Below are positions 1 through 64,000 of a stretch of 64,000 nucleotides of DNA, one piece after another. Within the stretch, counting starts at the first letter, position 1. Every line of letters starts with the position of its first letter. Source of the stretch: Siphonodentalium dalli. Its lineage: Eukaryota; Mollusca; Scaphopoda; Gadilida; Siphonodentaliidae. The notes below the pieces were generated by a model, which saw only the letters and a program-made list of their open reading frames with translations, made no database searches and was not told the DNA's origin. The DNA lies in NCBI GenBank assembly GCA_032622095.1, contig CP136061.1, positions 231,568,944 to 231,632,943 on the forward strand, written 5' to 3'. A program made the translations under genes and the position numbers.

Positions 1-330
1 AGAACTGTATTTCGAAACAGTGTGATTCGGTTCTCTGTTTATTTTATTTTATAAACGCACGTGTACGACATTGTCATAACTCGAACGGTAAGTCAAACAC
101 AAGAGTTCTAATTTGCTGCAATTTTGACGAGGAGCTTGCGAAAATCGTCAACAAAACAACCCGCTCTGATTTTCCATTCTCTCATTATGTTTTATTGTGG
201 GAATTGTTCTCAAAGAACATATCAAATTTGACTTTGGAGCGATCGGGTTTCGCCATTTTTGCTGGAAAATCCCATGCTAAATATAGAAACACGGACTGCA
301 TGGTACCCAGCCGGTTACAGAGTCAGAAAG
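1..330 (+). repeat. Segment homologous to the interior of element N
   Basis: Matches 51655-51965 (for example TTTCGAAAC.GTGTGATTCGG, AAGAGTTCTAATTTGCT, GTCAACAAAAC). The minus-strand frame reading TIFAS..SKL.QIRTLV is conserved between copies but has stops here. It starts before the window. Confidence 0.7.
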
Positions 331-529
331 GAAAAATGACTGGTGCGTTCTGGTAGAGATTGGGTCTACAGTTGCAATTTTAACATGACTACTGACTATA
401 AATAAAAATCGAACTGGCACAAATGAAACGATCTCAAATTTATCAAATAAATAAGAAACAAAACACGTATTTTCCGCGTTATATCATATAATTTATTCAG
501 AAATCATCCGCATAGGTATGGTTTGAGAT

Positions 530-935
530 AAGTAATGCCCTAAATAATCGACTCCTTAACCACAGCAGAATTATGGGTAATTTTTCAGGATTTAGTGGGA
601 AATATGGCTTGTTGCCAATAATCGGAAAGCTCTTGTGAGACATGGTAACAAGATTGGAGGAAAAGTGTTAGCAACTTGATAGATAGACTTCCTCTCCCTA
701 TGCATGCCCCAGATAAATTCAGGCAATGGAGAGGTCAATAGGACTTTTATTAATTAGAAATATTATTTATATGAGATTAGTTTTCACACATTCTATGTGA
801 TTTGATTATCATGCGATTAGCACATGGTAGATATGAGTGGTATTGAAAGTTATAGTTCAGTAATAGGTTTTGGTATATTATGAGGGCCCATACTGTACAG
901 GTCTCGGTATCAATATCGGTATTGACTATTCATAG
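530..935 (+). mobile_element. Family B long-form remnant B1
   Basis: Left arm (AGTAATGCCCTAAATAATCG) followed by about 290 bp that also forms the centre of B4. The right arm is missing, and A1 lies just beyond. Confidence 0.7.
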
Positions 936-947
936 TACATGTTGGGA

Positions 948-1337
948 TTAACCCTTTACCCAACAAACCGGCCAAATAAAGCTTCAACAGCCTAAAATAT
1001 CTTCGGTCTGTCTCAATAGAACCATACAAATATGGATATCATTGGAACCGGCTCCTTGACCACATTGTGATAGTTATAGTTATGCCCTGTGCCAATGCAT
1101 TCTCTTATATATGCGAGTCGACCACAGGTCGCCTCGCATATATAAGAGAATGCATTGGCCTAAAAAAAAACTTTTTTTAACACTTTTTACCATTTTTTCT
1201 TACAATCTTTAACAATTTTATAATTTTTAATGTGTTAAGCCAATGCATTCTCTTATATATGCGAGGCGACCTATGGTCGACTCACATATATAAGAGAATG
1301 CATTGGCACAGGGCCCTTCTGTTGGGTAAAGGATTAA
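948..1337 (+). mobile_element. Family A TTAA double-hairpin element, copy A1
   Basis: Bounded by TTAA on both sides with inverted ends CCCTTTACCCAACA. It contains two ~69-bp hairpins, each built from arms beginning GCCAATGCATTCTCTTATAT, the second being the reverse complement of the first, separated by an A/T-rich spacer. TTAA targets with CCCTTT ends point to piggyBac-type mobilisation. It cuts into the B1 remnant. Confidence 0.85.
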
Positions 1338-1428
1338 CACTAGAGTCAACATGATAAAATGAACTGGTTTCTTTGCCAGCCGTTTCAGGCACTGGGAGTC
1401 AATCAACGATCTAGTCAGTGTGTATATA

Positions 1429-1600
1429 CAGTAATGCCCTAAATAATCGACTCCTTAACCACAGCAGAATTATGGGTAATTTTTCAGGATTTAGTCGGAG
1501 CTTTCCGATGAATGGCAACAAGCCATATTTCCGGCTAAATCCTGAAACATTACCCATAATTCTGCTGTGGTGAAGGAGTCGATTATTTAGGGCATTACTG
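1429..1600. mobile_element. Family B palindrome B2
   Basis: Ends CAGTAATGCCCTAAATAATC and its complement, TA on both sides, with a partial deletion of the centre. TA duplication and CAGT ends suggest Tc1/mariner-type mobilisation. Confidence 0.85.
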
Positions 1601-1823
1601 TATTTTAGCCCCTTAGAATTGCAGTGCAAACTATTGCTAGTGTTCTAAATAGTCCCTATTTCTCAATTCTTATTTTCCTAACAGAGGATATTGAATTATT
1701 AATATTAATTAATGCAGCATTCATTTATTCCATAAAATATAAACTTGTCAAACTAATGTTCATTCTAAACACCTGCTTCACGGTATTGATAGCTTTAACT
1801 TTAAGTAGGTCAGATCACTACTA

Positions 1824-3518
1824 TATACATGTACAGTAATCAGTAAAGCCCAGGGGGGGGGGGGGGGGGCATGAATTTTTTACCCAAAAACTGGGACTGG
1901 GCTTACCTTCGAGGATCCCCACATGCAAAATATCAGTTTTCACTTCCTCAGGATAAAACAAAGTGGACAGTAGTGCTGGGCGGTTTCCCGATTAATCGAC
2001 AATACCCGGTTAAAATTTCAATATCGTCAGTAATATCGTCTAAACTAAAATAATCGTAATATCGTCGGCAATCAGTGGGTACATGTACCAGCCAATCATA
2101 AGCGTATACAAACAAATAGTTTAACTCAAGCCTAAATCGAGTTATTTAAGTTTTAAATTCCTACTAAATCCCGTGTCCTGATTTTTTCAATATTCAATCA
2201 TCATAGTAAACATGTTTAGAACGACTAACGAAATTAGGGGAATATGAAAACCCAGAATACGTCCTGCTTTCGCTCACAATATTCCCTGCATAATATTTAT
2301 TACAAGAGAATTCACCAAATGAATCGATGACTGATCACTGATCAGGTGATAGATCGATATGAATGTCAGTTATGCCACGCCTCTTCCTTCAGTACAATTA
2401 TGCACATGCACCGTCAATCAAAATAATAAATGGGCGAAGATACCGCCCTCTTCTCGTCTAGAAGAAACCACTCACTGCAAATGGTTAAAACCAATTGTAT
2501 AGAATTAGGGGTTCAAACCCGCCCAAAAAAATAAATACATGGTGTCCTTGCTTGGCCGAATTCCAAAAGTTATGTACTACGTGTGTTTGGACTTCGCTAA
2601 AAGACTGAACCTCATTGTGAAATTTGTCTTGACGGTAAACCACATTTCCATTTGTCAAGCGACGCAAGTGTCATCGGGAATAACATATATATTTACTCAA
2701 CATAGTTGAACATACCGAGTTAGAAAATGATACTATAGTATAGAACACTTTTAGTTTTTGCATAGACGAGATAATTACCGGTATATACCAGAATTTGTCA
2801 AGTCACCGGAACGAAATTGTCCGAATAGCGGAATTTAACCAGAGAATTTACTTTTCATTCCGAATATCAATCGAGCATGAGGTTGTCACTGGTTGATTGG
2901 TTGTGTATGTTATTCCCGATGTCAACTTGTCAAAATTAATGACAATGATGTGATTGGATTTAACGAACAGTGAGAAATTGTTTTCAGTTTCTAGTATGTG
3001 TTTTTTTTTAAAACAGCGATTATATCGTTAACCGCGGTTTTAATTTCCAAAAATCGCGGTTTTTATTTTCGTTAATATCGTCCAGCCCTAGCGGACAGTG
3101 AATACTTTACACCTGACTGGAGGTGTAAAGAGTTGCCACATTCTTTGATGATGTTGAATAATTTACTAACAAGGGAGAGAGGACAATTAGTGGAGTAAAT
3201 TAGTGTACACATTTTTATTTGTGAGGTAACACATTGGACAATATAACAAATAGAACTTTTTGTGTTTTCTTTTTATTTGATTGTGTCATATTTCAATATA
3301 TATTGTAGATTTGAAAGAGAGCATATTTCTTTGATATGTATATGTGCTGAATTTTTGTCATCTGGATTTAGAGATAACCTGAGATCAATGTATACAGCCC
3401 TCTAAGTTCTAAACATGGGGGTGGGCTTATCTTCGAGTACCACCCCATGCTTGTTTTGGAAAAAACCATAGACTGGGCTTATTCTCAGGGATGGGCTTAC
3501 TGACAGGTGTATACAGTA
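1824..3518 (+). mobile_element. Element P, host of O
   Basis: Outer inverted ends around CAGTAAGCCCATCCC at 3490-3515 and the corresponding CAGTAAAGCCCAGGG at 1840-1855, with a second AAACTGGGACTGGGCTTA block just inside. A poly-G run follows the left end. Boundaries are approximate. Confidence 0.5.
1971..3090 (+). mobile_element. Element O, hAT-like, nested in P
   Basis: 1120 bp with ends TAGTGCTGGGCGGT and TAGGGCTGGACGAT. It is flanked by GTGGACAG and GCGGACAG (7 of 8 match), as expected for an 8-bp hAT duplication. No transposase frame remains. Confidence 0.7.
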
Positions 3519-5340
3519 CTTCAGGGGTGAATGTCAATCTATAAATAACTAATCCTTGGAAAAAGGAAGAGTTCGAATAAGTCACAGTACCCAGATGTCA
3601 ATAATGAGAACACGTTGTCGGCATTCAAGTCCTTTCATCATGTGTGAGTGTTTGATGCCATCACAGTTTGCGATCTATGTCATGAATACGTCTTTGAACA
3701 GCGCACTTACATAGACTGCAAAACAACTGAGACAGGGCACCATTAGGGAGATATTAGAGATGAATGAAGTTTAAACCTAATTTTTCAAGGAAGCTGCATT
3801 TGCGCACATTTTTTGTTTCAACTCCGAACAATTCTTTGAGTTCAGTTGCCGCTTAGGTCATGGCAAACTTGTGGGCTAGTGTGAGTGGTGTTCACATAGT
3901 TGCATACGTGTGTTGTTACATTTATGCTAGTAGCGTGCAAAGACTGCAACTTTTTAGAAAATTAAAACTTAATTATGGGAGTACCGGTATACTGGTATTA
4001 TATAAATAGACAATGTGATATTTGAGATACCGAACACATCAGTATTGTCATTCTGCATCGATTCGGTATTTCGGTTTCGTATCGATACCGATACCGTTTT
4101 GGTGTTTCGGTATACCGCCCATCTCTAGCACATGGATTCGCTGCTGACAAATAACATGTTCATGGCAGGGATTATTGGTATAAGATATTCATGATACAAT
4201 TTGATATCCAGACATTTTCCCACAAGAGTGAGCAGAAATTTCTTCACCCAGATATTTACCCGCGCAATACATATGGAGCAATATATCAAATGTGACTAAA
4301 ACCCAAAGCCCTCATTATGTTGTTCTCACCAACATCAAAGAATGTATTAACTGAAGCCAACTCAAGCTCCATGAAGTTCAACTCTTGAGACAATGTTTTG
4401 ATGAACATCAAGCCGCAGATCAGATGGGAATTATTTCATACATGCATAACTATGTATTAAAAAATAAATATTGACAAAACTATATGTACAGCGGATTACA
4501 TGTATATAGAATATTGTAAGAAATATTATTTTTAATATATTTAATTATTTATACATGTAGCTGCATGTAGCATATTATTTTACAGACATGCACCAAACAT
4601 CATACATGTATAACAACAGATATAAGTTCCTGGTGACCGGTATGTGGCACGAGTGTAAACGGTCAGTTGGGAAATATCTGGTTCTGATATATTGCAAAAG
4701 TGGAGAAATGTCAGATGATTAATTATCCGCGGTGGGTAAATGTCCATTTGTCATCTCAGACAGGGTGGGGAAAATCAATACTGACTGCAGGGACTTACCA
4801 GAATAGTTTATTGTTTATCCTACATAGATGGTACATTTAGTACCAAAAAAATATAATTTATATGGGGTGATAAAAAGAGTCAGTCATAACTATAACACCC
4901 TAACAATATACATGTATAGTCTATGAATATTATATTTAGTTGTAATTGTACTTTTCATGTGTGTGTATTGTAAATAAAATCATTTTCTGTCCTATCCTGC
5001 ACCCACAAAAATCTCATTTAAACTAAGAGTTAAAAGTCTGATTCTATTGAAGCTCACAAATTATAATAAATCATCCTATGCATTATGTGAGTAGTGGAGC
5101 CTCTATATTGAGGCAAACTTTGTAATTGTCAATTTTCAGAAAATTTGGCTATTAAAGCTCAAAATCCCCAAAATAGCATAAACCAAGGAAAATAATGACT
5201 GAAAAATTATAGTTCGCGAAAAATAAACGCCTGTTGAAACAAAAAAATATAGGAGTTTAATATATAAAGAGAAATCAAGTTCATATTTGCCACCAATGGT
5301 GCAAACCCGGACAGTAAGATTACTTCATAACACAACTTAC

Positions 5341-5383
5341 TTCATCTGTTTGACAATAGTACTTTTACCCGATTCACCAGCAC
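5341..5383 (-). CDS. GNAI: Galpha-i G-protein subunit, coding exon 2 (43-nt P-loop exon)
   Basis: Second coding exon, read on the minus strand between a TTATTCCAG acceptor and a GTAAGT donor. With the G carried over from exon 1 it encodes GAGESGKSTIVKQMK, the phosphate-binding P-loop (GxxxxGKS/T) that holds GTP. The length of 43 nt equals that of GNAI exon 2 in vertebrates as I know it, and the phases (1 in, 2 out) keep the frame. The exon is very short and lies 26.8 kb from exon 1. Exon 3, which should begin with IIHE, was searched for by eye in 1-5340 on the minus strand and not found, so it presumably lies to the left of the window. Confidence 0.95.
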
Positions 5384-5478
5384 CTGGAATAAAATAAGAA
5401 CATTTTTGTGAACAGATAGGCATGTTTCTTATAAAAGTTACTATAAAAAGTAAAAAATACAACAAACCTTGAAATTAT

Positions 5479-5667
5479 TTAACCCTTTCATGGCAGGAGC
5501 TGTGCTGTTGCAGCATTAATGATCCTGTGCCAGTGCATTCTCATATAATTGAGAGTCTACCATAGGGAGCCTTGCACATACTAGTATAAGATAATGCTCT
5601 GGCTAACAAGGTCAAGGTAAATACTGTTAGGCCAACGAATTCTCCTATACATGCGAGGCGCCCTATA
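5479..5667 (+). mobile_element. Family Q hairpin element, degenerate copy Q1
   Basis: Starts TTAACCCTTTCATGGCAGGAG and holds decayed hairpin arms; the right end is lost. It lies about 95 bp from the GNAI exon 2 acceptor. Confidence 0.6.
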
Positions 5668-5901
5668 CATTTAAAATTAGGAATTAATTATGGTGATATT
5701 CCAACTTTGAATGTTCCTTAATATTGAATTAAACAATTATATGGAATGAATGACCTCAGTTTAATTCTATAAATTCAATGTAATCTTTTAAAAATATATA
5801 TTTTAAATTCATACGTATGGTTCTACTGTTCGTTGAATAATTGGGTGTTTATTTTCCCTCCCAAGTCCTGCATCTACATGTACTTTGTTCCAACCCAAAT
5901 G

Positions 5902-6301
5902 TTAACCCTTTACCCAACAGAAGGGCCCTGTGCCAATGCATTCTCTTATATATGCGAGTCGACCATAGGTCGCCTCGCATATATAAGAGAATGCATTGGC
6001 TTAACACATTAAAAATTATAAAATTGTTAAAGAATGTAAGAAAAAATGGTAAAAAGTGTTAAAAAAAGATTTTTTTTTAGGCCAATGCATTCTCTTATAT
6101 ATGCGAGGCGACCTATGGTCGACTCGCATATATAAGAGAATGCATTGGCACAGGGCTAACTGTAACTATCACAATGTGGTCAAGGACCCGGTTCCAATGA
6201 TATCCATATTTGTATGGTTCTATTGAGACAGACCGAAGATATTTTAGGCTGTTGAAGCTTTATTTGGCCGGTTTTGGCCGGTTTGTTGGGTAAAGGGTTA
6301 A
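5902..6301 (-). mobile_element. Family A TTAA double-hairpin element, copy A2
   Basis: Same structure as A1 in the opposite orientation. TTAA lies at 5902-5905 and 6298-6301. The two hairpins are nearly intact. Confidence 0.87.
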
Positions 6302-6494
6302 ACCAGGCTATAATATTGAGCAAGCACTACAAAACCTCATTGGAAGAATTCATCAATTAGACACTTGTACACGCACAAATTGAAGCAACTGAGCCTTCAA
6401 TAAACCATTTGAGTCTTCATCCCTGCATCTCAAATGTCTAAGTGATAACATGTTTTCATGGAAATGATGGAATTAGGGTGATGTTCAATGTTTA

Positions 6495-6707
6495 CAGTAA
6501 TGCTCTAATTAATCGACCTCTTAACCAAAGCAGAATTATGGGTAACTTTTCAGGATTTAGTCGGAAATATGGCTTGTTGCCATTCATCGGAAAGCTCTCC
6601 CCGAGAGCTTTCCGATGAATGGCAACAAGCCATATTTCCGACTAAATCCTGAAAAGTTACCCATAATTCTGCTTTGGTTAAGAGGTCGATTAATTAGAGC
6701 ATTACTG
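6495..6707. mobile_element. Family B palindrome B3 (subfamily 2)
   Basis: A 213-bp near-perfect palindrome with TA flanks. The subfamily reads GCTCTAATTAATCGACCTC and is shared with B8. Confidence 0.88.
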
Positions 6708-6776
6708 TACTTTACATTTGCTACATGGTTGTTGATGAATAATATTGAAAGATGTATGGTACCATGCTTGGTCAAG

Positions 6777-7111
6777 CAATCCTGCAAATAATGTGTCTGT
6801 CATTTGCAGAATGAGGTCCCCCGAGGGTGAATTTAGTGATGCTATCACGCACAGCGGCTAGCAACACTAACTTCACCCTCTAGGGACCTCATTCTAAATA
6901 GGCCTCAACTTATGGGAAGTATGTATAGTTACTTCTCACCTCTCCTCATAGAAGTATCTATAGTCTCAAATTTAAATTGTTTTAGTTACTTTTTCCCTTC
7001 TGGGAATTTAAGTTTATATATCCCTAAATTAGCAGAAGATAAAATGCATAATCGAGGTGACTAATGGGTGAACATCACAAACTTCAACTGGGGAACTTCA
7101 ATCTGATCCTA
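6777..7111 (+). mobile_element. Family C element C1, right end missing
   Basis: Has the diagnostic subterminal palindrome made of GAGGTCCCC..GAGGGTGAATT and its complement, followed by the family interior; it stops near 7111. Confidence 0.7.
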
Positions 7112-7422
7112 CAACACATTCTCCTGCCTGATTACAATGAAGTTTTAATGAGGATTAGAACCCACAAGCCTCAAGAATGATTCATATTCATTGATGGCAA
7201 ATGTTATCATAATAAGTCCAACAAACAACCGTTAGTTGAACTTTAATATTATCTGAACATTTCCTATCAGGGAACTAAGTACTAGTATTCGTCAATGAGT
7301 ATTTCGCAAGAAAGGGCTGAACATATTTTGCAATTAAATTGTTGTATATCTCTTATCCACAGGTCATAACAGTGTTTTTTTTAAGGAATAGATCTATATG
7401 TTTGACCCTTTCTATACATGTA

Positions 7423-7917
7423 CAGCAATGCCCTAAATAATCGACTCCTTAACCACAGCAGAATTATGGGTAACTTTTCAGGATTTAGTTGGAAATATGG
7501 CTTGTTGCCATTCATCGGAAAGCATAGTGAGACATAGTAACAGGATTGGTGGAAAAGTGTGAGCAACTTGATAGATAGACTTCCTCTCCCTATGCATGCT
7601 TCAGATAAATTCAGGCAATGGAGAGGTCAATAGGACTTATTAATTAGCAATTTTATTTATATGAGATTAGTTTTCACACATTTAATGTGATTTCATTATC
7701 ATGCGATTAGCACATGGTAGATATGAGTGGTATTGAAAGTTATAGTTCAGTAATAGGTTTCGGTATTTTATGAGGGCCCATACATGTACCTCGGTATCAT
7801 TATCATTATCTCACAGAGCTTTCCGATGAATGTCAACAAGCCATATTTCCGACTAAATCCTGAAAAATTACCCATAATCCGCTGTGGTTAAGGAGTCGAT
7901 TATTTAGGAAATTACTG
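7423..7917. mobile_element. Family B long form B4
   Basis: A 495-bp element: the two family B arms flank about 280 bp of unique sequence (about 7527-7805), homologous to 636-930. This looks like the less deleted parent form of the 213-bp palindromes. Confidence 0.82.
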
Positions 7918-7982
7918 TAAGTACTCAATGATGAGTACATGAAGAGTGTAGTTATCCATTAGGAAATATTCAAATAATAAGT

Positions 7983-8382
7983 TTAACCCTTTACCCAACA
8001 AACCGGCCAAAACCGGCCAAATAAAGCTTCAACAGCCTAAAATATCTTGGGTCTGTCTCAATAAAACCATACAAATATGGATATCATTGGAACCGGCTCA
8101 TTGACCACATTGTGATGGTTATAGTTATGCCCTGTGCCAATGCATTCTCTTATATATGCGAGTCGACCATAGGTCGCCTCGCATATATAAGAGAATGCAT
8201 TGGCCTAAAAAAAATCTTTTTTTAACACTTTTTACCATTTTTTCTTACATTCTTTAACAATTTTATGATTTTTAATGTGTTAAGCCAATGCATTCTCTTA
8301 TATATGCGAGGCGACCTATGGTCGACTCGCATATATAAGAGAATGCATTGGCACAGGGCCATTATGTTGGGTAAAGGGTTGA
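7983..8382 (+). mobile_element. Family A element, copy A3, with empty site nearby
   Basis: Inserted in a family E-like host sequence at AAGT-TTAA-CAAACAATGC; the right-hand TTAA has mutated to TTGA. An uninterrupted copy of the same host sequence lies at about 8556-8620, giving a natural empty site. Confidence 0.9.
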
Positions 8383-8397
8383 CAAACAATGCACTTA

Positions 8398-8554
8398 CAG
8401 TAATGCCCTAAATAATCAACTCCTTAACCACAGCAGAATTATGGGTATCTTTTCAGGATTTAGTCGGAAATAAGGCTTGTTGCCATTCATCGGAAAGCTC
8501 TCAGTACCCATAATTCAGCTGTGGTTAAGGAGTCGATTATTTAGGGCATTACTG
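8398..8554. mobile_element. Family B palindrome B5
   Basis: TA-flanked, with part of one arm deleted. Inserted in the same E-like host block that A3 interrupts. Confidence 0.83.
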
Positions 8555-8740
8555 TAAATGAACAGTGTAGTTATCCCTTAGGAAATATTCAAATAATAAG
8601 TTTAACAAACAATGCACTTATTATCTAACATTTCCCACCAAAGAATATGAATCCTTCTGCATTTGTATTATCTTTCGTCATACTGTTGCTAATTTATGAT
8701 GAACACCCCTCCAAATGAATAACAAGACCATTCCAGTGTA

Positions 8741-8951
8741 CAGTAATGCCCTAAATAATCGACTCCTGAACCACAGCAGAATTATGGGTAACTTTTCATG
8801 ATTTAGTCGGAAATATGGCTTGTTGCCATTCATTAGAAAGCTCTCAGTGAGAGCTTTCCGATGAATGGCAACAAGCCATATTTCCGACTAAATCATGAAA
8901 AGTTACCCATAATTCTGCTGTGGTTAAGATCGATTACTTAGAGCATTACTG
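8741..8951. mobile_element. Family B palindrome B6
   Basis: A 211-bp near-perfect palindrome, TA on both sides. Confidence 0.87.
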
Positions 8952-9577
8952 TACATGTAAATTGTAAATTGAACACTTAGAACTATTGCAGAAGAAGTAG
9001 TTTTACAAGTACATAAACATCAGTTTGGTGATAAAGTGTGTGATATGGTAGAGAATATTGTTTTGTGTCTATAATGGAGAAACTTTATGCATGCAAGTAG
9101 TAAAGCACATGCATCCAACTCAGATAAATTGCCATGAAGATAGAGTACCAGAACTACTGGATAGCTGAATTCAATTCTCAACTAAAATGATATCATATTC
9201 CAAATACTCTATTTCATTTAATTAATACTATTATGATACCTGTAACAATATGAAAACTTAGTCCAACAAAAATTATACTTTCTGAGAAGTAACCCATAAT
9301 AACTCTTGCCAGGGTGCAAAAAACAATTTGTACATGTAAATGACAATTTTCAAAGTTCCCAAAGGTTAAAGCTAATGAAATTCAAGTTCATTTAAGCCAT
9401 TTTGCAACAATTTTCAAGGTTTTTCCAAGGCCCTCTACTCTAAAATTCAAGGACATTGAAGGCCATTTCTTGACATTGTTTAAGTCTCTTCAAGATATTA
9501 AATGATGCTTTCAGTGAGCAGTTCATATATATACTGATAAAAATTCAAGATTATTCAAGGCCCATTGATATGGTAAT

Positions 9578-9847
9578 TTAACTCTTTCATTACAGGAGCT
9601 GTACTAGTGCAGCATTATAATTTAAAGATCATCTGCCAGTACATTCTCTTATATATGCAAGTCTCCCAATGGGAGTCTCTCGTATATAAGAGAATACACT
9701 GGCTTACAAGGTCAAGGTAAATGTTGTTAGGCCAATGTATTCTCTTATATATGCGAGGCTCCCTATGGGAGACTTGAATATTTAAGAGAATACATTGGCA
9801 CAGGGTTTTCGCAAAATTTGAGGAAGCGGCAGTTACGGAAGGGTTAA
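9578..9847 (+). mobile_element. Family Q hairpin element, copy Q2
   Basis: TTAA at both ends. Two hairpins use the family A arm but with a CTCCCATAGGGAG-type loop instead of the CGACC loop, and the outer ends differ from A and S. Confidence 0.75.
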
Positions 9848-10029
9848 GCACTTTGCAGGACTTGAATAATTATTTGTCAGATTCAAAATGGTTCCAGGAT
9901 TTCAAGCCTCCACCCCCACAGAAACTGTGACTGTGAATTACTAATTGGGTTGATAGTAGGAGATACCAGTAGTACTTCAGTGAATTAAAGTTTTACTATA
10001 ATCTAAACACTATACAGCTAGAATATGCA

Positions 10030-10505
10030 TGAATCTCTACTCTGCATGGCTATGCCCAGACAGATCATATTCCACCCACTGAAAACCATGGAACTTTTTT
10101 ATGTTCAGACCTATACATGTAATGATGGAACATTTATATAACATTAAAAAAAATAATGCAGGTAAGATATGTCTTAGTACCTGTTCCTTAATAATGTGTT
10201 TCACAGTATGTGAAGGTCCAAGTTCGAGATTGCATGATATATGTAACTTTTGTGAGCCAATTTCTCTCTGCGTCGCTTACAATAATGAAATATTTCAGGG
10301 TAATAAATTCTATGTTTATCATGAAATCAGCTCACAAAAGTCGCTTTCATCATGCAATCTCCAACTAGGACCTTTGCATGCAGTGAAACATTATTACGGA
10401 ACAGGTATTGACAAAGAAATATATTACATTCATTATTTCTTCAACGATATAAAATTCCATATCAGATCTTCAACAAGTTTCCAAGTTTTGAACTGGTGGG
10501 ACTCG
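10030..10505 (+). mobile_element. Foldback element related to K
   Basis: Resembles foldback K: ATGAATCTCTAC, GATCATATTCCACC, then a mirrored pair around CGAGATTGCATGATATATG...CATCATGCAATCTC. The 135-codon open frame across it follows from the palindrome. Confidence 0.5.
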
Positions 10506-11917
10506 TAAGGCTGGGCGGTATTTCAATATATTGCCTATAGTCGGTTCGGAAATGAAAAACTGCATTGAAACGGTGGGTAAAATAAAAATTCAATATATCG
10601 CAACCATGATTATATCATCTCACAAGACGGTTACACAATCAAATAGTTGAATACTTCAGCAGACTTCAAGCTTGCGTGCAAGTATTTGTGTATTCCTGCA
10701 ATAAGTTGTGCTTAGTCTAATTCCAATCGCGTCTTCAGCAATGCGGGACATGTTGTCTCTCCAAAACTAACATGTCTCAATTCATCCATTTGAAGTTGAT
10801 ATGTTAGTGTTTCTTGCTAAGAATTTATACAAATAAACTCACAAAATGCCACATGAACCCTCGTACCTACATGTATATGCTTTAAATAAATATTTATGTG
10901 AACAGACAAGACATTCTGTTTGCAGAAGTAACACTATGGGTTACTGTTGACTGCTCATAATCAATATTGTTCAATGTTAATTATGATTCTCTTGTTCCCG
11001 CTTTCAATAGTTCATTAAAATGTTCCGTATTTTTTTTTGTGTGTGATAAACCGTGATAGCCCAGAATCAACCATCTCAGCCCAAATCTACTACCGTTTTG
11101 TCCTCTATTAAGCTAGGAGCATGTAGTGCTTTGCTATGACGTAAAAGAATATATATGCAGCACGTGCTAATTTCCAGGTGTTGGGGTCTCCATGCATTAA
11201 CAAATAAATAATCAGGACACTGTAATTCACTCAAGGTTGTTGCGAAAGCGAACTCAGGAACTTTATAGAAAGGGCAACGCCATTCACACCCCTTATAACG
11301 AAAACCCGGACAGAAGAAAATGCAAGGTCAACATGATGGCACGGAGGTTGTCTAGACTTTTGCTAGCAACACCGATAATATCAGTGTTGCACAACATTGT
11401 GTCAGGGTGCCACGGAGATAGCATTTTCATGTCCCTTCTTGGAAATCAGATCGCTCCAAACTTTCTGGTGCATATTCTGGGTATATTGTCCGATATAAAA
11501 TTAGTGCAACTGGATACAAAGGTATTGAGAATACCAACTTGTACATTGTATATTGTTTTTAGAATATGGTGCATTATAGATTAATTTGAAGAAGAAAAAA
11601 ATTGCCAAAATATAAACAAACAATTTCCCACCTGCCTAGTGCCTACCTGGATTTTTTTGCTCAAGAAATCTGAAACAGACAAGTTTTTTTTTTTTCCTAA
11701 ATACAGTGTGAAGCAGACAAATCTGGGCCTCTATTTGCAGCTTTCTTAAACATTTTAAGACTGTATATGATAGTGACTATCTTGACAATACCAAAACCTA
11801 TTAATGAACGTAAAAAATAATTTTTAGGAGATCGGTCCAGGAAATAGGGGATATCATTGTTTTTCAGTAAAACTAATAAAACTTGGCTGAATGTTTTACA
11901 TTGTGTATGATCATCTA
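10506..11917. other. No gene recognised
   Basis: Begins with a fragment carrying the GCTGGGCGGTAT end of an O-like element (10511-10680). The rest is AT-rich intronic sequence; a 115-codon open frame at 11237-11584 shows no recognisable motif. Confidence 0.5.
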
Positions 11918-12130
11918 CAGTAATGCCCTAAATAATCGACTCCTTAACCACAGCAGAATTATGGGTAACTTTTCAGGATTTAGTCGGATATATGGCTTGT
12001 TGCCATTCATCAGAAAGCTCTCACTGAGAGCTTTCCGATGAATGGCAACAAGCCATATTTCCGACTAAATCCTGAAAAGTTACACATAATTCTGCTGTGG
12101 TTAAGGAGTCGATTATTTAGGGCATTACTG
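11918..12130. mobile_element. Family B palindrome B7
   Basis: A 213-bp near-perfect palindrome, TA on both sides; the whole element could fold into one hairpin of about 100 bp. Confidence 0.88.
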
Positions 12131-12328
12131 TATCTCAATCTTCTAAGAACAGAGAGGGAAACATACTTCGGTCATGACGTCCTGCACAAACTCAATCGAG
12201 TAGGTCACTTCAAATGTGGTTTAGGACAATGTCCTTAACTGAATGCTTATAATGAGGCTTGGTTCAGTCATTCATGATCTCATGAATCAATGATCTGTGG
12301 GAGACTGTCACACAAACAATGCTACATA

Positions 12329-12446
12329 AGTATAAACAGCCAACGTTGATCGGCTAGCTATAGTATACATGTAAGTATAAACAGCCAACATCGATCGGCT
12401 AGCTGTCGGTATAGCATAAGTATAGACAGCCACTGTGAATCAGCTC
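12329..12446 (+). repeat. 45-bp tandem repeat, 2.6 units
   Basis: Units start at 12329, 12374 and 12419 with AGTATAAACAGCCAAC...GATCGGCTAGCT; the third is partial and diverged. Confidence 0.85.
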
Positions 12447-12763
12447 TTAAATATTGACGTATTGCCATCCAAAATCAACACATTTCACAATATTGATTTT
12501 CTGTATCTCATTTAAGTTTTCTTTTGCGCAGCTAAAACCTTACATTGGCGAACATAACCACCATACTGAGAGATCGGACTGTACACCCACGCTAAATACT
12601 GGGTATTTAATTTTTTTTAATAACCCGTACACAAGCATGAAATGTACTATACCAGTTCAGGGTATGTAATTGGATAATCAGAATAACCCACAAACAATTC
12701 CAGTTTGTGTGAGAATATCATAAAGGGGTGAGCCCAGGCCCCAGTTTGAATGAGAGAAAGTGA

Positions 12764-13027
12764 TTAACCCTTTCTTTACTAATTACTCATTGATGAGTAG
12801 TTGTTCAGATAATAAGTTCAACAAATGAAGGTTGTTTGTTGAACTTATTATCTAAACATTTCCCACCAATTAATAGCAATCCTCAAATTCCTTCTGCACT
12901 TGTATTTCTTTTCGTCTGCCTGATGCCTGTATATGTTACCTGATCATCCCTCCAAATGAATAATATACCATTCTGATATATACTTTTATAACAGGGTGGG
13001 AGAAGCCATTTAGTAAAGAAAGGTCTA
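12764..13027 (+). mobile_element. Family E TTAA element E1
   Basis: Ends TTAACCCTTTCTTTACTAA and its near complement. A palindrome around GTTCAACAAA...TTTGTTGAAC lies at the left and CCCTCCAAATGAATAATA near the right. Confidence 0.7.
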
Positions 13028-13442
13028 ATGAAATACAAGGCTATTTTGCAAGAGAGTGATTGAAAGTTTTTCAAAGGCTCTCTGATCCTAAATTGAAGTT
13101 GATTCAAGACAATTTTTCAAAGTTTTTTTCAAGATCTCATGGTTCTCTATGACAAGTTAAGCACAATCTAGGCCTTGAATAGTCATTTGACTGACTGCAT
13201 GGTTGAGATATCTGGCCAGACAGATGAACCGACTCCTGAATGGGCACATATACTCCACATAGCCAGCAGTTACTTTGTGCAAGCCACTGCAAGGTGAGTG
13301 GGGGTATGATATTAAAGTAATATGAGGAATTGTTTTGTTGAAAATCAAAATGAGGTAAAGGAAGCAAAAGCTTGGTACATGTAGCTCAATGCTTAGACTA
13401 TTCGGCTTATATAAAGTTGTTGTCCACACAGTGACATAAGTA

Positions 13443-13655
13443 CAGTAATGCTCTAATTAATCGACCTCTTAACCAAAGCAGAATTATGGGTAACTTTTCA
13501 GGATTTAGTCGGAAATATGGCTTGTTGCCATTCATCGGAAAGCTCTCGGGGAGAGCTTTCCAATGAATGGCAACAAGCCATATTTCCGACTAAATCCTGA
13601 AAAGTTACCCATAATTCTGCTTTGGTTAAGAGGTCGATTAATTAGAGCATTACTG
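13443..13655. mobile_element. Family B palindrome B8 (subfamily 2)
   Basis: 213 bp, TA flanks, same subfamily substitutions as B3. Confidence 0.88.
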
Positions 13656-13695
13656 TATGAAGCTCGTCAGTGGACTGTTTCACAGCAATGGCTCC

Positions 13696-14384
13696 AATCC
13701 TGATTATAGCGTGTCTGTCATTTGCAGAATGAGGTCCCCAGAGGGTGAATTTAGTTATGCTATCCCACACAGCGGGCTAGAATAACCAAATTCACCCTCT
13801 GGGGACTTCATTCTGCTTAGGCCTCATCTTTTCTGGAAAGTTCCTTTATTATAAAATTTCTATAGAAACTTCTTCACATAGATTCTATTTCTTTTTTAGT
13901 TTAGTTTCTCGATATCCCCAAATTGGCAGACAACACATGCAATAATCAAGGTTCCCAATGGGTGTAAATCATAATATTCACCATTTGGAAACTTTGATCT
14001 CAGTCTATACCGCTATTCTCAAAGTAATTGACCAGAAAAACGGGGTGATACCCCGGTCATGACCACGGTGATACCGGTAATAAACGGTAGCTGTATCGAG
14101 GCGGTCATGGCAGTGGAATTACGGTATTGGGCATTGATACCGCGGTCTTTTAGCGGGCACCGCATTAATTTTTTTGAATACCGCAGTGATTTTCATGGAA
14201 CACTTTGAGGGGAGGTATTTACTCCCACATACGTTAACAAGCGGTATCAGTACCGCGGTATTGGAGGATACCGCGGTATAGTACCGCAGTATTAACGGGG
14301 TGACACCACGTTGCTGGTGGTCAATTACTTTAAGTATAGCGGTATGTCTCCCATAGCAGATTAGAGGCACACACTCAAGACTTG
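13696..14384 (+). mobile_element. Family C element C2 with nested element D
   Basis: Left palindrome and interior of family C, interrupted at 14009-14343 by element D; the right end is shortened. Confidence 0.7.
14009..14343. mobile_element. Element D, nested in C2
   Basis: 335 bp with inverted ends ACCGCTATTCTCAAAGTAAT and its near complement, and many internal TACCGCGGTA words. It splits the family C sequence TCTATGTCTCC, with AT duplicated on both sides. Confidence 0.75.
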
Positions 14385-14870
14385 ACTGCAAATGATGACA
14401 ATCAATAACAATGCCTCAAGAGCTGGTACCTGATCCAAGCTGTCAACACAGGCAAACAGAATATGACATGTACATGTACTACAGTACTAGGATAGGATAC
14501 ACATACATATTACCAGCGATGTATATATATCTCATTTACGTCCATGATATTACATAATAATGATAACAATTATGGATAATTCTGTCGTATATTGTGGGGG
14601 ATGACTGTCTTCCTGCCATCCCCGGTGTATGACAAACGAAATAGAAAAAAATTAAGAGGTAGGAAATCTTAACATGTCATCTCCTATTTGCATTTCCTCA
14701 GTGATCCGATTTTAATAACACATTGGTGTGACATGAACTATATATATCTCTTGAATATATGTGCACACTGGTATATGTACTGATCAATGAAGACACACCT
14801 TTCGTTTCAGTGCATGTCACAATTGGAGATGTTTTCCTTCTTAGTCATCCATCAAAAACTATTAAAACTA

Positions 14871-15113
14871 TTAACCCTTTGAGTGCCAGGGGCCGATATT
14901 ATCGGCCCTAAACCTACACAATAATTCTGTTAAAGAATATAATAAAATATATTAAAATTGTAAAAAATTGTAAAAAAAATAAAAAATTGTTAAGCCAATG
15001 CATTCTCTTATATATGCGAGGCGACCTATGGTCGACTCGCATATATAAGAGAATGCATTGGCACAGGGTATATGGGTTGATACAAAAATCGGACCTGGCA
15101 CTCAAAGGGTTAA
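14871..15113 (+). mobile_element. Family S TTAA single-hairpin element, copy S1
   Basis: TTAA-flanked, with ends CCCTTTGAGTGCCAGG and its complement. It has one hairpin made of the same arm as family A, plus a GGGCCGAT...ATCGGCCC subterminal palindrome. Confidence 0.8.
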
Positions 15114-15329
15114 AGTTGTTTGATGATGTTCAACCCATCCACACCACATACAATGTACTGGTACTACCAGGGCTTGAAACATTCTGAAATTTATACTTGT
15201 TATTGGCGACAGGTTGATTTATTTCCTACTTGTCACATCTGAATTTGTTCTGTGAATACCATTATGTCAGATGATCACATTTGATGTCTTTGAGGAGTAG
15301 AAAGATCAGATGATTTTATGACGATATCA

Positions 15330-15729
15330 TTAACCCTTTACCCAACAGAAGGGCCCTGTGCCAATGCATTCTCTTATATATGCGAGTCGACCATAGGTCG
15401 CCTCGCATATATAAGAGAATGCATTGGCTTAACACATTAAAAATTATAAAATTGTTAAAGAATGTAAGAAAAAATGGTAAAAAGTGTTAAAAAAAGATTT
15501 TATTTAGGCCAATGCATTCTCTTATATATGCGAGGCGACCTATGGTCGACTCGCATATATAAGAGAATGCATTGGCACAGGATATAACTGTAACCATCAC
15601 AATGTGGTCAATGAGCCGGTTCCAATGATATCCATATTTGTATGGTTCTATTGAGACAGACCGAAGATATTTTAGGCTGTTGAAGCTTTATTTGGCCGGT
15701 TTTGGCCGGTTTGTTGGGTAAAGGGTTAA
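15330..15729 (-). mobile_element. Family A element, copy A4
   Basis: TTAA at both ends (15330-15333, 15726-15729), ends CCCTTTACCCAACA, two hairpins. Confidence 0.87.
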
Positions 15730-15916
15730 TACTACATCCATTATAATCAGATTAAGATCACCTATCAAGATACGTTTACATGTAGAATTATAATCTACTT
15801 GTCACCCAGAGCTATACATTGACCTGTGAGTGACAGGTGAACATGGCACTAGTACAATCAGGTAAAACTGAACAAAATTGCAGTTTTTATGCACACCAAC
15901 ATTACATGTACATGTA

Positions 15917-16293
15917 CCCCACTGGACAAAACAAGTGTCCATTGGCACCGCGGTGTAATTTGCCGTTCGGCCACGGTGTCAGAGTTTGTAACTGCAGTTG
16001 AACACCGCGGCCGAACGGCAAGTACACTGTGGTCCAACGGCAAATTCACTGTGGCCGAAAGGCAACTACCCTCAGGGTCGAATGGCATGTACACCGTGGT
16101 TAGATTTCTGGTTTGTATTGTCTTTTTTTCAGTTTCATGAAAGTACACCGTGGCAACTACACCATGCTGAATGGCAATTACACCGCTGCCCAACTGTAGT
16201 TAGCCGGTGGAACCGTGGTGTAGTTGCATTTCGGCCGCGGTAGGAACACTAACTGCACAGCAGTTAAGTGGACACTTGTTTTGTCCAGCAGGG
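15917..16293 (+). mobile_element. Family F GC-rich element F1
   Basis: TA-flanked; ends CCCCACTGGACAAAACAAGT and TTGTTTTGTCCAGCAGGG. The interior is packed with diverged copies of a motif of type CACCGCGGCCGAACGGCAA in both orientations. Long open frames on both strands are a by-product of this repeat and are not called as genes. Confidence 0.8.
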
Positions 16294-16723
16294 TATGCAC
16301 ATAAAATGTCTCTGGTTGGAAATATGCAGTGTTTATGCACACCAAAACGTCTCTGGTTGAAAATTAGGAGTGTTTATGCACACCTACATGTATGCATACC
16401 ATACATCTCTGGTTGGAAATTAGGAGTTTATTCTTGAGGATTAAATAAAGCTCATCCATCCCAGACATGAAAGAAATGCGCGTAAATATTTACGATGCAG
16501 GTGGATCAAACTGGTGCATTGTACCTGGAACATTCCCAGAGTATGATTAGAGTAGGAGTAACTGTGTGATTATACAAGGTGAATCTCACCCTGTGATATC
16601 AAAATTAACAATTTAGAATAGATTCCCAGCTAATTTCCTTAACAAGAAACTACGTGTTCTGCTTACAGCACAAACCAGCTTATAATAGTTGGAAGATAAG
16701 ATACTCCTGATCAACGTAATGTA

Positions 16724-16966
16724 CAGTAATGCTCTAAATAATCGACTCCTTAACCACAGCATAATTATGGGTAAATTATTTTCAGGATTTAGTCGGAAAT
16801 ATGGCTTGTTGCCATTCATCGGAAAGCTCTCAGTGAGATTATTTAGGGCATGCCACTCAATGAGAGCTTTCCGATGAATGGCAACAAGCCATATTTCTGA
16901 CTAAATCCTGAAAAGTTACCCATAATTATGCTGTGGTTAAGGAGTAGATTATTTAGAGCATTACTG
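16724..16966. mobile_element. Family B palindrome B9
   Basis: A 243-bp copy with an extra ~30 bp at the centre that repeats an end-like ATTATTTAGGGCAT. The right flank is CA instead of TA. Confidence 0.8.
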
Positions 16967-17764
16967 CACTTTTTAACAAGAAAATGCATTCAACTGGTGC
17001 TCTTGCAGTAGAATATGGTGTGCCAGTTTGATTCAATATCTAAACCTTTGCCTACCCCCTTTCCTGAATTTTCAATTACCACAAGCATGTCCATTTTGTG
17101 CCAGAGGCAATGCTATAACTTGCAGAACATTCATTTTTTCAAGATTTTTTCTTCTTCCAAATAAAAAAATAAAATCCAAAAATACTTGCTATCAAATCCA
17201 CATTTTACATGTAGAATTGCATATGAGACATTGGATACCGAAATAGCATTTCCGTAGGCAATTGTGGGGGCGGGGGAGAGATAACTTCACCCACCTGAAT
17301 TTTAGCCCTCAACATCTTATCCCAAAATGACCCCCTCGCTCAACCCCACCACCCCCGCCCTTACTGTAACACCATGTAATATTAGGATGATAACTAAGTT
17401 GAAATGACAATGTACCATCCTGTTGAGTTAAGATTGTCATCATGTTGATAACGACCAATCATTGCACAAGCAGGAGACAATTGTTTTGAGATTTAATGTA
17501 CATGAATGGCTGCAGCATAACCTATAAAATCATCAGGGCACAGTAAATAACTCATGAGCCAGCCACAGAAACAAAAGCAAGACATTGTAAAATCAATAAG
17601 GAAATTAACAACAGTAAATGACTGCATTGAATGGAAGTATGACATAATGAGGTGTGGTCCCTTGATAGAGATGAAAACAGCTTTATATTGGTGATGTATC
17701 TAATTTACATTCATGTTTATACTGGCCAGCACTTAAGGGACCACATAGTAGCTTCCTGATAAAC
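16967..17764. other. No gene recognised
   Basis: AT-rich intronic sequence with a C-rich low-complexity stretch near 17270-17365; nothing identifiable. Confidence 0.5.
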
Positions 17765-18207
17765 AAGCCTGCAAATAGTGTGTCTGTCATTTGCAGAATG
17801 AGGTCCCCCAGATGGTGAATTTAGTGATGCTACCACGCACAGCCGGCGAGCATCACCAAATTCACCCTCTGGGGACCTCATTCTGCTTAGGCCTCATCTT
17901 CTGGGAAGTACTTGTATCTATAGTCTCAAATTAATGTTGTCTTTAATTACTTTTTCCCATCTGGGAAGTTTCTATATCCCCTAATTTTTAAAAGATAAAA
18001 CTCATAATCGAGGTGACTAATGTGCGAACAACACAATCTTCAACTTGGGAACTTCAATCTGACCCTAGGCAGTTGAGGCTTAAGCAGAATGAGGTTCCCA
18101 GAGGATAAAATCGGTGATGCTAGCGCACTGAGCAGTGTAGCGTAACTATAAAATTCACCCTCTGGTGACATAATTCTGCAAATGACAGACACACTATTTG
18201 CAGGCTT
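17765..18207. mobile_element. Family C element C3, full length
   Basis: Ends AAGCCTGCAAATAGTGTGTC and its complement; a palindrome at each end with the interior between. CCTGATAA occurs next to both ends, a possible 8-bp duplication. Confidence 0.82.
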
Positions 18208-20268
18208 CCTGATAATAACCTGCTTGCTTCCCACCATACTTCTCATCATACTTCACGCTGTACTTAAGTACAGTCTGGCACGAAGCTTGGTGCATCAGTG
18301 CATTATCATCTTCTCAATGATCACAATGTTTGTAGAGATTGTCACATGAGTCTAGTAAGATAATGAAACACCAAGATCAAGGCATATTTACTATAGTCAT
18401 TAGAGATACATGACCCATAGTACTGAATTCCCTACTGAATGGAGTCTGTAAAATTAGGTGTCCAGAATTTCCATTGAATTACAAAAGACCAAAGAAAAAC
18501 AAATTTATGATTAGTTTTTCACTAGCGACCCAATTTTAACAAAAAAATTCAAGAAAATATTTTTGAAATGTTTTTGGAACATTTTTCATCAAAAACGAAG
18601 TACTTTTCAATGTCTCAGAATGGGTTGATTTCTCAGTAAAAGCGTTATGTTTATTACAGTTTATAACTTTAACTCAATGATGCAGATAAAATATAAGTCA
18701 GGAAATGCCATAAGACTACATGTACATACAAATAAATATATAGATAAATAGAATTCCAAACCTACGTTGTACAGTCGGTACTTACTGAATATTAAGAGTA
18801 AATTGTTTCTAACTTGTAACCCAACCAGACATTCAATTTTCTTTGACCAAATTTCAACCAAGAATTTGAACCATTGGTTACCGTACTAATCTTCAGATAA
18901 CTGCCATTTGTTAGAATCCAAAATCTCCAAATCCATAATGTACTACAGGGAGTAAGCTACATGTACATGTACATGAATGGAACTTCCCCAAATAGGAAAC
19001 TCGATCTGCCACTTGTAGCACTCAAAGGGGCAGTACTAGTACAGTTGATAATTTGGATGTGGGACCCCCCCCCCCCACCCCACCTAACTACATTTCTGTA
19101 TGTCACTTATTATACATGTATATTATATTGTGCGGCATGAGATTGCCTACTTTTAATAGTGGTGAAGGAGAAACCAATCAGATGGTTAGCTTCACTGGAA
19201 ACGCTTGCTGCATCACACATGTACAATGTACAGTAATGCCCTAAATAATCGACTCCTTAACCACAGCATAATTCTGCTGTGGTTAAGGAGTCGCTTATTA
19301 AGGGCATTACTGTACTAGTTCTAATATCTAGAAACTGTATCTGACCTTTTAGTTATTTGATAGGCACATATATTATAGATACATGTATGGATATCCCACC
19401 ATGTCTGAGATACGATATCACTCTAAGACAAGCAGTATTTGATCCTTTGCCATTACTAGGATAACATATTACCTAAGGAATCTTTGTCGACACTCGACAA
19501 CAAGGGTCCAGCAATGAATACATGTACATGTACATATAATGTGACAGTATACATATATGCATGTATGTACCATTGGCAGGGGTTGCAGGAGGATGTTTGA
19601 ATTGAATAAGCAGGGATTCTGGACTCTTCCCACTCAATTTATCAGCACTAGTTAAAGGTTAAATAAAACAAATAGTGATATTTCAGTTAACCCACCACCC
19701 CTTCTAATTTTATCGACACTCTGAAAAATATGAGTGCTTTTTTTTTAAATGGAATCAATAACAATTAGTAGGGGTGGCAGGTTACCGGAAACATCACAAA
19801 AACCAAAAAATTGTATTTATAGATCTCATAGTAAAACTGTGCTGATCAGTCGTCTATCTACATGTACATTATTGACGCCGGAAGTCAGTGTTTTAACATG
19901 GTAGCGCCTCAGTGTAAATACAGGCCAACTCAACCAGCAGTAGATTTTGTAATTTGTTTTTTTTACTAAAAATACAACCAAGGCTTCATTATCCCTTCCA
20001 AAATCTACAGTAATGTGATCATTGTGTCCTGTTATATCAGTTGTGCTGCCAGGGGCATACATTCAGAATGAATATAATCTATATATCATTATATGGTCTT
20101 TAATATGAATATTTCCAAAAACACAATAATTTACGCTTTATACCTGCCTTTACTTTTACCCCTATGTTATCAGAAACATCACTATTTTTGTTTTAGACCT
20201 TACCATGCTGTCTGTGTCCTGTGGTGATCCACAACACATGCTTGCCAACTTGCCATGACATAACACTG
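18208..20268. other. No gene recognised
   Basis: Intronic sequence holding B10, a poly-C tract at 19063-19080 and several ACATGTACATGT palindromes (for example 18960, 19520). No coding signal was supported. Confidence 0.5.
19231..19312. mobile_element. Family B minimal palindrome B10
   Basis: Only 82 bp: the two termini joined directly at CAGCATAATTCTGCTG. Confidence 0.83.
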
Positions 20269-20731
20269 TTGCAGGCAGGCCTGATTATAGTGTGCCTGTC
20301 ATTTGCAGAATGAGGTCCCCAGAGGGTAAATTTAGTGACGCTATCCCGCATATCGGGCTAGCATCGCTAAATTCACCCTCTTGGGAACCTCATTCTGCTT
20401 AGGCCCTATCTTACCGGTATCTTTATTATAAAATTTCTATAGAATCTTCTTCACATAGATTCTATTTCTTTTTTAGTTTAGTTTCTCTATATCCCCAAAT
20501 TGGCCGATGACACATTGCATAATCAAGGTTCCCAATGGGTATACATCACAATATTCACCATTTGGGAACTTACATCTGAGTCTATGTCTCCTATAGCAGA
20601 TGAGGCCATGCAGAATGAGGTCCCCAGAGGGTAAATTTAGTGATGCTAGCCCACTATGCAGGATAGCGTCACTAAATTCACCCTCTGGGGACCTCATTTT
20701 GCAAATGTCGGCCACACTAAACTCAGGCTTG
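20269..20731. mobile_element. Family C element C4, full length
   Basis: Both subterminal palindromes present. CATAACACTG flanks the element on both sides (20259-20268, 20732-20741). Confidence 0.8.
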
Positions 20732-21162
20732 CATAACACTGGTGCATGTTCAATGTGCTGGTACCTGTTACCACTTTACATCAAAGTGTAATTTGGCAAA
20801 CCTTTTTATCAGACAACACAACATCTCTCTCAAAAGAAGTACTTGTACTTCTAGATATCCCGGTAATAATAGACAGTGTGCATTATCAACAAATGTGGGG
20901 GGAAAATACACTACATACTGAAGTGGTTTCTTCTTTGTTAAACTGACTCTTGTTGGAAGGCTATAGAAGTTAAATATTCTCATTTGTCTCTCATGAAGAT
21001 ATAGAACTAATTTCTTCTGAAACAATTTGGTGCACTGTGCATGTACATGTATACCGGTATATACACATCATATAAGATATGTCTAAATATATACTATGTA
21101 CATGTAACAGCATGTACATACAAGTACTAGTAGTTGTACAAACCTACGTGTACAGTATACAA

Positions 21163-21464
21163 TTCTGCAAATAGTGTCTCTCATTTGCAGAATAAGGTCC
21201 TCAGAAAGTGAATTTAGTAATGCTATCCCGCACAGCGGTGTAGCATCACCAAATTCACCCCCTCTGAGGACCTCATTCTGCTTAGGCCTCATCTTCTGGG
21301 AAGTATCTATAGTCTCAAATTAACAATCTTTTTAGTTAATTTGTTTCTTCAGGGAAGTTTCTATATTATTCAATAATTTGCAGAAGATAAAATTCATAAT
21401 CTAGGTGACTTAAATGGATGAACATCACCAACTTCAACTGGGGAACTTCATTCTAATCTTAAGT
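21163..21464 (+). mobile_element. Family C element C5, right end missing
   Basis: Left palindrome plus interior, followed directly by a short family E fragment (21465-21517). Confidence 0.7.
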
Positions 21465-22590
21465 TGAGTAGCTATTCCTCAGGAAATGTTCAGATAATAA
21501 GTTCAACAAACGACCATGTTCATATCTGTATGTGTCAACAATCACACCAAAGTGAATATCACTCAACATGTACATGTCATTTACCACCACCCCCCTCCCC
21601 AACCCAGATGCTTGTTTATAGCACTTATTAATATAATACAGAAATAAATGCTTTTTGCTATGAAAACAGATTATAGAGTGAACAGCTGTTTATACAAACC
21701 ATATCAAAGACATTTTATCGTGTATGTGTAAAACCATTATTAAGATAGACCCCATTCAGATATTATAGCCATGCATTATAAGATAATGGATTGAAATGGG
21801 TGCCAAACAATAACCACCCATAATGCAATGATCAAAGCTATTATCCACTAAGTAGGTGTCCTGCATGACCAGTCATATACCCTTTTACCAGTGGGATAAT
21901 AGGTTTAGTTAAAGCCTCCTGGAATGTGCACAGCGCATTAGAGCTACCCATACACCTTTAAATATTAATTTGTAAACACAACTGCTGAACACTGTTATTA
22001 AAATGTATAATCTAGTACCTACTTCAGTAGTAGGGGCGATACTAAAGATCAGGATTTCAGAAAGCATCCATGTCATTTGTAGACAGGTCAACATAAGTTA
22101 CCGAAGTTACTCCAAACCCCGTAAAGTGTTACTTGTAGCTTTCAAAACAATTTGGGCAGGAACCAGCCTAGAGGGCGACGGGAGAAAACTTATCCATAAA
22201 ATGCAGGCCTTATTAAGATTCGACGAGAATCACTGAATCGATTCTCGTAATGATTCTCGCGAAACTTTTCAATTTTCAGTGCTTTATGGCTACTAGTAAC
22301 TTGATTCAGCATTTGATTCTCGCAAAATTAAATGTACATGTATTTTGAGCCCTGAAATGTGCCACTTTTCCCTATTTTGGTCCCAGGGAGAAGTGTCACT
22401 TCTCTCTCATATACAAATATGTATGCATCCCAAAAGCATATTTAAACTATATTTACTGACTATAATGGTGTTCTTACTAACTATAAATGGTTTTATGAAT
22501 GGGCTCACCGCTCCTATGTTGCATAATATTACTTATTGGATTACAGAAGGGTGATGTTGGGGAGTAAACTGAACTTCAGCCACTGTTACG

Positions 22591-22645
22591 TCTCTCTGAT
22601 AATGGTCCACTTCTCCCTGATAATGGTCCACTTCTCCCTGATAAC
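22591..22645 (+). repeat. 21-bp tandem repeat
   Basis: Unit TTCTCCCTGATAATGGTCCAC repeated with period 21. Inverted GAGAAGTG words flank it (22388, 22653), suggesting a small decayed foldback. Confidence 0.7.
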
Positions 22646-22827
22646 AAAACATGGAGAAGTGACTTCTCCCGATTTGAAACCACTAGGCTGGTCCCTGAAT
22701 TTGGGTTGTACTGAATGCATTATAAAGATCGACTGATGGTCATACCGGTATGTTTCAACAATGTACTCGGGAGTGTAATGTTTACGAAAGCTACCAGTAT
22801 TTTATTTTCTTCAGACTTTTCAATGTC

Positions 22828-23109
22828 AAGTCTGAGTTTAGTGTGCCTGCCATTTGCAGAATGAGATCCCCAGAGGGTGAATTTAGTGAGCTATCCCGCA
22901 TAGCAGGCTAGCATCACCAAATTCACCCTCTGTGGACCACATTCTGCATGGCCTCATGTGCTATGGTAGCCATAGATTCAGACTGAAGTTCCCAAATGGT
23001 GAATATTGCGATGTACACCCATTGTGTCGTCTGCCAATTTGGGGATGTAGAGAAACTAAAATAAAAACAAAATAGAGTCTATGTGAAGAAGTTTCAATAG
23101 AAATTTTAA
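22828..23109 (+). mobile_element. Family C element C6, truncated
   Basis: Left palindrome and interior in the orientation with CCCAAATGGTGAATATT; the right end is absent. Confidence 0.7.
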
Positions 23110-23756
23110 TGCATAGATCTAATGAATCTAATGCATTTTTACAGTGGATTCACAAGAGTGGCGCAAAATTCACATGCACATCCACACATCATCATATACA
23201 ACCTTCACGCTTTAAACACAACAATTTTACTCCAGAAAGAACAATACCAGTATATTTCCTCCAAGGTTGTGTGACAAAAGATCGTGATCATTTGTCATTA
23301 TCAAAAACTGAACTTGTTGACATATACCATAGGCTCCTACATGCAATGTTATACTGGTGTGCTACACTGCTGCAACATCTCCCCCCCCCCCCCCCCCCCC
23401 CCCCCACCACTGGGAATATCGCACACATAAGAGAATGTGCACACTGGCGGGGGAGATAAACTGGGGGTGGTGGGAGATAATCTAGATTATCCCACAATCC
23501 CGATTGATCATCTCCCCTCCCCGCCTAAGTTTATCTTACCTTAACAAGGTGTGGCCAGTTAGTCTCATTTTATCATTCGATATGATTATGTGACTCAGAA
23601 AAACTATCATTGGTGACAAGGAAGAATGTTTTTTCTTCGGCAAAGGCATTGCAGTTCAGAATTTTTTTTGGTGAAACTTAATTACTTAGTTTATCCCCCC
23701 CACCTGAATTTGGATTTCCCAACCAAAATTTGGTGGACAGATCACTGGTCATTTTT
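23110..23756. other. Low-complexity C/G region, no gene
   Basis: Contains a poly-C run at 23381-23405, G-rich stretches at 23449-23475 and a palindrome GATAATCTAGATTATC near 23475. Open frames across it are driven by the homopolymer. Confidence 0.55.
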
Positions 23757-23835
23757 CAGGGTTCGATTTAATGTTTTAAATTTGAATAGAATTTGCAGCA
23801 CTGGGTAGATTTTGTATAGCATTCCCTACCAATAC
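23757..23835 (+). mobile_element. Element G terminal fragment
   Basis: Begins CAGGGTTCGATTTAA and continues through TGGGTAGATTTTGTATAGCA, the reverse complement of the right end of element G at 26550-26626. Confidence 0.7.
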
Positions 23836-25692
23836 ATGTACATGTTTTTCATTGTAAATTGGTTAGTAGAAATTGGAAAGCCCTGTCAGCCTTACATGTA
23901 GCCCATGATCTTATAGTCCCTGGTAGACTGGGGCCGCTATTAACAAAATATTTGTTTGCACATTCCGTACATACCGGTAATGTACATAATTTGGGTAGGT
24001 ACTAGTAGGTCGTCTAATATTTTTATTTTCACTTTCTTTATTTTCGACAAGACATAAACATTGGCTAAAATCAGGATCTATTTTCAAAGTTTTGATTTGA
24101 GTTGAGGAACATCACAATATGCCAATCCAGTCAATACATGGCTGCATGGCCTTTACATTTCATAAGGAAGGTTAATTTGTTTATGCACATTGAAGCAATG
24201 CACACTAATACTGTGCCAGTGCCTCCACCCGTTCTTTAATATATATATCAAATGAATAATATTTGATACATATTGTTTTTTATATATACAATATTATAAA
24301 ATTCACTTTTATTCTCTGAGACTGATGAAATTTTTGCAGTAGGGGGCTTTTTATTGGGTAGGTTGGGAGTGGACAAACAAACAATATTTTAATTTCGGCC
24401 TGGAATACTGCATGTTTTACCCCTAGTCTGAATGTTATTGCATGCACTCTAGAATCTCTCTCTCTCTCTCTGAAGTACCAGTTCTGTACAACACAGAGAG
24501 AAGTTGTAGTAGGGCGCGAAGCGCCCAGAATGGTTGAAAAGATCGCCCAGAATGGTCGAAAAGATTGAGAGATCTTCTCCTTCACCCTTGTACAACACAA
24601 ACACTTCAATGTGTAATATATAGTTCTGCAGCCATGAAATGAACCATGACCTTTGGATGCAGCATTCTCTAATCAGTGCTTACTGTCAATCTATTGAAGC
24701 TAAGCTAATATGTTTACATGTTGCTACTACTGAGTCACTGACATCTCTATTCTCCGAGTCCATGAGTATGGATATATGTGTCAGGGCTTGAAATGCAGGA
24801 ACAAGTTCCACAGGTACATGTGTCAGATTAAGAGAAATCAATTCCTATTAATTAATTCCGGTCCATTGAATATAAACCAGGGATTGCATATTTCACTAAT
24901 TATAATGATGAAGAGCAGTGAAGGCTTTTTGATGTGAATCCACATGTTCTTCTCATCTGCAACATACTAGTACATAAAATGTTTAAAATACTGCATGTTG
25001 GTTGAACATGCACAATATATGTTTTCTCAGTAAGACTGATTCCGCTCATATTTTTAACTGAGAATTATCACAGGATGATATCATATGGATTCACTACTTT
25101 TCATCCATCTACATGTAACTCTACATGTACCTGTATGTATCGGAAAACAGACATTAAAATACTACGGTATTTGTCCAGGTAATTTTACCATTTAGTAGGA
25201 ATTTACTGTACCGGTACTCTCAGGTGCCTAATAATAGTGTCGGCATGATTATTAACTTTGGAGAAAATTCCCAAAGATCAGGCCAAAAAAAAGAAAGATT
25301 GTATGTTTCCACCATGAACGGAGTGAAAAAATTACAGTAGGTACTGTAGGTAGGGAAATTTTGATACATGTACAGGTATGCTATTTTTTTTCCAGCTGCA
25401 GAAATATTGAAATACCTTAGCCCAAAGCGATATAATATGCCTACTCATTACTTGAACAACACAGTGGAAATATGCATTAAGATTGAATAAAAGATTAACT
25501 TGCTTTATGCTTAGTGTGTTTTATTATTCACAAACTGCATTTTGGCCATAAACTTGTACATTGTACAACATTAAATATTGACTAACATTTTACATGAATT
25601 TTCCCCATAATACCGGTACTTATCTTCTGACGACTACCGGTACATCCCAATGTACTAGTATGTCCAGAGGTAGCCAGTACACCCAACCTATC

Positions 25693-26626
25693 CAGGGCTC
25701 GATTTAACTGGATTCGAATCGCAATTTACAATTTCTGCTATTACCAGATTACATTGAACAAGTGGTACGCTGTCGCGTGGCATTTGTCCCTGACCGTAGC
25801 AATTCGGATTAAGCATGGACGAAACTGCGGATATCCGAGGAGGTCTATATGACCATTCCAAAAGAAGTTCGTCGCACTTGACATGTATTTTCATATAACT
25901 GATCCACAAAAATACGGGATTTGCAATCGTACCACCAAAGCTCACGCTATCTGGAAACCCAAAAAACAAGACAAAAATTGAATTTTTGAAGTAAAAAAAG
26001 GGCTAAAAATCTGGTGAAAATGGGTGGACGAAACCCGCACTATGCATGTAGCTGTTCCCCCATGCTGCTCTATCACCATACCAAATATCAGCTAAATCTG
26101 CCCAGCAGTTGCTGAACAATAATGCAAAATGTTTGTACGGACGGACAAAATTGAATTTTCTAAGTCAACAAAGGGCCATAACTCTGCTGAAAATGGGTGA
26201 ACGAACCTGCGCTATGCATATAGCTGTTCCCCCATGCTGCTCTATCACCATACCAAATAACAGCTAAATCTGCCCAGCGGTTGCTGAACAATAATGTAAA
26301 ATGTTTGTATGGACGGACAAAATTGAATTTTCTAAGTCAAAAAAGGGCCATAACTCTGGTGAAAATGGGTGGACGAAACCCGCGCTATGAATGTAGCTGT
26401 TCCCCCATGCTGCTCTATCACCATACCAAATAACAGCTAAATCTGCCAAGCGGTTGCTGAACAACAATGCAAAATATTTGTACGGACGGACGGAGACGTC
26501 GACTATATAACCGCCGACTTCAAGTCGGGGGCATAATAAACATTATGTATTGGTAGGGAATGCTATACAAAATCTACCCAGGGCAGTAAAATGCTATTGC
26601 AATTTTTTAAATTAAATCGAGCTCTG
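25693..26626 (+). mobile_element. Element G, hAT-like, with tandem core
   Basis: 934 bp with ends CAGGGCTCGATTTAA and CAGAGCTCGATTTAA and a perfect 8-bp duplication AACCTATC (25685-25692, 26627-26634). CAG-type ends and 8-bp duplications are typical of hAT. It contains three 172-bp tandem units and no transposase. Confidence 0.85.
25978..26500 (+). repeat. 172-bp tandem repeat, about three units
   Basis: Units start at 25978, 26150 and 26322 with ATTGAATTTT.TAAGT and contain GGTGAAAATGGGTGGACG and GTTCCCCCATGCTGCTC. Ends near CGACTTCAAGTCGGGGG. Confidence 0.9.
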
Positions 26627-26882
26627 AACCTATCAAGCCTGGTTGTTGTAGACAGTAGAGCTCAACATGTACATCTCTACCATGTGTGGTGATAAACTTT
26701 ATATACATGTATATATCAATACAGGTACTAGTGCACACCCATTTTGTCTGTTAACAGTGTTCCCATGTTCCACAAGTCCTAAACAAGGCATAAAGCAGGC
26801 CTGAGATCCACACTCAGGAAATTAAAATTGCAAAAATCATGCCCACCAATCCACAATCATTCAAACCTGTGGTTTTAACTCT

Positions 26883-26949
26883 TTAACCCTTCCATGACTG
26901 GAGCTTCCAATGTGCCAATGTATTCCCTTGTATATGCGAGTCTCCCATT
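26883..26949 (+). mobile_element. Family Q fragment Q3
   Basis: Left end only: TTAACCC, CATGACTGGAGCTTCC, then one hairpin arm. It sits at the edge of the large inverted duplication. Confidence 0.55.
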
Positions 26950-27058
26950 TGTATGACATAAGACATGCCCAGCGTGGTGGTGGGAAGTGTAGTCTATTCT
27001 ACATGTACTCGATTTTATCATTTTACCTAACAAATCAATACCTGATGCTATATATATA

Positions 27059-27433
27059 CCCTGCTTGACAAAACAAGTGTCCACCTAACCGCGGTGCAGT
27101 TAGCGTTGCCACCGTGGCTGAAATGCAACTACACCGCGGCTCCACCGGCTAACTACAGTTGGGCCGCGGTGTACTTGCCGTTCGGCCATGGTGTAATTGC
27201 CGCGGTGTACGTTCATTAAACTGAAAAAAGACGATACTAACCAGAAATCTAACCACGGTGTACATGCCGTTCGGCTGCGGTGTAGTTGCCTTTCGGCCGC
27301 AGTGTACTTGCTGTTGGGCCACGGTGTACTTGCCGTTCGGCCGCGGTGCTCAACTGCAGTTACAAACTCTGACACCGCGGCCGAACGGCAAATACACCGC
27401 GGTGCCAATGGACACTTGTTTTGTCCAGCGGGG
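27059..27433 (-). mobile_element. Family F GC-rich element F2
   Basis: Reverse-oriented relative of F1 with the same ends and motif array, TA-flanked. Confidence 0.8.
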
Positions 27434-28437
27434 TATATCGGAAGGAGTGGCATCTTATGGTCTTAATGGAGTATAATAAGGCCAAAATAAAAAAGACCTG
27501 TGTTTGTGGTGACCCGCCCACCCCTATTCTGGCACCCCCAACCATTTTCATTTTATTGATTTTGCAAAATTAGTATGCATCCGATTTTATTTTACATGTA
27601 AACCGATTCATTTCAGTGTAAAATGGACATATCGCGTGTACTGTTAAACCGGAAATTATACCATCCTTCAGTTACATGTATATGTACCGACATGTACATG
27701 TACCGGTTGGTCGAATCAAACTTATTTTTTCATGTTTTATTCCAAAAAACAATAAATTACACTATATTCTAATAATGTACTTGCTTTATTATTTTATAGT
27801 ACATTAAAAACAAGGAGAAGCAGTCTGGGAGGTAGTCAAATTTATTTTGAAAATAAAATGAAAAATAAAATAAAATGAAAAGACACCCCTATTTTTTTCT
27901 TACATGTCACCAGAAACACAGCCTCAGGAGTCAGGTATATATTTTTTTGGCCTGATCTAACTTTCATGTTAAATTACACATAGAACACAATATTCTGGTT
28001 TTATATTAGGACTAAACAGTTTGTTTATGTTTTAACTGAAAGCCGAAGTGTTCCATAATGTACTCGGCTAAGTTTGTCTTCTATGCCAACAATCCAGTAC
28101 ACCCAAAATCACTCATAAACAATCGAGTACATCATACACAACAGATCGCCGACAACGTGCACTGTTATTTATTCCAACATTCCATCACTATTATGTGTTT
28201 ATTTCAACTGTAAGTGGTCCTATATTACGTATGACATGTAACGTACTAGTAGTTAATAATTTCTTACATGGAACGTCTCACGATATATATATGCAATTTT
28301 TAATGTACAAATTACCAGGAATAAAAAGTGATAGAATTAATTAAATTTACGACCACGCGGTTTTGTTTGTTTATCTGACGATTGCTAGAATATTTTCCCC
28401 CGAATATGCCGATGTCACTTCAACCCTGATTATTAGC

Positions 28438-28511
28438 GGTCGGCTATCGGCAAAGCCGACCGTTTTGCCGAGGAAAAATTTATTATCCTCGGCTAAAAAA
28501 TAGCCGAGGAC
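28438..28511. other. Two adjacent stem-loops
   Basis: GGTCGGCTATCGGCAAAGCCGACC followed by TCCTCGGCTA/TAGCCGAGGA with an A-rich loop; both share the word CGGCTA. Confidence 0.6.
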
Positions 28512-29832
28512 ATTATCTGAAGAAATGATAAACAGACACTAGGCAACGATAACTACCAGGTATATTGTCACCACGAGCTGCCCAACCCCCAAGTTTATTA
28601 AGTCAAATGTGTTACCGTGCGGAAAACAATTATGAGATTTCCAATTTCGGGAACGCAAACCGGAAAGAAATATGGTGCATATTACCACTGACAAATACAT
28701 TATTGATCAACCAGAACTCTTAACTCAGTTAACCTTAGACTGCACAAAACTAGAAACCTGGAACCTTACCGATATAGAAAAAGAACAAATTGAAAAACTG
28801 GCAAGAAATTTCTTATACTCAATTCATGTGCATAGAGTAAACACTTTAAAAACAGAAGCAGACAAGCACATATAAAATGACAAACTAGCCGAGCTGTACA
28901 GGCAAAACAACTACCTGTAAATATTCTTGTCAATACGACAATTTTAACTATACCAATCTTAAAAACAAAACAAAAATATACATGTACATATGTACATGTA
29001 CATATGAAAGCTCAACTTAAAAGTTCTTAAGTGTAACTTACGCACACACAAATCTTTTAACTCACTAGTACCACAATTTTACCAACTATTTTATCATTAT
29101 TGCAGTTTTACCTGGTTTTATTTGACTTATTTTTACTTCCATTATTTTATATACCCAATATAATGGGGTGCTCCTCACTTAAAGGAGGGAAATCCACAAC
29201 AAGCAAGCAAGTATGCTGGTTTAATATAATAGTATTTGAAGTTTTTATGGCTAGCATGTATAGTTACTATAGTATAGATGGATAAATATTAAAGTATATA
29301 GATAGATATAAAATTTATAATCCTGATTTAAACTTTGTTTGTTTTAGTTCCGTTTCTGTCCATGCGTATTCTCTTAAATTCACCGATGTTACTGAATATA
29401 TTTGGCGACAAAATTATCTGAGAGCACCAGAGAGCACCATTTTATAGTGTGCAAATATATTTTTAATCGTGTATTTTGGCTTGATGGAAATAAAGCGTGA
29501 TCCAACCGAAAAATCTTAATTTTATTCCCAATGATTCCGTGATTTTAGAAATTAGACTCTAATTTAGAGACACTCGGTAATCGGTCGGTGTCAAGGCCGT
29601 TAATTGTGCATAGATCATAGCTGTACTAAACTGTGAAACTACTGAAAGGGTGTGCCTTTGAATGCAGAAAATCAAGAAATAGGTAACTGAGTATTTCAAA
29701 ATGTGGAAACTTAACAGAAATATTCACTGAATCTATTCAATCATCATTCAATATGTCAATGAATGTTATTTGTTAATCATTTTAAGTACATTTAGTTAGT
29801 TAAAAAAAAAAAACCTAAGAGAATGCTGTTTT

Positions 29833-29860
29833 TGCCTAGGAGAAATATTTCTCCTAGGCA
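29833..29860. other. 28-bp perfect palindrome
   Basis: TGCCTAGGAGAAAT and its exact complement, no loop; a further TGCCTAGGA follows after a T run. Confidence 0.8.
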
Positions 29861-30384
29861 TTTTTTTTGCCTAGGACATTTTTCCTAATTATCAGGGTTG
29901 CACTTTGTGAGGTCAATTGAGTTCGCACACTTTTTATAATATGTAAACACTGCAGAAATGTCTTTATTTCACATTGAATTACCGCTTTCAATTTACAACT
30001 GATGTGGTTTTCAGAACAAATATCATGTCTTCTATGGAATAAACCTGTTTATTGTCGCAATTGTGATATTTTATACCATTTAATTGTGGTTTTATGTGAG
30101 CTGGTCACTAAAACGCATAATAAACCTTGTCATACAAACGGTAATACCAAAGAAAAAAGATACTATGTTTCCGGACATCGACCGACCCTAAAACTAACCG
30201 CTGACCCTAATCTTTTTATTGATATTTTGAGAAAAAGCCGAAAATTTCTAAAAATTTAACTCTTTTTTTTTACCACAAATGCACGTACATAATGATGTTC
30301 ATTAGTGTGCAAAACACATGGTTTCTAACATATCCCTGTGTAAAGTGACCATAAAGTGACAGCTGGACCTCAAAAGTTAAAAAC

Positions 30385-31000
30385 TCCAGGTGTGGATTCA
30401 TGGCTTGATGGGCATGATTTTATGATTTTAATTTCTTGAGAGTGAATCTCAGGCCTGCTTTTAGCCTTGTTTGGGAACTATCCCCACACATGGTAGGGGT
30501 GTAGATAATGTTTCCAAAAACCAGACATGCTAGGTTGGATGTACCGGTACATGTACTGGCTACCTCCAGACAATGGGATGTAGTCATCACAATACAAGTA
30601 CCGGTGTAATGGCGGTATTATGGGTAAAATTCTCATAAAACGTTAGTGACATCAATTTCATACAAAGTAATACATGTACCGGTACACGTATAGCCTAAAT
30701 TATGAAAATGGGCCTTAATGGGGTACCGGTACTAGTATGTGAATAACAAATCACACACTTTAAAAGCATAAACCAAGTTTGATCTTTTATTCAATCTTAA
30801 TGTATATTTCATCTGTGTTGTTCAAGTAATACTTTCCCCACAACATGAGTTGGCATTTTATGTCACTTCGCTGGAGGTACTGGTACATGTAGTTCAATAT
30901 TTGTGCAACTGGATAAAAAAAAAATTCCCCACCTACCCTAATTTTTTCACACTGTTAGCGGAAACATACTATCTTTGCCTAATGGGATGTACTCGTACTA
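30385..31000 (-). repeat. Large inverted duplication, right arm
   Basis: Uninterrupted mate of 25270-26880; moderately diverged with small gaps. Confidence 0.75.
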
Positions 31001-31167
31001 TAACTAGCATCTCGCTATCCCAATATCTTACCGGTAGCTGGTTTTAGTACGGTAAGACTAAGAGCAGACATGGTCTACCGGAAACAGATTTTTTTGGGCC
31101 TAATGGTCATTGGTGGTAAGACATCAAAAATAATTAATTGGCCTCATTTGACCTCTTCCTTAAATTA

Positions 31168-32147
31168 AGTGAACGTTCAGATGACCATGACAATCGTAAG
31201 TGGAAAGTTTTCTGTCGTGGGTAGTAACAGAGTTGGACTGTGCATGCTCATGACAAATTGTCAATAATATCGTGAGTATAAAATGAATATCAAGCTCTGT
31301 TTGATTTCAGCTGCAAAATCTTGGTGTATCCTTAGTTACCTCCACTTGCGATGAAATTGCAGTCGTGTGTAAGTAGATAGAAAGATACTTAGGTAGTCAA
31401 TTACGTGGTTAACCATGGCTTACGATATCCTCATATGCGACGACATCGCAATTGCGTGAACAGACTATCCACGATTTTGTCGGGCCCCGATTCTTCCACT
31501 TTCGATTCAATAGTGGTCGTCTGAACATTCACTATTACTACCGGTACATGTACATTGTATTAGTATTACACTAAGTTCCTAACCGTTCTAACGTGACTCA
31601 GATTAGTTATACTTATTAGTACATCTACTTGATACTCCAATCGCCCTCAATGTGCTGAGGATTACCGTATGTGGTAAGAATTAAGATTAGTAGTACTAAT
31701 ATTTATCAGAAATATCAAGGGAAAAAACATGGTCAATTTAAACTGATACTGCACCAGCAATACCAGCATTTGCTAAGTGAATTAACATTCAGTCTCAGAC
31801 GACCACGACTCAATAGTGATGTAAGTGGGCGAATCGGGCCCGACAAAATCATGGATAGTTTGTTCACACGATTGTCATGTCGTCGTAGATGATGATATCG
31901 TAGGCATGTGATTGACTACCCTACGATCATTCCAGCTACTATTTTTACGTACACACGACTGCGATTACATCGCAAGTGGAGATATCCAAGGAATCGAGGA
32001 TATGCCACGATTTTGAATCTAAAATCAAACAGTGCTTGATATTATTTTTGGACTTTCGATATTGACGTTGATCATGGGCAGGCTGTTACTTCCTACAACG
32101 GAAATCATTCCACATATGATTGAACCATGGTCATCTGAACGTTCACT
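31168..32147. mobile_element. Foldback H, 34 nt from GNAI exon 1 donor
   Basis: 980 bp with about 375-bp inverted arms (31168-31545 and 31775-32147) beginning AGTGAACGTTCAGATGACCA. The arms are clearly related but diverged; the unique loop is about 230 bp. No transposase was seen. Confidence 0.8.
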
Positions 32148-32181
32148 AGTAACAGATACAGAAGTCTAGGATCAAGCTTAC

Positions 32182-32299
32182 CCAAAAGCAACAGCTTGAC
32201 TTCTCTTGCAGCTTTTTCTCCATCGGCCCTGAGGTTTTTATCAATGGCTTTGGACCGTTCTGTGGCCTGTTTATCGTCTGTACTCATAGCACACCCCAT
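32182..32299 (-). CDS. GNAI: Galpha-i G-protein subunit, coding exon 1
   Basis: First coding exon of an inhibitory heterotrimeric G-protein alpha subunit, which couples receptors to inhibition of adenylyl cyclase at the inner plasma membrane. The start is the Met of MGCAMSTDD: Gly2 and Cys3 are the N-myristoylation and palmitoylation sites of the Gi/o class. An in-frame Met five codons upstream (32314) would bury this signal, so I reject it. The exon runs through [15 protein letters not shown], the N-terminal helix and beta-1 leading into the P-loop, and ends after the first base of the Gly codon at a GTAAGC donor. Its 118 coding nt match the 39 codons plus 1 nt of vertebrate GNAI exon 1. [10 protein letters not shown] is closer to Gi than to Go. 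Phase 1 matches exon 2 at 5341-5383. A foldback transposon starts 34 nt into the following intron. Confidence 0.97.
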
Positions 32300-33111
32300 A
32301 GTTCCTGTTAGCACTTAACTCCAAATGTGGAATAAATATTAATTAAATAAGAATAACTCCGAAAGGAACAAATAAACGAGAAAATTGTCGGGTGTTTTCT
32401 CCTTCCTATCTGACAGCGGACCGGTAGTGGATGATAATCAGTTTCAAATAAAAGTGCCCGGATGTTTATCGTTGGTGTGTTCTTTTCGGGCGACTTTTCT
32501 CGACCCAAGGATATTGCTCCCTCGGCATTAATAGGCCGATATTAAAGATGCCAGGTCCGATTCAAGTGTGGTTTGGGAGGACAAATCCAATTATTTAATC
32601 ATTATATCACAACCAAACTATATTACTAGTTAGCTATACGACCAGTGTGCTATTCCTTATAATTAGCCAGTTGCAAGTGTAAGGCGCTGTATACTCGGAT
32701 ATGGCCCTGGGAATAAAATATACGATGATTGTGGCGTCATTCCCCGTAACTTGACGACGTTAACAAGTAAACAATTCTACCCATTCTGGACTCCTCGCCC
32801 TATGACCCCTGGGGTGACGGAATCTGACGAGGTTTGCCGAATGAATCCAACCATGATGTAGGCCTAAGCCCTAGCTACCACTAACGTGCGCGCACCTGTT
32901 TGACGTCACAGCGAAATGTGTATGCCTGTATGGTGACGTCAAATCGTTTTATTTAAATGCCATGGTTATATTTAAGACGCATTTATGTAGAGAGCTTAGA
33001 TGTAGATAATTAGATGGGGACACTTTGTTTAAGGCCGTGTAAAGTTTACTCGGAGGGCCCTAAAGGGTCATATATAGGTCGAGGAGTCCAGAATTGGGCT
33101 TTAATAGCCAT
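32300..33111 (-). promoter_or_regulatory. GNAI: GNAI 5' flank and probable promoter
   Basis: Non-coding sequence directly upstream of the GNAI start codon. CpG dinucleotides are more frequent than in the surrounding introns (for example 32390-32530), and apart from a short (T)AGGCCGATATTA stretch I see no transposon here. It is the longest repeat-poor block near this gene, as expected of a promoter kept free of insertions. The 5' UTR boundary cannot be fixed. Confidence 0.5.
32901..32941. promoter_or_regulatory. Pair of perfect CRE sites upstream of GNAI
   Basis: Two copies of TGACGTCA, the palindromic cAMP-response element bound by CREB/ATF factors, lie at 32901-32908 and 32934-32941. Their starts are 33 bp apart, about three helical turns. 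They sit roughly 0.6 kb upstream of the GNAI start codon in a CpG-richer stretch (about 32390-33000) that also holds the palindrome GTGCGCGCAC at 32886. That the stretch is the promoter is inferred from position; no TATA box or transcription start was identified. Confidence 0.55.
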
Positions 33112-33340
33112 TTAAAGATGCATTATCCGATTAAACACACCTAAATTACTATTAATTTGGCTTCGTGGATAAAAAATATTTGATTCGAGTCGAGAAACCC
33201 ACTCATCAACAGAGTGATCAGATATCGATTTTGGAAATCTGTTATTTCTATAGATATGTACCGTACTTTTTTCCGCCTGGAAAATATTCGTAAAACATGC
33301 CAAATTGCGGATGAAGATGGATAACAGAAAATATCAAGTG

Positions 33341-34705
33341 CACTGGGGGGGGGAAACTGTTTCACAAGAATCGATTCTATCGCCTATCGGGTTCCGTCTC
33401 TATCGAATTAAGTTCCGTCTCTTTCGCGACTTGAAACAAATGTTTTCAAAGTTTTGACCTCCATTTATACACTAAATGTTAAAACAGAACGTATTTTACA
33501 AAAACTATCGCTAGATTGTGTCTTTGTGCGTAATTATTGGTGATAATAATGAGGAGTCGGCTATTTTTTGCACACTTAGAAGCGTAATGTGTTTGTGTGC
33601 ATTTCCTTTGTAAATTAAGCAGCATTTTGATGCTCCTTTTATCGGCCTTTTTACCTTTTAATTAGACTGAAATATGTCTTCTTGTATGATCGAACATCAG
33701 GACACGATTACAGCACAGCTCTCGATGGCTCCTCACAGTAAAAGACCCTCAAATTAATCCATCAAAAGAAGCAACGCAATGTTCCGATTCTAATGTGATT
33801 TTTATGTTCACGATCGGTTCTTTCGCCCCCCCCTATTTAATGCAATATTATATTCGACCAGATAGTTCATTTGTGTTTCTAGTTGCCATAATACCATATA
33901 TGGTTCAAACTATAGTCACAGCAACACCAATATGAGGTTTTCAGTAGTCCCAAAGCATCATAGGTTGGATATTAAAGATTATCGGTCGATCATCTTTAAT
34001 ATCTGACCTATGATCGTTTGGGACCACTAAAACTCATCTATTGATTTACTATGGCTACATTTTAAACCATATATGACCATGTATTGTCATTGTGCAACTA
34101 TAGATGTACAATCAAATAATCTGATCGAATATGAATGTACTGTAAACAGGAACGAAAGAACCGATCGTGAACATAAACATCACAATAGAATCGGAACCTT
34201 TTGTTGCTTTTTGAGGCACTAATTTGAAGGACTTGTACGGCGAGGAACCGTCGGGAGGTATTGTGTTATAATTATCTAATGTTCAACCATAAAATTTGAC
34301 AAGTTTCAGTCCACAAGGCCGATAATCTGAGCATCAAAGTGCTGCTTAATTTGCATGGGAAATGCACCCAAATACACTAAGTCTCTAACTGTGCACAACA
34401 TGCAGCCGATTTTGCATTACTGTCACCAATAAACACGTATAAAGAGATAATCTGTCGATTGTTATTGGAGAATACATTCTGTTTTGACATTCAGTCTATA
34501 AACAACGGTCAAAACTTTGAAAATATGTTTTAGAAATCGCGAAAGAGTCGGAACTTAATTCGATAGAGACGGAACAGGAAGGGCGATAGAATCGATTCTG
34601 GTGAAACAGTTGACGCCACATCCGTCCAATCTCGCTACTCTCATCTTGATGAGAGTAGCGAGATTGGACGGATGTGGCGTCAAGTGAAACAGTTTCCCCC
34701 CAGTG
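33341..34705. mobile_element. Foldback I, CACTG ends, 5-bp duplication
   Basis: A 1.37-kb element that folds on itself almost completely (centre near 33980). It begins CACTGGGGGGGGGAAACTG, ends CAGTTTCCCCCCAGTG, and is flanked by AAGTG at 33336-33340 and 34706-34710. Its right arm carries a separate 74-bp hairpin insertion. The 5-bp duplication with CACTG ends is not typical of the other families here. Confidence 0.8.
34610..34683. mobile_element. 74-bp perfect hairpin with 9-bp target duplication
   Basis: Two 36-nt arms beginning TTGACGCCACATCCGTCC around a TT loop, with no mismatch. It is flanked by GTGAAACAG at 34601-34609 and 34684-34692. The left arm of foldback I (33350-33375) shows the same site without the insertion. 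Confidence 0.93.
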
Positions 34706-35002
34706 AAGTGGTATATGTAATACGGCCAAATTTCGTTATAATCAAGTGATAATACAGCCATATATTTCGTTGAACAACATCAACATGTTGATAGATAACA
34801 CGTTTTGGGAAATTTTATACCAAAGTTGACAGTCACTGTGGTTAGCATTATTTTGTCGCAATTATTCTGATAACTAAAGCGTATTTTGAAGAATTGTTGT
34901 TGTTTTTGTTGTTGTTATTTTTGTAATTGTTGTTGTTGTTGTTGCTGTTATTGTTGAAACTTGATGATATGGGGACCGTCTGGTCGGGTTGAGTACCTGT
35001 AA

Positions 35003-37312
35003 TGTGTGTATAATAGGAGGTCAAATTCACATTTAATAGATCATTAAATTACACGTCTAAAGCCATATTTGATATAAGTGTAAATCAATTGCGTTTAAGT
35101 GTAACGCTTTATATCAAATCAATTACGCTTAAAGATACATAATCCGATTCGATGGTCCCCGTATATCATCCAGTTTCAATAACAACGGAATTTCACCAAA
35201 AGACGATACCAATTAGCACTATATCATATTTGCCGAAAAGGTCCTATAATAACGTTCTTCGTATCGGTTTGTACGACGAGCGAGTGTGGTTTGCAACTAC
35301 CATATACATGGTGATAGTTTTAGTGGAATTCCCCAACAAATGTCATCACAAAAATGTAAAAAAAAAAAACATGTTTCCAAGTGTACCGATATTCTGTTAT
35401 ATAACATGTCTATTTGCATAACTAAACCATGCTTACCGATTCGTAAATAAGTATATGTATGTACCCGCATGTCAACAGTGTCACATGTTACATTATCTGG
35501 TGTTGCTGAGTGCTGACGTTACTTTTCGTCGTATACTGTGATAGCGAACTGATATTGCGTGACCTTTCGAATTATTGCTGCGGTAACCGCGCATGCATGT
35601 CCATATGTTTCTGGAAGAAGATCATTTGAATTTTTCCTAGGCCGCCAAATATTCGATGTGGACTCGACTCTAATTATATTGTTTGCACCCGATGCCGACG
35701 AAATGGTAATTTAAGGCGTTAAATAAGATTATCTATCTGTATAAGGATAATTCAGAACTTTATCCTCTCTCAAAACTAAATTATCTCCATTGGAGCTCAT
35801 TGAAATGAGTAAAACAAAAAACCTTTGCCATCTCAGCCATTGAGTCTTAGTCTAAATTCATTTAAACACATGGCCACATATATAATAATTTAAAATTAAA
35901 TGATTATGCCATGCATGAATAGTGGATTACACTTTAGTGAGCTAATATACGAATAAACGTAATCATATATTTCGTATTAAATAATGATACATTTAATTAT
36001 ACACTTTTAAAATGTAAACGCACGCAATTTATTTACTTTTTGAAAGCGCAATTAGCAGATCTGGATATATTATGTATACAGAGTTCAAAAGCATTTTTTT
36101 TATTTGATCCTCACCCATATCATGTCTTATATATTTCACCTCATGGTATGGCTCATTTTGTTGTAGATTATGTGCTTTAAGGTCACCGCGGCGAATAGAA
36201 CATAATCTGGGGTCATTATGCTTATTTTGATGGTATACATCGTGAACAGACTTATTGGGCGCCGCATGCAGGATGGAAAAACTCGATGTTTGTTATTATA
36301 CAATTACATACATGTATATAAACCCATCGGAGAAACGGTCTTAAGTCTATATGGCTAAAAACACTATATATTGTCGGACATAATGTCAAATTCAATCTCT
36401 CTATCAGAATCGTGTATCTGATCGCAAGAACCCGTGTGCTGTCGACGACGACGCTAGGGAAGCTTGGGTCCAATTAGGTCGAGGAATCGTGACCGATTTG
36501 ACGCACGGGAGAGATTCATCGGGCGATAATTTGAACTACTTCCAAGACTCGGACCACCCTAATACCGTATATATCCGCACATAATATTTTATTGTGTTTG
36601 ATTCTGTGATATTACCACTGCAGGGGATCAACAATTTATTTCGAAAAACATCTAACATGATTTCCATTCTTAAGTACTCTAACACGGTTGATTTTAATGG
36701 TGATTTTTGAAGAAAACTACTGGAATTTCGATAAGATGCTAGCTAATTATTAGTGGGATCTTCTTATTTGACCGTGACTCTTTCAATTCCTTGTGGAATC
36801 AGTTTCCAGCAAGTCCAAAAACGTTCATTTGGTACCTGGTGAAGATTGACGCAATTAGTGTGTTCAACCGACGCATTGATCAGTAAATAATTTGTGAAAA
36901 AAAAATCTAACTTCCAACTTCAGGCCATATTGTGAGTGAAAATAAAACTATTAAGGAAGAAAATCGAGTCAACAATGACCTAATAGCCTATGACTTTTCG
37001 GACCCACGATTGAGAAAAGGGCCAACTGCTGGTGGTGACTTTTCATTATTTAAAAATCTAAATTGGATCACAATTACGGGCTATATATGATCAGGATTGG
37101 AACCAGTTTTGCCATCGCTAGACGGCTTATAAACGTTTACCCTAATTAATGCGCCATGAATGCACCTTTCCAACTGAGCCACCGGATGCTCCTTAAAATT
37201 GGATAAAACATTTGAGATGGGTTCTCAGTTTGACCTGTATATTTATATACACTCCCCGGTGGCATTGTTGTGGCCACAAACAACGCCGTTTTATTTGACA
37301 AAAATGTCAAGT
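35003..37312. other. Intergenic, no gene recognised
   Basis: A short inverted repeat near 35035-35135 around ATTTGATATAAG...CTTTATATCAAAT. The remainder is AT-rich. A frame at 35152-35421 (89 codons) has no family signature and is not called. Confidence 0.5.
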
Positions 37313-37763
37313 TTAAAGGTACTCAATCCGATTAAACACCCCTAAATTACTATCTTTTTGGCTTCGGGGGTAAAAAATATTTGATTTGTAATTTCGAGTC
37401 GAGGAACCTACCCATCAACGCTCAGAGTGATCAGATATCGATTTTTGAAGTTTGTTATTTCAATTGTTTGTGGCCCAGAAACACGCCGTCATACGTATGG
37501 TGTCAAAATTGCGGATAACTCTAAAAAGAAGTGGTAATGCGGCCAAATTTCGTGAATACTCAAGTGATTATACGGCGATATTTCGTTGAACAAAATGTTG
37601 ATAAATAACAAGTTTTGTGAAATTTGATACCATAGTTCACAGTGGTTAGCATTATATTGTTGCAATAAATCGATTCTGATAACTAAAGCGTAATTTGAAG
37701 AAATGTTGTTGTTGTTGTATCTTGATGGTATGGGGACCGTCTGATAAGATTGAGTACCTTTAA
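37313..37763 (+). mobile_element. Element J, intact copy J2
   Basis: 451 bp, TTAA at both ends, termini AGGTACTCAATC and GATTGAGTACCT. It serves as the unoccupied reference for the insertion in J1. Confidence 0.85.
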
Positions 37764-38641
37764 TCAAAGTTGGGATGTATTTTTGGTGTTTCCGTGTCTA
37801 AATTAATTACCACGACAGTTGGACGTTCAAGTACATTTTGGTTGAACTACTATGGCCAATCAGTAACTAATATATAAGATCAAATCTATTTATCTGGTAA
37901 GTTAGATGGTCAACGTACCAATAACATAACTGACCTAAATTCCTGACGACTAAGGTGTGGTTTTTAGTGGCCAGCGTTGTTGTTGCTGCTGCGGCTGCTG
38001 TTGTTTCTCCGTTGACTTCATAGAACTGTGTATACAGGTGACAAGTTGCTGAACAGTTTCTGGCATAAAGAGTGTTAGTAATCAGCAGCATGTAGAATAA
38101 GAGTAAGAATGAAGATACAGGGAATCAGCCCTTATTAAATTATCAGTTTGCATCGGATTGCTAGTTTGATGCACAATAAGAGATAATAGTATAGTTTAGG
38201 CTGTTATTTTGAGAGGATAACTGTATGGTAGATCATTGATGGATTTGACAACTGTCCATGATTATTATACATTAAATGTCATATTAAAGATTATTGTGAA
38301 TTGATTCTATAGGCACTATCCATACCCATATTTATCGTGTTGGCCTACTATATTGACCAATGGAAATATAAATCTACTAGCTGGAGATGAAGGGATATTA
38401 TGTTTACCTTGATTGACAGCGACCCTATATTGAAAGCCCCAGGGGGAATGGGGATTCATATGGGGTCGATAGATGCCATTTTTCTTTTCTTGGAACTCTG
38501 CCGCCTCAGGCATAATGCACAGTATATTTTGGCGCAAAGAAAATAGATATCTGTCGAAAATCTTTTCTACGACTTTAAAAACATAGTACATGCATGTACC
38601 GTGTACCAATAGCTGCATATCACATATATATTTTGAAGACC

Positions 38642-38676
38642 TCTGTCTGTCTGTCTGTTTGTCTGTTTGTCTGTCA
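38642..38676 (+). repeat. CTGT microsatellite
   Basis: CTGT/TTGT tetranucleotide run, directly upstream of the 122-bp tandem repeat. Confidence 0.85.
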
Positions 38677-38689
38677 TTTATACAAATCA

Positions 38690-39003
38690 ACGATTCTCGA
38701 CCGATCGGGACGAAACTTGGTACGTGTGTGTGGTTTGACCAGGCGGTCGACGTTGTCGTATTTGGCGAGCCCGTGTGGCGCCCGCTTCGCGCATGCGCAG
38801 ACGAGATCTCGGAAACGGGTGGAGCTATCGACTTGAAATTTGGTATGTGAATGTATCTTGCCCCGGATACGAATTTTATCGGGTCGCCGAGCCCGTGCGA
38901 CGCCAGCTTCGCGCATGCGCAGACCAGATCTCGGAAACTGGTGGAGCTATCGACTTGAAATTTGGTTTTTGAATAGCCCGGACAACGTCGGGCTCATCGG
39001 CTA
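38690..39003 (+). repeat. 122-bp tandem repeat, about 2.5 units
   Basis: GAGCCCGTG...GCGCATGCGCAGA..AGATCTCGGAAAC, then GTGGAGCTATCGACTTGAAA, recurs at 38767 and 38889. It ends with GCCCGGACAACGTCGGGCTC and CGGCTAGT, a terminal word seen in widespread animal tandem repeats. Confidence 0.8.
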
Positions 39004-39579
39004 GTATGATATATTTGACGAATTTTAAAGACGTGTACATATATTAACTATCAAACTCAATTTGTTACCAAACTTCTGGTGATGAACCATTGACTGAGTG
39101 CGTTGACGTTCTATGTCAATAGCGCGTCACTGTGTTGTTCCATAGGTGGCATTCATGTTTAGCTTACCAGAATCTAACAAATTCGGACCGGTAATTCAAT
39201 TTCTCACACGGAGAGCACGATAAAAGCGTTACAGGACACTTATACAGTTGCCGGCTAGTACGGGTTCAGCGAGATTAATATCGGGATCGGCTAGTTCCTC
39301 GCCCGATATTATTCTCACTTCGTCTCACATGACATCGTATCCGGCAACTAATTGCCTTGTGACTTAGAATATGCACCATGTATGCCCACACCCATTCACA
39401 TTGTATGCTACAATACTATAGAAATACTATGGAAGTTCTAATACATATGGGCATGTGCATACATAAACGAAGTAAGTTGCCTACTAAAATATTAGTATAC
39501 ATATTGAGTGGTTTTGGAAATATAATAAAAAAAACTTAAATTTTGTCCCACCGCGACATTGTCCACACGCGATCCAAAA

Positions 39580-39958
39580 TTAACCCTTTACCCAACAAAC
39601 CGGCCAAAACCGGCCAAATAAAGCTTCAACAGCCTAATATATCTTGGGTCTGTCTCAATAAAACCATACAAATATGGATATCATTGGAACCGGCTCATTG
39701 ACCACATTGTGATGGTTATAGTTATGCCCTGTGCCAATGCATTCTCTTATATATGCGAGTCGACCATAGGTCGCCTCGCATATATAAGAGAATGCATTGG
39801 CCTAAAAAAAACATTTTTTCTTACATTCTTTAACAATTTTATAATTTTTAATGTGTTAAGCCAATGCATTCTCTTATATATGCGAGGCGACCTATGGTCG
39901 ACTCGCATATATAAGAGAATGCATTGGCACAGGGCCCTTCTGTTGGGTAAAGGGTTAA
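39580..39958 (+). mobile_element. Family A element, copy A5
   Basis: TTAA at 39580-39583 and 39955-39958. The central A/T spacer is shorter than in other copies. It lies in the intergenic region between GNAI and TBC1D22. Confidence 0.87.
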
Positions 39959-40256
39959 CGCAATGCAAATTTACGTTGACTTTTGAAAGTGGCAGAGTAT
40001 TTTGCTAAATATAATTTTCAGGTCCGGCCACACCAAGAGATAATATTTTGGTAGCCTACAAATATAGACATCGTGGGCAATTTCATTTTTCAAGATTTAG
40101 AACTCCTAATTTCTTCATGTGCCGAGCTTCACAAAACAACGGCTACTATAGGACCTATCAGTAGGTGTACTGCTACTTACAAGTGTTTTAAATGTCAATA
40201 ACATGTTTCCATAACGAAAGAAATATGTATCGTTTCCTGATGTTTTCAACATGGAT

Positions 40257-40290
40257 GCCATTTTGGATGCAATCATCAATTTATCTTGGA
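40257..40290 (+). repeat. 34-bp direct repeat outside element L, left
   Basis: GCCATTTTGGATGC...CATCAATTTATCTTGGA matches 43057-43090 with two mismatches. Confidence 0.85.
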
Positions 40291-41416
40291 TCCATCATAT
40301 CAATCGCAAAAAAAACGGATTAGTGTTCTTGGCAAATAATTATAGGATTAGTGTTCTAGGCAAAAATAATTATAGGCTGATTGGCCATCATATAATAAAT
40401 CTCTAAAGCCGGGCGCACACGTCGGAACATTGTTGTACAACATTGTTGTATGGGTCATACAACATTGTTGTAAGCGTCCGCACACGCTACAACAAAATGA
40501 CACAACAAATGTTATACAAACAATGTTGTGACTAGCCGCACACGGCGAATATTTGTTGTACAACAAGTCACGTGATAAAACGTCATCAAGTCACGTGTTT
40601 GCTGCATACTAATTTCAGCTCTGGGTTTTTCCCCCCAAGTTGATAGATGCGGAAAGCATGCACCAGGCTCGATTTTGCCACGAATCTCCACCCTGGGCCT
40701 GGCTAACGCACGTTATATATATACACTGAACGGATTTGGACCAATTTAGTACTTTTTCATAGAATAGGTTATATGGAGTTATCATTATTAAACCTCCAGG
40801 CCATATATAATTTGGTTATTTTGTACCTCTTGTGTTATTGGGGAGGGGATATCAGGAGTTATTATTATACCTCCTTTATTAAACTATATGGAGTGGCGGG
40901 TGAGGGCATAATATACGCCAAACATGGACCTTGTTTTTTGTTTAATTTGGACAGAGTTACTCTTACAAGTGTTTATAAATAAATCTCATGTCCATTCATT
41001 ATTAATGGGAATTTTGGAAGGCCGGGAGCGTGTAAGTCATGGACCTTGATTTCGAACCTTTGTTCATATTAACTTTTTTTTTAAATCGGCGCAGGCTTTG
41101 ACCAATGATACATGTTATTAGGTTCAAAATATGATGTGATTGTATTTACCAGCTGCTTGAGCGATAGCCAACTTCTGTGTTGAATATATTGTTATTTTCA
41201 CTTCTATGTCTTGGTGAATTAACTTCCTATCCAAGGGAATGACACACCCACATCTTGAAAAATGTACAGGTCTGGGTGAATCAACAATAAGCGGGATCAC
41301 TGAGTTGTGGCGATATTGGATTCATCCAGCTCTGATCCATGGTTTTAGAGATTCACCCAACTCCGGTTGTGTGGCTCTATAGGGCTCAGGTCAACGTTCT
41401 CGAGCAGCATATTTCC

Positions 41417-41453
41417 ATATGTGGAAGTCATGAATAATTCATGACTTCCACAC
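41417..41453. other. Near-perfect hairpin
   Basis: TGTGGAAGTCATGAAT mirrored as ATTCATGACTTCCACA with almost no loop, inside element L. Confidence 0.7.
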
Positions 41454-42123
41454 AGAGAATACCACTACAGAACCCCCAACCCATAGTTCCAAAACCATGG
41501 AACCGGGCATGGTAGGTCCAATATGGACATGACTCGCATGAGTCAGAGACAGCCAGATAGCCTGGGCATATTGATCGACAATAGCCCGATCGGGCAATAA
41601 TCGACTGATTGATTTTCCACAGCCATAACGGTTGCATAACAAATGTTTCGCTCTCTAAAATATTTGTTAATGTTATTTGAACTTATTTCTCAATTGGTAT
41701 AACTTAACTATAAATTTTCACGGTAAACATCCATCAATTCTACGTGTAAATAGGAACCGGCAAATAATTTATAGTCAAGTTTGGCTATTATTATAGATAA
41801 ATCGGTGCCGGTGGTTCAAATTCAATCAATTTTCAGACCTGTACAAGCTGTAGACAGTGTAGTTTGTACAAATTACTATTGGCAAGACATGGGAAGTGTA
41901 ACACCATTGGATAGAAAATGTATTCACCAAGACCTATATTATGCAGTAGTCAGTGCAGTAGGCCCTACTGGAGAACTGAACTGAAGTCTGGACCTGTGAG
42001 TGTGAACACAGAACAGGAGAATCATTCTCACTCTCAGAAATTACAGAATTCCATGTGCTGGTGAATAAAATAAAATCACATTTCGAACCCAGGAACCACT
42101 CCGCTCGGTCAAACGGGTCCTAC

Positions 42124-42200
42124 TATACGCAGCAAGTCCCTGGATATGCAGCAAGTCCCCGGTAAACGCAGCAAGTCCCTGGTAAATGCAGCAAGTCCCT
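42124..42200 (+). repeat. 20-bp tandem repeat, four units
   Basis: Unit ACGCAGCAAGTCCCTGGTAA with one or two substitutions per copy. Confidence 0.88.
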
Positions 42201-43056
42201 CACACCTAGGGTGGATTAGTGGAGTTGTTGATGAGTTTAAACAGTGTTTTATTATCCATTTGATTTATGATCTGTGGCAGTTGATTAGAATTGATTGGAA
42301 ATATTTATCCCTTTATAATTATTTAAGATGTGTATTTGTAGATTTTTATATATAAAATAAAATAGTTTTTCTAAGTTTTATTAAGTTGCTATTTCTTTTA
42401 TTCTACTTACTTCTAGTTACTATTTAATATAATTTAATTAATATGATTTATATTTTTTTTTAATATTCCTGTTTTCACTGCGTAAATCACTGAACAGGTG
42501 TTTGTTTTTGGAGGACAAGGGAACTTTCTGGGAGTTTCTCCTTTGAAGCTCATTTGAAGATTTGTTTGTTTTCCATGTTAATAATTAGCGTTTATTTGTT
42601 AGCCTATTCTTGCTATGATTTTAATAAAGAGCGTTTATTTCACTGATGTGAGAAAATATAATATGAAAGCATCAACCATGTTAATAATTAGCGTTTATTT
42701 GTTATTTTTCCAGACTGCGTTTCTCAATGTCTGCGACTATTTTGTATGAAAGCTTGCTTCAGTTTTCAATGTTAGTTCAAAATATCGACTGCAATAAATT
42801 TCGAGGTGGGAGCCGCCATGTTTCTCTTCACCTTGAGATTTTACGCTGTACGTCATAGACTAAAAATAGAACGCTGTCCATCCATTGGCTACAACAAGCA
42901 ACAAAATCAAAATAATTTGATCTCTCACAACATTGTTGCACAACAAATTTCTGTTCCGTACAACAAAAAAACAGACCACCGCACACGCTACAACAATGTT
43001 GTACAACATTGTTGTACAACATTGTTGCGACGTGTGCGGTGGGCTTAACATTGGAA

Positions 43057-43090
43057 GCCATCTTGGATGCCATCATCAATTTATCTTGGA
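43057..43090 (+). repeat. 34-bp direct repeat outside element L, right
   Basis: Mate of 40257-40290, 12 bp beyond the right end of L. Confidence 0.85.
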
Positions 43091-43455
43091 TGCCATCACC
43101 AATAAGTCAAATCAACAACTTGACAACAAGATGGTAAAGTATAATTATTTCGTTTCCGTCATAAATTTAAAAAAAAAACATTGCCATTGCTACTATTACT
43201 AGTATTAGCTCTAATGTAAGCATCATGTCCACGGCAATTTGTTCAACAAATTCAGATTCAGTCCATATTCTTGAACGAGTGTGTGATAATTTACGGTAAA
43301 TTGGAGTTCAAGGTTATTTGTCAAAAACAGGTGCGCATTGATGGTTCTCGCCATGTTGACAACAAATCATAGCGGAAGCGGGTGGAACTTTCATTTCTAA
43401 CTCGAATGAAGAGCCGATTTCACCTAAGATCGCTCATGGAAATGCGAGCTTTGTT

Positions 43456-43544
43456 ATGTCTGTGACCGAGGCCTCTCCACCAAAAGAGTTACCGTCGAAA
43501 CACAGAGGGTGGAAAAACAGCATCACGAATTCCGTGCCTGGAAG
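43456..43544 (+). CDS. TBC1D22: TBC1D22-type Rab GAP, coding exon 1
   Basis: Probable first coding exon of a TBC1D22A/B-like protein. It encodes 29 residues beginning MSVTEASPPKELPSK and ending WKNSITNSVPG, then splices after AG at a GTTGTA donor. With the first base of exon 2 this makes Ser, giving VPGS-IRPVYGAQHPP. The vertebrate proteins have a short N-terminus with FWK(R/K)S...K(L/V)PGSI in the same place, so WKNS and VPGS are the recognisable parts. The usual Phe before Trp is Gly here. The start is the only in-frame Met. The phase match to exon 2 (2 nt carried over) supports the call. The donor is somewhat weak. Confidence 0.85.
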
Positions 43545-43768
43545 GTTGTAAAATTTAGGAATTTGTTGTAATCTGCCTAATTTAATTTAAATTAAACCTA
43601 CGAGGCTACGTGGAGTCGGTAGCCGAGAGGTAGCGTATTGGTCTCTCGTGTTAGCGCCGTAGCGGGCCGGTGATCGCAACATCATGAACATGGTCAGGGT
43701 ATTTTGACAAAAATCAGAACTCTATCATCTATGTAGTATGTCAGATCTATACCTAGTTTGTCAGGTTG

Positions 43769-44562
43769 ATCATGCCATGAATCTCTACTAATACTAACGC
43801 CCATACTGCCGTAGAGATCATACTCCATCAGTTCAAAACCCGGGAACTTTTTAAAAGTTTTGACAGGGAACCGTATAAAGTCGAAAAAATAACGCAGGGA
43901 ATGTACTTCTTTGTTCATACCTGTTGCTTAATGATTTATTCATCGGTACGTGAAGTTCCCAGCTCGAGATTACATTTAAATTTACGTGACTTTTGAGACC
44001 CGATTCCGCGATATATATTTATTTTATTCCCTGTCGCCAAATTCAGGCCGCACGCGGAAGCAATTCTGTGTCAAGCTCCCCCTGCGTAACACACACTCAC
44101 ACAATCCAATGCGACGGCAGTCTCTGTTATCGGGGACACCACGGGCCGTAGTATACAAGTTTCTTCACAACGGAGACAGATACAAACGATTTATGCACGA
44201 AACAATGTTTTATTCCAAATCAATGGCAATATAAAGCAGATATTATAGTGTGTATAAATCCAGTGTGAGTGTTACGCAGGGGGAGCTTGACCAGCTTGCA
44301 ACCAGTTCGGTGGCTGGAAATTATAAAATAGTTATAGTTTCGGTCATCGACCAATCAGAATTGCGGCCGCTTACGGCCTGAATTTGGCGACAGGGAATAA
44401 AATAAATATTTATCGCGGAATCGGGTCTCAAAAGTCACGTAAATAATGTACTTTTCGACTTTATACGGTTCCCTGTCAAAACTTAAAAAAAGTTCCCGGG
44501 TTTTGAACTGACGGAGTATGATCTCTACGGGTGTTAGCATTAGTAGAGATTCATGGCATGAT
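43769..44562. mobile_element. Foldback K in TBC1D22 intron 1
   Basis: About 800 bp with long inverted arms starting ATCATGCCATGAATCTCTAC. CTAGTTTGTCAGG occurs just outside both ends (43753-43765, 44563-44575), a likely target duplication. The loop holds GGGGGAGCTTGA/TCAAGCTCCCCC stems. Confidence 0.75.
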
Positions 44563-45445
44563 CTAGTTTGTCAGGATGAAAAGACTTATTTGACATTTTG
44601 AGATAACTGAATAAAGATCCGAATCATCGGCGAATGCCAAATGCCGACTTCCCTCCATTCCAACATTTGCCCAGGTATGTTGTCGGGTGCGGACATTAAT
44701 AGCTGACCTGTGTACATGCCTCTGTGTGTGCACATTAAAGAACGCTACCGGTTTCACACAGGGTTATAAGGTTACTTGGTCGTGGTAGCGCCTGGACCAG
44801 TGTGTTGAGTATAAGTTATAACCAGAATTGGTTCCTGCATTGAAATATATATACAGACAGATGACAGAATTTTATTTTAGGCCGAGGTTATTCTGCCAAA
44901 AGTATATATGGCATAATAGCTAACAAGGCTATTCTGCTGTATACGGCATAATACTAATAGCTCTAAGATCTAACCCCGCATATAGCTATTCTGTACAGTA
45001 GAATAGCCATAACCCGAGATAGAGCCCGAAACCGCCATCGCACGCCGCCAGCCATATTGGCCACAAGCCGCCGCCAGCCATATTATCTCTAACGCTAGCC
45101 ACATTTAAAAATCCCCGCTGCCGGAATTGTAAAATGGCTAAGCCGTGTGCATGGGCTTATATGTCAAGCACAACTGTACTGTGAATCGCAAAGAACTAAA
45201 CCGCATTGCCTAATATTGGCATACTCGCATGGGCACGGCATGGTTGTTATATTAATATCAGAACACCGGGCTCCTTAATGTGGAATAGACTATCCCAATG
45301 CATGCTTTCATATAACTGAATGGGCGCATCCATTCGGTATTGAAAGGGTTAAAATATAAATTGTTTATATCGACAACACCCAGTCTCAGACATCGCTGGC
45401 ATTTGTCAATATATACACATAAGAATAGAAAATAGTTGGTCTTCT

Positions 45446-46236
45446 TTAGTTCTTTGATTGGCCGTTCTTGTAAATTGTGTTGACATCATTCAGAAATTCT
45501 GTTGTTTTGATGGTACCGTCTTTGTAGGACTTCCATAGCGCCTCAAGGTCTCTGTCTATTTTAGCAAATTTCATCTTGATGTCAGTCTCGAGGTCCCTCG
45601 CTGCCACCGCTTCTTCGATGTGTGCGTCGAGTTATGTTGAAGCTGATAAGTATAGATCGTCATTGTCGGCTGTCGTTGTCTTGTTGGCTGTCTGTTGAAA
45701 GTTGTCGGTTGATGTTTCATTCACAGTTTGCTGAACGATGGTCGGTAGAGTTTCTTCCACAGTCTGTCTAAGTATAGTTTCTACGCTGTCGTCAGTGGGT
45801 GTCAATGCAAAAGTCGAAGTGTCGTTGACAACATCCATTGGAGTTTCGTGACTGCAACAAAAGATATTATTTATATATTATAAATAAATAATATATATTA
45901 TAAAAATAAAAACGAGGAACGGATAATGAGGAACGGATAACGAGGAATGGATAACGAATGAAGAAATTGCCTACATATACCTCTCTTCTCGCAGAAATGC
46001 TGACGCAATTGTGTCGGGGCATCTGCTGCATAAAAGTTGATTGAAGACAGCCCCTTCATGACGTCAAAATAACATTTCTGTGTAATGCTGGTGTTACGCA
46101 ATCTGTGCTGCCACTGGCCACATCTGTCGCAAGAAAGGGCGTGTTGGCGTGGTCTGACATTCTTTGTACAATGAACACATGGATAGTCGATGTCAGTGCT
46201 GGTTGGAAATACTCGTAAACTGTATCTTCGGCTCAT
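45446..46236 (-). pseudogene. Decayed PHD-finger protein gene, two exons
   Basis: An antisense, degenerate gene in TBC1D22 intron 1. Exon 1 (46236-45981) starts MSRRYSLRVFPTSTD and carries a PHD-like zinc finger: PCVHC, then SCDRCGQWQH, then a final Cys pair. A GTATAT donor and a TTGTTGCAG acceptor bound a 129-bp intron (45852-45980); exon 2 has a Thr/Gln-rich linker and a basic, helical C-terminus ending at 45446. Three lesions are visible. The Cys after WQHRL is Arg (46096-46098). A one-base loss near 46030 shifts the frame just where the last CxxC should be, and correcting it restores both the Cys pair and the intron phase. A TAA at 45632-45634 sits mid-frame. PHD-like proteins of this kind often accompany invertebrate transposons; I do not recognise the exact family. 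Confidence 0.6.
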
Positions 46237-47268
46237 TGTTAATCAAATTGAAGAACTAATGGGATATGGTGTTGGGGCATACACGCTACCTTTAAATAGA
46301 TGGAAATAATGTTGTGATAGGCATGAACAAGCCTCACTTAAACAAACATGTTGTGATGGCATGAACAAGCCTCACTTAAACAAACAACTCACCAACCGAG
46401 TGATTCTCAACTCGGATCAGTCACCATTTTATCTTGTTCATACAAACATGTCAGAAGCCATTCTGAGTGTAAAAAAGGTAGATACATGTAACTATCTATA
46501 TAGAAACATATATGTACAACTTTATTATCAACTTTCTCACAGACAGATCACAGGTAAGAATATTAAATCAAATCATAAGATCAAGATATATAATATAAAC
46601 TAGAGCAATGATACCCTTTATACACTTTAATCAAAACATTAAATGCTTTATTATAATAATAAAATAACATACAAAAGAAAAATATATATAAACATACAAA
46701 TATCCTACTGATAAAAACTTTTTTAGGTGAGAAGATTCGGTCCAAACCATGGGCTGAATCAGCCCTGCCGAATCAGCTCTGGACCGATCCGACCCATTTA
46801 TTCTTGCACAACGGACAATTCAAACTCTTCGACATCATAGAGTTGAATGTCTATGTTATCAACACACATGTTTGGTATGTTCTGTCTTTATGATAGAATA
46901 GCTTCTAGGATAAGGGTGCTATACCCAACTAGCTAGCCTATTATGTGGTAGGCCTATCTATAGTATAGGAGCGATATACAGTATATAGGCAGATGTGGTT
47001 GGTAAAATATGGTTATCGTATTCTGACAAAATATGTATTCGTTCAAAACAGGGACAATGCCTCCATTTAGTAGAGATGGTATATAATATACAGTCCCGGT
47101 ATGTACATGTAAGCCTATACCCCCACCCCAATAAAACATCTGATCATGTAGCATGGGTATATATAGGGCTAGATAAAAGGATCCCCGATGAAAATCATGC
47201 GAAGATGGTAGTGCCATGTTTGGACATCACGTACGTTGACATCAAGATAGGTGCCAATTTTCGTACGA

Positions 47269-47343
47269 CAGAATAGCCTGAGAGGCTATTCTGTCGTATA
47301 CAGTAGAATAGCCTCACTGGCTATGCTACTGTACTAGTATATG
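47269..47343. other. Two tandem hairpins
   Basis: ACGACAGAATAGCC/GGCTATTCTGTCGT, then CAGTAGAATAGCC/GGCTATGCTACTG. Related words occur at 44925-45012. Confidence 0.7.
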
Positions 47344-47364
47344 GCAGATTAGCCTTTCTGTTTT

Positions 47365-47537
47365 AATTATGGGTAAATTTTCAGGATTTAGTCGGAAATA
47401 TGGCTTGTTGCCATTCATCGGAAAGCTCTCCCGAGAGCTTTCCGATGAATGGCAACAAGCCATATTTCCAACTAAATCCTGAAAAGTTACCCATAATTCT
47501 GCTCTGGTTAAGGAGTCGATTACTTAGGGCATTACTG
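47365..47537. mobile_element. Family B palindrome B11, left end lost
   Basis: Begins inside the left arm and is complete at the right end. In TBC1D22 intron 1. Confidence 0.78.
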
Positions 47538-49238
47538 TAAGTGTATAAATTGGGTAGTATGGAAACTGTACATGTTAAAAAGTTGAAAAAGGCATTGCTC
47601 AAAAAGTACTCCTCTGTGACAAAAGATGTCGGAAGGTTTGGAATTCACAATCTTATGAGAGTGCACTTCCGAACTCGCGAATTTAGCAAGGGTGTGGCCA
47701 AATTTTAACACTGAGGTCTATGGAATGCATTTATTTGCTTCTAACCCTATGTTGATTGTTTATTATACACAATGCCACAATTAAGTGGCGAATACAGAGT
47801 AATGATTAACATATCGACATATATTTACAAAAGGGGGCCACTGTTGTCTGGCTTGCCATATTCATATGACAGAAGTGTATAGTTGAACCATCATCATCTT
47901 CATCATCAATACAAGGGTTAAAATAGCACAACAAGATGCAACTAACATAATAATAGGGCTAACATAGGCGAAATGAGCTAATTTAGTAATTGGCTCATGT
48001 TTGGTGTGTGCCTGGCCTGTTAGTATAGTACTAGTAGACCTACTGGTACTAGAAATAGTACATTTTAGCAATTTATATGATGTCTGTGGCAACCTTCAAT
48101 TCAAAATGGCAACTCTAGCCATAACAGGCTATGATTGCACATTCCGGCGACGAGCAGAGTATAACTCAGTTATTATACTATAGTTAGTGGGCCGACAGTT
48201 ACAATAAGTTTATTACACCTTCAATGCAGTCGGGGGTTCGAATCCAACATGACAAAATTAGCATATCAATTATGAATTTATGATCATTATCGGCAGACTT
48301 TGTATTAACATCTGCATTCCCAGTATCATGGTGTGATCTTCATGAATCGACCATTGAAGCCATGATCAATGCTGAAAGGTGCGTGAATTCAAACCTGAGG
48401 GAACAATACTATCGGTACTGAGTGAATTTAAATACGAGTTTGCTTTATACCGATACCATATATGGAATTTTATATTGCAAGGAGCCTCACCGAGTCACTG
48501 TATGGGAGGCCTTTTTCACATTTATTCCTAATAAGTGACTTCACTTAGTCGCGGTGAATCCGCCATTTGGTCTCCGGAGGTCAAAGTTAACAAGTAGCAT
48601 CTATTTTTAGCATACGGCTCCAGTCTGGGAATTCCCAAAATAAAATAGCAAATGGTCGTTACCGAATCGCAGGTGCGAGAACTTCATAAAACTAATTAAA
48701 CACTCACCCTGGATACATACAATACGTAGGTTTCACACAGTAGATGGATTGGATGTATCACGTATGTTTTTGAGTTATTTTTTTAACGCAAGAACTCGCT
48801 ATTTATCAGTAACTTATGGGAAGTTCGTTGACAAAAAAGGGCGTCTGAATGTCTGCATCGTCACCAGATCCTAACTCTATAGATGACATGGCCACAAAAC
48901 AATTCTTAAACACGTAGTTGCACTCAGAATGAATGAAATTAAGCCATAAAATGTTGATAACAAATTCTCCCACTCAGCTGTCGAATGTAAACAAATGGAT
49001 GCTACTTCTCAACTTTGACCTTTTACCGGCTTTTACCGGTGGGTTGGATAAAAAGCTAGGAATCGGACCATATAGAACCATCGGCCATCTTGAAAATCGC
49101 GACCCAGCAAAAAGGCTTATATGTGAGTAAATCATTTGCACTTCAGATTGAAGTTCATCTCAAATATATGAATTTTAATTATTTTCTGAATTTATTTGTT
49201 CTTCAGCAGCATAGATCATTTGCTCTTCAATGCAGATA

Positions 49239-49276
49239 CAGTAATGCTCTAAATAATCGACTCCTTAACGACAGCC
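49239..49276 (+). mobile_element. Family B end fragment B12
   Basis: About 38 bp of the terminal arm only. Confidence 0.6.
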
Positions 49277-49351
49277 CAACCGACTTCCCTCATACTCTGA
49301 ATATGTGAGTTCATTTCATAGTATGGCCCTGAGTGGAGTCTGCTTCTATTA

Positions 49352-49564
49352 CAGTAATGCCCTAAATAATTGACTCCTTAACCACAGCAGAATTACAGGT
49401 AACTTTTCAGGATTTAGTCGGAAATATAGCTTGTTGCCATTCACCGGAAAGTGCTCGTTGAGAGCTTTCCGATGAATGGCAACAAGCCGTATTTCCGACT
49501 AAATCCTGAAAAGTTACCCATAATTCTGCTGTGGTTATGGAGTCGATTATTTAGGGCATTACTG
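49352..49564. mobile_element. Family B palindrome B13
   Basis: A 213-bp near-perfect palindrome, TA on both sides. Confidence 0.87.
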
Positions 49565-49829
49565 TAATTCATGCTTGTCAATTTGAGTTTGGGGGAAATC
49601 ACTGCATATTAATTTTTATTTGCACTTCAGTGCAATTGATTTGTTTGTTCATCACCCTGTTGATTTTTCAGTGTATTATACCTGGGAGAGGAGCGTATTG
49701 TAAGTGAATAGCACTTGTCCTCCATTCCCTTTTATCAAGAATCCATTTATGAACAAATGAAGTATGTTTAAAAAAAAAAAATTATTGCACTTTGATTCTT
49801 TGAACTGCGCAAATGAATTAACCTTTCTC

Positions 49830-50226
49830 TTAACCCTTTACCCAACAAACCGGCCAAAACCGGCCAAATAAAGCTTCAACAGCCTAAAATATCTTCGGTC
49901 TGTCTCAATAGAACCATACAAATATGGATATCATTGGAACCGGCTCCTTGACCGCATTGTGATAGTTACAGTTAGCCCCGTTCCAATGCATTCTCTTATA
50001 TATGCGAGTCGACCATAGGTCGCCTCGCATATATAAGAGAATGCATTGGCCTAAAAAAAATCTTTTTTAACACTTTTTACAATTTTTCTTACATTCTTTA
50101 ACAATTTTATAATTTTTAATGTGTTAAGCCGATGCATTCTCTTATATATGTGAGGCGACCTATGGTCGACTCGCATATATAAGAGAATGCATTGGCACAC
50201 GGCCCTTCTGTTGGGTAAAGGGTTAA
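49830..50226 (+). mobile_element. Family A element, copy A6
   Basis: TTAA at both ends; two hairpins with a few substitutions (GATGCATTC, TGTGAGG) in the right half. In TBC1D22 intron 1. Confidence 0.87.
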
Positions 50227-50988
50227 ATGTGAATACTAGTGTTTATGCTTCAGCTCAAATAAGGAATAAATGTGGAAAAGGCGTCCCATACACTCGAACC
50301 CGCATGTTTGACTATTGTATGTTTCTGGTTATCATGTTCATTATATTATATCACGATGGGGAATCATGTGGTTTCAAGTTGATGAGTATCACACATTCAA
50401 AATGGCCGAGGTGATCTCAAACGTGACCAGAAATGAGGAAAAAGGTAATAAACTGTTATATGACTTATTACATGTCCAAACTCAGTTGTTTGCTTTAACA
50501 TTCTGACCAAAGTTATCAGTCGAATGATTCTCCTATAGATGTATGGACTGGTGTATTCCACAAACCTCCAACTGGCAACTTTGGTCAGAATGTTATAGAA
50601 AACTACCCAGTATTTCGGAACAAATACATGTAAGGTATCAACTTGATTTATAAATAAATTACATGTAGCTTACTAGCTTATGCTCGTAACAGCTAAAACG
50701 CTACATTTTGTGTCAGCTCCTCATATACCGGTACGTTTGAATGCATGGTACTCACCAACTTCGAGGCCATGTGATTCCCCACCGTGTATATGTATTGACT
50801 AAACACTCAAGTCAATTCAGACTAATTTCTGATCTCAGTAAAACTTTGAGCAATGGATATGTGTAAGATAATAAATTTCTGACCCCCCCCCCCCTCTATT
50901 TATGTCAATATTGTTTACCCTTCAAAAATTAGAAAATATTTGTGTGTAAAACTTTATTAATGTCATATACTGTTGTTATCTTATTCAG
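50227..50988. other. Intron 1 of TBC1D22, no gene recognised
   Basis: Unique AT-rich sequence with a mirrored pair TTTAACATTCTGACCAAAGTT (50492) and AACTTTGGTCAGAATGTTA (50577), i.e. a stem with about 65 bp between arms, and a poly-C run at 50882-50893 upstream of the exon 2 acceptor. Confidence 0.55.
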
Positions 50989-51042
50989 CATAAGACCTGT
51001 ATATGGAGCTCAACATCCGCCATTAGAGACAATGCCTAAAAG
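50989..51042 (+). CDS. TBC1D22: TBC1D22-type Rab GAP, exon 2
   Basis: A 54-nt exon between a TTATTCAG acceptor and a GTAATA donor. It encodes IRPVYGAQHPPLETMPK plus two bases of an Arg codon. The PVYGAQHPP block is an almost invariant signature of TBC1D22A and TBC1D22B near residue 20-30, so even this tiny exon is diagnostic. It takes one base from exon 1's split Ser codon and leaves AG for exon 3. A 1.2-kb inverted-repeat element (N) begins about 95 bp downstream. Confidence 0.93.
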
Positions 51043-51136
51043 GTAATATTTAATACTGTTATGCTGTGGTACAGTGAATCGAGACCTGTGATTGAATTAA
51101 CATCCGTTTTACATATACATCTACACCATAATGAGT

Positions 51137-52311
51137 TAGTCCAAGTCTTCTCGTACTAAAACCGGCTAAGATATTGGGATGGAGGTGCCGGTTTTTAGTC
51201 CCGAGTTCCAGGCCCATGCATTCTTATGACACGACTTAAGCGTTAGTGACCCGCTCAAATAAAACCACAATTATATGAAATAAAATATCACAATTGCGAC
51301 AATAAACGGATATTTTCCACAGAAGACATGCTATTTTATCTGAAACCCACATCAGTTGTGAAATTAAAACGGTAATTTAATGCGAAATGAGACATTTACC
51401 TCAATGTTTACAATTTTTTTAAAGTATGCGAACTCGGTTGACCTCGCGAACTGTGTTCGGCATTTTCCGTTGAAAATATTCCGTAGATTTTGGACAACAA
51501 CGCAAATTACGATGAATTCTCCATTGTAATCGTAATTATGTGTGTCAATAAATAAAATAATAAATAGATTAATTAAACATTGGAGATATAAATGTAATAC
51601 ACTAAATAAATGAACCTTAAGTTTGAAAAGTCCCACTAAAACGGAAGAACTATATTTCGAAACTGTGTGATTCGGTTCTCCGATTATTTTATCAACACAG
51701 ATGTCAAAATGCACATCACACGCATGGCAACTTGGCAAGTCAGACACAAGAGTTCTAATTTGCTCCAATTTTGACAAGTTGCTTGCGAAAATTGTCAACA
51801 AAACTACCGTTCTGATCCTCCATTATGTCATTAAGTTTTTAGTGCGGGAATTGTTCTGAAAGCACATAGAAAACTGGACTTTCGGGCGATCGGTTTTCGC
51901 CATTTTTGTTCGGAAAACCTGCGCTATATATAGAAACGGAAAGTAGAATTCCCAGAACAAACAGCGGATTATGCCGAACTTATTCGGACCACTTCGGCTT
52001 TCGGTTAAAACGTAAACAAACAGAGAAACAAATCGATGTTTGTGTCAATCAACCGGAATATTCTATGTGTAATTTAACATTAAAGTTAGATTATTATACA
52101 CCATTATGACCATAAGATGTAAGCCTTTCCGATGTATATAGCATCATGTATTGATTTGCTAGGTAAATCGAGTAAAATACACCACAAATTCCCGCCACAG
52201 ATCGTGGGCGTAAGTTGTGTCATAGGATTGGTATACAAGCGGTCTTGGACTAAAGACCGGCACCTCCATCCCAATATCTTAGCCGGTTTTAGTACGAGAA
52301 GACTTGGACTA
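51137..52311. mobile_element. Element N, Mutator-like signature
   Basis: 1175 bp with about 65-bp inverted ends (TAGTCCAAGTCTTCTCGTAC...) nearly identical to each other, flanked by a perfect 10-bp duplication CATAATGAGT (51127-51136, 52312-52321). Long ends with 9-11-bp duplications are characteristic of Mutator-like elements. The interior 51655-51965 is homologous to the first 330 bp of the window. A 145-codon minus-strand frame (51364-51801) is unclassified. Confidence 0.85.
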
Positions 52312-52442
52312 CATAATGAGTATGATTTGGCAGTTTCAAAATTCTCAATTCCAAGAAAAATGGCAAAGAATAGAAGTAAAGTAGAGTGAATGGATCAAAG
52401 CATGTTATTTTCTGTATGTTCCACATGGCAGTGCGATACATG

Positions 52443-52876
52443 CAGGCCTCATAATATGGTGCCGGACAGAATTAGGTCCCCAGAGGGTGAATTTATTGAC
52501 GATACTCTGCACAGCAACCTAGCATCACTAAATTCACCTTCTGGGGACCTGATTCTGCTTAGGCCTCATCTTTGTAAAGTATCTGTATTATCAAATTAAC
52601 AAGTTTCATTCATATTCTTTTTTAGTTTAGTTTCTCTATATCCCCAAATTGGCAAACGACACAATGCATAATCGAGGTTCCCAATGGGTGCATATCACCA
52701 TCTGGGAATTTAAATCTGTGTCTAGGTCTCCCATAGCGGATGAGACCATGCAGAATGAGGTCCCCAGAGGATGAATTTGGTGATGCTAGCCCATTGTGTG
52801 GGTGGGGGATAGCATCACTAAATTCACCCTCTGGGGACCTCATTCTGCAAACGTCCGGCACCATATTTTGAGGCTT
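52443..52876. mobile_element. Family C element C7, variant ends
   Basis: Complete, but the termini read CAAAATATGGTGCCGGAC instead of the usual GTGTGTCTGTCATTTGC, so a distinct subfamily. It lies just after element N. Confidence 0.78.
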
Positions 52877-53481
52877 GGATACATGTACCGGTATGTGTTG
52901 TGAAGACGTAAACTATTACAGCAACTGACAATAGCAGTAGGGCCCAGCTAAGCATCGATATTTAATTTGATTCGTGAATCGGGATGCCTATTAATTTTTA
53001 TTTGATTTGACTCGATCATACAATATGATTATTTTCGAATCACCATATTTTTGACATTCTTGTGTACGAAAAAGAACACGAGGTTGAAGATATATTGTTC
53101 TACATATCAAATTAGCTAAATAGATCTATTAGAATAACACCTGAAATTAGCCCAAGCTGCTGCTTTTGCCTTGGTATATATTGATTTATACCTTACAGCG
53201 CACGACGTGACATTGAGGAAATAAACGGTGGTGTTGTTATGGCTCAATCACGCAAATATATGGGGTCGTTGGAAATATTGAAGATATTTAACAAATGCAA
53301 ACACATTGATTAATCCGAGATATGTACACAGCCCTTGAAATTAGCTATGGCTAAAAGCAATGCTGTAGAAAAAGCCTTATAAGCCAATATAGAATTTCAT
53401 GCATTTCTAAAGCAATGCCACAGAAGAAAAATGCTAATTTCAAGGGCTGTGTACAGCACAATGAGCACATGTAGGCATTCT

Positions 53482-53655
53482 TTAACCCTTTGATGACTGG
53501 AGCTTCATGAAATTTTACGAAAACCTTGTTCCAATGCATTCTCTTATATATGCGAGTTTCCCATAGGGCACCTCTCATATATAATAGAATGCATCGGCCT
53601 AACAATATTTCCTTGATCAGCCAGTGCATTCTCTTATATATGTGAGGCTCCCTAT
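53482..53655 (+). mobile_element. Family Q element Q4, truncated
   Basis: TTAA end, first hairpin and part of the second, then an abrupt junction near 53655 into a family C fragment. Confidence 0.65.
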
Positions 53656-54005
53656 GGAATATAGTGGACTAGCATCACCAAATTCACCCTCTGGGGACCT
53701 CATTCTGCTTAGGCCTCAACTGCTATGGGAGACATAGGATCAGATTGAAGTTCCCCAGTTGAAGTTGGTGATATTCACGTGTTATTCACCTTGTTTATGC
53801 AATTGATCTTCTGCAATTTAGGGGATATAGAAACTGACAAGGGAAAAAGTAACTAAAAACAATGTTAATTGAAGATGAGGCCCAGCAGAATGAGGTCTTC
53901 AGAGGGTGAATTTGGTGATGCTAGCCCACTTAGCGGGATAGCGTCACTAAATTCACCATCTGGGGACCTCAATCTGCAAATGTCAGACACACTAAATTCA
54001 GGCTT
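53655..54005 (-). mobile_element. Family C fragment C8 fused to Q4
   Basis: Starts inside the palindrome immediately after the Q4 break; the right palindrome and end AGGCTT are intact. Confidence 0.68.
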
Positions 54006-54283
54006 GACTGATTACACCTCACCAAAATCTGGATACATGTATGTCATGTCCTTTTTGGCAGAACATAAGAAACAAAATGTGTGTCTAGTTTGCTGAAGTA
54101 TATTTATTTGATGATTAACAAATACTAACTGTTTAGTGAGAAGTAGAAAGAAGAAATCATTTTGCTTGTCAAAACAAGGAGGTTATTTTGTCTCAGTTGT
54201 AGAAATAATATACATGTACAAGCACTAGGATGCGCCATGAAAACGGATAACCCCCTTCCACGACATGACTGATGACCAAACTG

Positions 54284-54682
54284 TTAACCCTTTACCCAAC
54301 AGAAGGGCCCTGTGCCAATGCATTCTCTTATATATGCGAGTCGACCATAGGTCGCCTCGCATATATAAGAGAATGCATTGGCTTAACACATTAAAAATTA
54401 TAAAATTGTTAAAGAATGTAAGAAAAAATGGTAAAAAGTGTTAAAAAAAGAATTTTTTAGGCCAATGCATTCTCTTATATATGCGAGGCGACCTATGGTC
54501 GACTCGCATATTTAAGATAATGCATTGGCACAGGGCATAACTGTAACTATCACAATGTGGTCAAGGAGCCGGTTCCAATGATATCCATATTTGTATGGTT
54601 CTATTGAGACAGACCGAAGATATTTTAGGCTGTTGAAGCTTTATTTGGCCGGTTTTGGCCGTTTTGTTGGGTAAAGGGTTAA
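54284..54682 (-). mobile_element. Family A element, copy A7, abutting TBC1D22 exon 3
   Basis: TTAA at 54284-54287 and 54679-54682. Its right end is only 12 nt from the first base of exon 3, so the branch point of intron 2 must lie inside the element. Confidence 0.9.
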
Positions 54683-54694
54683 TTTAAATTTCAG

Positions 54695-54930
54695 AGTTAA
54701 CATTATGAAGAGAGATGATAAACAAACAAGGCCATTTAAAAAGGATGCATTTGAGGCCTTTGAGAACAAAACACTGGATGCGTGGGATGACGGAGAGGAT
54801 GATCTTATCAATATGGCCAGCATTCAGATGTCACTTAAGGACGTAAGGTCCACAGCAAAAGCTGTTCTTGACAACCACAGCAAAGGCCTGCATGTCCAGA
54901 AGCAGAGAAATGATCTCGACAACACATCGA
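54695..54930 (+). CDS. TBC1D22: TBC1D22-type Rab GAP, exon 3
   Basis: A 236-nt exon after TTTAAATTTCAG, ending at a GTATGT donor. It encodes the linker before the TBC domain: VNIMKRDDKQTRPFKK, then FEAFENKTLDAWDDGEDDL, then a helical segment ending QRNDLDNTS. The FE.NT.DAWD.GEDD block is conserved in vertebrate TBC1D22 proteins. The first base completes Arg from exon 2, and the last base plus AC of exon 4 make Asn. Unusually, the exon is hemmed in by transposons: family A ends 12 nt before it and family E begins 18 nt after it. Confidence 0.94.
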
Positions 54931-54948
54931 GTATGTCTTAGTAATATA

Positions 54949-55207
54949 TTAACCATTTCTATCCCATTCAGTTATAAAAGTGTACATTGGAATGGTCTAT
55001 TAGTCATCTGGAGGGGGTTTCAGGAAAAATAAGCAGATGACAGATAATACAAGTACAGAAGGAGACTTGAGTCCTATTTATTGGAGGGAAATTGTTCAAA
55101 TAATAAGTTCAACAAATGACCTATCATCTGTGGAACTTATTATCTGAATATTTCCTGAGGGATAACTACTCATCAATGTGTATTTAGTATAGAAAGGCCA
55201 GGGTTAA
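54949..55207 (+). mobile_element. Family E element E2, 18 nt after TBC1D22 exon 3
   Basis: TTAA at 54949-54952 and 55204-55207; the AATAAGTTCAACAAATGA palindrome is intact. Confidence 0.7.
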
Positions 55208-56004
55208 GATTGTTTTCTTCATATAATGTGACATCATTAATAGTTAATTTTAGTTTAAAGATACTCTTATCACCTTCCGGGCAACAACAACACAAATTTT
55301 CATGAAACTCGTTTTGATGACAAATTTGCACCATTCTTCTCTAAAACACAAGAAACATCCGGTATTCCACATATTTCACTTAAAAGTGTCTTAACAGAGA
55401 GATTTTCAAGAAAGAAAAAAATTGTAATGTTCTACAACAGTAACAATTCCTGTCCCAGTTTATGGATAAAATTGAGAAAAATATTATTTCTTAGTGACAG
55501 AAGCTCTTGTCGACTGGTCTCGCTGACTAAAATTTATTATTTTATTCCCCTAAATCTATAGTACATGTAATTCTTTATAGTAAGTTCAAGGAAGAGATAC
55601 AACATATGTAAAGGGATTCTTGTATGGGATAGTTAACGACATATTTTTGACTTGTTCGAGCGCACTGTGCCAACCAGGGGAATATAGAATTCTACTAACA
55701 TCGCCTAAAATTTCAAAGAACTTGACCATACCACTCCATATGAAAATGCTCAATTGTAAATATCTACATCTCGATTCGGGACGCAACTATCGGCGATAAA
55801 CTAACACAAATCATTTCGACATCGATAGTCATTGCATTTAATTAATATATAAGAATGGCATTGTGTTTTGTCAATTTGAATCAATATTCATAAAAATTAC
55901 AACTTTGAGCAAGATTATGCTCCATTTCTATTTGGTCACCCTAGGTACCGGAGTGTTTCACATCACTTTAACCAGTTTGATCACAACCGTTGACATTACC
56001 AGGA
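55208..56004. other. TBC1D22 intron 3, no gene recognised
   Basis: AT-rich unique sequence; no conserved exon or repeat family identified. Confidence 0.5.
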
Positions 56005-56243
56005 TTAGCCCTTTCTATACTAATGCATAATTTACGAGTTGTTATCCCATAGGAAATGTCCAGATAATATGTTTACCCATACCCATATGTTTGTTGAACT
56101 TATTATCTGAACATTTTATTCCAATAAATAGGACTCCTTCTGCATTTTCTATTATCTGTCGTCTGCTTACTGTTCCTGAACACCCCTCCAAATGAATAAT
56201 ATAAAATTCCAATGTATACTTTTATGACTGAGGAAAGGGTTAA
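56005..56243 (+). mobile_element. Family E element E3
   Basis: Left end TTAGCCCTTTCTATACTAA, right end AAAGGGTTAA. Confidence 0.7.
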
Positions 56244-56246
56244 ACT

Positions 56247-56475
56247 TTAACCCATTCATAATTGAATGGATTCTCCCATACAGTTATAAAAACCAACATT
56301 AGGTCAAACGAATTTATTGTTCTGTTACTAATTCTATTATCTTTTCCCCTGTCTATCATCTGTTTTATTACCTAAACATTCCTCTAAATGAATAATAGAC
56401 CATTCCAATGTAGATCTTTATAACTGAATGGGACAATCCATTTAGTATAAAATTAAGTATAAATTAAGGGATTAA
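56247..56475 (+). mobile_element. Family E-like element E4, adjacent to E3
   Basis: TTAA-flanked, shares CTCTAAATGAATAATAGACC with E1/E3 but has different ends (CCCATTCATAATTGAATGG). It starts only 3 bp after E3. Confidence 0.62.
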
Positions 56476-56735
56476 ACTGTATGTACTTTGGTTGTACAAC
56501 AGACTCTTACATTCAAATTGTATTAACAGCCCACAACAATTGTTTTGATAATTGGTGAGTAAATACATAAAAGCTGCCTGCTCTGGCCTGCTGGGAAATT
56601 TTGATCTTAAAAGAGTGAGATAAAAACCTGCCTGTTGGGTTATTTTGTAGGTAAATAAAAAAATAATAACCCGCCTGTCTGCCTATTTTGAAAAAAAATG
56701 GTGTCAGAGAAGCAGAAAATAAAATTTGTATGGTC

Positions 56736-56974
56736 TTAACCCTTTGAGTGCCAGGTCCGATTTTTGTATCAACCCATATACCCTGTGCCAATGCATTCTC
56801 TTATATATGCGAGTCGACCATAGGTCGCCTCGCATATATAAGAGAATGCATTGGCCTAACATTTTTTTTTTTACAATTTTTTACAATTTTAATAATTTAT
56901 TCTTATATTCTTTAACAGACTTATTTTGTAGGTTTAGGGCCGATGAGATCAGCCCCTGGCACTCAAAGGGTTAA
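56736..56974 (-). mobile_element. Family S element, copy S2
   Basis: Same ends and single hairpin as S1, reversed orientation, TTAA at both ends. In TBC1D22 intron 3. Confidence 0.8.
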
Positions 56975-57549
56975 AATGGTCTATTATTCATTTTATAGGG
57001 TGTTTTGAAAAAAGCTCAGAAGAGTAGAAATAGAATTCCTATTTGGAGCGTATTTTCAGATAAATTTCAATAAGTTTCTATTCATGTAGCGAATGTCTTG
57101 AGGGCCTTTAAAGCACACATGTATAATTGTTTGATTTAATGTACATTATACAATTTATAGTTTTATACTGCGTATTGGAATCAATCGTCTGCATGGGAGA
57201 GTATTCTGTAACAGCTGTTACTGCTGTAATGTCTCATATATTCCCTATTTTATGATGCTTGAGTGCTATAGGCTAATGTGATTCAGAAGAGTGTTACGAA
57301 TGTTCTTAGTTCATGATTTGCATAAGCTTGTCAAGATTATGTTTGAATTGTGAATTTATTATTTACCAGATGGAATTATTATTCATGCCTGCTTAATTTC
57401 TTACACTTATGTTAACCCAGTATCAGCTAGGCTTAAATGCTCTGACTGTATTATACTTTGTTAGGCCAGATATTCTACTCCGGGAACAACCCACCTTGAA
57501 TACAGATCTGAGCACCTCACATCATGGTGATAACCCATATGTATCATCC

Positions 57550-58000
57550 AAGCCTGTATTTAGTGTGTCTGACATTTGCTGAATGAGGTCCCCAGAGGGG
57601 GAATTTAGTGATGCTATCGCAGATAATGGGCTAGCATCACCAAATTCAACCTCTGAGGACCTCATTCTGCTTAGGCCTCAAAGTTCTGCTAGGATCAGAC
57701 CTAGACCTAGGATCAGATTGAAGTTCCCCAGTTGAAGTTGGTGATGTTCACCCATTAGTCACCTCGATTATGCAATTTATCTTCTGCAAATTAGGGGATA
57801 TAGAAACTGAACAGAAAAGAAAAAGTAACTAAAAACAATGTTAGTATGAGACTATAGATACTTCCCATAAGATGAGACAGCAGAATGAGGTCCCCAGAGG
57901 GTAAATTTGGTTATGCAAGCCCGCTGTGCATGGTAGCATCACTATATTCACCCTCTGTGGACCTCATTCTGCAAATGACAGATACACTAAATTCAGGCTT
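57550..58000. mobile_element. Family C element C9, 39 nt before TBC1D22 exon 4
   Basis: Full-length 451-bp copy with AAGCCT/AGGCTT ends and both palindromes. Confidence 0.82.
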
Positions 58001-58039
58001 GAGTATTGAGCCTTATATTTGATATTTTGTGTTTTTCAG

Positions 58040-58222
58040 ACTCCCTGTCCCGGCCGGTGTCTAACTCTCATGCCACTGGTCCTGGTGTCGGTGTCCGGTT
58101 AAATAAATCATGGAAACCGCCCAAAACTACTGCAATACGATTCACAAAGCCTTCCATATCAGACAGAGATCAGGTTAAATTTGAAAAGATGAAAGCTGTG
58201 TTGCAGGGTCCAACAGATATAG
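58040..58222 (+). CDS. TBC1D22: TBC1D22-type Rab GAP, exon 4
   Basis: A 183-nt exon after GTGTTTTTCAG, ending ATAG before a GTATCT donor. It encodes a Ser/Pro-rich linker (SLSRPVSNSHATGPG) followed by a helical stretch SDRDQVKFEKMKAVLQGPTDI, equivalent to the REKTRLEKFRQLL..NTDL segment that leads into the TBC domain of vertebrate TBC1D22. Phases are 1 in and 1 out and match both neighbours. A family C element ends 39 nt upstream and a family Q element begins 25 nt downstream. Confidence 0.92.
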
Positions 58223-58247
58223 GTATCTATCAACTCACATAGCTCAT

Positions 58248-58492
58248 TTAACCCTTTAATGACGGGAACTGTGCTCGTGCAGCAGTAAAGATCCTGTGCC
58301 AGTGCATTCTCTTATATAAATGCGAAATATAAGAGAATTCACTGTCTCACAAGGTCAAGGTAAATATTGTTAGGCCAATGCACTCTCCGATATTTGTGAG
58401 GCTCCCTATGGGAGACTCGCATATATAAGAGAATGCATTGGCACAGTGTTTTCTCAAAATTTCAGTAATAAGCTCCAGTCATGAATGGTTGA
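58248..58492 (+). mobile_element. Family Q element Q5, 25 nt after TBC1D22 exon 4
   Basis: Starts at TTAA 58248-58251 and ends at a mutated TTGA (58489-58492). The first hairpin has lost its loop. Confidence 0.7.
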
Positions 58493-58568
58493 ATAATGAG
58501 TTTTATTTCTGTACTTCGAGCATTAGCTTTTTTTTCCCCTTGGCGTTTTGTCGAACCCATCTATCTTG

Positions 58569-58641
58569 GATCGAAAAATCGATCGCATGACCTTTGGAAG
58601 TCACATGACCCTCCAAAGTTCATGTGATCGATTTTTCGATC
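58569..58641. other. Imperfect 30-bp stem hairpin
   Basis: GATCGAAAAATCGATC at the left pairs with GATCGATTTTTCGATC at the right, and CCTTTGGA with TCCAAAG near the loop. Confidence 0.7.
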
Positions 58642-59116
58642 AGATGATTGAAAAAGTTCAAGAGATATCTGATGAAATAATATACAGACCAAAATATTTG
58701 AACTTACTACACAATTAGCGATGTTTGTTTGCAAATCACTGTAACAGTTTTGTTTCCATAACAATGGCCTCAACAGGTGAAATTTTGTTATTGGAGAACT
58801 ATCAATAATGAATATAAGAACAAAGTTTATCTATTTCTCCATCTTCTTCTTAGTGGTGATGATTTTACAGAATTTGTTTTGCACACTTACCCACTTCGAG
58901 TGCCTTGAGTCCATTTATCAACCAATCAATCTTTAATGGCAAAAGCCCATGTTAAAACATGTTTGCGTTATTAAAATACAGACTAACAAATAAATTTTGA
59001 ACACATATATGGAGCATAAGAAATATAATATATATAATACATATGAGAACTGAACTCTACTATAAGTTGTATTACCAAACTATTCGGCTTCTTGATAACA
59101 ATTTTACTGTTTTCAG

Positions 59117-59187
59117 AGGAGTTAAAAAAGTTAGCTTGGTCTGGAACTCCAAGATGCTTGAGACCGACAACATGGAAAATACTCTCG
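59117..59187 (+). CDS. TBC1D22: TBC1D22-type Rab GAP, exon 5 (TBC motif A)
   Basis: A 71-nt exon between TGTTTTCAG and GTGAGT. With the G carried over from exon 4 it encodes EELKKLAWSGTPRCLRPTTW followed by KILS. This is the opening motif of the TBC domain (L..W.G.P...RP..W..L), which in TBC1D22A/B reads DLDELRKLSWSGIPKPVRPMTWKLLSG. It is phase 0 at its 3' end and joins exon 6 GYLPA exactly. Reading the block in another frame gives an unrelated open frame, so the splice phase decides the translation. Confidence 0.95.
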
Positions 59188-59214
59188 GTGAGTATCAGTA
59201 CAGTGTAACATCAG

Positions 59215-59258
59215 TCACCAGTGTATATCCTTGTTTGTGTCCCAACTGGCTTTACTTC
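59215..59258 (+). repeat. 44-bp direct repeat, left copy
   Basis: Identical to 59531-59574 (begins TCACCAGTGTATATCC, ends TTTACTTC); the two copies bracket C10. Confidence 0.9.
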
Positions 59259-59259
59259 C

Positions 59260-59511
59260 AAGCCTTGAAATAGGGTGTTTGTCATTTGCAGAATGAGGTC
59301 CCCAGAGGGTGAATTTAGTGATGCTACCCCGCATAGCGGGCTAGCATCACCAAATTCACCCTCTGGGGACCTCATTCTGCTTACACCTCAGCAGAATGAG
59401 GTTCCCAGAGGGTGAATTTGGTGATGCTAGCCCGCTATGCGGGGTAGCATCACTAAATTCACCCTCTGGGGACCTCATTCTGCAAATCACAGACACACTA
59501 TTTCAAGGCTT
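59260..59511. mobile_element. Family C minimal palindrome C10
   Basis: 252 bp: both subterminal palindromes joined with no interior. Flanked by 44-bp direct repeats of non-element sequence. It begins about 72 bp after TBC1D22 exon 5. Confidence 0.83.
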
Positions 59512-59530
59512 GTTGAGGTTACTACAGATA

Positions 59531-59574
59531 TCACCAGTGTATATCCTTGTTTGTGTCCCAACTGGCTTTACTTC
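59531..59574 (+). repeat. 44-bp direct repeat, right copy
   Basis: Second copy of the repeat at 59215-59258. Confidence 0.9.
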
Positions 59575-59639
59575 AGTAGGTCTTATTATATTAACGGGGG
59601 GCATACTGGATTGACCTTATTATCCGTCTTTCGTCCATT

Positions 59640-60080
59640 GTTGGATCTGAAGAAATTTGGTATGGATGTTCACTACTACAGAGTGTTCAATTGATTTTCT
59701 GGATTAGTTACTCAACTTTGTTTATGTGAAAAATGTGGGGTTTTTTTGTCCGTCCGAGCAGATTTCTCCACCACCGGTTGATGAATCTCGATGAAATTTG
59801 GTATGGATGATCAATACTATGAGGGAAATCAATTGAATTCAATTCTTTTTCCGTTCTAGTGTTATTCATCTTTGTTTATTTGGAAGTGTTGGTTTTTTTT
59901 GTCCATATCTCCACCAACTGTTGACGGATATCAATGAAATTTGGTATGGATGTTCGCTACTCTGATGGCAATCAGTTGAGTGTTCAATCGTTTGTTCATG
60001 TTTTCTCCTCGAGAATTATTTATCTTTGTTTATATGAAAATGTTGGGGTTTTTTTCCGTCCGAGCAGACATCTTAACCAT
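59640..60080 (+). repeat. About 142-bp tandem repeat, three units
   Basis: AAATTTGGTATGGATG recurs at 59652, 59797 and 59937, each followed by ATC..TTTGTTTAT and a T-rich GTCCGTCCGAGCAGA stretch. In TBC1D22 intron 5. Confidence 0.82.
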
Positions 60081-60227
60081 ACTTTGTCGTTAAAATTTTC
60101 CCCGCAGCGCTTCAAACACCAACAAGAAGTTGGCTATGAAACTCCAAAAGGCACCTTTCAAGATTTACTACCAAATCACATGAACGATGGAAATATAGGG
60201 TGTTGCACAGATATCACTTATAATGTT

Positions 60228-60626
60228 TTAACCCTTTACCCAACAGAAGGGCCCTGTGCCAATGCATTCTCTTATATATGCGAGTCGACCATAGGTCGCC
60301 TCGCATATATAAGAGAATGCATTGGCTTAACACATTAAAAATTATAAAATTGTTAAAGAATGTAAGAAAAAATGGTAAAAAGTGTTAAAAAAAGATTTTT
60401 TTTAGGCCAATGCATTCTCTTATATATGCGAGGCGACCTATGGTCGACTCGCGTATATAAGAGAATGCATTGGCACAGGGCTAACTGTAACTATCACAAT
60501 GTGGTCAAGGAGCCGGTTCCAATAATATCCATATTTGTATGGTTCTATTGAGACAGACCGAAGATATTTTAGGCTGTTGAAGCTTTATTTGGCCGGTTTT
60601 GGCCGGTTTGTTGGGTAAAGGGTTAA
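60228..60626 (-). mobile_element. Family A element, copy A8
   Basis: TTAA at both ends and two near-intact hairpins. In TBC1D22 intron 5. Confidence 0.87.
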
Positions 60627-60785
60627 AAGATAGATTTTCTATAAATCAATTTCTATTGTTCTAAAAATATCCATAATTTCTGTCCCCAATACATGGTAAA
60701 TAAATGGAGAAAAAATTATTTCCTGCTAATTGTTATATCTGGAACAAAATAACATTTTTATACCCACAAATCTTTACACTCATCC

Positions 60786-60880
60786 TTAAGCCTTTCATCA
60801 CAGGAGCTGTGCTGGCGCAGCATTAAAGATACTGTGCCAGTGCATTCTCTTATATATGCGAATCTCCCACATGGAGCCTT
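60786..60880 (+). mobile_element. Family Q fragment Q6
   Basis: Left end and one hairpin arm; broken at 60881 by an unrelated long hairpin. Confidence 0.55.
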
Positions 60881-60979
60881 GCTCTATGAACAATGCAAAC
60901 AATATGGTAATTATAATGAATATAAATTTATGACTTCATTTTCATTATAATTACCATATTGTTTGCATCTTCATAGAGC
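60881..60979. other. Long near-perfect hairpin in TBC1D22 intron 5
   Basis: The left arm GCTCTATGAA, CAATGCAAACAATATGG, TAATTATAATGAA pairs with the mirrored right arm ending TTCATAGAGC; about 38 bp of stem, one small bulge and a loop of about 20 nt. It interrupts Q6. Confidence 0.85.
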
Positions 60980-61155
60980 ACATGAGTGTATTTGCCACTA
61001 ATCCATGGCTCAAATTCATTCATTTGTTGCATATATCCTGTTGAGTATAAAACGAGATGGTTCCATAAATACAGTACAGTACCCCTTTAAATCCTATTTC
61101 ATGAATTTGTAATATCATTTTAAAAGATGATAAATATCTTCATTTCTGTATTTAG

Positions 61156-61281
61156 GGTTACCTCCCTGCCAGTGTAGACAGGAGAGAGCAGACGTTGGAA
61201 AGAAAGCGAAATGAATACTTCAGTTTTGTAGACCAGTACTATGACACGCGGCATGGTATGCATGAAGAAACATTTAGACAG
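61156..61281 (+). CDS. TBC1D22: TBC1D22-type Rab GAP, exon 6 (N-terminal TBC domain)
   Basis: A 126-nt, phase-0 exon between CTGTATTTAG and GTATGA. It encodes GYLPASVDRREQTLERKRNE, then YFSFVDQYYDTRHGMHEETFRQ. This matches the GYLPA..(D/E)RR..TLQRK..EYF.FIEQYYDSRN...H.DTYRQ block of TBC1D22A/B. The catalytic Arg-finger and Gln-finger motifs of the Rab GAP lie further C-terminal; the next expected exon (starting IHIDIPR) was not seen before 64000. Family members act at Golgi membranes on Rab GTPases; that role is inherited from the family and not shown here. Confidence 0.97.
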
Positions 61282-61397
61282 GTATGAAACACTAGTCACT
61301 CTATCTTTTACCAGAGAACTGTCTACTGACAGCAAATTTATTCAAAATATCTCATGAAAATGTCTTATTGTTTGAAATATCACAAATTTTGTTTCCT

Positions 61398-61850
61398 TTA
61401 ACCCTTTCAGTGCCAGGTCCGATTTTTGTATCAACCCCATATATCCTGTGCCAATGCATTCTCTTATATATGCGAGTCAACCATAGGTCGCCTTGCATAT
61501 ATAAGAGAATGCATTGGCCCAACAATTTTTCATCATTTGTTATTATTTTTTACAATTTTAATAATTTTTTCTTATATTCTTTAACAGACTTATTTTGTAG
61601 GTTTAGTGCCAGGGAATCTTACGTTTTTCATGGGCATCAAAATTATTACTATGAATACTTGGTGATAGTTTTGAGTTATAACATGCCCCTAAGGTTTTAT
61701 CCAGTTTGTTTTTTTGTTAAGCATACCCAAAAAAAATTCAACCCAAAAAAATATAAAACAATATTAAATGTTTTTTTTTTTTTTTAGGTACAATTTTACA
61801 GACCGTAAATTAGGGCCGATGAGATCGGCCCTTGGCACTGAAAGGGTTAA
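61398..61850 (-). mobile_element. Family S element, copy S3, enlarged
   Basis: TTAA-flanked family S copy, 453 bp instead of about 240 bp. Roughly 200 bp of unrelated AT-rich sequence (about 61620-61800) interrupts the right end. It lies about 120 bp after TBC1D22 exon 6. Confidence 0.72.
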
Positions 61851-62307
61851 TGAATAATGACTTTTCATAGTATCACAAAGTTTGGCCTTATTGTCCACTT
61901 GAGAGAAGAGAAGAGAATTTAAATTTTATATTTATTTTATATGGCATACCAAAAAACTTGAATACTTTTCATGAATGTATCAAATTATAATATGAGCATT
62001 CTTCTCTTCTGATTGTCACTAGGTATCAACTGCAATTTGATTTGATTTTGTTTTCAGAAATATATATTCTTGACTACATTAGATCTAATTTTTACTTATG
62101 GAGCTGACCAAAATTAATGGTCTGTTTCCCAGACACTGTCCCCCGCATTAAAATATGACCCGCTGGGGGATTTTTATGGCCCACCAAAAATATCAATAAT
62201 AATCTTTGCTGCTCAGCTTCATAAGGTGATGTACACATTCTCTCCACAAAATTCGCTGAACACATTTCAAATTTTATTTGATATTTTCCTTTGTTATTTG
62301 TGATATC

Positions 62308-62564
62308 CTTTTACATGACTGGAGCTTCCTGAAATTTTTCGAAAATCCTGTGCCAATGCATTCTCTTATATATGCGAGTCTCCCATATGGAGCCTCACAT
62401 ATATAAGAGAATACATTGCCCTAACAATATTTACATTGGCCTTGTAAGCCAGTTCATTCATTTAAATATGCAAGGATATGGGAGACTCGCATATATTTAA
62501 GAGAATGCACTGGCACATGATCTTTATTGCTGCACCAGTGCAACTCCCTTCAAGAAAGGGTTAA
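62308..62564 (+). mobile_element. Family Q element Q7
   Basis: Left end CATGACTGGAGCTTCC, two diverged hairpins, right end GGGTTAA. In TBC1D22 intron 6. Confidence 0.65.
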
Positions 62565-63415
62565 ACTGTATTTTCTACAACAAACTGTTAAAAAATTCCG
62601 GCACGTATGACCACCCACCAACAAGCAATTTTTTCCGCAACTAAAAAAAAAAATTCCTGCTTGTTTTTTAGTGTTTTGGCAATGAGTTGGGCTTCAAAAC
62701 CACTTTGAATGAGAGAAATAATGTAATTCTAACTGGTAAACTGACTGCAGGCAGTTATCGTGTTGTATTTTGTTGCAAATTTTGAAATCCAAGATAGCCG
62801 CTGTTGGCCATGTTTTTTTGGCCGAATGACTTCAAAATGACTCATTCCTATTTACATGTCCATGTTAACATCCATGATAAATAGTATGCACAGAAGTTCA
62901 TATACAGCTGTTTACAGTGAATTCCCCCCGCAAATCTCTGTTTTAGTGTTAAAAGGGGGGGTGGGTGTAAAAAAATGGTCGGAAAAAACTGCCGAAAACG
63001 GAAAAAAAATTGGCGGTGGGGGTGGGTGGGTACAAAAAATGATCGAAAGGGAAAAAATGCCATACGTGCCTGAAATTTTTTTCCGACCCCCCCCCCCCCC
63101 CCCCCTGGCCTTCTTGGTTTTTTTGTGGGAAAAAAATAAATCTAAAATCAGCTTGTCTGCCCATTTTGAAAACAGATTGTCTGAGAAATAGATAATCAAC
63201 TTTGTGTGGACTAAATGTTATCTTTTTGAAAGTAAACAGTACCAATAGTTCTTAAATGATGTTCAATTTAATGTGAAGTAGTGTCGTCAAATATTTTGTA
63301 TTTCCAGTTTTGATATTTTGTTCAAAAGATAGAAACATTGACATTGTGATTGAGTTTTCATCAGGGTGACATAGACATCTATAAACAAAAATAATCAGCT
63401 GTATTGTTGATTGGT
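62565..63415. other. TBC1D22 intron 6, low-complexity G/C runs, no gene
   Basis: Poly-G and poly-C tracts at 62955-62964, 63017-63031 and 63087-63106, with T/A runs. Overlapping open frames on both strands come from these runs. Confidence 0.6.
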
Positions 63416-63829
63416 TTAACCCTTTACCCAACAGAATGGCCCCGTGCCAATGCATTCTCTTATATATGCGAGTCGACCATAGGTCGCCTTGCATATATAA
63501 GAGAATGCATTGGCTTAACACATATTAAAAATGATCAAATTGTCAAAGAATGTAGAAAATATTATAAGAAAAAATGGTAAAAAGTGTTAAAAAAAGATTT
63601 TTTTTAGGCCAATGCATTCTCTTATATATGCGAGGCGACCTATGGTCGACTCGCATATATAAGAGAATGCATTGGCACAGGGCATAACTGTAACCATCAC
63701 AATGTGGTCAATGAACCGGTTCCAATGATATCCATATTTGTATGGTGTTATTGAGACAGACCGAAGATATTTTAGGCTGTTGAAGGTTTATTTGAGTGTT
63801 TTTGGCCGTTTTGTTGGGTAAAGGGTTAA
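63416..63829 (-). mobile_element. Family A element, copy A9
   Basis: TTAA at 63416-63419 and 63826-63829. The spacer is slightly longer and the inner end is diverged. Its right-hand TTAA is also the left end of Q8. Confidence 0.85.
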
Positions 63830-64000
63830 GCCTTTCATGACTGGAGATTCCTGAATTTTTCCAAAAACCCTGTGCCAATGCATTCACTTATATATGCGAG
63901 TCTCCCATAGGGAGCCTCACATATATAAGAGAATACTTTGGCCTAACAATATTTACCGTGCCATTGTAAGACAGTGCATTCTCTTATAAATGCGAGGCTC
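63826..64000 (+). mobile_element. Family Q element Q8, cut by window end
   Basis: Begins at the TTAA shared with A9. One hairpin is complete and the second is cut at 64000. Confidence 0.7.

Follow-up and report, generated by a model that had tools for sequence, protein, structure and literature searches.

How does the third exon of a TBC1D22 gene find its acceptor when a transposon ends 12 nt upstream of it? The exon lies in a stretch of 64 kb (the window, meaning the whole stretch of DNA that was analysed) in which it has a MITE on either side. An earlier note on this DNA had described it as boxed in by TTAA elements at 12 and 18 nt, and this description stands: the upstream element, A7, ends at 54682, 12 nt before the exon, and the downstream element, E2, begins 18 nt after it, at a position of 54949 that we place from its degenerate end. 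The note had offered two readings, that the elements landed beside existing sites or that they supply the splicing signals; at the acceptor both fit, while the donor needs nothing from E2.

The TBC1D22 gene and exon 3

Five consecutive TBC1D22 exons lie on the + strand of the 64-kb window. They have AG/GT at their borders and make a single open frame once joined.

50989-51042, + strand: TBC1D22 exon 2
54695-54930, + strand: TBC1D22 coding exon 3, 236 nt, from its open frame and its alignment with TBC1D22B
58040-58222, + strand: TBC1D22 exon 4
59117-59187, + strand: TBC1D22 exon 5
61156-61281, + strand: TBC1D22 exon 6
51043-54694, + strand: intron 2, upstream of exon 3, of which A7 covers 399 nt

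Among solved structures, the joined product matches TBC1D22A (2qfz, E 3.3e-28) and TBC1D22B (6d0s, E 2.6e-25) best, with Gyp1 next at E 1.2e-10 and 8 distinct sequences in all at E up to 1; the matches span residues 137-223, that is, exons 4-6. Exon 3 is 35% identical to human TBC1D22B (E 1e-5). When exon 3 was searched against the PDB together with part of exon 4, in a query whose join omitted another part of exon 4, there were no matches, and the 223-residue partial protein, most of whose TBC domain was not found in the window, gave no Pfam family at E up to 1. A regular-expression search of the window for exon 1 returned five candidates, none convincing. Going by sequence, the gene is presumably an animal TBC1D22. 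The joined reading frame also bears out the earlier statement that this exon is 236 nt long and breaks the frame when skipped.

The element upstream of exon 3

Family A has nine near-full copies in the 64 kb, which differ from the family consensus by 0.25-4.25%. A7 carries four substitutions in 399 positions of the nine-copy alignment (1.0%) and, on this evidence, is a young element. The left end of the family reads TTAACCCTTTACCC in seven of the nine copies (A1 and A3 each have one altered base, that of A3 within the TTAA), the right end reads GGGTAAAGGGTTAA in all nine, and TTAA is present at 17 of the 18 ends, A3 having TCAA at one end. The termini are CCC...GGG, with TCC in A1 as the exception. 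Because the ends are conserved and the flanks do not align between copies, the right edge of A7 can be placed exactly at 54682.

54284-54682, + strand: MITE A7, TTAA to TTAA, 399 nt, terminal inverted repeats TTAACCCTTTACCCAACA.../...TGTTGGGTAAAGGGTTAA, from the nine-copy alignment
54683-54694, + strand: native remnant TTTAAATTTCAG with the acceptor, read from the sequence

The element edges indicate a target duplication of which 54679-54682 is the TTAA copy, and therefore 16 native intron bases, not 12, precede exon 3. The earlier note had allowed only TTTAAATTTCAG as native acceptor sequence; these 12 nt are indeed native, and it is the word "only" that falls.

Copies A7 and A9 both have a G-to-T change at 54662, near the right end, which lengthens a run of T and may be a subfamily mark. 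All nine A elements carry two copies of a palindromic unit (CCAATGCATTCTCTTATATATGCGAG...), which is shared by other repeats, partly bounded by TTAA; a 27-base piece of this palindrome had no exact match in viral contigs.

54314-54382, 54461-54529, 9634-9805, 14988-15068, 53524-53657: palindromic unit CCAATGCATTCTCTTATATATGCGAG...
56781-56861, 61445-61524, 62347-62517, 63868-63998: further sites of the same unit

The perfect terminal decamers TTAACCCTTT/AAAGGGTTAA occur 29 times against a mean of 0.5 expected from 10 first-order Markov controls, and 49 times against 5.5 when one mismatch is allowed. Boundary positions numbered 50 (49 ends and the right end of E2); setting aside the 8 that fell inside A copies gives 42. 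With these 42 boundaries and the five exons, 0.03% of circular shifts leave an exon with boundaries no farther off than 12 and 18 nt on its two sides, a figure that is descriptive, as exon 3 was chosen for its proximity to elements. Three of the ten splice sites have a boundary at most 25 nt away on the intron side (12, 18 and 25 nt) where 0.17 would be expected, and 0.19% of circular shifts reach three; the 25-nt limit was set after the distances were seen, and the shift figures are post hoc. Insertion bias towards genes, or the selection of exon 3, could be the source of these figures.

The introns of the gene hold other repeats. A TTAA MITE end at 58248 lies 25 nt past the exon 4 donor (58223-58251), and its relatives at 5477, 9576 and 62565 are diverged (71-78% identity). 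A 65-bp inverted repeat, 98.5% identical between 51137-51201 and 52247-52311, bounds about 1.17 kb of intron 2 and is possibly another young foldback element. An abundant, partly palindromic repeat family is found at 52467-52880, 53661-54010, 57546-58002 and 59257-59512, one copy ending 37 nt before exon 4, and again near 6.8, 13.8, 17.8, 20.3 and 22.9 kb.

The donor side of exon 3

The exon 3 donor retains GTATGT and 12 more native bases ahead of E2, 18 in all.

54931-54948, + strand: native donor side GTATGTCTTAGTAATATA, read from the sequence
54949-55207, + strand: MITE E2, an older TTAA element with a damaged 5' inverted repeat, from BLAST pieces and its ends

Eighteen native bases exceed the needs of a donor, and a dependence of the donor on E2 was rejected since they remain. 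BLAST similarity of E2 to other E copies begins at 54962 or later and amounts to 70-92% identity, which makes E2 the older element; we infer the exact edge at 54949 from a degenerate end (TTAACCATTTCTAT) and its GGGTTAA partner ending at 55207. E2 is a bystander and does no harm to the donor.

The acceptor before and after insertion

Joining the flanks of A7 gives a predicted old acceptor, ...GACTGATGACCAAACTGTTAATTTAAATTTCAG, and the predicted empty-site allele reads CCAAACTGTTAATTTAAATTTCAG. The signals discussed below are as follows.

54269-54273, + strand: CTGAT, candidate for the native branch site (A at 54272), by consensus match only
54639-54644, + strand: CTTTAT, candidate branch site within the MITE (A at 54643, -51), yTnAy with 3/6 U2 pairs
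54672-54674, + strand: TAA, the last in-frame stop upstream of exon 3, which bars acceptors further upstream
54675-54676, + strand: AG of AAAG in the MITE end, a possible in-frame acceptor 18 nt upstream, adding six residues (VNLNFR)
54679-54683, + strand: branch-like TTAAT at the junction of MITE and native sequence, A at 54682 (-12)

The predicted empty site has CTGAT at -27 (5/6 U2 pairs), TGATGAC at -24 (5 pairs) and TTAAT at -12 (6 pairs), and is free of AG for 71 nt; the AG-free zone of the present site is 18 nt, against 56, 29, 50 and 29 nt at the acceptors of exons 2, 4, 5 and 6. Insertion of A7 shifts CTGAT from -27 to -422. Within the present AG-free zone, TTAAT at -12 (5 pairs) is the only yTnAy motif. 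Further out, CTTTAT at -51 has one AG (AAG) between itself and the CAG, and TGTTGAA at -58 (5 pairs) has two. In human predictions about 96% of the top-scoring branch points fall between -15 and -55 inside the AG exclusion zone, and any AG beyond the 12 nt that adjoin the acceptor is regarded as a probable splice site in its own right (PMC2991248). The present acceptor departs from the human -15 to -55 pattern, whereas the predicted old site fits it.

Pair counts with U2 and the yTnAy motif are rules of thumb rather than a trained branch-point model. At least five U2 pairs are found for 5.2% of all A in the window, so a motif like CTGAT is common by chance. At exon 6, where the 300 nt upstream of the acceptor contain no MITE boundary, the only candidate free of an intervening AG is likewise a near one, at -13 with 4 pairs; near branch points (-12 to -13) may therefore be ordinary here. 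It follows that CTGAT may never have been needed, or may not be the native branch point. Between -20 and -4 the present site has 8 pyrimidines in 17, the predicted empty site 10 in 17 (read by eye), and the other four acceptors 11-13. The predicted empty site is thus weak in pyrimidines too, which undercuts the earlier argument that most of the polypyrimidine tract must come from the MITE.

The last five in-frame stops upstream of exon 3, at 54384, 54432, 54513, 54579 and 54672, leave the AAG at 54676 and the CAG at 54694 as frame-keeping acceptors, and an exonised acceptor further upstream was rejected on the same grounds. CAG is the better acceptor motif than AAG. The VNLNFR extension is partly encoded by the MITE end.

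A proposed mechanism for the acceptor

The DNA directly establishes an element with its edges and near-consensus state, a conserved coding exon in a five-exon open frame, and a loss of AG-free spacing. From here we suggest that a MITE of piggyBac type, from a young family, went into a TTAA within the acceptor region of the TBC1D22 intron, that it landed beside an AG that already existed, since the exon codes for conserved sequence and A7 is young, and that its landing point probably lay between the branch point and the AG. CTGAT would be the native branch point, as a candidate; motifs like it are frequent by chance (the 5.2% above), which counts against this placement. It is plausible that at this acceptor a transposon has parted a branch point from its AG, and since A7 fell between a plausible CTGAT and the AG, other or re-approached signals may be needed.

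Of the routes that would keep the acceptor functional, we put forward, tentatively and without regarding it as probable, one that works mainly through upstream signals carried by the MITE: CTTTAT (A at 54643) or a similar branch point, with the U/G-rich end of the element, would feed either the native CAG at 54694 or the in-frame AAG at 54676 of the MITE. If either can be used, two isoforms six residues apart are expected. This MITE-borne branching was given less weight because exon 6 too shows only a near candidate; in addition, CTTTAT pairs weakly with U2 (3/6), AAG lies between it and the CAG, and the stem predicted below buries both AAG and TTAAT.

Predicted folding of the inverted repeats

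The ends of A7 are predicted to pair in a 22-bp terminal stem.

54283-54304, + strand: left arm of the predicted 22-bp terminal stem
54662-54683, + strand: right arm of the predicted 22-bp terminal stem

In each of three sequence contexts the mean pair probability is 0.99 over 20 of the 22 pairs. The predicted path from the native branch A to the AG has a median of 3, 3 and 14 steps in the three contexts against 422 along the line (ranges 3-4, 3-25 and 12-25; 60 sampled structures per context), and 54255-54700 folds with a z of -17.45 against 100 shuffles. Points 12 nt outside each end are 3-24 steps apart in the nine A copies and 18-133.5 steps in 25 random stretches, which were kept clear of A copies only and not of other repeats; the predicted fold is a trait of family A, and the two ranges overlap. 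The stem buries AAG (unpaired probability 0.00) together with TTAAT. All of this folding is of naked RNA.

These predictions allow a near-silent insertion, in which the inverted repeats would pair in the pre-mRNA, A7 would be looped out with its terminal AG hidden, and CTGAT would again stand beside the CAG. The stem, the short paths and the z score speak for it, and there is precedent in fission yeast for structures that bridge branch point and acceptor (PMC9508853). We nevertheless consider it somewhat unlikely. Weak pairs that span the branch region and the acceptor itself account in part for the path of 3. Within the CAG, C and A have pairing of 84-95% across the three contexts, the largest context (53700-55250) leaves the native branch A fully paired, and more AGs lie inside A7. 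Any element with such inverted repeats folds alike, so that folding alone is no evidence of use, and in a human MAP3K7 reporter cryptic acceptor use had no overall correlation with structural similarity (PMC13228592). The wider idea, that inverted repeats are a built-in splice camouflage by which a folded MITE between branch point and AG hides its terminal AG and leaves the old branch point functionally adjacent, is unlikely to hold; if true, it would explain how dense MITE populations are tolerated at positions that are harmful by linear rules.

TTAAT itself (A at 54682, -12), made of the TTAA target site and the next native base, might instead serve the CAG both before and after insertion. 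It is the sole yTnAy in the present AG-free zone, with 5/6 U2 pairs now and 6/6 in the predicted empty site, and exon 6 likewise has only a near candidate at -13. We think this unlikely, however, as about 96% of predicted human branch points lie no closer to the AG than -15 (PMC2991248), which leaves -12 too near, and the motif is buried in the predicted stem. Together, TTAAT in the predicted empty site and a terminal stem able in principle to draw the native site near make the earlier statement that the branch point must come from the MITE too strong.

It is equally doubtful that the insertion weakens exon 3 inclusion and that the assembly sampled a defective or segregating haplotype. The exon 3 acceptor is the lowest of the five in pyrimidines (8/17 against 11-13 at -20 to -4), the copy is young and skipping would break the frame; on the other hand, the five exons that lie in the window are open and in frame. 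That exon 3 was born of transposons, or dependent on them in origin, is scarcely credible and was rejected: proximity is the one argument for it, the exon is conserved TBC1D22 coding sequence, and A7 is young.

An inverted-repeat element that apparently comes between a branch point and its AG offers a clean natural comparison of linear scanning with structural proximity in the choice of acceptor. The predictions here are either a pair of isoforms that differ by six residues or a lariat with its branch at 54272.

Comparison with known systems

Family A fits a piggyBac-type MITE by its sequence, with putative mobilisation by a piggyBac transposase. The piggyBac elements have CCC...GGG ends, and family A resembles piggyBac-type MITEs in its TTAA on both sides, its CCC/GGG inverted repeats, its length of about 400 nt, too short for a transposase, and its several near-identical copies. 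Kolobok was rejected for family A, because Kolobok ends follow a 5'-RR...YY-3' rule (PMC9587614) and the CCC...GGG ends fail it.

Among the matches listed, titles and the beginnings of abstracts contained no published case of a branch point split or looped out by a transposon, and those of the literature on TTAA MITEs in bivalves held no branch-point-splitting case. Introners, transposons that create introns (PMC9860276), are alike in being mobile elements that act on splicing. They differ in that an introner is itself the intron, with splice sites at its ends, whereas here the intron (51043-54694, A7 making up only 399 nt of it) and the exon are older and A7 splits an existing acceptor region. 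Closest to the looped-out alternative are the structure-bridged pairs of branch point and acceptor in PMC9508853, where, as would be the case here, intron structure shortens the effective distance from branch point to AG; the structure in A7 differs in being built from transposon inverted repeats, and its bridging is a prediction.
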